Positions 1 through 37,389 of a stretch of 37,389 bases of DNA are shown here, one piece after another. Both the position numbers and the translations under genes were made by a program. The notes below the pieces were generated by a model. It saw nothing but the letters and a program-made list of their open reading frames with translations, ran no database searches and was not told the DNA's origin. Origin of the DNA: Blastopirellula marina (GTDB taxonomy: Bacteria; Planctomycetota; Planctomycetia; Pirellulales; Thermoguttaceae); contig DYLS01000007.1 of NCBI GenBank assembly GCA_020721965.1, positions 33,101-70,489 of the forward strand, read 5' to 3'. Position 1 is the stretch's first letter, and the number at the start of each line of letters is the position of its first letter.

Positions 1-2
1 TG

Positions 3-707
3 ACCCTCGGCAGTGGTGCCGCGCAGGTTGCAAGACCAAATGCCACGCCAGATTCCAGGCCAAACCCAGGGCTAGATGCCGGGCTAGATTCTAGTCCAAG
101 TCCCGGACCTACCCCCGTTCACACCGCGGAACAGCAGGGGCCGCCCGCCTGGATTTATCAGCGGGCGACGATGGATGGCGCATACCATTTTCCCATTCGC
201 GTTGGTCCCTATACCACACCTCAGGAATGCGAGCAGCATCTCCCCGAGGTCGTGAATCAGGCCCTGGACGAGTACGTCGCCATGTATTTGGGCGAGCGGG
301 CAAGGGGGCACATCCGATTGCCGCACGCTTTCATCGAGGAGCGTCTGATTCGGGAACGTTGGTACGAGAATCGCCCCTTTCTGGTGACGAACAGCGAACA
401 CGCCAACATGACCGTGCTGCACGTTTTGCTGTCTTTCGACTCCGCCACCAATGAATATCTCAAATCGCTGTGGCGATCCGTGCTGAGCATGTACCGGGTG
501 GGCATCCTCATGGCGGGGTTTGCGGGCGTGTTGTGGCTTTTCGCCGTGCTTTGGGCGTACCTCAAGCTGGACCAGCTTTCCGCCGGTCGCTACCGCGGTC
601 GGCTGCGTGCAGCGGCAGTCATCGCCCTGCTCGTGCCGCCGGGCCTGTTGGCCCTCTTTTTCGGTCTTGGCGGAAGGCTCGCGGCCTTGATTGCCTCCGG
701 TGCTTGA
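3..707 (+). CDS. C-terminal part of a membrane protein, function unknown (5' truncated by window edge)
   Basis: The reading frame is open from the left edge of the window (codons from base 3), so the gene starts upstream; the ATG at 171 is internal. The first 55 codons are rich in Pro, Ala, Gly and Asp, a low-complexity linker. A folded region follows, with an Arg/Glu-rich segment around LPHAFIEERLIRERWYENRP. The C-terminus has two hydrophobic helices (GILMAGFAGVLWLFAVLWAY and AAAVIALLVPPGLLALFFGL) separated by a short basic loop. This fits a protein with a soluble domain anchored in the inner membrane by a C-terminal hairpin. I do not recognise the family; proteins of this build are common hypotheticals in planctomycetes. 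It runs away from the convergent SHMT gene. Confidence 0.75.
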   Translation, partial: TLGSGAAQVARPNATPDSRPNPGLDAGLDSSPSPGPTPVHTAEQQGPPAWIYQRATMDGAYHFPIRVGPYTTPQECEQHLPEVVNQALDEYVAMYLGERARGHIRLPHAFIEERLIRERWYENRPFLVTNSEHANMTVLHVLLSFDSATNEYLKSLWRSVLSMYRVGILMAGFAGVLWLFAVLWAYLKLDQLSAGRYRGRLRAAAVIALLVPPGLLALFFGLGGRLAALIASGA

Positions 708-831
708 TTTCACGCCCCGGCGACCCGTGCCGATTCGCTGCCCGCACACAGCGATGGTAAAGCGTACGCCCGACCGGCGCGGGCAATCCCGTGGCCGGTG
801 CCCCATTCGAACGTCGCCTTCCCCCGATCGT

Positions 832-2217
832 TCAAAACGTCGCCAGCAGCTTTTGCTTCAGCTCCTCGATCTCTTCGCCGCTGAAGCAGTATTGCATCTC
901 CTGGAACCGTCCGCGGAAGTTTGCCACCGCCTCCGCAACCTCTCGTTTTCGCAGAATCACCTCGGCCATGAACTCCGCCAATTCGGCGAAGTCCTGCTCT
1001 TTCATGCCGAAGCGGGTCATCTCGGCAAGGCCCAATCGCAGCCCGGAGCTGACCGTGAAATTCGCATCCTGGGGCAATGCCTGATAGTTGACGATGATGC
1101 GATTCTTCTCTAGCCGCTCGGCGACCTCTTGGCCCAGTCCCTCGCCCACGTGGACCAGCACTTGGTGCGTTTCGGTAAAGCCGCGGGCGGGATCGCCCTC
1201 CACGCGGACGCCGGCCTCGTGCAAGGCCTTGGCCAAGGCCTTGGCGTTGGCGACGATCTGCTTTTGATAGGCGTTGCGAAAGGCATTCATCTCCACGGCC
1301 GCCATCAGCAACCCGAGCATCGTCCCCAGGTGATGATTGCTGAGAAAGCCGGGAAACGCCCGCCGTCGGACCGTCTGCCAAAGCTCGTTCCAAGGCGAAT
1401 CCTCTTCCAACGAGGCGCCGATGATGCCGCGCTGCGTGCCGAAGAAGGTCTTGTGCGTCGATCCGGTCAGCAGGTCGGCTCCCTCGGCGATGGGATCCTG
1501 GAAGTGCGGCCCCAGGATGCCCAGCACGTGGGCCGCATCGAACATGAAGAGGGGGCGTTCCTTCCGCCCAGCGAAGAGTTTCCGCACCTCGCCCACCGGT
1601 TCCCGCTCGATGAACATGCTCTTGCCGAAGATGACCAGCTCGGGGGTCTGATCGGCCACCAGATTCGCCAGAGCTTCCACATCCACGCGGTAGGGATTGT
1701 CCTTGCAGACGGGGAAATGGATCACGGCGAACTTGCCGGTCGCCGGATCCTTGGCCACGTAATCCCGCATCGGTCCCATCGGTTGCGCGCTAAGGTGCCC
1801 ACCCAGCCCCAGGTGATGGTTGAGCACGAGCCGAATCCGCTCCACCTCGCGACCGGTGTCGTGGCGGTTCCGGTAGGCCACCAGGGCGCTGAAGACTGCC
1901 ATGTTGGCGGTTTGGCCGCTGATCAGCCGCGGTTCGACTTGACGGCAGTGCAGGTACTCCGCCATTTCCTGAATCAACCGCTCTTCCACCCAGGCGATGA
2001 AGTCGGTGCCCTGGTAGTAGTAGACCTCGCGTTTCACGTTGGAGAGAAAATTGTGCTCCGCGTATCGGCCCACCGGGTCCGTCACTTGCAGCAACCGGAC
2101 GAGGGGCGAGGGGGTCATTTCCGACGGGATCAGATTGATGCACTGGCCTTGCCGCCATTCGTGGTTCCTCGCCGCCTGATCCAGAATCTCCACGGCCTTT
2201 TGTCGATAGGATTCCAT
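832..2217 (-). CDS. glyA: Divergent serine hydroxymethyltransferase (glycine hydroxymethyltransferase family)
   Basis: PLP enzyme that should interconvert serine and glycine with transfer of the C1 unit to tetrahydrofolate in the cytoplasm. From the ATG at 2217 (461 residues), the SHMT landmarks appear in order: NLIPSEM near residue 28, RYAEH near 51, SGQTANMAV near 100, FMFDAAHVLG near 225 (the PLP-ring Asp and the DxxH pair) and TGSTHKTFFG, whose Lys about 256 should form the Schiff base. The sequence is far from E. coli GlyA: FFGTQRG replaces TLRGPRG and RYAEH replaces YAEG, closer to archaeal and planctomycete forms. An upstream in-frame GTG at 2247 would add ten residues; neither start has a strong Shine-Dalgarno. 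The gene lies downstream of gcvT on the same strand, which supports a glycine/C1 role. A related PLP aldolase activity cannot be excluded. Confidence 0.85.
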   Translation of the reverse strand: MESYRQKAVEILDQAARNHEWRQGQCINLIPSEMTPSPLVRLLQVTDPVGRYAEHNFLSNVKREVYYYQGTDFIAWVEERLIQEMAEYLHCRQVEPRLISGQTANMAVFSALVAYRNRHDTGREVERIRLVLNHHLGLGGHLSAQPMGPMRDYVAKDPATGKFAVIHFPVCKDNPYRVDVEALANLVADQTPELVIFGKSMFIEREPVGEVRKLFAGRKERPLFMFDAAHVLGILGPHFQDPIAEGADLLTGSTHKTFFGTQRGIIGASLEEDSPWNELWQTVRRRAFPGFLSNHHLGTMLGLLMAAVEMNAFRNAYQKQIVANAKALAKALHEAGVRVEGDPARGFTETHQVLVHVGEGLGQEVAERLEKNRIIVNYQALPQDANFTVSSGLRLGLAEMTRFGMKEQDFAELAEFMAEVILRKREVAEAVANFRGRFQEMQYCFSGEEIEELKQKLLATF

Positions 2218-2444
2218 GCTTTGAATCTCACTGCCTCGAAAGGACACAAATCAAAATATTCTACCAAGCGAATCCCGCGTTGCTGATGCCCCGTTGGCCC
2301 GCTTCTCGTCCTCTTTTAGTCGGCTTTTAGTGCTACAGCGCGAACTCGTATCTGAATCGGCGTTTTTCAGGGTGCTGGCATTGATCCCAGCCGTCTCAGT
2401 TTCTGGGAGGCAGGTTTCGCACGTGCGAAGCGGTTGCCCCGGTT

Positions 2445-3761
2445 TTACGAACCCGGCGAGACGGGCCGGAAATACGGCAAGACGTCGCCCCGCCCGTGCC
2501 GCTCCACCCATTTGGCCCGCAATCGCCGCCCCCGGCTGAGGACCGCGGGAGGGCAACTCTCGTCCAAACGGGCATCCACATACGCCAGGGCGACGGGCCG
2601 CTTGCCCGTCCGCGATGCCACATCGGCCAGTTCCCACTCCTCCACGGAAGTCGGATTCGCCACCGGCGGCGGATCGTCTGGATCGTTCGAAACCAATGCC
2701 CAATTCCAGTAGGGCGCCACCGTGCCGCTGGTGACCCGGCCGACCGTTCGATCCCCGACCACAACGGTATCGCCATGTCGGGCGACGCCAGCATCCAAGA
2801 TGGCCAGCGGTCGCACCCGGCGCGACAAAGCCGCATCGTCGCCGGGACCGCCCGATTGGAGCGATTGCAGGGCTGCCGCCTGCCGTTCCAGGGCCGCGCG
2901 TCCCACGAAATCCCGCTGAGAATCCTTCAAATTGACGCCGAAGCGGGCGGAGGGCACGGCCAAGATCGGCATAGGATGGCCATCCGGATCCGTCCCCCCC
3001 TCGTGACCCATCAGTGGCAGCGACGCCTCCAGCCGCAGCGTATCGCGGGCCCCCAAGCCGACCGCACCGATCCCCAGGGGGCGCCCCACGTCGAGTAACC
3101 GCGTCCAAATCGCCTCGGCCTGTTCTGCCGGGACAAAGACCTCGAACCCGATCGGCTCGCCCGTGTAGCCCGTCCGCGAGACGACCGCCTGTGTCTCGCG
3201 GATCGAGATGGGCAGGGACCGGCTTCGGCCAGGCATTTCCGGGCGGAGGGCAGACGCCGCGAGCCGGAGGATTTCCCAGGATGCCGGGCCTTGGATCGCG
3301 ATCATGGCGGTCCGGGAAGTGCGGTCCTCGATCTCCACTCCGAATCCCTGAGCCTTGGCCCGCAAGAAATCCACATCCACGGCGGCGTTGGCGGCATTGA
3401 CCACCAGCACGTATTCGCCCGACGGCCAGCAGTAGAGCAAGGCGTCGTCCAGGGCCGAGCCGTCTTCCTGCGAAAGGAGCGTGTACTGGGATTGCCCGGC
3501 ACTCAATCGGGCCGCGTCATTGGTCAGGGCGAATCGCAAAAAGTCGATGGTGCGTTGCCCGTGGAACGAGAAGCGGCCCATATGGCTGACATCGAACAGC
3601 CCGGCCCAGGCCCGCGTTCGCAAATGCTCTTTCAGAATCCCCCCGCCGTAGAACAACGGCATGTTCCAGCCGCCGAATTCGGTCATCCGGGCACCGTGAC
3701 CGCGATGCCACGCGGCGAGCGGGGTCTCTTTCATCGTATGTTCCGTCATCAAATCAACCAT
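2445..3761 (-). CDS. gcvT: Aminomethyltransferase, glycine cleavage system T protein
   Basis: T protein transfers the aminomethyl carbon from the H protein to tetrahydrofolate, releasing ammonia and 5,10-methylene-THF. Family marks: TPLAAWHRGHGARM and GGWNMPL at the N-terminus, AGLFDVSHMGR near 53-63, ALDDALLY near 103-110 with the catalytic Asp pair, RTGYTGEPIGFEVF, and GLGARDTLRLEASLPLMGHE, the folate-binding core signature. A C-terminal barrel follows with GRVTSGTVAPYWNWALV. At 438 residues it is longer than the usual 360-375, with extra residues in the C-terminal domain. In-frame ATGs at 3761, 3749 and 3734 are all possible starts; the last fits family N-termini best. It is followed at about 200 bases by the SHMT gene. 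No gcvH or gcvP lies in the window. A sarcosine or dimethylglycine-type T-fold enzyme is less likely. Confidence 0.88.
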   Translation of the reverse strand: MVDLMTEHTMKETPLAAWHRGHGARMTEFGGWNMPLFYGGGILKEHLRTRAWAGLFDVSHMGRFSFHGQRTIDFLRFALTNDAARLSAGQSQYTLLSQEDGSALDDALLYCWPSGEYVLVVNAANAAVDVDFLRAKAQGFGVEIEDRTSRTAMIAIQGPASWEILRLAASALRPEMPGRSRSLPISIRETQAVVSRTGYTGEPIGFEVFVPAEQAEAIWTRLLDVGRPLGIGAVGLGARDTLRLEASLPLMGHEGGTDPDGHPMPILAVPSARFGVNLKDSQRDFVGRAALERQAAALQSLQSGGPGDDAALSRRVRPLAILDAGVARHGDTVVVGDRTVGRVTSGTVAPYWNWALVSNDPDDPPPVANPTSVEEWELADVASRTGKRPVALAYVDARLDESCPPAVLSRGRRLRAKWVERHGRGDVLPYFRPVSPGS

Positions 3762-3925
3762 TACGAATGGAATCAGCCATTCCGCGGGGAATCCGTCGTT
3801 ACATCCCTCGTTACATCCGTGTTATGTTTTATATCCGTGTTCTATATCCGTGTTACATTCTACATCCATGTTACATGCCTGTTACATCCGCCATTACATG
3901 CGTCTCGATAAATGGAATCAGCCAT
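3762..3925. repeat. Degenerate short tandem repeat bounded by a 15-bp direct repeat
   Basis: Upstream of gcvT, AATGGAATCAGCCAT occurs at 3766-3780 and again at 3911-3925. Between them (about 3790-3900) is a T-rich string of imperfect copies of TTACATCCGTG and TATATCCGTGT with units of about 10-18 bases. It is much more AT-rich than its surroundings. It may be a minisatellite grown by slippage, with the outer repeats left by a duplication. It sits where the gcvT promoter should be. Confidence 0.6.
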
Positions 3926-4287
3926 GCCAAGCTCGCCGTTCGGCGGTAAAGCATCGGAAAGGCAAGGCGACCGGAATGCCTGGGGATACCGCACCGCCTT
4001 GCGTAATCGGTAATGACAGCCCAGCGTGGGCAGTGCCAACCGAGCCTTGTTCATGCCAGCCCAGCGGCGGTGACGCCTGGCAAAACCTTGATCTTGACGC
4101 CTTTGCCCGCCGCTGACCAGACCCACCGTTTGAAACCGGCCCCGTCCCGGCTGCGGCGCGCTCAAACCCAGCTGAGATTCGGCCGGTGAGCTTCGGCGGC
4201 GCTTCGTCCCCAATCCGGACGCAGCCGACGCCCCCCCTTGCGATAGGCCATCTCGATCATCGATGCCCCGCGCGGCTCAGAAAAGGC
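3926..4287. other. Intergenic, nothing recognised
   Basis: Between the gcvT upstream repeat and the truB stop. The open frames here are short and resemble no family I know. The base composition is like the rest of the genome. No convincing terminator or RNA gene was seen. Confidence 0.4.
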
Positions 4288-5160
4288 TCAGGAAAGATTG
4301 ATGAGCGGCTTGGCGATGTTTGGTCCGACGATCTGGCAGACCCCAACCAGCTCGCCGGCATCGTTGAGGACGGCTGCCCTTCCGCCCAGGGGCAATCCAA
4401 GCTCCGCCCGAATCGTGCCGCCGTGGAGCAGGCGACGCAAATCTGCATCGTCGGGCCGTAAGGTGGCCCAGTGGCGGACGGCATCGTAGGCCGGGCGGAG
4501 CCGTTCCCGCCAATTCTGGCGATCCAGCGACCGGGGATCGACGGCCTCTTCCACGCGGAAGTGCCCGATCGCGGTGCGAAGCAGCGAGGCCATGACGGCC
4601 CGCGTCCCCAAGGCCATCGCCAGGTCGCGTCCCAAGGCTCGAATGTACGTCCCCGACCCGCACTCGATACGCAGTCGTAGTTCCGGAAATTCGTAGTGGA
4701 TCAGGTCGATGCTGCGAATGGTGACGGTACGAGGGGCGATATGCAGCGACTTGCCACGACGTGCCAGCTCGTAGGCCCGACGCCCCGCAATCTTTATCGC
4801 GGAGTAATCCGGCGGCCGCTGTTCGATCTCTCCGACAAAGCGCGGCAAGGCGGACTGCACCGCTTCCGGCGTCGGGACGTGCCCGCCCTCGAACGGCGTG
4901 ACCGCTCCTTCCAGGTCATCCGTGGGGCTGGATCGTCCCAACAAAAACGCCGCCAGATACGTCTTGGGGAGGTCTTGCACAAAGGGGACCAGCCGGGTGG
5001 CCGAGCCGACGCAGACCACCAACACGCCCTCCGCTGCCGGGTCTAACGTGCCGGCATGGCCGACCTTGAGCGGCCGGGCCAGTCGCTGCACCATGTTTAC
5101 CGCATCGCGCGATGTGATCCCCGCCGGTTTGTTCAAACACAGGATTCCCGCACTTGACAT
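4288..5160 (-). CDS. truB: tRNA pseudouridine(55) synthase TruB
   Basis: Isomerises U55 in the T-loop of tRNAs. From the ATG at 5160 (290 residues) the protein begins MSSAGILCLNKPAG, the usual TruB start (motif I with KPAGITS). GHAGTLDPAAEGVL follows, with the catalytic Asp at about residue 40, then YSAIKIAGRRAYELAR (RNA-binding Tyr) and GSGTYIRALGRDLA. The C-terminal part is short, as in bacterial TruB without a full PUA domain. An 18-bp tandem repeat directly upstream supplies two more in-frame ATGs, at 5178 and 5214, so up to 18 extra repeat-encoded residues are possible. The conserved N-terminus favours 5160. The usual partners rbfA and infB are not adjacent. Confidence 0.93.
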   Translation of the reverse strand: MSSAGILCLNKPAGITSRDAVNMVQRLARPLKVGHAGTLDPAAEGVLVVCVGSATRLVPFVQDLPKTYLAAFLLGRSSPTDDLEGAVTPFEGGHVPTPEAVQSALPRFVGEIEQRPPDYSAIKIAGRRAYELARRGKSLHIAPRTVTIRSIDLIHYEFPELRLRIECGSGTYIRALGRDLAMALGTRAVMASLLRTAIGHFRVEEAVDPRSLDRQNWRERLRPAYDAVRHWATLRPDDADLRRLLHGGTIRAELGLPLGGRAAVLNDAGELVGVCQIVGPNIAKPLINLS

Positions 5161-5229
5161 CGTGACGTGACCTGACATCGTGAGGCGACCTGAACCCGTG
5201 AGGTGGCCTGACATCGTGAGGTGGCCTGG
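5158..5229 (-). repeat. 18-bp tandem repeat (4 units) overlapping the truB start codon
   Basis: Four 18-base units lie at 5158-5175, 5176-5193, 5194-5211 and 5212-5229. On the + strand they read roughly CATCGTGAGGTGGCCTGA. Read in the truB direction, units 1, 2 and 4 each contain an ATG in frame with truB, and unit 3 has GGT in its place. Because the unit is six codons long, changes in copy number keep the frame and lengthen or shorten a possible N-terminal extension. Confidence 0.85.
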
Positions 5230-5271
5230 CCCCCAAATATTCCCGGGAACGGTTACTGGTTCCCATCGCGT

Positions 5272-7434
5272 TTACCGGGGCGTCTGGAACCGGACGGCAC
5301 AATCCGTCCCCGGCGGCAGAATCCAGACTGCCTCGTCGCCGCCTTTTTGGGGCAGGGGTGATGGTTCCTGGTGTTCGGGCAAGGCCACTGCTTGCCAGCT
5401 CCGCTGAGGCAGAATCAGCCGCCAGGGCTGGTCCCGCGACCCCTGGGCGTGAAGCTCCACGAAATCGTGGCCGGCCCGTATTTTCAGCAACACATTGTGG
5501 AAGCGAATGCGGTCGATCGTCAATTCCGGCCAATCATCGGGAAGGCTAGGGCTTAGCTCGAAACCATCACCGCGAGGGTGAAATCCCAGGAATCCGTACA
5601 GCATGATTTGGGGAACCAGCACACTTTCGAAGAACTCATGGTCCAAGCCCAAGCCGCCCGGCGTGCCGCCGCCTTGCAGCGTGCCGTCACGGGTGCCGTC
5701 GTAATAGGCGCGGTAGCCGCCGGCGGCCTGCACCTCGTCGAACCAGCGGAGAATCTCCTTCAGGCGGAGCCAGGCGTTGTTCGGGCCCAGCGTGCGAAGC
5801 CGGGCAGAGAGATCGTGATACGAAAATCCCAATACGGCCCCGCCGTCCTGCACTTGCCCGCCGAAGGGAATTGATTCCGGATTGCTCCAGGCCCAGAAGT
5901 ACCAGTCGATATTCCGCCGCGTGGTGGCACGGGGAGCGAATCGCCAATGATAAATATCCTCGCCCTGCGATGTGTCGCCATCCACGATCTGCTTGCCGTC
6001 GATCCAGGACAATATGGCCGCGGCGTGCTCCGGCGTGGCGAAGTCATAATGGACAGCCTCTAGGTTGAGGAATGTGAATCCGTAGTCGTGCGACTGTCCC
6101 TCGGCGTCGATGCAGGCCACGAAACGCCCCGTGGTCGCGTTCCAGAAAAGCCGATTGCCCTCCGCCTTCACCTCGGCTGCGTGGCCCTCCAATTCCTGGG
6201 GAGAGAAGGCGAGCGGCCCGCCCGGAATATTCCACTCCGGATGGGCCAAGATCTCGCGTTCGATCTCGGCCATCGTCCGCACGGCGTCGTAGTATTGTAT
6301 GGTCGCGTAGCAGTCCTTTCCTCCGAAGGGCAACAGGTCCCAATAGTTGTTGCCGATGCCGCGGCCAGTGAGGATTTCCTTGCCCTCGGCCGTCCGACGG
6401 ATACCGGAGCGGCCGTCATGACCGACCCAATCGGTCACGATCACCTTGGCCTCCCGCGTGTGGTGCTCGTGCATGATGTAGCGCAGGGCCGTTCGCATCC
6501 GCTGGATATTGGCCCGCAAAAACGACAGGTCTCCCGTCCAGAAAAAGTACTTGGCACAACCGCGGAGGAAGTTTTGCCCGTTGATGTTGTGCCGCGTATC
6601 GTATTGCGAGAAAAACGCCTGGATAACGATCTTGCCAGGTGCCGCATGGTCCAGGCCAATCCGCAATTGCCGTACCTCCCCCGACCACAAGGGATGGCGA
6701 TACATCGGGATCGCGCTGTAGTGGACTGCGTCCTGGCCAGGCAGGTCGAAATACATGCGGCGTGCCGGGTCGAAGCCGTCCTCGCCGGGTACCGTCCAGG
6801 CAATGAACGGCCGGGCATCCTCCAGCCCTTCCGCTCGCCAACGAAGCTGAAGAAACGGCACTTCGAAGGTGTCGCAAGGCCGAACGGGCGCCGTGATGGC
6901 GACGTCGTTTTGGTCCACTTCCAACGTCCAGCCCTCGTCGCTCACGCCGGCGTCGCGAGCGCCTCGCAATTCCCAGCCCTCTGTGGTACTCAACTCGTTG
7001 GGACGCCACGGCGGTCCCACGGTATTCTTGAAGGAGAAGTGCCACCCACAACCTCGCCACCCTTGATTCCAGAAGGGAAACGGCCAACCCAGGGGATGCG
7101 CAATGCTGGGGTGCTGATGCGTGGCGACGTAGCCCTCCGCATCGAGAATCCGTTGGGAAAGGGCCGTTCGCCAGCCCTTCTGCATCTGCGCGGCATATGT
7201 ATGGGTCTCGACCCCCGGCCAGAGAGAGGCATCCGGTAGCCATTCGTCCCACAGCGTGGCCATGGGACCAGCCCCCGGATAGTGCAGCCAAAACAATGCG
7301 CCTAGCGTGGCCATCTCGTGCTCGGCACCGGGCACCGTAAAACGGGGAAAATCGTCAGGAGTCGCAGCTGGCTCCGCCAGTTCCGTTCCCAACAGCGTCA
7401 ACAAAAGAAGCGAAAGACCGTACACGCTTTCCAT
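5272..7434 (-). CDS. Secreted (alpha/alpha)6-barrel glycoside hydrolase-like protein
   Basis: Predicted exported carbohydrate-active enzyme of 720 residues; family not assigned. The ATG at 7434 is chosen because GGGAGGAGG (7444-7452) lies nine bases upstream and the N-terminus becomes a signal peptide (MESVYGLSLLLLTLLGTELA). After an N-terminal beta-rich region, residues of about 300-600 have the aromatic, helix-hairpin style of six-hairpin glycosidases (GH63/GH65/GH78/GH94-like): GCAKYFFWTGDLSFLR, IVTDWVGHDG, GIGNNYWDLLPFGGKDCYAT, FESVLVPQIMLYGFLG. The tail with LSPSLPDDWPELTIDRIRFH resembles the C-terminal beta-sandwich of such enzymes. Acidic residues in TDWVGHDG and NNYWDLL are candidate catalytic residues, but I cannot assign them. 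It is monocistronic; a mobile element (7502-7754) begins 67 bases upstream of the start codon and may carry or displace its promoter. Confidence 0.7.
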   Translation of the reverse strand: MESVYGLSLLLLTLLGTELAEPAATPDDFPRFTVPGAEHEMATLGALFWLHYPGAGPMATLWDEWLPDASLWPGVETHTYAAQMQKGWRTALSQRILDAEGYVATHQHPSIAHPLGWPFPFWNQGWRGCGWHFSFKNTVGPPWRPNELSTTEGWELRGARDAGVSDEGWTLEVDQNDVAITAPVRPCDTFEVPFLQLRWRAEGLEDARPFIAWTVPGEDGFDPARRMYFDLPGQDAVHYSAIPMYRHPLWSGEVRQLRIGLDHAAPGKIVIQAFFSQYDTRHNINGQNFLRGCAKYFFWTGDLSFLRANIQRMRTALRYIMHEHHTREAKVIVTDWVGHDGRSGIRRTAEGKEILTGRGIGNNYWDLLPFGGKDCYATIQYYDAVRTMAEIEREILAHPEWNIPGGPLAFSPQELEGHAAEVKAEGNRLFWNATTGRFVACIDAEGQSHDYGFTFLNLEAVHYDFATPEHAAAILSWIDGKQIVDGDTSQGEDIYHWRFAPRATTRRNIDWYFWAWSNPESIPFGGQVQDGGAVLGFSYHDLSARLRTLGPNNAWLRLKEILRWFDEVQAAGGYRAYYDGTRDGTLQGGGTPGGLGLDHEFFESVLVPQIMLYGFLGFHPRGDGFELSPSLPDDWPELTIDRIRFHNVLLKIRAGHDFVELHAQGSRDQPWRLILPQRSWQAVALPEHQEPSPLPQKGGDEAVWILPPGTDCAVRFQTPR

Positions 7435-7501
7435 CTTGCAGTTCCTCCTCCCGACTTGTGAATTGTGCGAACTGGGGGAGTGCTGAAGCATGACTTCGGC
7501 A

Positions 7502-7754
7502 GTAACCGTTTACAGGGATTCTCCGCACTGCAAAACGACTCGCGCTGCTGTCGTTTCGAGAGAAACGAGAAATCTTTTGAAGCGAGAAATCTTCTCAGCG
7601 GGGGTTAAGATTTCTCCTCGCTGCGCACGTCGAAATGACCATGCGTACCACCCTTAAGGAACCTCTGGGACCTCTGAACAACCGGCGGGAATCTCTGAAT
7701 AACCCGCGTTGTTTAACAAACCTTTTCCGTTATAGCTTAGCCGTGAACGGTTAC
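7502..7754 (+). mobile_element. MITE family 1, copy A (253 bp) with 8-bp target duplication
   Basis: Starts GTAACCGTTTACAGG and ends CCGTGAACGGTTAC, a terminal inverted repeat of about 14 bases. It is flanked on both sides, with no gap, by CTTCGGCA (7494-7501 and 7755-7762), a perfect 8-bp target duplication. The inside is non-coding and shared with copies B, C and D, including GAGAAATCTTTTGAAGCGAG and GTTATAGCTTAGCCGTGAACG. It holds one copy of the 24-bp internal unit. The GTAA terminus plus 8-bp duplication matches what is known of IS66-family elements. Confidence 0.9.
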
Positions 7755-7765
7755 CTTCGGCACAC

Positions 7766-7946
7766 CCTATCGATATCCGCTGAAGTAGGGCTTCAGCGCA
7801 GCCTATCGATATCAAGATGAAGTATAACCTCAGCACTCATATCGTGTGGTATGGAGTGGCGAAGGCACGCTTCAGCGGTCCGTCGCCCATACGGCGGAAT
7901 GGTGGTTTGCTGATGGCTACGGCAGAGTTCTGGGTTGCTGATGGCT
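7766..7946. repeat. 36-bp and 28-bp direct repeats with a hairpin
   Basis: CCTATCGATATC starts at 7766 and 7802, heading two imperfect 36-base units. The first contains the hairpin GCTGAAG-TAGGG-CTTCAGC (7780-7798). Further on TTGCTGATGGCTA occurs at 7907-7919 and 7935-7947, a 28-base period. No gene was found between copy A and the regulator at 8168. Confidence 0.65.
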
Positions 7947-8167
7947 AAAGTTAGGCTAGAGCAGTCCGTACAGCCATCCAAACGCATCGCAGAATCGCCG
8001 CGGAGGAAGAGGGGAACGTTGAGGGGAAGCGGAAAATCCTCCACAATACGAGACGTGGTCTAGTCCCGATGCTGGCCGCATTGCGTGACCGCAGCATGTG
8101 GGGCCACTTCGCCAGGCGGCGAACGTCTGGACGCATGGTAGCACGCCCTGAGGGAGATGGCTGAGCG

Positions 8168-9628
8168 ATGCCCGGCAAACGACGGCGATACCGCGAATTG
8201 GTCCGCGTCTTCGATGGCATGAGGCAGCCGGTCTATCTGGTCGATGACTCGTGGCGGATTCGCTATTGCAATGCCTCCTTGCTGACCTGGCTGGGATGTG
8301 CGGAGGACGCCATCTTGGACCGGCGTTGCGCGTACCACAGCGGGGCCATCGATCCCGGCGACGCCTTGGCGGCGGGGCTATGCCCTCCACCTGGCGCCAT
8401 GGAGGCCGCCGAGACCTTGGGCGAAATGGCCTGCCTGACGAGCGAGGGAAAGGTCGAGCGTCGGGCCGTGCGATTCTTGCGATTGGAAGCCCCCGGTTCG
8501 CATCACGTCCTATTGGCCATCGCCGAAAGCGAGGACCTTTGCGAGATGCCGCCACGTGAGGGGGCAGCGATCTGCTCACCCCGGGCCGCGCCGCCTTTGC
8601 CGTCTCCATCGGTCAAGCTGGACGAACGGGTCGCGTTGCAGTTGCATCGGGGCTTGCAAGAGTTCCGCGCCCGCCGCGAGGGCCGGGGCCTGCCCGCCGT
8701 TCTGCTGGGAAGCAGCCCCGCCGCGATGCGGTTGCGGTCGCAGTTCCGCGCGGCGTCGCGCACCGACGAGAACGTGCTGTTTGTCGGTCCGGAGGGCGTC
8801 GAAATGGGGGCGGTGGCGGTGGCCTTGTTCGACGCTTGGCGGAGCGTGCCCGAGCAGGCCCTGATCCCCATTCCCTGCCCAGAGTTGGATGCCGACGTCT
8901 TGGAAGATGTCCTCCAGGCCTTCCAGTCGGCCGGCGGCGAAAAAAACCGGCCCGACATGCTCCTTCTGGAAAACGTCGATCGCCTGCCCGACGACGCGCA
9001 GGCTATGCTCCGGCGTTGGATGGGCTCGCCCTGGTTTCGCATGCGGATCGTGGCCACGGCCCAGGAATCTCTGTTGCATCTGGCCGCGAAAGGGAGATTC
9101 AACCCGGAATTGGCGGGCGGAATCAGCGTCCTGGGCGTGGAGCTGCCGGAACTCAAGTCCCGCCGCGAGGACATTCCGCTTTTGGCCCAGGCCGTGCTGG
9201 AGGAGTGGAACGCCGAGGGACAGAAGCAGGTTTCCGGCATCACCCGGAATGCGCTCGACGTGCTGAGCGTGTACAATTGGCCGGGCAATCTCGACGAACT
9301 TCGGCGGACCGTGCGTTTGGCCCACGAAAAGGTCGCCACGCCGCTGATCGACGTCACGGACTTGCCGCGATCCTTGATCTCCGCGATCCGCCAGCAAAAG
9401 GAATCGCTGGCCCGCCCCACCAAGGTTTCGCTGACGGCCTTCTTGGCCGATGTGGAACGCGAGCTTCTGCGGCGGGCCTTGCGCCGGGCACGCGGAAACA
9501 AGACCTTGGCCGCCAAGATCCTGGGCCTATCGCGGCCCCGGCTCTATCGGCGCATCGTGCAACTCGGACTGAAAGAAGCCCTCGAAGACGAGCGCAACGT
9601 CGAACAACGGGATGCTACGAACCCCTGA
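8168..9628 (+). CDS. Sigma-54-activator-like protein with degenerate AAA+ domain (PAS, pseudo-AAA+, Fis-type HTH)
   Basis: 486 residues. N-terminal PAS-like domain (about 8-125: QPVYLVDDSWRIRYCNASLLTWLG), then a region aligned with the sigma-54 interaction AAA+ domain (about 190-400), then a Fis-type helix-turn-helix (GNKTLAAKILGLSRPRLYRRI, near 450-470). The AAA+ part is not catalytic as far as I can see: the Walker A position reads FVGPEGVEMGAVAVAL without the GK(T/E), no GAFTGA loop is present, and Walker B is only LLLENVDRL. The lid region is retained (SRREDIPLLA, YNWPGNLDELRRTV). It probably binds DNA and senses through the PAS domain but does not remodel sigma-54 polymerase. The ATG at 8168 follows GGGAGATGGCTGAGCG. 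The HDOD gene follows on the same strand after 337 bases. Confidence 0.82.
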   Translation: MPGKRRRYRELVRVFDGMRQPVYLVDDSWRIRYCNASLLTWLGCAEDAILDRRCAYHSGAIDPGDALAAGLCPPPGAMEAAETLGEMACLTSEGKVERRAVRFLRLEAPGSHHVLLAIAESEDLCEMPPREGAAICSPRAAPPLPSPSVKLDERVALQLHRGLQEFRARREGRGLPAVLLGSSPAAMRLRSQFRAASRTDENVLFVGPEGVEMGAVAVALFDAWRSVPEQALIPIPCPELDADVLEDVLQAFQSAGGEKNRPDMLLLENVDRLPDDAQAMLRRWMGSPWFRMRIVATAQESLLHLAAKGRFNPELAGGISVLGVELPELKSRREDIPLLAQAVLEEWNAEGQKQVSGITRNALDVLSVYNWPGNLDELRRTVRLAHEKVATPLIDVTDLPRSLISAIRQQKESLARPTKVSLTAFLADVERELLRRALRRARGNKTLAAKILGLSRPRLYRRIVQLGLKEALEDERNVEQRDATNP

Positions 9629-9965
9629 AGGCCGTCCGCAGCGTCGATCATGGGACAACCTGCAAGACCGTCCCCTATCTTCCCCGAAACCTTCCCCAAA
9701 CTCCCTACGACCGGAATAACCCAAAACTCTCCACGCGATCCGCAACGACAAGCTACACTTGTCATGGGATTGCTTGCGTCGCCTCGATTCGTTGAACGGT
9801 CGGCCAGTCCGGAGCCGAACGGTGAATCGGTCTGGAGTCGGGGCCGCTCTTCAGCGATGGGAGGCGGCGTTTCCACCATCGTCTGGTCGGGAATCGTTCG
9901 GGCCGACCAGCGCTGTCCCGTGTTTGGCATCTTGCAGCAGGAATCGAACATAAAAGGCGGGAAAC
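9629..9965 (+). other. Intergenic region with a 6-bp palindrome
   Basis: 337 bases before the HDOD gene. It holds a perfect inverted repeat GACAAG-CTACA-CTTGTC (9747-9763), which could be an operator half-site pair or a small hairpin. No other structure or short gene is supported. Confidence 0.4.
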
Positions 9966-11633
9966 GTGTCCACGCTGGCGGACGATACGAACGATACCTT
10001 GAATCGTTTGGCGGGGATGGCCGGTCGCCTCTATTCCTTGCCTGGCGTGGCCATCAAAGTCCTGGAGCTGACGGATTCGCCTGACGCCGATTCGGCGACC
10101 CTCAAGGAGTGCGTCGAGAAGGATCCGGCCCTGACGGCCAAGATCCTCCGCGTGGTCAATAGCTCGCTCTATTCGCCCAGCCGTCCCATTGCGGATTTGG
10201 GTCAGGCCCTGGCTCTGCTCGGCTCCAAGCCGCTCAAGTTGCTGGTATTGGGCTTCAGTCTGCCTAGCGACCTGTTCGACGGGCTGGAAGCCAAGATTCT
10301 GGCCATGTACTGGCGGCACAGCTTGACCAAGGCCGTCGCCGCACGGGAGTTGATGGAAAAGGTGTTGCGCCGCCCGGGCGACGAGGCCTTCATCGCGGGC
10401 TTGCTGCAAGATTTGGGTATGCTGGTGCTGATTCAGACCCTGCAAGCACCCTATCAGCGGCTAGTGGAAAAGATCCGCGAATGCTGCGAGGACCTTTACG
10501 ATCGGGAACGAGAATTGATTGGCTTCGATCACACGGCCTTGTCGGCTAGGCTGCTGCGGCAGTGGCAAATGCCGGACTCGCTGATCGACGCGATCGAGCT
10601 GGAAGCAGGTGGGGAGCTGCGGGAATCCGGCCTGCCCCCCGCTGTGCACCGCGTTCTGGCCACGGCCGAGACCCTCGCCCGCGTCTTGGCCGATGACCGC
10701 CCCGACCTCTGGCCGCAGGCCGTGGAGCAACTGACCTCGCTGGGCAGTGACTCCCCGACCGCCCCCGACGCGTTGCTCCGCGAGATTCAGGAAAAAGTGC
10801 AGCAGTTGGCGGAGATCTTCGCGGTCCGGCTGCCGCCGCAGCGATCCGTGGAATCGATCCTGGCGGCAGCCCAGGTCAAGATGGCCGAGATGGCGGAGGC
10901 GATGCTCATGGGATGCGGCGGGGCGGGCGGCCGGGCTGCGCGGCACCCGCTGGACGCCGGACTCGACGACGCCCTGCGACAATGCGTGCAAGCCTTGCCC
11001 CGCGACCCCGCGGCAACCGGCGAGCGTGTGGCCAGGCGGGCGGGGCCGACCGCTCATTCCCCGCGTGAATCCGCCAGGCAGGCCCCCTCAACACCGCACC
11101 AACAAGCCACAGATGCGGCAGAGCCACGTCAGAAACAGGCCGCTCTCGCAGATCGTACCTTGGATCCCGGCTTGATGGGGCGCCTCCGCGCGGCAGTGGC
11201 CATGTGCCGCCGGGATCGAGTGGGATTGAGCCTGCTTTTGGCGGAATTCGCCGATGGACCGTCCCTATTGATGACGCTTGGCCCCCCGCGCCTTTCCGTG
11301 CTTCGCCGGATCGTGGAGGCCGCCTGCGAGAGCCTGGAACACGCCGGCAGCGAGATATTGCCCTGTCTCGATTTCGGTTGCGCCTGGATCTTGCCCGACT
11401 GCGACCGGAAAACGGCGGTCGAATATGGCTATCAATTGAATCGCGTGATCAGCCGCCTGCCGCGGGCGGAGTGGCCGACGGCCAAGGGTATCACGCTGCA
11501 AATCGGAGTAGCCTACGTGGCGACCCCCGCCCCGAATTTCCCGCCCGAGGACCTCTATACCGCCGCCCGCCGCTGCCTGGCAGCCTCGGCCGCGTCGGGG
11601 GGCAGTGTGGTGAAAAGCATTGAAATCTATTGA
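9966..11633 (+). CDS. HDOD domain protein with C-terminal degenerate GGDEF-like domain
   Basis: 555 residues, GTG start. Residues of about 12-215 form an HDOD domain, a catalytically inactive relative of HD phosphohydrolases used in bacterial signalling: LYSLPGVAIKVLELT, DPALTAKILRVVNSSLY (a hallmark), ALALLGSKPLKLLVLG and FIAGLLQDLGMLVLIQ. A long Ala/Gln/Pro-rich linker follows (about 325-395). Residues 400-550 look like a diguanylate-cyclase fold (VGLSLLLAEFADGP, IGVAYVATP, DLYTAARRCLAASAASGG), but the GGDEF signature position reads LDFGCAWIL, so cyclase activity is unlikely. It is probably a cytoplasmic signalling adaptor, perhaps working with the pseudo-AAA+ regulator upstream. Confidence 0.85.
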   Translation: MSTLADDTNDTLNRLAGMAGRLYSLPGVAIKVLELTDSPDADSATLKECVEKDPALTAKILRVVNSSLYSPSRPIADLGQALALLGSKPLKLLVLGFSLPSDLFDGLEAKILAMYWRHSLTKAVAARELMEKVLRRPGDEAFIAGLLQDLGMLVLIQTLQAPYQRLVEKIRECCEDLYDRERELIGFDHTALSARLLRQWQMPDSLIDAIELEAGGELRESGLPPAVHRVLATAETLARVLADDRPDLWPQAVEQLTSLGSDSPTAPDALLREIQEKVQQLAEIFAVRLPPQRSVESILAAAQVKMAEMAEAMLMGCGGAGGRAARHPLDAGLDDALRQCVQALPRDPAATGERVARRAGPTAHSPRESARQAPSTPHQQATDAAEPRQKQAALADRTLDPGLMGRLRAAVAMCRRDRVGLSLLLAEFADGPSLLMTLGPPRLSVLRRIVEAACESLEHAGSEILPCLDFGCAWILPDCDRKTAVEYGYQLNRVISRLPRAEWPTAKGITLQIGVAYVATPAPNFPPEDLYTAARRCLAASAASGGSVVKSIEIY

Positions 11634-11726
11634 AACGCCCCCACCCCTGGCGGCGCGATTCCCAAAAGAACCTTGCCCCGAAAAGGGAAGCCCGTGGGAT
11701 CGCTGGCCGGGTGTGACACGTGCTTG

Positions 11727-11880
11727 GCCCACATCACGGCAGCGCTCCGGTTGCGAGTCGTTTTCGAGTGCATCGGAGTATCGCGACGGTTCCGCATCCT
11801 TTTCGCCCACATCAGAGCAGCGTCATGATGGCGCGTCGTTTTCGTGAACGTCATGGCAGAGCTACGGTTGCGACTGGCTT
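11727..11880. repeat. Imperfect 78-bp tandem repeat between convergent genes
   Basis: GCCCACATCA starts at 11727 and 11805, heading two diverged 78-base units. Within each, GCGAGTCGTTTTCG-like segments recur. The array runs into the last codons of the metzincin-like gene (stop at 11862). Confidence 0.55.
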
Positions 11881-14708
11881 TTGTCCGTCTCATGCCCCGC
11901 TTGACCCCCTGCCGCTTCCGCCGTAATCGCAATCGCGTGCCACTCCACGCGGGTTTGCGGTGACGCAGCCTCGGCCGTGATTCGCAGGGCCACCGTCCGG
12001 CCTCGCAGTGACGCCACATCGGCGGCCACGGTCTCGGGTCTTTCGCCCGTGCCGCGCCCTCGAAGTTGTGCCTCGCCGAGCACGTTGCCGTCCGCCTCCA
12101 AACGAATGCGTACCGGAGCGGAAGTCGGCGTCACCCGTGCCCGGACCACCAACTCGGCCGCATCGGCGGGGACGAAGAACCGTCGCGAGAGGACCAGGGG
12201 TCGATTGGCGAGGGCGGTGACCCAGCCCAATCGCAGCCGTCGCGGTTCTTCCACCACGGCATACGTCTCGAGCGCCCAGCCCCCCTCCGCGGGTGCCGGA
12301 TCGACCTGCCAACCGGTCCAGGCCGGCACGGCCAAAGGCCACCGCCTTTGGAGTTCGCGTTTCAACCACTGGCGGTCGAGGTGCAGCAGTGGCTCCCCCC
12401 AATCCACGCAGTCGCGAATGTTCCAGGGATCGGCAGCCGGCGGGCGATCCTGCTCCGCGTCTTCCGTGAACAAGACGAGGCGAGCCTGGGGATCGCCGGG
12501 CAGTGCCAAGCGCCCAGTCGCGGAGGTCTGCGAGCCGATCAAGAGCTTGCTCTGGAAAAGCGGCTGCTGAGAGGCCGAGGCGTAAATCACCCCTGCCCGC
12601 GCACAACCACCGTCCCCGGCCAAACGATCCAGCCCGATCCAGGATTCGAAGCTGGCCGGACTTGGAGGCAGGGAAAAGGCGATGCTCGCGGGAGCAGTCA
12701 GCGAAAGCCCCCATCCGAACGGGCGATTACCGACGGCCAACGGCTCGCCCGCCAGGTTGCGATCGATGCCCGGCCCCCAGTAACCGCCCAAGGCGGGATG
12801 CTCCTCATATTCCGCGGCCGGGAGAAGCGTGAGGGGAACTCGATGCGGGGCGAAGATTCTCCAGCCTTGGAGCGCCTGATACGGCACCCAAATCAGGTGC
12901 GGGGACCAGGCCGGGAGGATCGCATGATAGCCTTGCGGTGGCTGGTCGCCCTCCGGAAATGCCGCCAGAAACCGCCGCGACGTCGTGACGCGGGAACCGT
13001 CGGACAAGGTGTACTCGATCAGCAAATCATCTCCCGAGGGCGAAAGCGTTGCCCACTCTTGCAGCAATACTTCCCAGACATCCGCTTGGGGAAGGTGGAC
13101 CTCGGCAAGCGATGGCAAGTCGAGTTGCTGGACCCCATCATCGGTCAGGATGCGGACGCCCTCCGCGTTCCATTGAATCGAGCGGAAGGGGATCGGCCGA
13201 CCATCCGCGAGGAACACGGTCCCCGGCCGATACGGAACACCCAGCGGTCGGAGAATCACCCGCCGCAGCCAATGCGTCGCCACGTCAATGGCCGCGGCGC
13301 TGGCGTCGAAGGGAGACGTCAGCCCCACGCCGGGCTGAACTTCGAGGCGCAGCGGCAGGTACCGCGATTCGGCGACTTCGGCCGGTCGGATGCCGATTAC
13401 CCGGCCCGCTATTCGATCCCCGCCGAAGAACTCCACGCCCGATCCGGCACCGTCGGCGATGGCTGGTTGAGAGCGGCGCACCCAGGAAGCGGGGTTATTG
13501 GCGTCGAACAGCGGGCGGCCACCGATTTCCGGCGAGCCACCGGCAGGCCCCCAACCCGTCACGGCGTCTCCAGCCACCATGCTCCCGTCCGCAAAGGCTG
13601 CTAGGAATCGCCCCGCGGGGAGGGGCGGCCGCATCCAGGACTTGGCCAACCGCAAGGCGTCGGCATTCGGCTTCCCGCCCGTCCCGGCACGCTGGTAAAG
13701 CGAAAGCAAAAAGTCCCGCGTGCCGGAAGAGAAGGCGTCGAAATCCCCCGCGCCGCGGTAGCGCAGCTCGTCGGCCGTCAGATTGACGATCAACAGGTTG
13801 ATGGCATCCCACGGCTCGACGGCGGCTTTGGCGGCGTACTCCGCCGGCTTCAACTCGGGATTCATCACGCTTTCGCCCTCGGACAGGTCGAACGCCCCCA
13901 GCCAGTGCGCGAATTCGTGCAGCAAGAGCCACCACTGCTCCTGAGCCGTCATTTCCTGATGAACGTCGGGGACAAGAATGTGCGAGGCCAACGGCTCGCG
14001 GGGGGGATGATGCATGGCGGCCGAATAAGGAATCCGCAATCGGCTGCTAAACCCCAAGATCACCTGGGCCGCCTCGGCTGAGGTTTTGTTGCGAAACTCG
14101 GCCTCACGGGCCTCGCGGGACATCGATTCGTCGTTCGAGGACCGCCAACTTCCGACCGAAACGACCTGCAAGCTCACGCCGCAGGAGCGGGTCAGGGCCT
14201 CGGAGACCGCCGCCAACTGAGCACGCACGCGCGGTTCCCAAGCCGACGGCTGGGCGGGCTGGGCGTCGTCCACGAAAACCGCAACTCGTAGGATCACCCG
14301 GCTCGGCGGCGCCGCCAGTACCGCCGGAGTCAGCCACAAGGGCGGCCTCACGTGCCCCAGCGCCGCGACTTCCACGTGCAGCTCGCGACCGTTCCAATCG
14401 AGCCGGTGAATCTCCCAGGGCCGCAACGCCGTGACCGTCGAAACGCTATCGACGGCGACACGCGCCTGTATCGCATGGGGCACAAAGATCGCAACCGCAC
14501 GCCGCGGTGGCACCCGCCGCGTTGTCGAAGCCCCCCAAATCGGCTCGGTTGCCAGGACAGCCTCCCGATCGCAGTTATTTACGACCACGGCCACGGCTGC
14601 TTGGACGGTAGTCGCCGGGCCAATCGCCGGCCGGCACATCCCCACCACCCCCGCGGCGACAAGCACAGACAGGGGCAGCGAAACTTGTTGGTACGCCCTG
14701 CAAGACAT
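11862..14708 (-). CDS. Large secreted metzincin-like zinc protease with NPCBM-like C-terminal region
   Basis: 948 residues from the ATG at 14708 (GCGGGA lies eight bases upstream; a TTG at 14726 would add six residues). It has an N-terminal hydrophobic signal segment. The zinc site is HEFAHWLGAFD at about 264-274: HExxH followed by xxGxxD, the metzincin pattern with Asp as third ligand, as known for snapalysin-type enzymes. SVMNP follows at about 280, a good Met-turn. Ahead of it lies VILGFSSRLRIP, which fits the edge strand of the catalytic domain. The remaining 650 residues are beta-rich. The stretch around IAFSLPPSPASFESWIGLDRLAG resembles NPCBM galactose-binding modules, and a last beta-sandwich (VRARVTPTSAPVRIRLEADG) precedes a short hydrophilic tail. 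It probably acts outside the cytoplasm on glycoprotein or polysaccharide-bound protein. Protease activity is inferred from the motif only. Confidence 0.72.
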   Translation of the reverse strand: MSCRAYQQVSLPLSVLVAAGVVGMCRPAIGPATTVQAAVAVVVNNCDREAVLATEPIWGASTTRRVPPRRAVAIFVPHAIQARVAVDSVSTVTALRPWEIHRLDWNGRELHVEVAALGHVRPPLWLTPAVLAAPPSRVILRVAVFVDDAQPAQPSAWEPRVRAQLAAVSEALTRSCGVSLQVVSVGSWRSSNDESMSREAREAEFRNKTSAEAAQVILGFSSRLRIPYSAAMHHPPREPLASHILVPDVHQEMTAQEQWWLLLHEFAHWLGAFDLSEGESVMNPELKPAEYAAKAAVEPWDAINLLIVNLTADELRYRGAGDFDAFSSGTRDFLLSLYQRAGTGGKPNADALRLAKSWMRPPLPAGRFLAAFADGSMVAGDAVTGWGPAGGSPEIGGRPLFDANNPASWVRRSQPAIADGAGSGVEFFGGDRIAGRVIGIRPAEVAESRYLPLRLEVQPGVGLTSPFDASAAAIDVATHWLRRVILRPLGVPYRPGTVFLADGRPIPFRSIQWNAEGVRILTDDGVQQLDLPSLAEVHLPQADVWEVLLQEWATLSPSGDDLLIEYTLSDGSRVTTSRRFLAAFPEGDQPPQGYHAILPAWSPHLIWVPYQALQGWRIFAPHRVPLTLLPAAEYEEHPALGGYWGPGIDRNLAGEPLAVGNRPFGWGLSLTAPASIAFSLPPSPASFESWIGLDRLAGDGGCARAGVIYASASQQPLFQSKLLIGSQTSATGRLALPGDPQARLVLFTEDAEQDRPPAADPWNIRDCVDWGEPLLHLDRQWLKRELQRRWPLAVPAWTGWQVDPAPAEGGWALETYAVVEEPRRLRLGWVTALANRPLVLSRRFFVPADAAELVVRARVTPTSAPVRIRLEADGNVLGEAQLRGRGTGERPETVAADVASLRGRTVALRITAEAASPQTRVEWHAIAITAEAAGGQAGHETDKSQSQP

Positions 14709-15320
14709 GCTGAATCCCGCTGGCAAGGGAACAGGGATCGCGGCCGTTCCGAAGCCGCAACCTCGAATTCACGCAGTGCTTGGCGCAATGGCACGTGCCC
14801 GGTTCAGATGCGCCTGGACGGATAAAATAGCCTCTCCCGAGGATGGTCTCGTCCCGCGGCCTGGCGGGCCGTCCACCGAGCAGCGCCTTCCTCCGGAAGA
14901 TGCAGCGCCGCATCGTCGCACCGCGTGGTCGGACCGTGGCCTGCGTCTCCGCCATTATAGCGCACGAAGGGGCATCAAGAAAACCCTTCGTGAAACTTCG
15001 TGACCGTCGTGGATATCTCAACTTCGGCAGCGTAGCGTGCTCCTTGAGGACCATCCTTTGACGGTTGCGTCGTGCCCGCCTATCACCCCCGGTTACTGGC
15101 AGGGCACCCTACGGGTACCGCCCGGAACCGCCGCGCGGTAGCGAACGCATCCGCAGTTGAGCATCGGCCGGTTCCGCGATACGATGTTTTTTGAACCCTG
15201 ACATGGCGATGGTCGTGATCACGCCGGAAGGATGGAAGGCGGGGGGGAATCGTTTTTTCTTGGCGGGGAACGCGTGCTTTCGTTCTTTACGCCATCCGGT
15301 TCGAGGGTCGGGAGGAGAGC
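14709..15320. other. Divergent intergenic region between the protease gene and purN
   Basis: About 600 bases separating divergent genes. The open frames on both strands have no recognisable content. Apart from the candidate purN promoter (15157-15185) I see no repeats or RNA genes. Confidence 0.4.
15157..15185 (+). promoter_or_regulatory. Candidate sigma-70-type promoter for purN
   Basis: TTGAGC (15157-15162), a 17-base spacer, and TACGAT (15180-15185). The spacing is ideal and the hexamers are fair. It would leave a 5' leader of about 130 bases before purN. Prediction from consensus only. Confidence 0.35.
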
Positions 15321-15995
15321 GTGCCCACAACAGGTAGTATGCGGCAGGTGAGAAATCGGATAAAGCTGGCCGTACTGATCTCCGGCAGAGGTACCACGCT
15401 GAAAAACCTGATCGAGAAGATCGCGGCGAACGAGTTGCCCGCCGAAATCGTCACGGTCATCTCGAGCACCGAAACGGCTGGGGGCTTGCAGCACGCCCGA
15501 GATGCCGGCCTGCCCTGCCAGGTCGTGGACTGGGAGCGGCTCTCGACGGCCGAGGCGAGCCGGCAAGTCTTCGAGGCTTGCCGTATCGCAAAGGCGCAAC
15601 TGGTGGTTCTGGCGGGATTCTTGAAGCGATTGGAGATTCCGCCCGACTTCGAGTACCGCGTTATCAACATTCACCCTGCTTTGATACCGGCCTTTTGCGG
15701 GCAGGGCTTCTACGGCCGCCGTGTTCACGAGGCGGTGTTGGAGTATGGGGCCAAACTCACGGGCTGCACGGTCCATTTCGCGGACAACGAGTATGACCAC
15801 GGCCCGATCATCCTTCAGGAGGTGGTGCCCGTCTTGGACGACGACGCCCCGGAGACGCTGGCTGCTCGCGTGTTCCAGACCGAGTGCCGGGCCTATCCCG
15901 AGGCCATTCGGGCGATTGCCGAAAAGCGTGTTCAGGTGGAGGGAGCGCGGGTGCGAGTTCTGCCCCCGCCCCGTGCGGACTTGGAGGAGGTCTAG
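15321..15995 (+). CDS. purN: Phosphoribosylglycinamide formyltransferase (GART)
   Basis: Transfers the formyl group of 10-formyl-THF to GAR, the third step of purine synthesis. 224 residues. The start is the GTG at 15321, supported by GGAGGAG at 15311-15317; an ATG at 15339 is the alternative. Visible motifs are the phosphate-binding SGRGTTLKNLI (21-31), INIHPALIPAF with the catalytic Asn and His at about 116 and 118, and FADNEYDHGPII with the catalytic Asp at about 159. The active-site triad is therefore complete. About 200 bases downstream on the same strand is fhs, which makes 10-formyl-THF, so the two form a functional pair, probably as separate transcription units. Confidence 0.9.
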   Translation: MPTTGSMRQVRNRIKLAVLISGRGTTLKNLIEKIAANELPAEIVTVISSTETAGGLQHARDAGLPCQVVDWERLSTAEASRQVFEACRIAKAQLVVLAGFLKRLEIPPDFEYRVINIHPALIPAFCGQGFYGRRVHEAVLEYGAKLTGCTVHFADNEYDHGPIILQEVVPVLDDDAPETLAARVFQTECRAYPEAIRAIAEKRVQVEGARVRVLPPPRADLEEV

Positions 15996-16155
15996 CCGAT
16001 TCCCCGGGGCCGCTGGGGCTTCACGGGGCCGTGGGAAGGGTCCGCCCGCCCACATGCCGCCCGCCGCCCCTGGATGCGGGACGCGAGTGGCTCCGCCTCT
16101 GGAATACCTCTTACGTCACGGCTCGCAAAGTGTCACCATAACAGCACTTATTTTG

Positions 16156-16190
16156 CTTGTGAAAGTGGACCGCTTCTTGTGAAAGTGGAC
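16156..16190 (+). promoter_or_regulatory. 20-bp-period direct repeat just upstream of fhs
   Basis: CTTGTGAAAGTGGAC occurs at 16156-16170 and again at 16176-16190, five bases before the fhs ATG. The 20-base spacing puts both copies on one face of the helix, as for a regulator with two half-sites. The second copy also supplies the only purine-rich stretch (GAAAGTGGA) near the start codon, so it may instead be a duplicated ribosome-binding region. Confidence 0.5.
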
Positions 16191-16195
16191 GACCC

Positions 16196-17968
16196 ATGCC
16201 GCTCGATCCCACGAAACACGCCGACTGGGAGATTGCCCTGGATGCCGAATCCCGCATGAAAACCTGCCAACAGTTGGGCGAGGAGCTGGGATTGCTGCGA
16301 GAGGAGGTGTTGCCGCACGGGCACTACGTGGCGAAGGTGGATTACCTGGCGGTGATGGACCGCCTGCGGAACGCCCCCGACGGCAAGATGATCGAGGTCA
16401 CAGGGATCACGCCGACTCCATTGGGCGAGGGAAAATCGACCACCACGATTGGCCTGTTGCAGGGGATCGGGAAGCGCAAGCGGCGGGTCACGGCCTGCAT
16501 CCGGCAGCCGTCCGGCGGTCCCACCATGAATATCAAGGGTTCCGCGGCGGGAGGCGGATTGTCTCAGGTCATCCCCCTGGCCGAGTTTTCGCTGGGGCTG
16601 ACCGGAGACGTCAACGCCGTGATGAACGCTCACAATCTGGCCATGACCGCCTTGACCGCTCGTCTGCAACATGAGCGGAACTACGATGACGCCCGGCTGG
16701 CGAAAAGCAATTTGCGACGCCTAGATATCGATCCCACCCGCGTGGAATTGGGCTGGGTCATCGACTTCTGTGTCCAAGCTTTGCGGAACATCATCATCGG
16801 GATTGGCGGCCGCATGGACGGCTACATGATGCAGAGCCGCTTCCAGATCGCCAGTTCCTCGGAGGTCATGGCCATCCTCGCTATTTCGCAGAGCCTGGAG
16901 GACCTTCGCCGCCGGGTCGGTGACATCATTGTGGCATACGACAAGAAAGACCGGCCGATCACCTGCGAGGATTTGGAGGTGGGGGGCGCCATGGCGGCCT
17001 GGCTGCGGTCGGCCATCAATCCCAACCTGATTCAATCCATCGAGGGGCAGCCCTGTTTCGTGCATGCCGGTCCGTTCGCCAATATCGCGATCGGCCAATC
17101 TTCCGTGATCGGCGATCAGGTCTCTTTGAAGCTGGCCGACTACCACATCACGGAGAGCGGTTTCGGGGCGGATATCGGCTTCGAGAAGTTTTGGAACGTC
17201 AAGTGCCGTTACCTGGGCAAAACGCCGCACGTCTCGGTCATCACCACCACGATCCGCGGTTTGAAGCATCACGGAGTCGCGGCTGGGGCGCCGCCTTGCC
17301 CGCCGGGCCGACCCATCCCCAGGGCCTATTTCGAAGAGAATCTGTCCTGGCTCGAGGCCGGGGCCGCCAATCTGCTGCACCATATTCGGACGGTAAAAAA
17401 GTCGGGCATCCACCCCGTGGTGGCCATCAACGTCTTCCCCACCGATACCCAGGCCGAAATCCGACTCCTGAAGCGGATCGCGGAGGTGGCCGGGGCCCGC
17501 GTCGCCGTCTCCAATCACTGGCGCTACGGCGGTGACGGGGCCTTGGAACTCGCCGACGCCGTGCTCGATGCCTGCGCGGAGCCGGTCCGCTTCCAATACC
17601 TCTACGAATTGGATACGCCCCTCAGCGAACGGATCGAACGGATCGCCCGGGAAGTCTACGGCGCCGATGGCGTGGAGTACACTCGCGAGGCCGAGGCCAA
17701 GCTCCGCCTCTTCGAGGACAACGAAAAATACCGCGACTTCGCCACGATGATGGTGAAGACGCACCTCAGCCTGACGCACGACCCCACCGTCAAGGGCGCA
17801 CCCAAGGGCTGGACGCTCCCTATCCGCGACATCCTGGTCTATAACGGGGCCAGATTCCTCTGCCCCATGGCGGGCGAAATTTCCTTGATGCCTGGAACCG
17901 GCTCAGACCCCGCCTTCCGCAGGATCGACGTGGACGTAAACACCGGCCGCGTCAAAGGTCTGTTCTAA
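16196..17968 (+). CDS. fhs: Formate--tetrahydrofolate ligase (10-formyl-THF synthetase)
   Basis: ATP-dependent ligation of formate to THF, giving 10-formyl-THF for purines and initiator tRNA, or for C1 assimilation in acetogenic-type metabolism. 590 residues against about 560 usual. The P-loop [14 protein letters not shown] is at 71-84; other family signatures are [52 protein letters not shown] and the C-terminal [16 protein letters not shown]. The start [14 protein letters not shown] matches known N-termini. There are no obvious defects. Together with purN, gcvT and SHMT it gives this window an unusual share of folate C1 genes, although they are not one operon. Confidence 0.95.
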
Positions 17969-18028
17969 TGCCACATCGGGCAATTGTTTGCTTGGCTCAG
18001 CATCTTGCGAGGATGGGACGTAACGCCT

Positions 18029-18090
18029 GGCGATCCGTGCGGCCAATCTGTGCTGCCAACCCGTGCTGTTAATCTGGGCTGTTAATCCTA
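18029..18090. repeat. 13-bp tandem repeat downstream of fhs
   Basis: Units at 18029-18041, 18042-18054, 18055-18067 and 18068-18080 follow the pattern GCCAATCTGTGCT, with a partial fifth (GTTAATCC). A similar ATTAATCTGTGTT lies at about 18190, next to copy B. Confidence 0.7.
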
Positions 18091-18204
18091 CAACGCCAAG
18101 TCCGTGTGCCTGCATGATGCGCCCACCATACCTCGCAATGCGTTGTTCCCTATCACGACAAAATGTTGAGAGCAACCCAGCGCTGTAGCATTAATCTGTG
18201 TTGT

Positions 18205-18454
18205 GTAACCGTTCACGGCTGAGCTGTAACGGCAAAGATTTGTGAAACAACGCGGGTTGTTGAGGGGTTCCAGAGCTTCCTTGAGTGTCGAACGGAATGT
18301 CATTTTGGACGAGCGCCAGCGATGAGAAATCTTCACCCCTGGCGAGAAGATTCCTCGTTTCGCAAGATTTCTCGCTTTGCTCGAAATGACAGGAGGACAA
18401 GCCGCTTTGCAGTGAGGAGAATCCTTGGGAACGACTACTTCCGTGAACGGTTAT
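18205..18454 (-). mobile_element. MITE family 1, copy B (250 bp)
   Basis: Starts GTAACCGTTCACGGCTGAGC and ends CCGTGAACGGTTAT; only the last base breaks the inverted repeat. It is in opposite orientation to copy A and has one 24-bp internal unit. No target duplication is recognisable, so it is probably an older insertion or its flanks have been rearranged. Confidence 0.85.
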
Positions 18455-18515
18455 TATCTTACGCAGTTTTCCCCGCTAGCCTACGCAGCGGGTTATCCGT
18501 TGTGCGACCCATCCA

Positions 18516-18723
18516 CCACCAGCTTACGCTGGTGGCTCGAAAGTGCGTGCTGTTTGTATTACCAGCTTACGCTGGTGGCACGTCGGTTTACGCTTTTTGC
18601 GTACCAGCTCACGCAAGTGGGTCGGGCTAATGCGAATCAGCTTCTCGCGGGGATTGCTTGACGCAGGCGAAACGATTCGGGAAAGCGAGTGGGTGCGGAT
18701 GAGCCTCGGGCGTCAGCCCGAGG
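18516..18723. repeat. Cluster of REP-like palindromes
   Basis: CCACCAGC-TTAC-GCTGGTGG at 18516-18535, ACCAGC-TTAC-GCTGGT at 18561-18576, a decayed copy near 18603, and CCTCGGGC-GTCA-GCCCGAGG at 18704-18723. The first palindrome plus the next four bases (CTCG) recurs identically at 33418-33441, and a variant of the last occurs at 33335-33354. Confidence 0.75.
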
Positions 18724-18823
18724 TGGATCAGGGCGGGAACAAGAAGCGTCCAACGCCTACGAATCACCTCCACCACCGGATCGAGGCGTTACTAGCGAGA
18801 CGAGCGACCGCACGCAATCGGCG

Positions 18824-19240
18824 TCAAAAGACCAGGTTGGCCAGCTCGGGGAAATCGCCGGGATGGAGCTTCTCGCAGAATCGAAGGCCAAGGTGATAGA
18901 ATCCCGGGCCGATCGGACTGAGGTGCACAGCCCGCGACAAAATGTAGTGAATCTCCCCCTCGAAGCGGACCCCCACGATCACGTCATCCACGCCGCGTGG
19001 CTCGGACAGGACGACGGATAAACCGGTCGTGCTCCAATCCTTGGTCAAGCCCGGGAACATCTTCGCGATCTGGGGACGATGATCCTGATACGGGATCAAG
19101 AGCACCACCGTATTGATCCGCACTCGGGATTCGCTTCTTCTTTGCAGATCGAGGTCCGCGAGCGGCTCGGTCTGATTATTGACGAACTTGAGCACAAAGC
19201 TTTGGACTTGATTGAGACGTTTACGAGTGGAAAAAACCAC
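18824..19240 (-). CDS. PilZ domain protein
   Basis: A 138-residue single-domain protein that probably binds cyclic di-GMP. The PilZ signature is present: RRSESR (RxxxR) at 34-39 and DWSTTG (DxSxxG) at 68-73, followed by the expected beta-barrel strands (LSVVLSEP, VIVGVRFEG, IHYILSRAVHLS, FYHLGLRF). The GTG at 19240 is chosen because AAGGAG lies eight bases upstream. It has no operon partners; repeats lie on both sides. The target process (motility, polysaccharide or holdfast) cannot be read from the context. Confidence 0.8.
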   Translation of the reverse strand: MVFSTRKRLNQVQSFVLKFVNNQTEPLADLDLQRRSESRVRINTVVLLIPYQDHRPQIAKMFPGLTKDWSTTGLSVVLSEPRGVDDVIVGVRFEGEIHYILSRAVHLSPIGPGFYHLGLRFCEKLHPGDFPELANLVF

Positions 19241-19850
19241 GGCCAGGACTCCTTACGTGACTCACCGACAGGCTGCGAGAGCAAGCGTTAGGAGTGAGAG
19301 GAGGCCGTGCTCCACGCATTCTCCAAACGTGCTGCCATTCGGGGCCGATCGGCGGGGATGCGAAACCGCGACCCGCTTTGCCCAAACCTCGTCACACAAA
19401 TCTAGGTCGCAACGGCGCCCCGTCAAATTTAGGTTGCGACGGCGCCCGGTGCGGCGAGATTCCACCCTGGGACGCTTTCGCGTGTTTGCTGTTATGGCGA
19501 GATTATCGAATTTTCGGGCAAGCCGACGCCCGCCGGCGCTACCCGCACACTCGCGGCCTTTGCCGCGGACTCAACGCTGCCTTTGCCGCGGATGCAGCGG
19601 TACCCGGGTCGCGGATGGAGCGGCACTTGGGTCGCCTGACCCCGATGTACGTCCGCATGGCCCCATCCGTAGAATGTATTGGAGTCCCCACATTGGACGG
19701 GTTTTTCGCCGAAACGGGCCGGTCAAGCCTGCAACGTAGTTGCAAGATTCCTCGCTAGAGACTAGCTTCAAAGGTTTGATGATGTTGGAGAAGCTCCAGC
19801 TCGATCGAGAAGAGCTGGGGTTGCCCACGCCTCGGAATGAGGGCGGAAGG
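19241..19850. other. Intergenic region with a 27-bp tandem duplication
   Basis: Two adjacent 27-base copies lie at 19398-19424 and 19425-19451 (core TAGGTCGCAACGGCGCCC). GCCTTTGCCGCGGA is also doubled near 19555-19590, and CCAGCTC/GAGCTGG arms (19796-19802, 19812-19818) could form a hairpin. The open frames here are long but low-complexity and unconvincing. Confidence 0.45.
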
Positions 19851-20004
19851 GTAACCGTTGACGGGTCAAACAATGCGGAAGACGCGGTGGTTTCACGAGT
19901 AGCGCGGCAGAAACGCACGGATCGGAGCCGCCGATTGCGGAAGCGAACCACAAGATGTCGGGGTCGCTCCGGCGTGACGCCCCCAATGCCTCGTGAACGG
20001 TTAC
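19851..20004 (-). mobile_element. MITE family 2, copy E (154 bp) with 8-bp target duplication
   Basis: Starts GTAACCGTTGACGGG and ends CTCGTGAACGGTTAC. It is flanked by GCGGAAGG at 19843-19850 and 20005-20012, a perfect 8-bp duplication. The inside is unrelated to family 1 but clearly homologous, in reverse orientation, to 33479-33632, which has exactly the same length. A decayed duplicate of the right end (GTGAATATTTACGCGGAA) follows at about 20019. Confidence 0.9.
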
Positions 20005-20111
20005 GCGGAAGGTAATCCGTGAATATTTACGCGGAAAGTGAGTCGTTAAGCGAATTGAGGCGACGTTCGTCGGTCGCCATCCGAATCGGGAGTTTGGGAC
20101 GAGTTGTCCGC

Positions 20112-20696
20112 ATGAACCAATCGTTTGTTGATGAAACGGGCCGAACGGTCTCGCTGAAAGACCCCTGGACGGCGGCGTTTTTGGCTTGGCTTTTACCTGG
20201 GTTAGGCCATTGGTACCAGGGGCGGCGCGAAAAGGCCGTCTTGTTCTTTGCTTGCATCCTGGGCACGTTTTTGTATGGGTGCTACCTGGGGGGAAATTCG
20301 CAACTCGGCTATGCCCGGGTGGTGTACTATTCGTTTCGTCCCGGCGATACGCGACTTTATTACCTGTGCCAGGTAGGGGTGGGGGTTCCGTCGCTGCCAG
20401 CCATCGTGCAGGCCATCCGCGTGAAGCAAGGAAAGCCCGCCTTGTGGAACAATTTCATGGCCCCGCCGCGGTTAGGGAACGATGAGGGCGACCCACCCAC
20501 ACTGGACCGTCTGAATTACGAACTGCACAATTACTTCGATTTGGGGAGCCTCTTTACCGCAGTGGCTGGATTGTTGAACATCCTCGTGATATTCGATGCC
20601 TGGGGAGGACCGGTCTTCCCAGAGCCTAAACGGCGACCCGATCACGATCCGGCAACGGCGCCTCCCGCCAAGCCGGAGGAGGCCGGGGCGGCATAG
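20112..20696 (+). CDS. DUF6677-like integral membrane protein
   Basis: 194 residues from the ATG at 20112. The in-frame GTG at 20019 lies in element-derived sequence and is rejected as a start. The core KDPWTAAFLAWLLPGLGHWYQGRREKA followed by a hydrophobic helix (VLFFACILGTFLYGCYLGG) is the TM2-like pattern of a planctomycete-restricted family that I believe is DUF6677. A second pair of hydrophobic stretches lies near 95-115 and 150-170, and the tail is Pro/Ala-rich. The function is unknown. The small membrane protein at 21017 and trkA follow on the same strand. Confidence 0.75.
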   Translation: MNQSFVDETGRTVSLKDPWTAAFLAWLLPGLGHWYQGRREKAVLFFACILGTFLYGCYLGGNSQLGYARVVYYSFRPGDTRLYYLCQVGVGVPSLPAIVQAIRVKQGKPALWNNFMAPPRLGNDEGDPPTLDRLNYELHNYFDLGSLFTAVAGLLNILVIFDAWGGPVFPEPKRRPDHDPATAPPAKPEEAGAA

Positions 20697-20801
20697 GTCG
20701 GTCGGCCGCGACCCACCGCGTTGGCGACCGTTCCGCCGTGGCACAACGGCGACGAATCCGCCGGATGACGCCATCCATCACCGCGGATCCCAAACTTATG
20801 A

Positions 20802-20967
20802 CTGGACCTTTGCAACTTGGGTTCACAAGCTTCCCCCCTTCCCTTGGGAGATGCTAGGGCGAAGGCGGTTTCCCATGAAAACGATTTTCCTAGTTTTCCT
20901 GAATCGCTCAGCAATCCCGTTTGTCGCCCTCTCTCAGAGGGGGATTGAGCAGTTTGCAAAAGTCCAG
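20802..20967 (+). mobile_element. MITE family 3, copy G (about 166 bp)
   Basis: Ends CTGGACCTTTGCAA and TTTGCAAAAGTCCAG, a near-perfect inverted repeat. The flanks are TTATGA and TTATCA, a possible 6-bp target duplication with one mismatch. The inside shares with 33656-33826 the segment CTTGGG...AAGCTTCCCC and a CTCTCTCAGAGGG-type hairpin. It separates the DUF6677-like gene from the small membrane gene. Confidence 0.75.
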
Positions 20968-21016
20968 TTATCACAAAAACGCCTCAAATAACCACAACAA
21001 AGCTTCGTCATTCGTC

Positions 21017-21199
21017 ATGAAAATCAACTTCTTGTGGTATTTCCTGCCGCTGTTGGCATCTGTGAGTCTGGTTTATGCCGGGACTCGGCAAGAGCGGATG
21101 CGAGCCATCTTGGTGCAGGCTGTTCACACGGCCGTCTGGATCGTGGGCTTCATGGCTGCTATCGCGATTATCCTTCAGATCTTGGATGCTTTTTCGTGA
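21017..21199 (+). CDS. Small two-helix membrane protein
   Basis: 60 residues, ATG at 21017 (MKINFLWYFLPLLASVSLVY). Two hydrophobic helices, about 5-20 and 35-56 (AVWIVGFMAAIAIILQIL), are joined by a basic loop (GTRQERMRAI). An upstream frame opening at 20921 lies within the family 3 element and is not credible. I do not recognise it by name; its place between the DUF6677-like gene and trkA suggests a conserved membrane neighbour. It may be co-transcribed with trkA, whose start is 148 bases on. Confidence 0.65.
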   Translation: MKINFLWYFLPLLASVSLVYAGTRQERMRAILVQAVHTAVWIVGFMAAIAIILQILDAFS

Positions 21200-21347
21200 G
21201 CGGCTTTGGGGTTCCTTTGGTTGCGCAAACAGGGCAGCCGATGCCTTGGCGATCAAACTCCGATGCGCGGTCTGAGTGGCGGTTCACTGCCGACCCAGCG
21301 TGCGATCGGCCGGGGATGCGTGTCGTGATGCCGTCAGGAGGGAGGTG

Positions 21348-22697
21348 ATGCGAATTCTGGTTTTGGGCGGTGGTGCCATTGGTGCCTCCGTAGCGGAGGT
21401 CTTGTGCTCCGAACACCGTGTTACCATCGTGGAGCGCGACCCGGCCGTGGCACGCCTGATCGACGAAAATCCGGCCATCGACTCGCGGGTGATCCAGGGA
21501 TCGGCCTCGCAGTCGTCGGCACTCTTCCAGGCGGGGGCCTTGGATGCCGACTTGTGCTTGGCCGTCACCAACGACGACGAAGTCAATTTGGTGGCGGCCT
21601 CCGTCGCCAAGGCCATGGGATCCCGTCGCTCCATTGCCCGGGTCTATCATCCCATCTTTCTGGATACCAGCACGTTCGATTATCGGCGGCACTTCCATAT
21701 CGACCGGCTGGTCAACCTGGAGTTTCTGGCCGCCCTGGATCTGGCTCGCGTGGTACGCTTGCCTGGTGCTTTGGGGGTCGAAAACTTTGCCGTGCGAGAC
21801 CTGGAGCTGCAAGAGATCGAGGTGAAAAATGCCACGGACGCCGTGCATGTGCCCCTCCGCGAAGTGAAATTGGGAAAGGGTGTGCGGGTGGCAGCCATCG
21901 TTCGCGGCGAGGAGGTCTTTATCGCTGGGGCCGAGGACACCATCGAGGTCGGCGACCGCGTGACGCTGCTTGGCAGGCGGGAGGACATCGACGCAGCCAA
22001 GAATCAGTTCGCAATCGAACCGCCCCAGCGGTTGGGGGTCGTAATCGCGGGCGGGGGCGAGACGGGCTATCATCTGGCCCGACTCCTGGAAGGGCAGCGA
22101 TTCGCCGTCCTCCTGATGGAGTCCAACCGGGAACGCGCTGAGTTTCTCGCCGCCCACCTCGATCGCACCATCGTCGTCTGCCGCGACATCCGCAATCGCG
22201 CGGACCTGGAAGAGGAGGGCGTGCCCAGCGCCGATTTTTTCATAGCCTGCACGGGTGACGATGAGAATAATATTATTGCCTGCGTCGAGGCCAAGGAGCT
22301 GGGCGTCAAACAGGTTGCTGCTGTCGTTGGCCGGACCGACTATCTGCACATCCTCTCCAAACTAGGAATCGATTACGTCACGACACCCCGAGAAGTGGTG
22401 ATTCGGGAGGTCAAGGCACACCTTAACACCGGCGTCGTCATTTCGCGGAGGCCATTGATCCCCGATTCCCGGCTGCTGGTGGTGGAGTTGGACGTGCTGG
22501 AGGGCGCCCCGGTGACGCAACACGTCTTGGCCACGGTGGGGCTGCCCCGCCACTGCCTCATTGCCGCCCGCATCCGCGGCGAAACCGCTGCTCTGCCGGG
22601 TGCCGATGATCGCATCAAGCCGGGCGACACCGTGATCGCCCTGGTCCACTCCGACGTGCTCGACGAACTGGTGGAACTGTTCTCGCCCGGCACGTGA
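21348..22697 (+). CDS. trkA: Trk potassium uptake regulatory protein TrkA
   Basis: Peripheral NAD-binding subunit that gates the TrkH/TrkG potassium channel at the inner membrane. 449 residues; the ATG at 21348 has an excellent ribosome-binding site (AGGAGGGAGGTG directly upstream). Two tandem RCK units: the first Rossmann motif GGGAIG at 7-12 with VERD at 28-31 and a TrkA-C half ending near 210, the second with GGGETG at 235-240 and LLMESNRERAE, ending with a TrkA-C domain (GADDRIKPGDTVIALV). This is the full-length double form. No trkH lies nearby in the window. Confidence 0.94.
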   Translation: MRILVLGGGAIGASVAEVLCSEHRVTIVERDPAVARLIDENPAIDSRVIQGSASQSSALFQAGALDADLCLAVTNDDEVNLVAASVAKAMGSRRSIARVYHPIFLDTSTFDYRRHFHIDRLVNLEFLAALDLARVVRLPGALGVENFAVRDLELQEIEVKNATDAVHVPLREVKLGKGVRVAAIVRGEEVFIAGAEDTIEVGDRVTLLGRREDIDAAKNQFAIEPPQRLGVVIAGGGETGYHLARLLEGQRFAVLLMESNRERAEFLAAHLDRTIVVCRDIRNRADLEEEGVPSADFFIACTGDDENNIIACVEAKELGVKQVAAVVGRTDYLHILSKLGIDYVTTPREVVIREVKAHLNTGVVISRRPLIPDSRLLVVELDVLEGAPVTQHVLATVGLPRHCLIAARIRGETAALPGADDRIKPGDTVIALVHSDVLDELVELFSPGT

Positions 22698-22845
22698 GCG
22701 GGGCCAGCGGCCGACAAGGCGGGCCGGCTCCCCTCCACGTTCACCTGACGCCCAGGCGGGGGGAAGCCTGCAACCGCGGATCGCCGCGAGGCAAAACCGT
22801 ACGCACTAAAACGTCTCGCCGGTATTAAGCCGGGGGAATGGCCCT

Positions 22846-24042
22846 ATGATGGAGTCGAATCGGGTTTATTTGGACAATGCAGCCACGACCTGGCCCAAGC
22901 CGGAGTCCGTCTATCGCGCCGTCGATCAGTATCAGCGGGAATTGGGGTGTTCGCCGGGCCGCGGCGTATACCGCCATGCCACCCGGGCCGATCAAGTCGT
23001 GGCCCAGGCTCGGGATCGTGTCGCGCAGCTCTTGGAGGCCGAGGACTCCCGCCAATTCATCTTCGCCTTCAATGGCTCGGATGCCCTGAACCTGGCGATT
23101 CGCGGTTCGCTTCGGCCGGGTGATCACGCCGTAACCACCGCCGCCGACCACAACTCCGTGCTGCGTCCGCTGCGCTTTCTGGAAGAGACACAGGGCGTTG
23201 CCGTGGACCGGGTCCCGTGCGATGCGGCCGGCCGCGTGGATGCCGCCGCCTTTGCCCAGGCCGTCCAAGCGAAGACCCGCCTGGTGGCCATCAATCACGC
23301 CTCCAACGTGACCGGCACCTTGCAAGATGTGCCGCGGTTGATCGAGATCGTGCGGCGCCAGGCCCCCGACGCCCTCGTCCTGGTGGATGCCGCACAATCG
23401 CTCGGGCACCTACCCCTGTCCGTGCGCCAGTGGGACGTGGACCTGCTTGCGGCTCCCGGCCACAAGGGCTTGCTCGGTCCGATGGGGACGGGCCTGCTGT
23501 ACATTCGGCCCGGCGTCGAGGATCGGCTGGCCCCCTTGCGTTTGGGAGGCACGGGGTCCCAGAGCAACGAGGACCGCCAGCCTGCCATGCTCCCCGACAA
23601 ATACGAACCCGGCAACCACAACGCCGTTGGCCTGGCGGGTTTGGCCGCCGGCGTCGCCTGGGTGGAAGAGCGAACCCCGGCTGCCTTGCGGCGCCACGAG
23701 CTTGCGCTGCTGACCGCCTTGCTGGAGGGGCTGGGCGGCATCCCCGGTCTGACGTTGTATGGCCCCCACGACCCGGCACAGCGCGTCGGCGTGATCAGTT
23801 TCCGTATGGAGCCGTTCGAGCCGCACGAATTGGCCACGCTCTTGGACCTCCGCTTTGGCATCCAGGTCCGTTCTGGGATTCATTGCGCGCCGCGGATGCA
23901 CGCCGCCATCGGCACCTTGGAAAAGGGCGGAACGGTGAGGATCAGCACAGGCCCTTTCACCACGCCGGCGGAAGTAGAGCACGTGGTGGAGTCGCTACGC
24001 CAATTGAGCCGCGAGCGTGGCGGAATTGCCGTCCCCGTCTGA
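22846..24042 (+). CDS. Cysteine desulfurase-family PLP enzyme (class V aminotransferase)
   Basis: 398 residues, SufS/CsdA-like fold. Visible: VYLDNAATTWPKP at the N-terminus, His102 in the ADHNSV motif, VLVDAAQSLGH with the PLP Asp at 181, PGHKGLLGPMGTG with the Schiff-base Lys at 207, and RSGIHCAPRMHAAIGT with the active-site Cys at 347. All desulfurase residues are in place, so persulfide formation from cysteine is likely. The subfamily of small stand-alone enzymes often called cysteine desulfurase family protein fits better than SufS. GGGGGA lies eight bases upstream of the ATG at 22846. The last 48 bases overlap the 3' end of nikO on the other strand. No suf or isc genes are adjacent. Confidence 0.88.
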   Translation: MMESNRVYLDNAATTWPKPESVYRAVDQYQRELGCSPGRGVYRHATRADQVVAQARDRVAQLLEAEDSRQFIFAFNGSDALNLAIRGSLRPGDHAVTTAADHNSVLRPLRFLEETQGVAVDRVPCDAAGRVDAAAFAQAVQAKTRLVAINHASNVTGTLQDVPRLIEIVRRQAPDALVLVDAAQSLGHLPLSVRQWDVDLLAAPGHKGLLGPMGTGLLYIRPGVEDRLAPLRLGGTGSQSNEDRQPAMLPDKYEPGNHNAVGLAGLAAGVAWVEERTPAALRRHELALLTALLEGLGGIPGLTLYGPHDPAQRVGVISFRMEPFEPHELATLLDLRFGIQVRSGIHCAPRMHAAIGTLEKGGTVRISTGPFTTPAEVEHVVESLRQLSRERGGIAVPV

Positions 24043-24771
24043 AATGTCCGGCAGCTCCCGAAGGCGGCCTCGCTCCAGCACGACCAATCGCCGGCATAGC
24101 CGCCGCAGCAGCGTGCGATCGTGGGCGACGATGAGTTTGGCCTGGGGAAGCCGGGAAAGGACGGCGACCACCCTTTCCGCCGCCGCCTCGTCAAGCCCCG
24201 ATGTCGGTTCGTCCAATAGCAGGATGACCGGCTCCATCGCCAACACGGTGGCCAAGGCGACCAGCCGCTTCTCTCCCCCGGAAAGGCGGTACGTGATCCG
24301 CTGCTCGTAACCCGCCAGCCCAAGCTCTTCCAGCGTGCCACGCACCAGATCCAGAATCTCATCTCGGGGCCGCCCTTGATTGAGCGGCCCGAAGGTCACG
24401 TCCTCGGCCACGGTGGGACAGAAGAGTTGGTCGTCGGAGTCTTGAAAGAGCAGGCCGACGCGGCCCAGAATCTCATCGAAATCGCGGGGGCGCCGCGGTT
24501 TTCCCAGCACCTCGACGCAACCCGATCGCGGGGTCAATAGCCCGCACAAAAGGTGCAGCAACGTCGTCTTGCCACTGCCGTTGGCGCCCATCAGGCCGAT
24601 GGATTCTCCGGCCCTGATCTCCAAGGAGACCCCACGCAGCACGTCGCAGTCGGGAGAGTAGCCGAAGGTCACGTCCCGCAAGCGGAGGATCGGCTCGGCG
24701 CCGCTTTCCGCTTCCACCGTGCGGTCGCAGCGATCTTGGTTCGGCGGCTCTGGGACGGTGCCGGACGGCAT
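23995..24771 (-). CDS. nikO: Nickel/cobalt ECF transporter ATPase (NikO/CbiO type)
   Basis: ABC ATPase energising nickel (or cobalt) uptake with NikQ and NikM. 258 residues from the ATG at 24771, which follows GAGGT; a TTG at 24789 is less likely. All ABC motifs are intact: Walker A GANGSGKTT (62-70), Q-loop LLFQDSDDQLF (Q110, ECF-type), signature LSGGEKR (163-169), Walker B VILLLDEPTSGLD (182-194) and switch His 217 (IVAHD). It is the last gene of the nikK-M-L-Q-O cluster and begins 10 bases after the nikQ stop. Its 3' end overlaps the convergent PLP-enzyme gene. Confidence 0.9.
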   Translation of the reverse strand: MPSGTVPEPPNQDRCDRTVEAESGAEPILRLRDVTFGYSPDCDVLRGVSLEIRAGESIGLMGANGSGKTTLLHLLCGLLTPRSGCVEVLGKPRRPRDFDEILGRVGLLFQDSDDQLFCPTVAEDVTFGPLNQGRPRDEILDLVRGTLEELGLAGYEQRITYRLSGGEKRLVALATVLAMEPVILLLDEPTSGLDEAAAERVVAVLSRLPQAKLIVAHDRTLLRRLCRRLVVLERGRLRELPDISDGDGNSATLAAQLA

Positions 24772-24781
24772 ATACGGGACC

Positions 24782-25546
24782 TCACGCAATCAGTTCCAAG
24801 GCGGCGCACACTGCAACAAGGATCGCCGCTCCCAACAGGAATAGGCCGTCCCAAGCGGAAAAATGAAAGTGGTGCCAAACGTGAAATTGCCCGCGAAAGC
24901 CTCGGCAACGCATTGCCGCCATGATGCGCTCGCATCGCGACAGACTGCGTGCCAGCACCATGCCCACCAGGTGCCCGTAGGCGCGAAAGGTGTGGCCATT
25001 GCAGCGGGGCCGAAAGCCGCGAATCCACATCGCCGTGTGCAGCCTGCGGTATTCGTCGCGCATGACGTGCATGTAACGCACCGTGAACAACAGGAGATGG
25101 ACCAGCTTGCGCGGTACCCGCAGATGCACCAGGGCATGGCCCAAAGTGGGCAGCTCCAACGTCCCTGCCAGCCCCATCATCCACAACATCACGGCATTGG
25201 ACTTGGCGGCGATTTCGACCACCACGTCCAGGACCGAGACGTCGAAGGGCCTGGCCCCCTCTGCACCGGCTCCCAACCAGACGGTCCCCGGGACGAGCAC
25301 CGCAGAGGCCAGCACCACGGCATTCACGGGGAGCAGTCGGGCCAGAATCGCACGCCAGGAGAGGCCGACGGACACGGCGAGCAGCAGCCCCATCGTTAAT
25401 ACTAGCAGCCAGACCACCGGCTTCGTGCTGACGACGATCCCCACCGCCGCCCCCACGACGGCCACGATCCGCAATCGGGGATCGAAGTGGTCGATCCAAC
25501 CCCGCCCGACATGGGGCACGTCGGGTATTCGGGCAACGCGATTCAT
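24782..25546 (-). CDS. nikQ: Energy-coupling factor transmembrane protein (NikQ/CbiQ)
   Basis: Scaffold subunit that couples the ATPase to the substrate-binding membrane subunit. 254 residues with about five hydrophobic helices. The two coupling-helix motifs of EcfT/CbiQ are visible: AMWIRGFRP (near 170) and AMRCRGFRG (near 217), each with the conserved Arg-Gly. The ATG at 25546 overlaps the nikL stop by four bases (ATGA), which indicates translational coupling. Confidence 0.9.
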   Translation of the reverse strand: MNRVARIPDVPHVGRGWIDHFDPRLRIVAVVGAAVGIVVSTKPVVWLLVLTMGLLLAVSVGLSWRAILARLLPVNAVVLASAVLVPGTVWLGAGAEGARPFDVSVLDVVVEIAAKSNAVMLWMMGLAGTLELPTLGHALVHLRVPRKLVHLLLFTVRYMHVMRDEYRRLHTAMWIRGFRPRCNGHTFRAYGHLVGMVLARSLSRCERIMAAMRCRGFRGQFHVWHHFHFSAWDGLFLLGAAILVAVCAALELIA

Positions 25547-26349
25547 CGGTGCATTTCCCCGCGGGCAAAGGGAGCCGATTCCTTTGGAGCATCGGGAGCC
25601 GACGCATCATCGGCCACGGCCGCTGGGTCGGCCGTCCGCGATCTCAGCCCCCGGCGCCGCGCCAGGAAGTAAAACGCGATTCCGGTCAAACCCAGGAGGT
25701 AACCCACCCCCCCCAACACGTCTTTCCAACCTGCCGTGTGACGAAGCACGTCGATGTCTTCCCTTAGTCGCACAATTTCGTCTTGCAGTCGCTCGACCGC
25801 CTGCCGCAGGCGACCCAGCTCGTCGGCCAGCGCCGCCTCCGCTCCCGGACGCTTCCCTCGCGAATCTTCGGCCCGCGGCGCAGGCTCCGCCGTTGCGCCG
25901 GCACTCGGCTCGGAATCACCACGGTCTGCCGTCGGCGGAGCGGCAAGCCGGCTGGATCCGTCCGGCACAGCATCCGATGGAGGCACGCCGGTCACCTCCA
26001 ACTGGTATTCCGTGGAGTGACCGTCCTCCAGTCTTCCCACCAATCGCAGTTTACCCGGGCGGCTGAATGGAAAGCGAAAGCGCCCCTCGTCATCGCAGAC
26101 CAGCTCTTGCAACGCGGTACCGTCGGGATCGTAAACTTCGACCTTTGCGCCCGCGGCGCCGCTCCCGCCGCGAAAGTACACCTTGCCCTCCACCCAGTCC
26201 CCACGTTGGGTGGCAAAGAGGTACATCGTATGCGACTGCGTTGCCCGAGCGGACAGCAGATAGGCACAAAAGACCAGCACGGCCACGGACACGGCGGCAC
26301 GCCGGGACGCTCCAAATCGGCCTATTACAAAACCGCGACGGGTTATCAT
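25543..26349 (-). CDS. nikL: Nickel transport accessory protein, NikL-like (Ig-like domain, coiled coil, C-terminal membrane helix)
   Basis: 268 residues. Signal or anchor segment 17-36 (AAVSVAVLVFCAYLLSA), then a small beta-sandwich at about 40-120 starting HTMYLFATQRGDWVEGKVYF with GAKVEVYDPDGT, a Pro/Ala/Glu-rich linker, a predicted coiled coil (ELGRLRQAVERLQDEIVRLR, 178-200) and a membrane helix (VGYLLGLTGIAFYFLARRRG). This layout matches the NikL/CbiL accessory component known from nickel ECF transporters, which is thought to present metal to NikM. It sits between nikM and nikQ as expected, but a 658-base gap full of repeats separates it from nikM. Confidence 0.78.
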   Translation of the reverse strand: MITRRGFVIGRFGASRRAAVSVAVLVFCAYLLSARATQSHTMYLFATQRGDWVEGKVYFRGGSGAAGAKVEVYDPDGTALQELVCDDEGRFRFPFSRPGKLRLVGRLEDGHSTEYQLEVTGVPPSDAVPDGSSRLAAPPTADRGDSEPSAGATAEPAPRAEDSRGKRPGAEAALADELGRLRQAVERLQDEIVRLREDIDVLRHTAGWKDVLGGVGYLLGLTGIAFYFLARRRGLRSRTADPAAVADDASAPDAPKESAPFARGEMHR

Positions 26350-26354
26350 CCTTT

Positions 26355-26435
26355 TATCCTAACCTCGATCCTAACTCGTTCTATCCTAACCTTGATCTTA
26401 GCTCGTTCTATCCTAACCTCGATCCCAACCTCGCT
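26355..26435. repeat. 27-bp tandem repeat (3 units) at the nikL start
   Basis: Three adjacent 27-base units at 26355-26381, 26382-26408 and 26409-26435, each starting TATCCTAACC. The array begins five bases upstream of the nikL ATG, so it occupies the ribosome-binding and leader region. Confidence 0.85.
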
Positions 26436-26487
26436 GGAACCGTTCCCGGGAATTCGTGGTCTTCGCTGGCCATCATCGGCCACAGAT

Positions 26488-26525
26488 CATAGGTAGTTTT
26501 TCAACCGGCCATAGGTAGTTTTTCA
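26488..26525. repeat. 16-bp direct repeat at the left end of MITE copy C
   Basis: CATAGGTAGTTTTTCA occurs at 26488-26503 and 26510-26525 with a 22-base period. The second copy overlaps the decayed left terminus of copy C, so the element end appears to have been duplicated. Confidence 0.6.
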
Positions 26526-26827
26526 TAGGGGTCCTCGTCACGGCGAAACGGCTCGCCCTCCTGTCCTCCCCCTCCTGTCATTTCGAGCGCAGCGAGAAAT
26601 CTTTTGAAGCGAGAAGTCTTCTCGGCAGGGGTTAGGATTTCTCCTCGCTGGCCCTCGTGAAAATGACACGGTTGGCCCTCGTCGAAATGACATTCCATTC
26701 CAAACTCCGTAGTTCCAAGTTGCGTCTCTTGCGGACCAAATAACCTCTGAACAATCCTTGGGAACCGCGGAACAACGCTCGTGGTTTCGCCAACCTTTTT
26801 TGTTATAGCTCAGCCGTGAACGGTTAC
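26515..26827 (+). mobile_element. MITE family 1, copy C (about 313 bp) inside the nickel operon
   Basis: The right end CAGCCGTGAACGGTTAC is intact. The left end GTAGTTTTTCATAGG is a decayed version of GTAACCGTTTACAGG. The body matches copies A, B and D (CGAAACGGCTCGCC, GAGAAATCTTTTGAAGCGAG, TTGTTATAGCTCAGCC). It contains two copies of the 24-bp internal unit (26645-26668, 26669-26692). It lies between nikM and nikL. Confidence 0.82.
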
Positions 26828-26874
26828 CCGACCGGGAAGCCGGACCGCGGCATACCGGGAAGGGACCTCCGGCC

Positions 26875-27003
26875 ATCATCACGTTTCAGCGATGATTATG
26901 CTTCAGCAATCATCACGGCCCGGCGATCATCACAGACCGGCGCTCATCACGCTTCAGCGATCATAACAGGCCGGCGATCAACGTGCTCGGGCGATCATCA
27001 CGG
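26875..27003. repeat. 17-bp tandem repeat (7.5 units) after nikM
   Basis: Seven full 17-base units from 26875 to 26993, pattern ATCATCACGGNCCGGCG, plus a partial eighth to 27003. The array ends four bases from the nikM stop codon. The units are imperfect and there are no spacers, so this is not a CRISPR array. Confidence 0.85.
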
Positions 27004-27007
27004 GGCG

Positions 27008-27634
27008 CTACGGCGCTGCGGGAGTGGGCTGGAAGACTTCCGGGCGGACTTGGTGCAGGAAGGCGACGGCGGCCGCGGTAATCAGTCCTTCACCGAGAGC
27101 GAGCGCCGCGTCGGTAATCCATACGAAGGCCGACAGCCCCTGCAAGTTGCGTCCCACGGCGAGGATACACAGGCCGGTCAGGGCGGCCGACAGGATGATG
27201 CTGACAAAGCCCGCCCCAAAGCCCGACCACCACGCCAGGGCCGCACGCGGCGAACGCACACCCCGAAAGACGTGGTAGCAGATCACGGCCGGCAGGGCCA
27301 TGTTGACCGTATTGATCCCCAGCGTGGTGATTCCCCCCTCGCCGAAAAACAACCATTGCAGAAGCAGCGCGCAGAGAATGGCGGGAAAGGCCGCCGCTCC
27401 CAGCACCAACCCCATCAGTCCGTTGAGCACCAAATGGACAGCGATCGGGCCGAGCGGGACCTGCAGGGCGGAGGCGGCGAAAAAGACGGCCGACATCACG
27501 CCTACCGTCGGGATTCTCTCATCGTCCAATCGCCGCAATCCCAGGCCGACCCCGACGGCCGCCCCAGCCCAGCCGGTGGCGAGGATGCCCAGCCCTGCCG
27601 AGGATACCGAGAGTACGCCGTCGCTAATGTGCAT
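27008..27634 (-). CDS. nikM: Nickel/cobalt ECF transporter substrate-binding membrane protein (NikM/CbiM)
   Basis: S component that captures the metal ion. 208 residues. It begins MHISDGVLS: in this family the N-terminal Met, His2 and a later His coordinate the ion, so the start is certain. Further family marks are VHLVLNGLMGLVLG with its conserved His and GINTVNMALPAVICYHVF. Six or seven hydrophobic helices are visible. It follows nikK by 21 bases. Nickel rather than cobalt is inferred from the NikK and NikL partners; there is no CbiN and no cobalamin gene or recognisable B12 riboswitch nearby. Confidence 0.92.
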   Translation of the reverse strand: MHISDGVLSVSSAGLGILATGWAGAAVGVGLGLRRLDDERIPTVGVMSAVFFAASALQVPLGPIAVHLVLNGLMGLVLGAAAFPAILCALLLQWLFFGEGGITTLGINTVNMALPAVICYHVFRGVRSPRAALAWWSGFGAGFVSIILSAALTGLCILAVGRNLQGLSAFVWITDAALALGEGLITAAAVAFLHQVRPEVFQPTPAAP

Positions 27635-27655
27635 GTGGTGGCATCCGTCCTCAAT

Positions 27656-28444
27656 TCATTTCATGTCCACCGCGCGGACCCAGATCAGCCCGCCCAGTTC
27701 CACGTCCGCCGGGTTGCCGTCCGGATTCGGCAGGCGTTCCGGCCCATCCACCAGGGCGGCGAATCCCCACCATCCCCCCCGCGGTACGGCGTAACAAAAC
27801 ACGCCCGATGCGTCGGCCTTGACGACCTGCGTCACCAAAGCGTCATTCGGCGGGGCTACCCCGCTCCCTTCGTTCCAATACTCCACCTCTACCCTCGCAA
27901 AGGGGACAGGCTTGCCATTGTGAAGCACGATGCCGCGGAACACGTTACCGGTCCACAACCCATACGGCCGACTCAGCGGCTGGATTTCGACGGGCAGGCC
28001 GACGGGCCGTTCCCATCCTCCTTCGTCCCCCAGAAAATTGACCACCACCTTCGTGTAATGGATGATCCACTTTCGCTCGGCCGGTTCCCAATACGGCTCG
28101 GGCGAAACCACAAACACGTAGTCGCCTGGTTCCGCAAAACGGTAACGCGCGGCATAACTCGAAACGTTTCCGCTTTTTCGCTCCCGCAAAGCCGCCGACA
28201 GGTCAATTTTCTCGCCTTCCAACCACACGAAGAACTCCCGGGGCCGGGCCATCGCCATCATCGGCCCTTGCCCCATGGGGTGCGTGAACTGTAACTCCAG
28301 AGCGACTTCCGGAGGATCGGCCGGTCCTACCACATCGCGCGACGGCAGCAGCACCACAAAATGGGCCTCCGCCAACCCTCCCTGGACCAATGCCGCCCCA
28401 AGCCAGATAACAACACGCAAAACCGAAGAAATACGCCGGGACAT
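27656..28444 (-). CDS. nikK: Periplasmic DUF4198-type accessory protein of nickel transporter (NikK-like)
   Basis: 262 residues with a signal peptide (VVIWLGAALVQGGLAEA) followed at once by HFVVLLPSRDVV; a His right after the cleavage site is typical of this family. DUF4198 proteins (NikK) are known accessory parts of nickel ECF systems. Two Ig-like beta domains are visible: an N-terminal one with LQFTHPMGQGPMM and YVFVVSPEPYWEP, and a C-terminal one with FRGIVLHNGKPVPFARVEVEYWNEG. It is the first gene of the operon, 21 bases before nikM. Its exact role (metal capture or delivery) is inferred from the family. Confidence 0.8.
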   Translation of the reverse strand: MSRRISSVLRVVIWLGAALVQGGLAEAHFVVLLPSRDVVGPADPPEVALELQFTHPMGQGPMMAMARPREFFVWLEGEKIDLSAALRERKSGNVSSYAARYRFAEPGDYVFVVSPEPYWEPAERKWIIHYTKVVVNFLGDEGGWERPVGLPVEIQPLSRPYGLWTGNVFRGIVLHNGKPVPFARVEVEYWNEGSGVAPPNDALVTQVVKADASGVFCYAVPRGGWWGFAALVDGPERLPNPDGNPADVELGGLIWVRAVDMK

Positions 28445-28572
28445 GGCAAAACCTGTGGTAGCAACGTCCGGTGGGAATGGGAATCAACGCTGGCGGACAG
28501 GCAGCCATGCCGTGACCGCCGAGGACACGATCCGCCCGTCCCGGACCGCCCCGAGTAACCCTTGCGGCGCCT

Positions 28573-28617
28573 TATTACGTTTTTCGCTATTATATTACTA
28601 TCCGTCCCCACTGTCCA
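28573..28617 (-). promoter_or_regulatory. Predicted promoter of the nik operon with paired TATTAC sites
   Basis: On the minus strand: -35 TGGACA (28612-28617), a 17-base spacer and -10 TATAAT (28589-28594), a near-consensus sigma-70 promoter pointing at nikK about 145 bases away. TATTAC (+ strand) occurs at 28573-28578 and 28593-28598, a 20-base period covering the -10 and start region, as expected for a repressor site. NikR is a possible regulator, but the sites do not match its known palindrome. Confidence 0.55.
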
Positions 28618-28734
28618 CGCGGTACCCGGTTGGAATTCACCTGGTCTTGCCCTGCGTGTTTCCTACAATAGTTTTCTGTCCCCCTTTTTCATGCATCGCG
28701 GGAAGTCACCACACAGATCGCGGAGCTTATGCAG

Positions 28735-29066
28735 GTGCCCGTTCGCGGCTGAGCTGTAACGGAAAAGACTTTGTGAGACCACGAGGGTTGGAGGTTCCAG
28801 AGGTTCCTTGAGCGTGGAACAGAGTGTCATTTCGACGAGCGTCCGCCATGTCGTTCCGACGAACGCCAGGAATGTCATTTCGCCGAGCGCCAACGATGTC
28901 TTTTCGACGAGCGCCCGCGAGGAGAAATCTTAACCCCTGCCGAGAAGACTTCCCGCTTCAAAAGATTTCTCGCTTTGCTCGAAATGACAGGAGGGCGAGG
29001 ACAGGAGGGCGAGCCGTTTTGCAGTGAGGAGAATCCCTGTCAACGACTTCCCCCGTGAACGGTTAC
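28735..29066 (-). mobile_element. MITE family 1, copy D (332 bp) with four 24-bp internal units
   Basis: Left end GTGCCCGTTCGCGGCTGAGC (two changes from copy B), right end CCCCGTGAACGGTTAC. Same orientation as copy B, and much of the body is near-identical to it. The extra length is mostly a tandem array of four 24-base units at 28825-28848, 28849-28872, 28873-28896 and 28897-28920 (core TTTCGACGAGCG). No target duplication was seen. Confidence 0.88.
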
Positions 29067-29346
29067 CAAGAAAGAGTCCCAGCGTTGCGGGCTGTACCGG
29101 TAGCAGCGGTACACTCCCCAGGAACCGATTCCTACGAAGAATACGCAGCCGGGGGTAGATCAACACGGATCGCTCGCCAGGCAAAGGCAATCCTCCGGCA
29201 ATGCTTTGCCCCAAGACGTGAGAAACCAAGTCCTTGCGTTCGGCATGGCGATTGTCGGCCCGCCGTCGCGGGGAGCCGTCAGGAATCGGAGGCACAAGCC
29301 TGCCGGAACCGCTTACCGGTACACGATGCGCGAAACCAAGTTTTCG
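29067..29346. other. Intergenic region with a strong hairpin
   Basis: TGTACCG-GTAGCAG-CGGTACA (29093-29113) is a perfect 7-base-pair stem, and AGGAACCGATTCCT follows at about 29120. There is no T-run, so it is not a clear terminator. No gene is supported. Confidence 0.4.
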
Positions 29347-30954
29347 CTATACCAAGTTATCCACCAATGCGGCGCTAAGCGGTTCCACCACCACGGAGCG
29401 AGAGGTCTCGGCGAGTTTAATGGTCAGTGTCTTCCGCTCTTCCACAAGATTCCAGACCAGCACCGTTCTGGCTGTCGGATACCAATCGCAGACCGCAGGC
29501 GACTCCTCGACGATGAACGGCACATCCTGTAGCTGACCGGCAATTTCCCGCTTGAAGGCCATGAGATCGGCCCAGGATTCCGGCATCGTGCGCATTCGGG
29601 GCACGGAATGAGGGAGCGGCAGCCGGGTCACGAAAACCGTCCCGGGCGAGGCAAGCCCCCCAGCGAGAGCCGAGCGAGCATCCGCATCGGAAAGGAATGT
29701 CCAACCGTCGGTTGCCGGCTGATCGGTTACTTCAAACGGAATGCCGGAGGCCAGAAAGAGGCTGAAGGGATTGTCGTCGCCGACGTAACGGCTGGCTTCA
29801 CCCCAGTAATGCTTGAGCGGTCCACGGGCTGTGTGGCCGGCGATTTTTTGATGCAGCGCGGCGTTGTGTTTCATGGCGGGGGCAAGCACGGCCCAATGCG
29901 TTCGCGGGAAGGCCCTGACCCCGCTCATGAACATCGTGTTGCGGACGTCGCAAATCGTCGAGACGACCAGTTTCGCGGCCATATTGCTTGCCGAAAGAAG
30001 ATTCGCAGGAAAGGCCGTCGTTTCGCTAAAAGCAAGTTCGGGCTTGGCGTAACGCCGATGGAATAGGGAAGAGAACAATTCGTTCGTCTTGCCTTTGACG
30101 GGCGCAAAGGCCTCGTCGTTGAACATCAGCTCGCCCACGCGGAACAGCGATTGGGCATAGTCGGCCAACCGGATCCCCGCCTTTTCCGCGCCCAAATACA
30201 TCACCATGATGCCAAGCTCGATGTCCGGCGCGGCCGCCTCCAAGGTGCGGAAACAGGCTGTGAGCAGATCGCAGTTGAAATCGACCCAGGCGCGGAGGAC
30301 GGGCGTCAGGTGGCGATGGCGGACCGCATCAAGCAGCTCTTCCCACTGCGATTCGCCGTAGCCTGCACGTTCGAGGAACGCCGTTTTATGCTCGGGGCAG
30401 AAACAACCGCCGATGACGCCAGGCCCTTGGGCGAGGCGGAAATCATCATCCAGGAAGACCCGCCTGACTCCCAAGGTTGCGATTTGTCGCAAGGCGTCCG
30501 CGTTTTCCTGTGTGGCAGGCGAATGCAGCGACGTACCGACATACGTGCTGCCGTCGGGCCGCATGGCCGATTTCCAGTGGGTCGGTGGTGTGATCGGGAA
30601 ATTGCCTGCCTTGCTCCCCAAGGCGTCGCCCGGATGGCCTAACGGTATGTTGATCACATGCGCAGCCATGCCGGCGGCTTCCGCCTTCTTCCGCCAAGTT
30701 TGGATTGCGTCGAGCGAATAGACCCAGTGACCATAGTGGAAGCCGCCAATCCAGAGATTCGTAACACCTGCATCGCGGACCAATGTCAACAGCTCGGGAT
30801 CTTCGTCCAATGCCTCCACGGAAATGCTGAGATGGTACGATCGCCCCTTGGCGGGCGTGCGGCTTTCCGCCGCAAAACCGTGACGCATGAGCAACTTTGC
30901 GGCAATCGCCGCACCGCTCGCTACCGCTAGTACTTCTCGTCGCGAAAGGATCAT
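29347..30954 (-). CDS. Tat-exported protein with TIM-barrel-like (glycosidase-like) fold, family unassigned
   Basis: 535 residues. The N-terminus MILSRREVLAVASGAAIAAKLL is a twin-arginine signal (SRREVLA). The next part alternates strands and helices as in a beta/alpha barrel: YHLSISVEALDEDPELLTLVRDAG, VTNLWIGGFHYGHW, RRVFLDDDFRLAQGP, IELGIMVMYLGAEK. The acidic cluster FLDDDF is a plausible active-site edge. A small beta domain closes the protein (ARTVLVWNLVEERKTLTIKL), as in many glycoside hydrolases. I do not recognise the family. Its start is 65 bases after the esterase stop on the same strand, so the two are probably co-transcribed and may act on the same external polysaccharide. Confidence 0.65.
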   Translation of the reverse strand: MILSRREVLAVASGAAIAAKLLMRHGFAAESRTPAKGRSYHLSISVEALDEDPELLTLVRDAGVTNLWIGGFHYGHWVYSLDAIQTWRKKAEAAGMAAHVINIPLGHPGDALGSKAGNFPITPPTHWKSAMRPDGSTYVGTSLHSPATQENADALRQIATLGVRRVFLDDDFRLAQGPGVIGGCFCPEHKTAFLERAGYGESQWEELLDAVRHRHLTPVLRAWVDFNCDLLTACFRTLEAAAPDIELGIMVMYLGAEKAGIRLADYAQSLFRVGELMFNDEAFAPVKGKTNELFSSLFHRRYAKPELAFSETTAFPANLLSASNMAAKLVVSTICDVRNTMFMSGVRAFPRTHWAVLAPAMKHNAALHQKIAGHTARGPLKHYWGEASRYVGDDNPFSLFLASGIPFEVTDQPATDGWTFLSDADARSALAGGLASPGTVFVTRLPLPHSVPRMRTMPESWADLMAFKREIAGQLQDVPFIVEESPAVCDWYPTARTVLVWNLVEERKTLTIKLAETSRSVVVEPLSAALVDNLV

Positions 30955-30981
30955 CGGGGCCGATTCTCTTCTTTTTGTGGA

Positions 30982-31011
30982 TGATGAAATACGTTTTATG
31001 GGTGATGAAAT
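30982..31011. repeat. Short 21-bp-period duplication between the esterase and the TIM-barrel gene
   Basis: TGATGAAAT occurs at 30982-30990 and 31003-31011, followed by similar CGTTTTAT and CGTTCTTT strings. It fills most of the 65-base gap. Confidence 0.45.
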
Positions 31012-31018
31012 CCGTTCT

Positions 31019-33088
31019 TTATTGGCGTTGATTCACGGCATCGTGGGGGTCGATCATCTGAAGGCGATCTCCCAACAGCCCGGCCAGGTCGGGAAGATCG
31101 TACACCCGCAGTGCCCCATGCACCGTAGCAACCAACGGCAGCATGTTGACTCCCAATTCCACGGCATTGGTCCACGAGACGAACGGCCGGACCAAGGTCA
31201 CACGCTCCAAGAGATTGGGCGAGACCACGGCGGCATGGAGCGTTGGGATGCCCAGGTGACCGACCGCGATCCACTCCGGCGCGGCGTTTTGAGGCGATTG
31301 CGTCTCTTGCAGCCATCGCGCGCAGACCATGATATCCTCCGCCCTCATGCCCACGTGCGTTCGCCCCAGGAGATACGCGAGATAGAAGTCCTGCCCGTCC
31401 GGGCCGTGGTACTGCGGATCGAAGTATCGTTGGCCTGTCCGCTGCGTCTCGCCGGTGCCCCGGAGGTCCACCGCCAGGACGATCTTGCCGGATCGCACCA
31501 GCGACTCGATGCTTCCCCCTGGCGCGGCGTCCGCTGCCTTGCCCTGCTCGTGCAGGTAGAGCACCTTGCCCTGCGTCGCCCCTTCTGGAACGAACAGCAG
31601 AGCCGGCAGGAGGATGCCAGGCTCGACCTGGAGGACGAGTTTTTGCACGCGATAACCGGGCCGCTCCAAGGAGCCGCGGGCCTCGATTTTTGGCGGGGGC
31701 AACTCTCCCAACGGTCGGATTCCGGCGAGGCGCGCGATCCGCCCGATCAGTTCGTCCCGCGAGGTCTCGCTCCACAGGCGTTTTCGCTGCTCCGCCAGCG
31801 CCGCCGCTTGATCGCGATTGAGATCGTAGACCGATCTCGCGTCTGGCAGCAGCATCACTTCGCCCTGGGGCGTGCATTGCAAATCCGCCTTGCCGGGGAC
31901 GTCGAGGTTGTCCGCCTCGAAGACCACTTCGTCGCGATCGGCCAGCCAGCGCAGCATCCAGCGGACGGAGGCCTCGCGGAGCTGCTTGGTGAAGCCGTGC
32001 TGCTCGTCGGTCTCGGCCAGCTCCATCCGCTCCGGATAACCCAGGCGGCCGTACAATCGCTTGGCCATGCGGAAGGATACCCAAGCGTCCTCGATGTCGA
32101 AGAAATCCCGCGTGGCCGTCAGCAGCAGCGTGGGCCGCGGTGCCCGCATCATGCAGTAATCGGCGTGATCCATCCCCAGGGCGAGCTGCCCAAAGATATT
32201 CTGCTCGGCGTCTTGCGGACCGTCCGTCTTCAGCAGCTTGCCGAACAGGCTGCAAATGTAGCACCCCGGCGCCGCCGTGTGGATTCTCGGGTCCAGTGCC
32301 ATCAGATAGGCGGTTTGCGTACCACCACCGCTGATGCCGGAGCAGCCGATTTTCTCGGGGATGATGTCGGGTCGGGATTGAAGGTAGTCGACCGCCCGCA
32401 TGGCATCCCAAACCTCGTAACGTGCGGTATTCCAACCCATGAGGATGCAGCTCTTGCCCACCATGCTATGCGCTGCTGTCCCCCACAACGTGAACTTGCC
32501 GTCGGCGTCCTGCCATTGATGCCTCTCCCCCTGGTCGATGGGATCGAACACCAAGGCCGCCAGACCGTTGACCGCCAGTAATGCCCCGTAGCCCGCGTAA
32601 TTGCGATACGCCTTGGCATCGTTGGAGTGCCCGCAGGGGACCAACACGCCGGGATAGGGCGGCGGAAAGTGGTCCGCATCCGGCAGGAACAACGCTGCCG
32701 TAACGAAATGCCGCGGCTGGCTCTCGAAGATGATCTTTTCCACCCGGTAGCCCCGGCGATCCAGCGTGCCCACCACTTGCGGATTCAGCGGCGTCCGCTC
32801 GGGAAAGCCACCGATCCGTTCGATGAACTCCGCCTGCAACCGCTGCTGATATTGCTGAATGGCCTCCGGCGTCTTGCGGGCCTCGTAGCCCTCTTTCCAG
32901 GCCTGCTCGGCTTGCTCTATTTGCGTAAAAAGATAATGCGACATCATTTCCGCCGGCGTGCCGAACGACTCTTGCTCCTTGAGCACACGATAGGCATCGT
33001 CCTCCGCGGCCAGGCAGGCCGACATCAGCCCCACCGTCCAAACCAAGCCCAGGCCAAGGCCCAATAACCCTGTGCGGTACCGTTTCAT
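31019..33088 (-). CDS. Secreted two-domain alpha/beta hydrolase (acetylxylan-esterase-like)
   Basis: 689 residues. The ATG at 33088 is chosen for GGAGGAG eight bases upstream (33097-33103) and for the resulting signal peptide (MKRYRTGLLGLGLGLVWTVG). The first hydrolase domain (about 100-420) has PGVLVPCGHS (oxyanion region), the nucleophile elbow GISGG with Ser at about 253, a likely acid Asp in LLLTATRDFFD and a likely catalytic His in DEQHGF. The second (about 500-689) has the fold (KVLYLHEQGKA, IVLAVDLRGTGE), but its elbow reads VGHLGIP with no Ser, so it is probably inactive or structural. The family acts on esterified plant or algal polysaccharides. The TIM-barrel-like gene follows 65 bases downstream. 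Confidence 0.78.
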   Translation of the reverse strand: MKRYRTGLLGLGLGLVWTVGLMSACLAAEDDAYRVLKEQESFGTPAEMMSHYLFTQIEQAEQAWKEGYEARKTPEAIQQYQQRLQAEFIERIGGFPERTPLNPQVVGTLDRRGYRVEKIIFESQPRHFVTAALFLPDADHFPPPYPGVLVPCGHSNDAKAYRNYAGYGALLAVNGLAALVFDPIDQGERHQWQDADGKFTLWGTAAHSMVGKSCILMGWNTARYEVWDAMRAVDYLQSRPDIIPEKIGCSGISGGGTQTAYLMALDPRIHTAAPGCYICSLFGKLLKTDGPQDAEQNIFGQLALGMDHADYCMMRAPRPTLLLTATRDFFDIEDAWVSFRMAKRLYGRLGYPERMELAETDEQHGFTKQLREASVRWMLRWLADRDEVVFEADNLDVPGKADLQCTPQGEVMLLPDARSVYDLNRDQAAALAEQRKRLWSETSRDELIGRIARLAGIRPLGELPPPKIEARGSLERPGYRVQKLVLQVEPGILLPALLFVPEGATQGKVLYLHEQGKAADAAPGGSIESLVRSGKIVLAVDLRGTGETQRTGQRYFDPQYHGPDGQDFYLAYLLGRTHVGMRAEDIMVCARWLQETQSPQNAAPEWIAVGHLGIPTLHAAVVSPNLLERVTLVRPFVSWTNAVELGVNMLPLVATVHGALRVYDLPDLAGLLGDRLQMIDPHDAVNQRQ

Positions 33089-33334
33089 CGTTCGTTCTCC
33101 TCCGCGGCTGGTACGAGCATGCGTCCCTCGAACACCGTGGGTGGCGGCATACCTGGTCTCGGCGCGCATTCGACCAGTGAAGCAAAGTTTATCGCCGCAA
33201 GGGACTGCGATCAATCAACTGCGGCATGGACTTCACCCTGTGGGGAAGTGGCTGTGAGGGGGGATTTGCTCTTACGAGGACGAACGGGCCAATGAAGGTG
33301 GCGAGCCAATCGAACAGCCGCGTCAGAGTATGAG

Positions 33335-33437
33335 CCTTGGGCATAAGCCCAGGGTGGAAGTACCATCGCAACGCGCTGACCCAATCGCGGCGCAATACGA
33401 ATAACGCCATCGTTTCACCACCAGCTTACGCTGGTGG
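33335..33437. repeat. Two REP-like palindromes
   Basis: CCTTGGGC-ATAA-GCCCAGGG at 33335-33354 and CCACCAGC-TTAC-GCTGGTGG at 33418-33437. Both classes also occur at 18516-18723. The second plus CTCG is identical between the two loci. Confidence 0.75.
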
Positions 33438-33478
33438 CTCGGGTTCTAGGCTCTGTTTGCAAACCCGTTTTTTAGGTT

Positions 33479-33632
33479 GTAATCGTTCACAGAACCTTCG
33501 AGCTGTCACGCCGTGCCGACCACAACATCTTGTTGTTCGTTGGAGCAATTGGCGGCTACGAGCGGGGCGTTTATGCCGCACGGCTCGTGAAAAGACCGCG
33601 TTTTCCGCATGATTCCACCCGTGAACGATTAC
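33479..33632 (+). mobile_element. MITE family 2, copy F (154 bp)
   Basis: Starts GTAATCGTTCACAGAACC and ends CACCCGTGAACGATTAC. The flanks TTTAGGTT (33471-33478) and TTTAGGCA (33633-33640) agree at six of eight bases, consistent with an aged 8-bp duplication. The body matches copy E in reverse complement, including GTCACGCCG, ACATCTTGT and GCGCGTTTTCCGCAT-like segments. It has the same length as copy E. Confidence 0.88.
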
Positions 33633-33640
33633 TTTAGGCA

Positions 33641-34036
33641 GGCGTAGGTAATGCATCTGGACTTTTGCAAATTGGGGGCACAAGCCCTTCTAGGCCCCTA
33701 GGAGAGGGTTAGCCTGTGGGCAATTAGGCGCGAAAATAGTTTGCCTTGTTTGTCTGATTTGACCAAACCCTCACCCCTTGGCCCTCTCCCAGAGGGAGAA
33801 GGGAGCAGTTTGCAAAAGTCCAGATGCATGATAAACGGCAAGGTGAGAAAGGCCGTAGAGTGCCGTGCCTTTTTCTCGAATCGCGAAAAGATGCGACGGC
33901 ACTCCTTCAACCACCCAATCAGTCGCTCCAGAATGTTCCGCCGCCGGTACGCCTCGGGGTCAAAGGGCACCGGGCGACCGCGTCGCTTCTTTCGAATCCC
34001 TCGGCTTTCTCGTGACGCCCGAAAAGCAGGCATTGT
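33641..34036 (-). pseudogene. C-terminal remnant of an IS5-type transposase, interrupted by a MITE
   Basis: On the minus strand, about 34036-33824 encodes IRKKRRGRPVPFDPEAYRR, NILERLIGWLKECRR and IFSRFEKKARHSTAFLTLPF, the C-terminal end of an IS5-family DDE transposase (the ERxxGWLK pattern carries the last catalytic Glu). The earlier two thirds of the gene are missing. At residue FIMH the family 3 element begins. Removing the element and one ATGCAT copy restores FIMHYLRLP, a more natural transposase C-terminus. The upstream break lies close to the start of the sigma-54 activator at 34077. Confidence 0.75.
33656..33826 (+). mobile_element. MITE family 3, copy H (about 171 bp) inside the transposase remnant
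   Basis: CTGGACTTTTGCAAA at the left and TTTGCAAAAGTCCAG at the right form a perfect 15-bp inverted repeat. ATGCAT abuts both ends; since it is a palindrome it may be a 6-bp target duplication or part of a 21-bp inverted repeat. The body contains the hairpin-forming CCTTGGCCCTCTCCCAGAGG. It is homologous to copy G at 20802-20967. Confidence 0.82.
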
Positions 34037-34076
34037 GCACGATCCACTGCCGCGCATCGTGGCAACATGCACGATT

Positions 34077-35498
34077 ATGAGGTATGCTGAGCAAAGGCAT
34101 GGTGCAAGGACCCGGGTTAAGGAAGCGAACAAGTTGGACGAATCCAAGGAACTAAAGCAACGCGAAATCGCCATCCTCGATTCCGTAAACGAAGGCGTAT
34201 TTACGGTCGATCGGAACTGGCGGATCACGGCCTTCAACCGGGCTGCCGAGCGGATTACGGGGGTGCCACGGGACCGCGCGATTGGGAGCCTATGTTGCGA
34301 CGTCTTTCACGCCGATATCTGCGAGAGCAATTGTGCTTTGCGGCGGACCATGACTGCCGGCCGGCCGGTCGTCAACGCCACGGCCCATATTATTAACCAG
34401 CTAGGCCAGCGTATCCCAATACGTATCTCCACGGCCCTTTTGAAGGACGGCGAGGGAGCCGTCGTTGGTGGGGTCGAGACGTTTCAGGACCTGACGCAGG
34501 TTGAACAACTTCAAAAGGAGCTGGAATCGCGATACACGTTCGAGGACATCATTGGCCGAAGCCCAGCCATGATGCGGCTTTTTGAAGTCCTGCCGCAGAT
34601 CTCGGCTAGCGCCAGCACCGTGCTGATCGAGGGGCCGAGCGGCACGGGAAAGGAGCTATTTGCTCGGGCCATTCACAACCTTTCGCCCCGAAAACGAAAG
34701 AAGTTCATTGCCGTAAATTGCGCCGCGCTGCCCGACACACTATTGGAGAGCGAATTGTTTGGGCATAAGGGCGGTGCGTTTACCGACGCCAAACGCGACA
34801 AACCGGGAAGGTTCATGCTAGCCGACGGCGGCACGATCTTCCTCGACGAGATTGGCGATATTTCGCCCGCGATGCAGGTACGGCTCCTACGAGTCTTGCA
34901 AGAGCGGGTCATCGAGCCGTTGGGCAGTGTTCAAGTGATTCCGGTCGATGTTCGCATTGTGGCCGCCACCAACAAGAATCTTGCCGCTTTGGTCCGCGCC
35001 GGGACGTTCCGCGAAGACCTGTATTATCGAATCCGCGTGATCCACTTGAATCTGCCCAGCTTGTCCCAGCGGCGCGAAGACATCCCTTTACTGATTAGCC
35101 ACTTCATCGCCAAGTTCAATCTTCTGCAAGGGAAAGATATCGTGGGCGTCTCGGACGAGGTCTTGGCGCGGTTGATGGAGCATGAGTATCCGGGCAATGT
35201 CCGCGAGTTGGAGAACATCATCGAGCATGCGTTTGTTCTCTGCCGGGGCAGCATCATCGAGTTGAATCACTTGCCGCCGGAATTGCGCCCCGCCAGGGCG
35301 CTCGGCCGGGACGAGTCCCGTCCCATGAGCCTTTCGGCCATGGAGAAATTCTTGATTTTCGAAACGCTTCAGCGTCACAAAGGGAACCGCAAGGCCGCCG
35401 CCAAGGATCTGGGCCTCAACGTCAGCACCCTTTACCGGAAGATCAAGAGGCTGGGGATCGAATTACCGAAGGTCGATGGTCGGGGCCGCCGGCGGTAA
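34077..35498 (+). CDS. Sigma-54-dependent activator with Cys-rich PAS domain
   Basis: 473 residues from the ATG at 34077; a TTG at 34134 (before DESKELKQREIAILD, preceded by AAGGAAG) is also possible. PAS domain at 34-150 with cysteines at about 73, 74, 82 and 86 (SLCCDVFHADICESNC), possibly a redox or Fe-S sensor. AAA+ domain: Walker A GPSGTGKE (186-193), GAFTDA (233-238) in place of GAFTGA, Walker B TIFLDEIG, arginine-finger region FREDLYYR (311-318), lid YPGNVRELEN. The Fis-type helix-turn-helix is at 436-459 (NRKAAAKDLGLNVSTLYRKI). It should activate sigma-54 promoters. GAFTDA occurs naturally in other activators, so function is likely retained. The radical SAM gene follows. Confidence 0.92.
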   Translation: MRYAEQRHGARTRVKEANKLDESKELKQREIAILDSVNEGVFTVDRNWRITAFNRAAERITGVPRDRAIGSLCCDVFHADICESNCALRRTMTAGRPVVNATAHIINQLGQRIPIRISTALLKDGEGAVVGGVETFQDLTQVEQLQKELESRYTFEDIIGRSPAMMRLFEVLPQISASASTVLIEGPSGTGKELFARAIHNLSPRKRKKFIAVNCAALPDTLLESELFGHKGGAFTDAKRDKPGRFMLADGGTIFLDEIGDISPAMQVRLLRVLQERVIEPLGSVQVIPVDVRIVAATNKNLAALVRAGTFREDLYYRIRVIHLNLPSLSQRREDIPLLISHFIAKFNLLQGKDIVGVSDEVLARLMEHEYPGNVRELENIIEHAFVLCRGSIIELNHLPPELRPARALGRDESRPMSLSAMEKFLIFETLQRHKGNRKAAAKDLGLNVSTLYRKIKRLGIELPKVDGRGRRR

Positions 35499-35895
35499 CC
35501 GTGCCCAAGGCGATGTCGGCGACTGGGCGAGATGCCCAGTCTCAGTCCCCGGAAAGGTCGCCCCGCTAGCCTCGCTGGCAATGCGTCGAAGGGTATCGAC
35601 ATTGCCCCTTGTAACACCCCCACGAACGAGGGGTGGGCTAGTTGCAACGGAACGCAAGACAATGATTTGCGTCAATTGAGCACCCTAATTCGCCCCCCGT
35701 TTCTTGAGTACACCGCAAATCGCACAACTCGTTACAGGATAATAACTTACGAAAACTATTGCATGACTACAGTAAGCGGTGCAAATCAACAGAAAGTCGT
35801 TACGCAGTAATGATTTACGTAAAAATACATTCAGGAACTTTGTCGTAAAGATACGTCCAGGAAGTTTGGCCTAGAGATTCGTGGTTAACCTTGCC
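35499..35895. other. AT-rich intergenic region with a 25-bp direct repeat
   Basis: From about 35690 the sequence becomes clearly AT-rich. Two 25-base copies (CGTAAAGATACGTCCAGGAA and variant) lie at 35818-35842 and 35844-35868, ending 27 bases before the radical SAM start. They may be regulator sites. No clear sigma-54 GG-N10-GC promoter was found. Confidence 0.55.
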
Positions 35896-36825
35896 ATGAC
35901 AAAACACATCTTCGGTCCTGTCCCATCGCGGCGACTCGGTCGGTCGCTAGGTGTTGACCTCGTCCCCTTCAAGACATGCAGCTATGACTGCATTTACTGC
36001 CAACTGGGGCAAACCACGTGCAAGACCATCCAGCGCAAAACCTGGGTCCCGCTGGAGCTTGTCTTGCGGGAATTGGAGGAAAAGCTGCACACTCGGCCGG
36101 ACTACATCACCCTCAGCGGCTCGGGCGAGCCTACCCTCTTCAGTCCCTTGGATAAGTTGATCGAGGGGATTCGCGCATTGACAAATATTCGCATAGCCGT
36201 GCTGACCAATGGTTCCTTGCTTGGCGATTCGGATGTCCAATCGGAGTTATCCCTAGCAGACCTCGTGATTCCGTCATTGGACGCCGGAAACGCGGCAACC
36301 TTCCGGCTCGTCAACCGGCCACACGAAGACCTCAGCTTTGAACGCATGCTGGAGGGCCTGATTGCCTTCCGCCGCCGTTTTCCCAAGGAATACTGGCTGG
36401 AGGTATTCTTGCTCGGCGGTTACACAGATTCCGAGCAAGAGTTGGCCGACCTCCGCCGCTGTGTCGATCTCATTCGGCCCGATCGGGTACAGCTCAATAC
36501 GGTTACCCGTCCCCCCGCTGAGGAGCAGGCAATCGCGGTTTCGCGGGCCAGGCTAGAGGAAATCGCCGCGACGTTCTCTCCGCCCGCCCAGGTCATCGCC
36601 GAGTTCCGGGGCCTCCAGACGTGGAAAGTTGGCGAGGCCTCTGGGGGGGAGATTCTCGATTTGCTTCGCCGCCGTCCTTGCTGCATGGACGATATTGTGG
36701 GCGGGCTGGGAATCCACCGCAACGAAGTCCTGAAGGCAATCGAGCATCTCAGTGCTGAGGGGCTGGTAAAAGAGAGCCGAGCCAGTGGCAAATGCTACTA
36801 CGTCGCGGTGGAACGGCAATCGTGA
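35896..36825 (+). CDS. Radical SAM protein with C-terminal winged helix
   Basis: 309 residues from the ATG at 35896 (MTKHIFGPVPSRRLGRSLGVD); a GTG at 35881 would add five. The cluster motif is CSYDCIYC (Cys 28, 32, 35), binding the 4Fe-4S cluster that cleaves SAM. Other barrel marks are YITLSGSGEPTLF (the GGE-like motif), IAVLTNGSLL and VIPSLDAG. This is the COG0731-type group, whose substrates are unknown. The last 65 residues form a winged helix (EILDLLRRRPCCMDDIVGGLG, AIEHLSAEGLVKES) with a Cys pair. It lies between the Cys-PAS sigma-54 activator and an MPRGDG-type gene, so a role in a metal-cofactor or Fe-S protein pathway of anaerobic type is inferred. Confidence 0.88.
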   Translation: MTKHIFGPVPSRRLGRSLGVDLVPFKTCSYDCIYCQLGQTTCKTIQRKTWVPLELVLRELEEKLHTRPDYITLSGSGEPTLFSPLDKLIEGIRALTNIRIAVLTNGSLLGDSDVQSELSLADLVIPSLDAGNAATFRLVNRPHEDLSFERMLEGLIAFRRRFPKEYWLEVFLLGGYTDSEQELADLRRCVDLIRPDRVQLNTVTRPPAEEQAIAVSRARLEEIAATFSPPAQVIAEFRGLQTWKVGEASGGEILDLLRRRPCCMDDIVGGLGIHRNEVLKAIEHLSAEGLVKESRASGKCYYVAVERQS

Positions 36826-37250
36826 ATCCCCATCCGAACGAGCTGTTTGCGTTGCGGTAACCGTCCCACAACAGACGGCATCCGCGGACGGATGTCCCCC
36901 TCATCAGCGGTTGCCCAGAAGTGACCTTGCCACCGATTTATCTCGACAAGAGGGCAGACCGAGGCTTGCATCGCCCGGACTCGGCAGGGACAGTTGTGGG
37001 CGACCGAATCCGCAATCTTCCTGCCTTTTAGCCTTGGCGGATTCGGGACCGCACCATTTCCCAACCATTTTGTGGCGTCAGGGATGTGGCCTTGAAACAC
37101 AATAATTGCATAGTGCACTAGTACGGCGCACTCTGTACATGCAAAATGCAATGTTCTTGTTGTCTTCCAGAAGTCGCTTTCATTGACATAAAATCATACG
37201 CAATAAGATGTTACGTCATACTGCTGTGTAATAAATGTAGACGGCATGAA
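36826..37250. other. Intergenic region with a 10-bp inverted repeat and an AT-rich end
   Basis: CCGAATCCGC (37004-37013) and GCGGATTCGG (37037-37046) are perfect inverted copies with a 23-base loop. TCCCACAAC and GTTGTGGG also pair at longer range. From about 37080 the sequence is AT-rich with several short palindromes, suggesting a promoter region for the gene at 37346. Confidence 0.45.
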
Positions 37251-37343
37251 ATGTGCATACTGATTCCATTGTTGATGCTATCGATTCCCGGCAGGATCGG
37301 CTTCGCGGCCGACCGCTGGTGCAAGACAAGTAAAGGAGCATGA
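37251..37343 (+). CDS. Possible 30-residue leader peptide
   Basis: Starts MCILIPLLMLSIPGRIGFAA, like a signal peptide, and ends SKGA. Its TGA (37341-37343) overlaps an ATG at 37340 and lies in the ribosome-binding region of the next gene. It may be a coupled leader, the remnant of an exported protein, or chance. Weak support. Confidence 0.25.
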   Translation: MCILIPLLMLSIPGRIGFAADRWCKTSKGA

Positions 37344-37345
37344 AA

Positions 37346-37389
37346 ATGCCACGAGGCGATGGTTCTGGGCCTCCGCCCGGTGGAGGGCA
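37346..37389 (+). CDS. Start of an MPRGDG-type small protein (DUF5320-like), cut by window end
   Basis: Only 14 codons are visible: MPRGDGSGPPPGGG. AAAGGAG (37332-37338) lies seven bases before the ATG at 37346, which is better placed than the ATG at 37340. This N-terminus is typical of short Gly/Met-rich proteins (DUF5320 and relatives) that accompany NifX/NifB-domain and MinD/Mrp-type ATPase genes in anaerobes. The identification rests on a few residues and on the neighbours. Confidence 0.55.
   Translation, partial: MPRGDGSGPPPGGG

Follow-up and report, generated by a model that had tools for sequence, protein, structure and literature searches.

The window analysed here, a 37,389-nucleotide stretch from Blastopirellula marina, carries on its minus strand an open reading frame that starts with ATG and encodes 948 amino acids followed by a stop codon; the original prediction for this locus, made from the sequence alone, had given no strand. 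Features of the gene, of the encoded protein and of the adjacent genes are collected in Table 1. To judge from a Sec signal peptide predicted by eye and from the model, the protein is probably exported. The gene is flanked by an HDOD-domain gene and a PurN-type formyltransferase gene, and the 590-residue frame beyond the latter is read from its sequence as a formate-tetrahydrofolate ligase. Two sigma-54-activator-type regulators also lie in the window, one just upstream of the HDOD gene (8168-9628, plus strand) and one further away (33741-35498, plus strand).

Table 1 The metzincin-like gene, the parts of its protein and the neighbouring genes (window positions)
Feature	Position	Strand	Basis
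ORF, 948 aa, probably exported metzincin-like / CBM51-containing protein	11862..14708	-	ORF translation
Residues 1-37, N-terminal hydrophobic helix, probable Sec signal peptide	14598..14708	-	sequence by eye; model helix 5-24
Residues 38-116, small all-beta N-terminal domain	14361..14597	-	AlphaFold2 model
Residues 134-322, metzincin-fold domain (adamalysin-like)	13743..14309	-	ADAM17 3lgp_A match; relatives pass Reprolysin_5 / Matrixin cut-offs
Residues 264-274, HEFAHWLGAFD: His264, Glu265, His268, Gly271, Asp274 (third-ligand position)	13887..13919	-	script
Met282 of the Met-turn (SVMNP, residues 280-284)	13863..13865	-	script; alignment
Residues 365-934, module B, occurring also without the metzincin domain	11907..13616	-	matches in related genomes
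Residues 622-776, CBM51/NPCBM domain within module B	12381..12845	-	Pfam 645-754; structure match 2vmi
HDOD-domain gene, on one side of the window gene	9966-11633
Formyltransferase gene, PurN type, on the other side	15321-15995
590-aa ORF, beyond the formyltransferase gene	16196-17968

The zinc-site motif HExxHxxGxxD and the Met-turn that had been proposed for this protein were confirmed by script, as HEFAHWLGAFD and SVMNP. The motif fits the HExxHxxGxxH-or-D consensus of metzincins (clan MA(M)), as quoted in PMC12237041. A six-frame translation of the window contains HExxHxxG, continued three residues on by H, D or E, only this once; one further HExxH lies in another frame and lacks the rest of the motif. 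A chance motif was considered and ruled out, since both histidines, the glycine and the methionine share alignment columns with relatives, Met282 being aligned with Met in all 36 intact stand-alone relatives, and a confident helix of the AlphaFold2 model (residues 255-269) holds the HExxH. Glu265, the general base, is present in the window copy, which is thus not a pseudopeptidase by loss of the general base. Gly267 of HExGH is replaced by Ala.

The AlphaFold2 model of the window protein (mean pLDDT 88.8, 59 sequences in the alignment) has block means of 95 at residues 261-270 and 91 at residues 271-280. Aligned with VIA-align, its residues 134-322 match ADAM17 (3lgp_A) with a Z of 15.2 and an rmsd of 2.8 over 181 residues, which bears out the predicted metzincin fold; the model of a stand-alone relative, L036, gave a Z of 17.9 and an rmsd of 2.3 over 180 residues, and it also shows a region like the small N-terminal all-beta domain of the window protein. 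A PDB sequence search with the single window protein returned a best E of 1.9, to an unrelated entry. A search with the domain profile retrieved matrix metalloproteinases (best E 1e-4), aligned across the active site and the Met-turn. Scanning the window protein against Pfam at E up to 10 yielded no match other than NPCBM, and so no Reprolysin profile match, and the NCBIfam profiles gave no match to it. Among ten relatives scanned, four passed the Reprolysin_5 cut-off and seven that of Matrixin (PF00413); the family therefore sits between the M12 and M10 profiles. Both the predicted fold and the motif indicate that the site is part of a real metzincin domain. In the L036 model, the strand before the active-site helix is itself preceded by a short one (229-231), which is absent from the window model. 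Because the edge strand of metzincins lines the substrate cleft, the cleft of the window protein is probably remodelled, as far as the models indicate.

The NPCBM-like module of the original prediction was likewise recovered, as PF08305 at residues 645-754, with a score of 29.4 bits where the cut-off is 23.9. In fold, residues 622-776 match the CBM51 of a Clostridium perfringens GH95 protein (2vmi; Z 20.2, rmsd 1.6, 137 residues aligned). Many Pirellulales proteins carry the surrounding module B but no metzincin domain. When 27 of these were scanned, NPCBM was found in 24, Trypsin_2 in 7, PDZ_2 in 7 and F5_F8_type_C_2 in 2. Trypsin_2 stands in frame with module B in L014, L016, L056 and four further proteins of this set. 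Since the module is joined to Trypsin_2 in other proteins and to a metzincin here, the domain matches indicate that it is a scaffold shared by two types of protease domain that are unrelated to each other. Through its CBM51 module, the window protein could plausibly be aimed at glycan-associated proteins, as originally suggested.

We then compared the protein with its relatives. Matches were present in 49 of 60 related genomes and were of three kinds, namely the metzincin domain alone (query residues ~30-350), module B alone (~365-934), and both fused. The stand-alone set comprises 38 proteins with only the metzincin domain, all those among the matches listed for the 60 genomes, and 36 of them carry HExxHxxGxxH and a Met-turn. 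The exceptions are L026 (1435-3183, plus strand, genome G047), which has SLLLRFLGAVE in place of the zinc motif and is accompanied in the same genome by an intact copy, L037, and L049 (1290-5168, plus strand, contig G040:C35), a 1293-residue frame in which a metzincin domain with HALGHYLGAAH, Ala replacing the catalytic Glu, is joined to O-antigen ligase (Wzy_C) and VanZ domains. Of the intact stand-alone proteins, L031 comes from the window's own genome. A scan of GTDB contigs, whose pattern fixed motif position 2 to E or Q and which is unbiased for the third ligand only, found 80 named loci overlapping the 38-protein set; 74 of them are stand-alone, every one with His in the third-ligand position, and the six fused ones vary. 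Nearly all 80 are labelled planctomycetes, and one, L130, is labelled Nealsonbacteria. Only 3 of 294 genomes sampled across the phylum had a match at 1e-15, and the family therefore appears to be concentrated in the order Pirellulales. A distant relative, L173, occurs in a genome that shares only the phylum with the window and lies outside its class (G507); its HELAHVFGAFH and Met-turn-like SIMN hint at transfer or at a wider family. L036 (612-2429, minus strand) and other stand-alone relatives end in a helical tail of about 250 residues with a weak match to the YfiM lipoprotein (E 1.9e-4 for L036, below the cut-off). In the parts of the literature available to us on planctomycete metzincins or metalloproteases with NPCBM, on pseudo-metalloproteases and on inactive metzincins with a CBM, we found no description of this family.

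The search for fused proteins covered 396 genomes from the order and 119 from the family. Nine complete proteins joining the metzincin to the CBM51-containing module were recovered, every one in the window's own bacterial family. Two partial ones came in addition, one cut by the start of its contig (G003) and the other a C-terminal piece at the end of a contig (G001). Outside that family, no match among those listed at 1e-45 for the 396 genomes of the order starts before query residue 354. G224 was rejected as a fused protein in spite of a suggestive score; only query residues 350-786 match there, and its N-terminal part has no match to the metzincin domain. The nine motifs are HEFAHWLGAFD (window), HSFGHFLGAVD (G002), HQLGHYLGAVH (G032), HELGHWLGAVH (G021, G378), HQLGHWLGAVE (G033, G120, G201) and HSLGHYLGGVH (G026), so that the third ligand is His in four, Asp in two and Glu in three. 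In the tree, a branch with support 98/95 (100/95 without the motif columns) sets all nine apart on one side. Support for grouping the window protein with that of G002 is 99/98 (100/98 without those columns). On the evidence of these sequences, a single fusion of a Pirellulales metzincin to a CBM51-containing module is the best explanation for the clade. The order of events within it is uncertain, since support is weak for grouping the window pair with an intact pair (L004, L066): 92/64 and, in the tree without motif columns, 68/42. The end branch of the window protein is long (1.74). By parsimony, the catalytic Glu changed at least twice if regain is allowed and at least three times if only losses are, as read from the tree, and its replacements differ (Ser, Gln).

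The surroundings of the fused genes were compared as well. Homologues of the HDOD, formyltransferase and 590-residue genes lie near the fused gene of G002 (L062), and an HDOD homologue adjoins that of G003 (L089); the window's genome, G001 and G003 belong to the same genus. Among the nine fused-gene neighbourhoods, no conserved neighbour was found outside the window's genus, and neighbours are common to some loci only, for example to G033, G120 and G201 or to G032 and G026. A tblastn search with the window protein against 72,556 plasmid and 50,697 phage records found nothing, and these searches lend no support to a mobile element, plasmid or phage origin of the gene.

To see what the fusion clade keeps, we defined family positions as those where a single residue accounts for 90% or more of the 36 intact stand-alone sequences. 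H264, H268, G271, M282, D301, N304, W157, W188, G219, L262, L334 and Y338 are kept in all nine fused proteins, and R164, G234 and E248, near-invariant in the stand-alone family, are lost from all nine. Between these extremes, Glu265 is kept in three (lost in six), His274 in four, E260 in two and R283 in three. Despite the missing general base, the metzincin domain is under purifying selection in the three Gln-type relatives: NG86 dN/dS for their three pairs is 0.078, 0.075 and 0.070, in each case below that of the rest of the protein. For comparison, the domain gives 0.075 in an intact stand-alone pair (L035, L023) and 0.133 in the intact fused pair (L004, L066). With dS near or above 1 in several pairs these values are rough, and they cover the Gln-type relatives and the two intact pairs. 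They suggest that the domain is maintained by selection where the general base is gone.

This distribution bears directly on the proposal that the Asp third ligand marks a new metzincin family. His occupies the position in 36 of the 38 stand-alone relatives fetched, in 74 of 74 from the GTDB contigs and in 4 of the 9 fused proteins. Asp is found in the window protein and in its G002 homologue, and this pair sits inside the fused clade in both trees, where the catalytic Glu has also been lost from most members. We thus regard a separate family with ancestral Asp as scarcely credible. A sequencing error is an unlikely source of Asp274, because the fused homologue in G002, a single-contig genome of the same genus, also has Asp there. 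The alignments and trees indicate instead that Asp274 arose secondarily, within a small clade shedding catalytic residues. Nor is such an Asp, which had been called rare outside snapalysins, confined to them: it is described for thuringilysins and igalysins as well (PMC12237041), for Asp-zincins (PMC3890501) and for ADAMDEC1 (PMC5174729, PMC4885070). Membership of the window protein in the snapalysin (M7), igalysin (M64) or another Asp family was considered and rejected: there is no Pfam match, and the relatives have His. The M7 profile matched neither the window protein (E up to 10) nor any of the ten relatives (E up to 1); no M7 or M64 entry appeared among the VIA-align matches listed, which carries no weight against either family. 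The window protein has the Asp third ligand in common with snapalysins, igalysins and Asp-zincins; it differs in that its relatives match Reprolysin_5 and Matrixin, and igalysins carry an additional residue ahead of the Gly according to PMC12237041.

Precedents come from the adamalysins. Human ADAMDEC1 (decysin-1, M12B) is, like the window protein, an adamalysin-type metzincin with a third-ligand His-to-Asp change within a His family; it is described as the only mammalian ADAM protease with this change and as proteolytically active in vitro (PMC5174729), an activity called "dampened" in the title of a paper cited there. The likeness is one of shared fold, ADAMDEC1 being an animal protein with a short disintegrin-like domain and no CBM. 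Inactive ADAMs (ADAM7, 11, 22, 23, 29 and others) resemble the fused clade in keeping the metzincin fold and the Met with Glu or ligands changed, examples in a table of PMC11266112 being HQLGHNLGMQHD for ADAM7 and also HHLGHNLGMNHD; the window copy differs from them in being bacterial, in keeping Glu and in its other partner domains. In architecture, the protein is comparable to AMUC_1438, described as a metzincin O-glycopeptidase with a C-terminal NPCBM (PMC9513282): both have an exported metzincin followed by NPCBM/CBM51, but the third ligand of AMUC_1438 is His, and the window protein has about 250-300 more residues between the two domains.

What, then, does the window protein do? At a probability of roughly 60%, resting on sequence, models and analogy, we favour a dampened protease or a non-proteolytic recognition module on a glycan-binding scaffold. 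Some observations speak against this: the window copy keeps Glu265, the fused pair L004 and L066 is fully intact, and Asp serves at the zinc site in ADAMDEC1, in Asp-zincins (PMC3890501) and in igalysins (PMC12237041). Because of the retained Glu and the intact pair, activity in the fused branch may persist. The corresponding alternative is an active Asp-type metzincin with zinc bound by H264, H268 and D274, with E265 as the water-activating residue and with module B targeting the enzyme to glycoproteins, in the manner of AMUC_1438. The presence of Glu265, both histidines, Gly271 and the Met-turn in an intact predicted fold fits it, as do the same domain order in AMUC_1438 (PMC9513282) and the Asp third ligands reported in active enzymes (PMC12237041, PMC5174729). 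However, the nearest relative, of the same genus, lacks the general base, R164, G234 and E248 are gone throughout the fused clade, and the window copy itself has Ala for Gly267 and sits on a long branch; we therefore consider it rather unlikely. Decay of the gene, with no role left for the metzincin domain, would account for the long end branch and the family-invariant residues lost in the window copy. It is hard to reconcile with a frame open across 948 codons, a confident fold and the presence of a homologue at full length in G002, a genome on a single contig. The Gln-type relatives, in which purifying selection acts strongly on the domain, also speak against decay, and we judge it very improbable.

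Under the favoured reading of a dampened or non-proteolytic module, an ordinary Pirellulales metzincin with HExxHxxGxxH and a Met-turn was joined by one fusion to the CBM51-containing module. The cleft was then probably remodelled, and the catalytic Glu and third His were replaced in most lineages, with the scaffold, the first two histidines and the Met-turn retained. The computations themselves establish the domain composition, the descent, which residues were kept or lost and the purifying selection on the domain in three Glu-less relatives; export, the binding of zinc and glycan, weak or absent proteolysis and the recognition role are inferences. Since the window copy has Glu265 and a potentially metal-binding Asp274, zinc is probably still bound, and any protease activity would at best be dampened. 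The protein would most likely serve mainly in recognition, in which module B may hold the glycan and the metzincin domain may bind a protein or glycosylated peptide at that glycan, with slow cleavage or none.

From sequence and model, then, the window protein seems to have branched off recently from an ordinary protease family and to be losing its ability to cut; it does not look like a new class of protease. More tentatively, at somewhat less than even odds, we propose that the clade is a bacterial lineage of zinc-keeping pseudo-metzincins acting as glycan-anchored receptors, in which selection kept the protease fold and a metal site with His, Asp or Glu as third ligand and the general base was discarded. 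A large CBM51-containing module is paired with a metzincin in this one clade and elsewhere with trypsin-like and PDZ domains. The would-be Asp-metzincin family is removed, and in its place stands a set of nine natural homologues that share one scaffold and among which the catalytic Glu and the third ligand vary step by step. With these it would be possible to measure how protease function is lost and how much change the metal site tolerates. If the pseudo-metzincin proposal is true, they would form a natural stepwise series from protease to binding module.

Follow-up and report, generated by a model that had tools for sequence, protein, structure and literature searches.

A 24-bp tandem repeat in four copies of a short element

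Within the window, the whole 37,389-nucleotide stretch of DNA that we analysed, lie four copies (A to D) of a miniature inverted-repeat transposable element (MITE), each containing a 24-bp unit present one to four times next to, and forming part of, a central hairpin. The copies and their parts are as follows (window coordinates, strand, description).

7502–7754, minus: MITE copy A, with a perfect 8-bp target duplication, CTTCGGCA
7618–7640, minus: single unit of copy A, 23 nt
18205–18438, plus: MITE copy B
18298–18322, plus: single unit of copy B, 25 nt, one T inserted
26515–26827, minus: MITE copy C
26645–26692, minus: two 24-bp units of copy C
28735–29050, plus: MITE copy D, left end GTGCCCGTTCGCGGCTGAGCTGTAACG, right end GTCAACGACTTC
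28825–28848, plus: 24-bp unit 1 of copy D (outermost)
28849–28872, plus: 24-bp unit 2 of copy D
28873–28896, plus: 24-bp unit 3 of copy D
28897–28920, plus: 24-bp unit 4 of copy D, hairpin-adjacent, the outer part of the left hairpin arm
28921–28931, plus: inner part of the left hairpin arm of copy D, GGAGAAATCTT
28962–28989, plus: right hairpin arm of copy D, AAGATTTCTCGCTTTGCTCGAAATGACA, 94% conserved genome-wide
28986–29013, plus: 14-bp repeat GACAGGAGGGCGAG, twice in copy D, spanning the right hairpin end

A sequence-only reading had placed four 24-bp units in copy D at 28825–28920, which is exact, and had counted 1-1-2-4 units in copies A, B, C and D, a series borne out by the coordinates of each unit. 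Tandem Repeats Finder returned the copy D array with a period of 24, 3.8 copies and a score of 105. The core given in that reading, TTTCGACGAGCG, needs qualifying for A and C, which each have one mismatch to it, and for B with its inserted T. By alignment the copies measure 253 (A), 234 (B), 313 (C) and 316 bp (D). The array had been held to account for most of the length difference between copies; it does so when D is compared with B (72 of about 82 bp) but not when C is (24 of about 79 bp), as further short tandem modules of the element vary in number too. The remaining excess of copy C consists of such modules, with GTTCAGAGGTTCC-type blocks on its left and the 14-bp GACAGGAGGGCGAG on its right. 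Across the MITE, number-variable modules include GACAGGAGGGCGAG (14 bp; at 28986–29013 in the window and in other copies), AGATTTCTCGCTTCGCA (17 bp) and the GTTCAGAGGTTCC-type blocks. Copy D has no intact target duplication, and an outer right end, CCGTGAACGGTTAC, follows it at 29053–29066.

The genome is a 4.95-Mb metagenome-assembled genome (MAG) of 380 contigs and 97% completeness, in which the left end of the element has 117 matches and the element itself more than 100 copies. These are 215–520 bp long, within the size usual for MITEs (under about 0.6 kb), and carry no transposase gene. Their ends are of the GTAACCGTTCACGG type, with GTAACCGTTCACGGCTGAGCTRTAACG at the start and GTGAACGACTAC or GTGAACGGTTAC at the finish, and form terminal inverted repeats (GTAACCGTTCAC.. 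and ..GTGAACG[AG][CT]TAC) accompanied by a target duplication. Among the 89 copies with both ends located, 43 have an 8-bp duplication with at most one mismatch, compared to 0.5 expected from random pairing.

Published IS66 elements have ends starting GTAAGCG (PMC11946415) and make 8-bp duplications (PMC11946415, PMC3281130). The element shares the duplication length and the initial GTAA, and differs in the fifth base, which is C rather than G (GTAACCG). Ends of the GTAACCGTTCAC kind are also found on IS66 genes of the same order: among transposase loci from the same order and genus, one (L288) is bounded by GTAACCGTTCACACC and has its own 8-bp duplication, CGCCGGCG, a second (L290) is bounded by GTAACCGTTCACGC, and a third, from the same genus as the window's genome (L284), is bounded by GTGGCCGTTCACGGC and GTAGCCGTTCACGGC. 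Because of the 8-bp duplications and of these ends, which IS66 genes from the order and genus also carry, we classify the host element, as judged from its termini, as an IS66-type MITE. An autonomous IS66 partner in the same genome is a usual rather than a defining feature of such MITEs; no IS66 transposase (PF03050) was found in the 97%-complete MAG, although multi-copy insertion sequences may drop out of a fragmented assembly. A search of 39 relatives, three of them from the same genus, did not detect the left end of the MITE, so that within what was sampled its expansion is limited to this lineage. The genome's single Y1 (IS200/IS605-type) transposase gene (L299, G000:C109:8101-8319) shows no sign of bordering these repeats.

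The unit, the hairpin and the age of the arrays

The centre of the element is a long imperfect hairpin, TGTCATTTCGACGAGCGCCAGCGA-GGAGAAATCTT followed by a short variable loop and AAGATTTCTCGCTTCGCTCGAAATGACA. The outermost 24 nt of its left arm make up the 24-bp unit, which comprises 22 nt of arm and about 2 nt more. Units upstream of the hairpin-adjacent one end in GCAA or GCAG and the hairpin-adjacent unit ends in GCGA, a difference that would fit duplication of the 22 nt of arm together with the two A's that precede it. Extra units to the right of the hairpin are rare in this genome (5/108). Covariation between the arms lends no support to selection for pairing (0 compensatory cells against 0.8 expected).

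We retrieved about 120 loci of the element from the genome. The core, GTCATTTCGACGAGCG, has 330 genome matches at up to three mismatches compared to 38 for a reversed-pattern control, so the repeat is not due to chance. Units were called at a score cut-off of 18, which about 0.6% of random positions pass. The 115 clean arrays contain one to six units each: 43 have one, 45 two, 16 three, nine four, one five and one six, with the reservations that array boundaries hinge on the alignment cut-off, that array L100 holds an assembly gap and so is of uncertain unit number, and that the counts may be wrong for some arrays. A further locus, L059, has a large insertion in its hairpin loop and another in its left part.

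Genome-wide alignment to a single 24-nt consensus confirmed that the units are one repeat family within a mobile element, differing in number between copies, and thereby ruled out independent insertions of unrelated units. Among the upstream units, 26/113 are 23 nt and 6/113 are 25 nt long; these lengths, and the position of the elements outside open reading frames (0/24 inside ORFs compared to 68% for a control), rule out a coding repeat of eight codons. A known structured RNA was ruled out by an Rfam search, which gave no match above the gathering score over copy D, and two weak sub-threshold snoRNA matches just past copy C.

That the array is growing where it stands, as the sequence-only reading had it, was not borne out. 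The mean distance between units is the same within an array as between arrays (7.58 and 7.55 of 24; permutation P = 0.53). Insertions with a perfect 8-bp duplication have a left end closer to the consensus (92% identity, compared to 86% in the rest) and are therefore younger, yet their upstream units are as diverged as those of the remaining insertions (82% and 81% identity to the consensus). The arrays therefore predate the insertions and moved with the element. Together, these two tests exclude recent growth in place as the main cause in this genome and show that, when most of the present insertions arose, the arrays already existed and had diverged. Unit variants are also common to different loci, with 27 such pairs compared to 6.5 ± 3.5 in a column-shuffled null, and arrays with a perfect target duplication and three to five counted units are found at L076, L143, L101 and L140.

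Array length does not follow the relatedness of the flanking element sequence: a Mantel test gave r = 0.00, and nearest neighbours share the same number of units no more often than by chance, in a comparison of low power, as the same test between left and right flanks gave only a weak signal (r = 0.13, P = 0.06). Simple inheritance is therefore incomplete, with many gains or losses of units; of these, we prefer unit loss through recombination between repeats.

On balance we think it probable that this IS66-type MITE acquired duplicates of its hairpin arm in source copies, and that these were inherited by transposition, decayed and were partly lost. In the source copies, the hairpin would have stalled or mis-primed DNA synthesis, and the outer left arm would have been copied again by slippage or template switching. 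The resulting arrays would then have spread by transposition of the element, and the copied arrays would have decayed while recombination between repeats removed units, giving the 1-1-2-4 pattern seen in the window.

Minisatellite growth locus by locus, with slippage after each insertion and copy number as a measure of local instability, appears unlikely. Copy number does differ between close copies (four units in L004 and one in L098, at 10% flank divergence), and a nine-unit array of the same core in a Clostridia genome, described below, is clearly recent; in this genome, however, neighbouring units resemble one another no more than units of different loci do, and units are already 18% diverged in fresh insertions.

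Conservation also bears on what the units might do. Genome-wide, conservation stands at 94% for both the hairpin-adjacent unit and the right arm, at 85–88% for the left end and the adjacent left segment (88% for the left end itself), and at 81% for the upstream units. The hairpin-adjacent unit is better conserved than the upstream ones in a paired test (P = 4e-16); since copies were located through a loose match with this last unit, the comparison leans slightly in its favour, and the right arm played no part in finding them. The sequence-only reading had suggested a protein-binding site, an idea that gains no support here, as units beyond the hairpin-adjacent one are conserved no better than flanking element sequence. 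To judge by these values, the upstream units look like decaying duplicates. The extra units are probably functionless in themselves; the conserved hairpin may matter.

A related proposal treats the 24-bp units as subterminal binding sites for the transposase or a host protein, with unit number tuning mobility or the regulation of neighbouring genes. Conservation within upstream units is indeed higher over the first 17 nt (about 86%) than over the last 7 (about 69%), the repeats are spaced almost uniformly at 23–25 bp, and the elements are strictly intergenic. The contrast between core and tail would, however, also result from duplication of a segment that stopped within the tail, and upstream units are conserved no better than neighbouring, presumably neutral, element sequence. 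Moreover, 13/22 fresh insertions carry a single unit, showing that extra units are not needed for transposition. We regard such a binding array as improbable.

The same palindrome in other genomes

Three loci (L121, L124 and L150) are symmetric right–right foldback forms of the MITE, in which the right half is inverted on either side of the hairpin. These forms point to strand switching at the hairpin. An earlier suggestion that the array could be a recombination site is thus reasonable in part, in that the hairpin, though not demonstrably the array itself, appears to be a site of rearrangement.

In a scan of 84,980 species genomes, from which the window's own may be left out, an exact tandem pair of the core was found in two other places only, a Desulfobacterota MAG (G447; L161, 1851–1890) and a Clostridia MAG (G448; L162, 2746–2785). 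In both, the extra unit is joined to the same palindrome as in the MITE. No tandem pairs were found in 391 other genomes from the phylum of the window's genome, to judge by its gene content probably Planctomycetota; the tandem pattern was absent from viral contigs, and we found no paper describing the hairpin sequence.

In the Desulfobacterota genome the palindrome stands alone (about 75 bp) at dozens of sites with variable flanks. An extra half-end, mostly 19–26 nt beyond the palindrome, is present on the left in 13/57 and on the right in 22/57, compared to 0.5% in the null. The mean similarity of the tails of these extra units to the outer flank is 3.2/7, compared to 1.98 ± 0.21 after permutation, and 9/36 have a tail in which 6 or 7 of 7 nt repeat that flank, as expected for tandem duplication across the palindrome junction. 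They are unlike the inner arm, and many match neither flank nor inner arm. In the Clostridia genome, the same core forms an array of nine units, eight of which have identical tails (L215), clearly a recent expansion.

These findings suggest that the hairpin itself may provoke duplications at its junctions. Taken together, the foldback forms and the extra units of the Desulfobacterota and Clostridia genomes point to the hairpin as the place where synthesis would slip or switch strands. Given how rare right-hand extra units are in the window's genome, the duplication process there may differ from that in the Desulfobacterota genome.

More tentatively, and as a possibility to which we give somewhat less than even weight, the palindrome (TGTCATTTCGA..GAGAAATCTT / AAGATTTCTC..TCGAAATGACA) may cause the outer ends of its own arms to be duplicated in tandem, at a period of 19–30 bp, wherever it is present. 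It would seed junction minisatellites separately in three or more phyla (Planctomycetota-like, Desulfobacterota and Clostridia), and MITEs that captured it would spread the arrays.

Least likely of all, and quite doubtful, is that the hairpin is a mobile palindrome that entered older copies of itself, the ends of which remain as outer half-units: the solitary palindromes with variable flanks, the many tails that match neither flank nor inner arm and the co-occurrence of left and right extra ends in the Desulfobacterota genome (odds ratio 5.4, P = 0.02 at two mismatches) would fit such nesting, but the co-occurrence is not significant at three or four mismatches, 9/36 units there are plain junction duplications, and in the window's genome extra units are nearly all left-sided, and their tails look like the inner arm (CCAGC-), the pattern that duplicating the arm in tandem would leave.

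Related repeats

The sequence-only reading called a repeat array in a mobile element uncommon, which is fair, although a precedent has been described. BrickBuilt of Porphyromonas gingivalis (Klein et al. 2015, PMC4596501) is a MITE containing a 23-nt minisatellite with a copy number that varies between genomic copies. Like BrickBuilt, the present case is a spacerless tandem repeat of 20–25 bp in a MITE, varying between copies; the two also share a near-equal unit length, an intergenic position, the lack of a transposase and a less conserved later half of the unit. BrickBuilt has the unit AGAYCATARTATCCTCTCRTRTG, IS5-family ends, 4-bp duplications, up to 22.8 units and 19 copies per genome, whereas the element described here has IS66-type ends, 8-bp duplications, one to six units, more than 100 copies and a unit taken from a hairpin arm. 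Identity with BrickBuilt itself is ruled out by inspection, as the unit and the IS5-type ends differ. The present case and BrickBuilt are of one kind but belong to different element families, and the unit found here, which bears no relation to that of BrickBuilt, makes up half of the hairpin of its own element.

CGTC-tagged repetitive extragenic palindromes (REPs; Di Nocera et al. 2013, PMC3733652) resemble the hairpin in that the palindrome starts (C/T)GTCATTTC, has an imperfect stem, and is intergenic, high in copy number and present in several phyla. Here, however, the tag is mostly TGTC, both palindrome ends face outward and the palindrome lies inside an IS66-type MITE. Head-to-tail tandems of CGTC REPs have been called negligible (PMC3733652). 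We ruled out a CGTC REP, as TGTC opens the hairpin-adjacent unit of almost every copy, and the arm finishes in CTT rather than in a CCA-like tail.

The element provides a second, larger case of a minisatellite on a bacterial MITE, with more than 100 copies in one genome that allow arrays grown in place to be separated from inherited ones. If the hairpin does link the arrays of different phyla, it would offer a natural system for palindromes giving rise to tandem repeats. To our knowledge, the birth of tandem repeats from palindromes is usually inferred only from reporter plasmids.

The window also contains other repeats. Tandem arrays flank copy C on both sides (26355–26429 and 26889–27003), built of a 27-bp unit, TATCCTAACCTCGATCCTAACTCGTTC, and of 17/34/51-bp units, ATCATCACGGCCCGGCG. 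A second repeat family, CGTAAAAATACGTCCAGGAAGTTTGG and CCCCGCGAACTAGGGG, is found at 35818–35882, at L083 and nested inside the MITE copy at L103. A third dispersed palindrome, ACCAGCTTACGCTGGTGG, occurs in clusters at 18518–18599 and 33420–33458 of the window and at L091.
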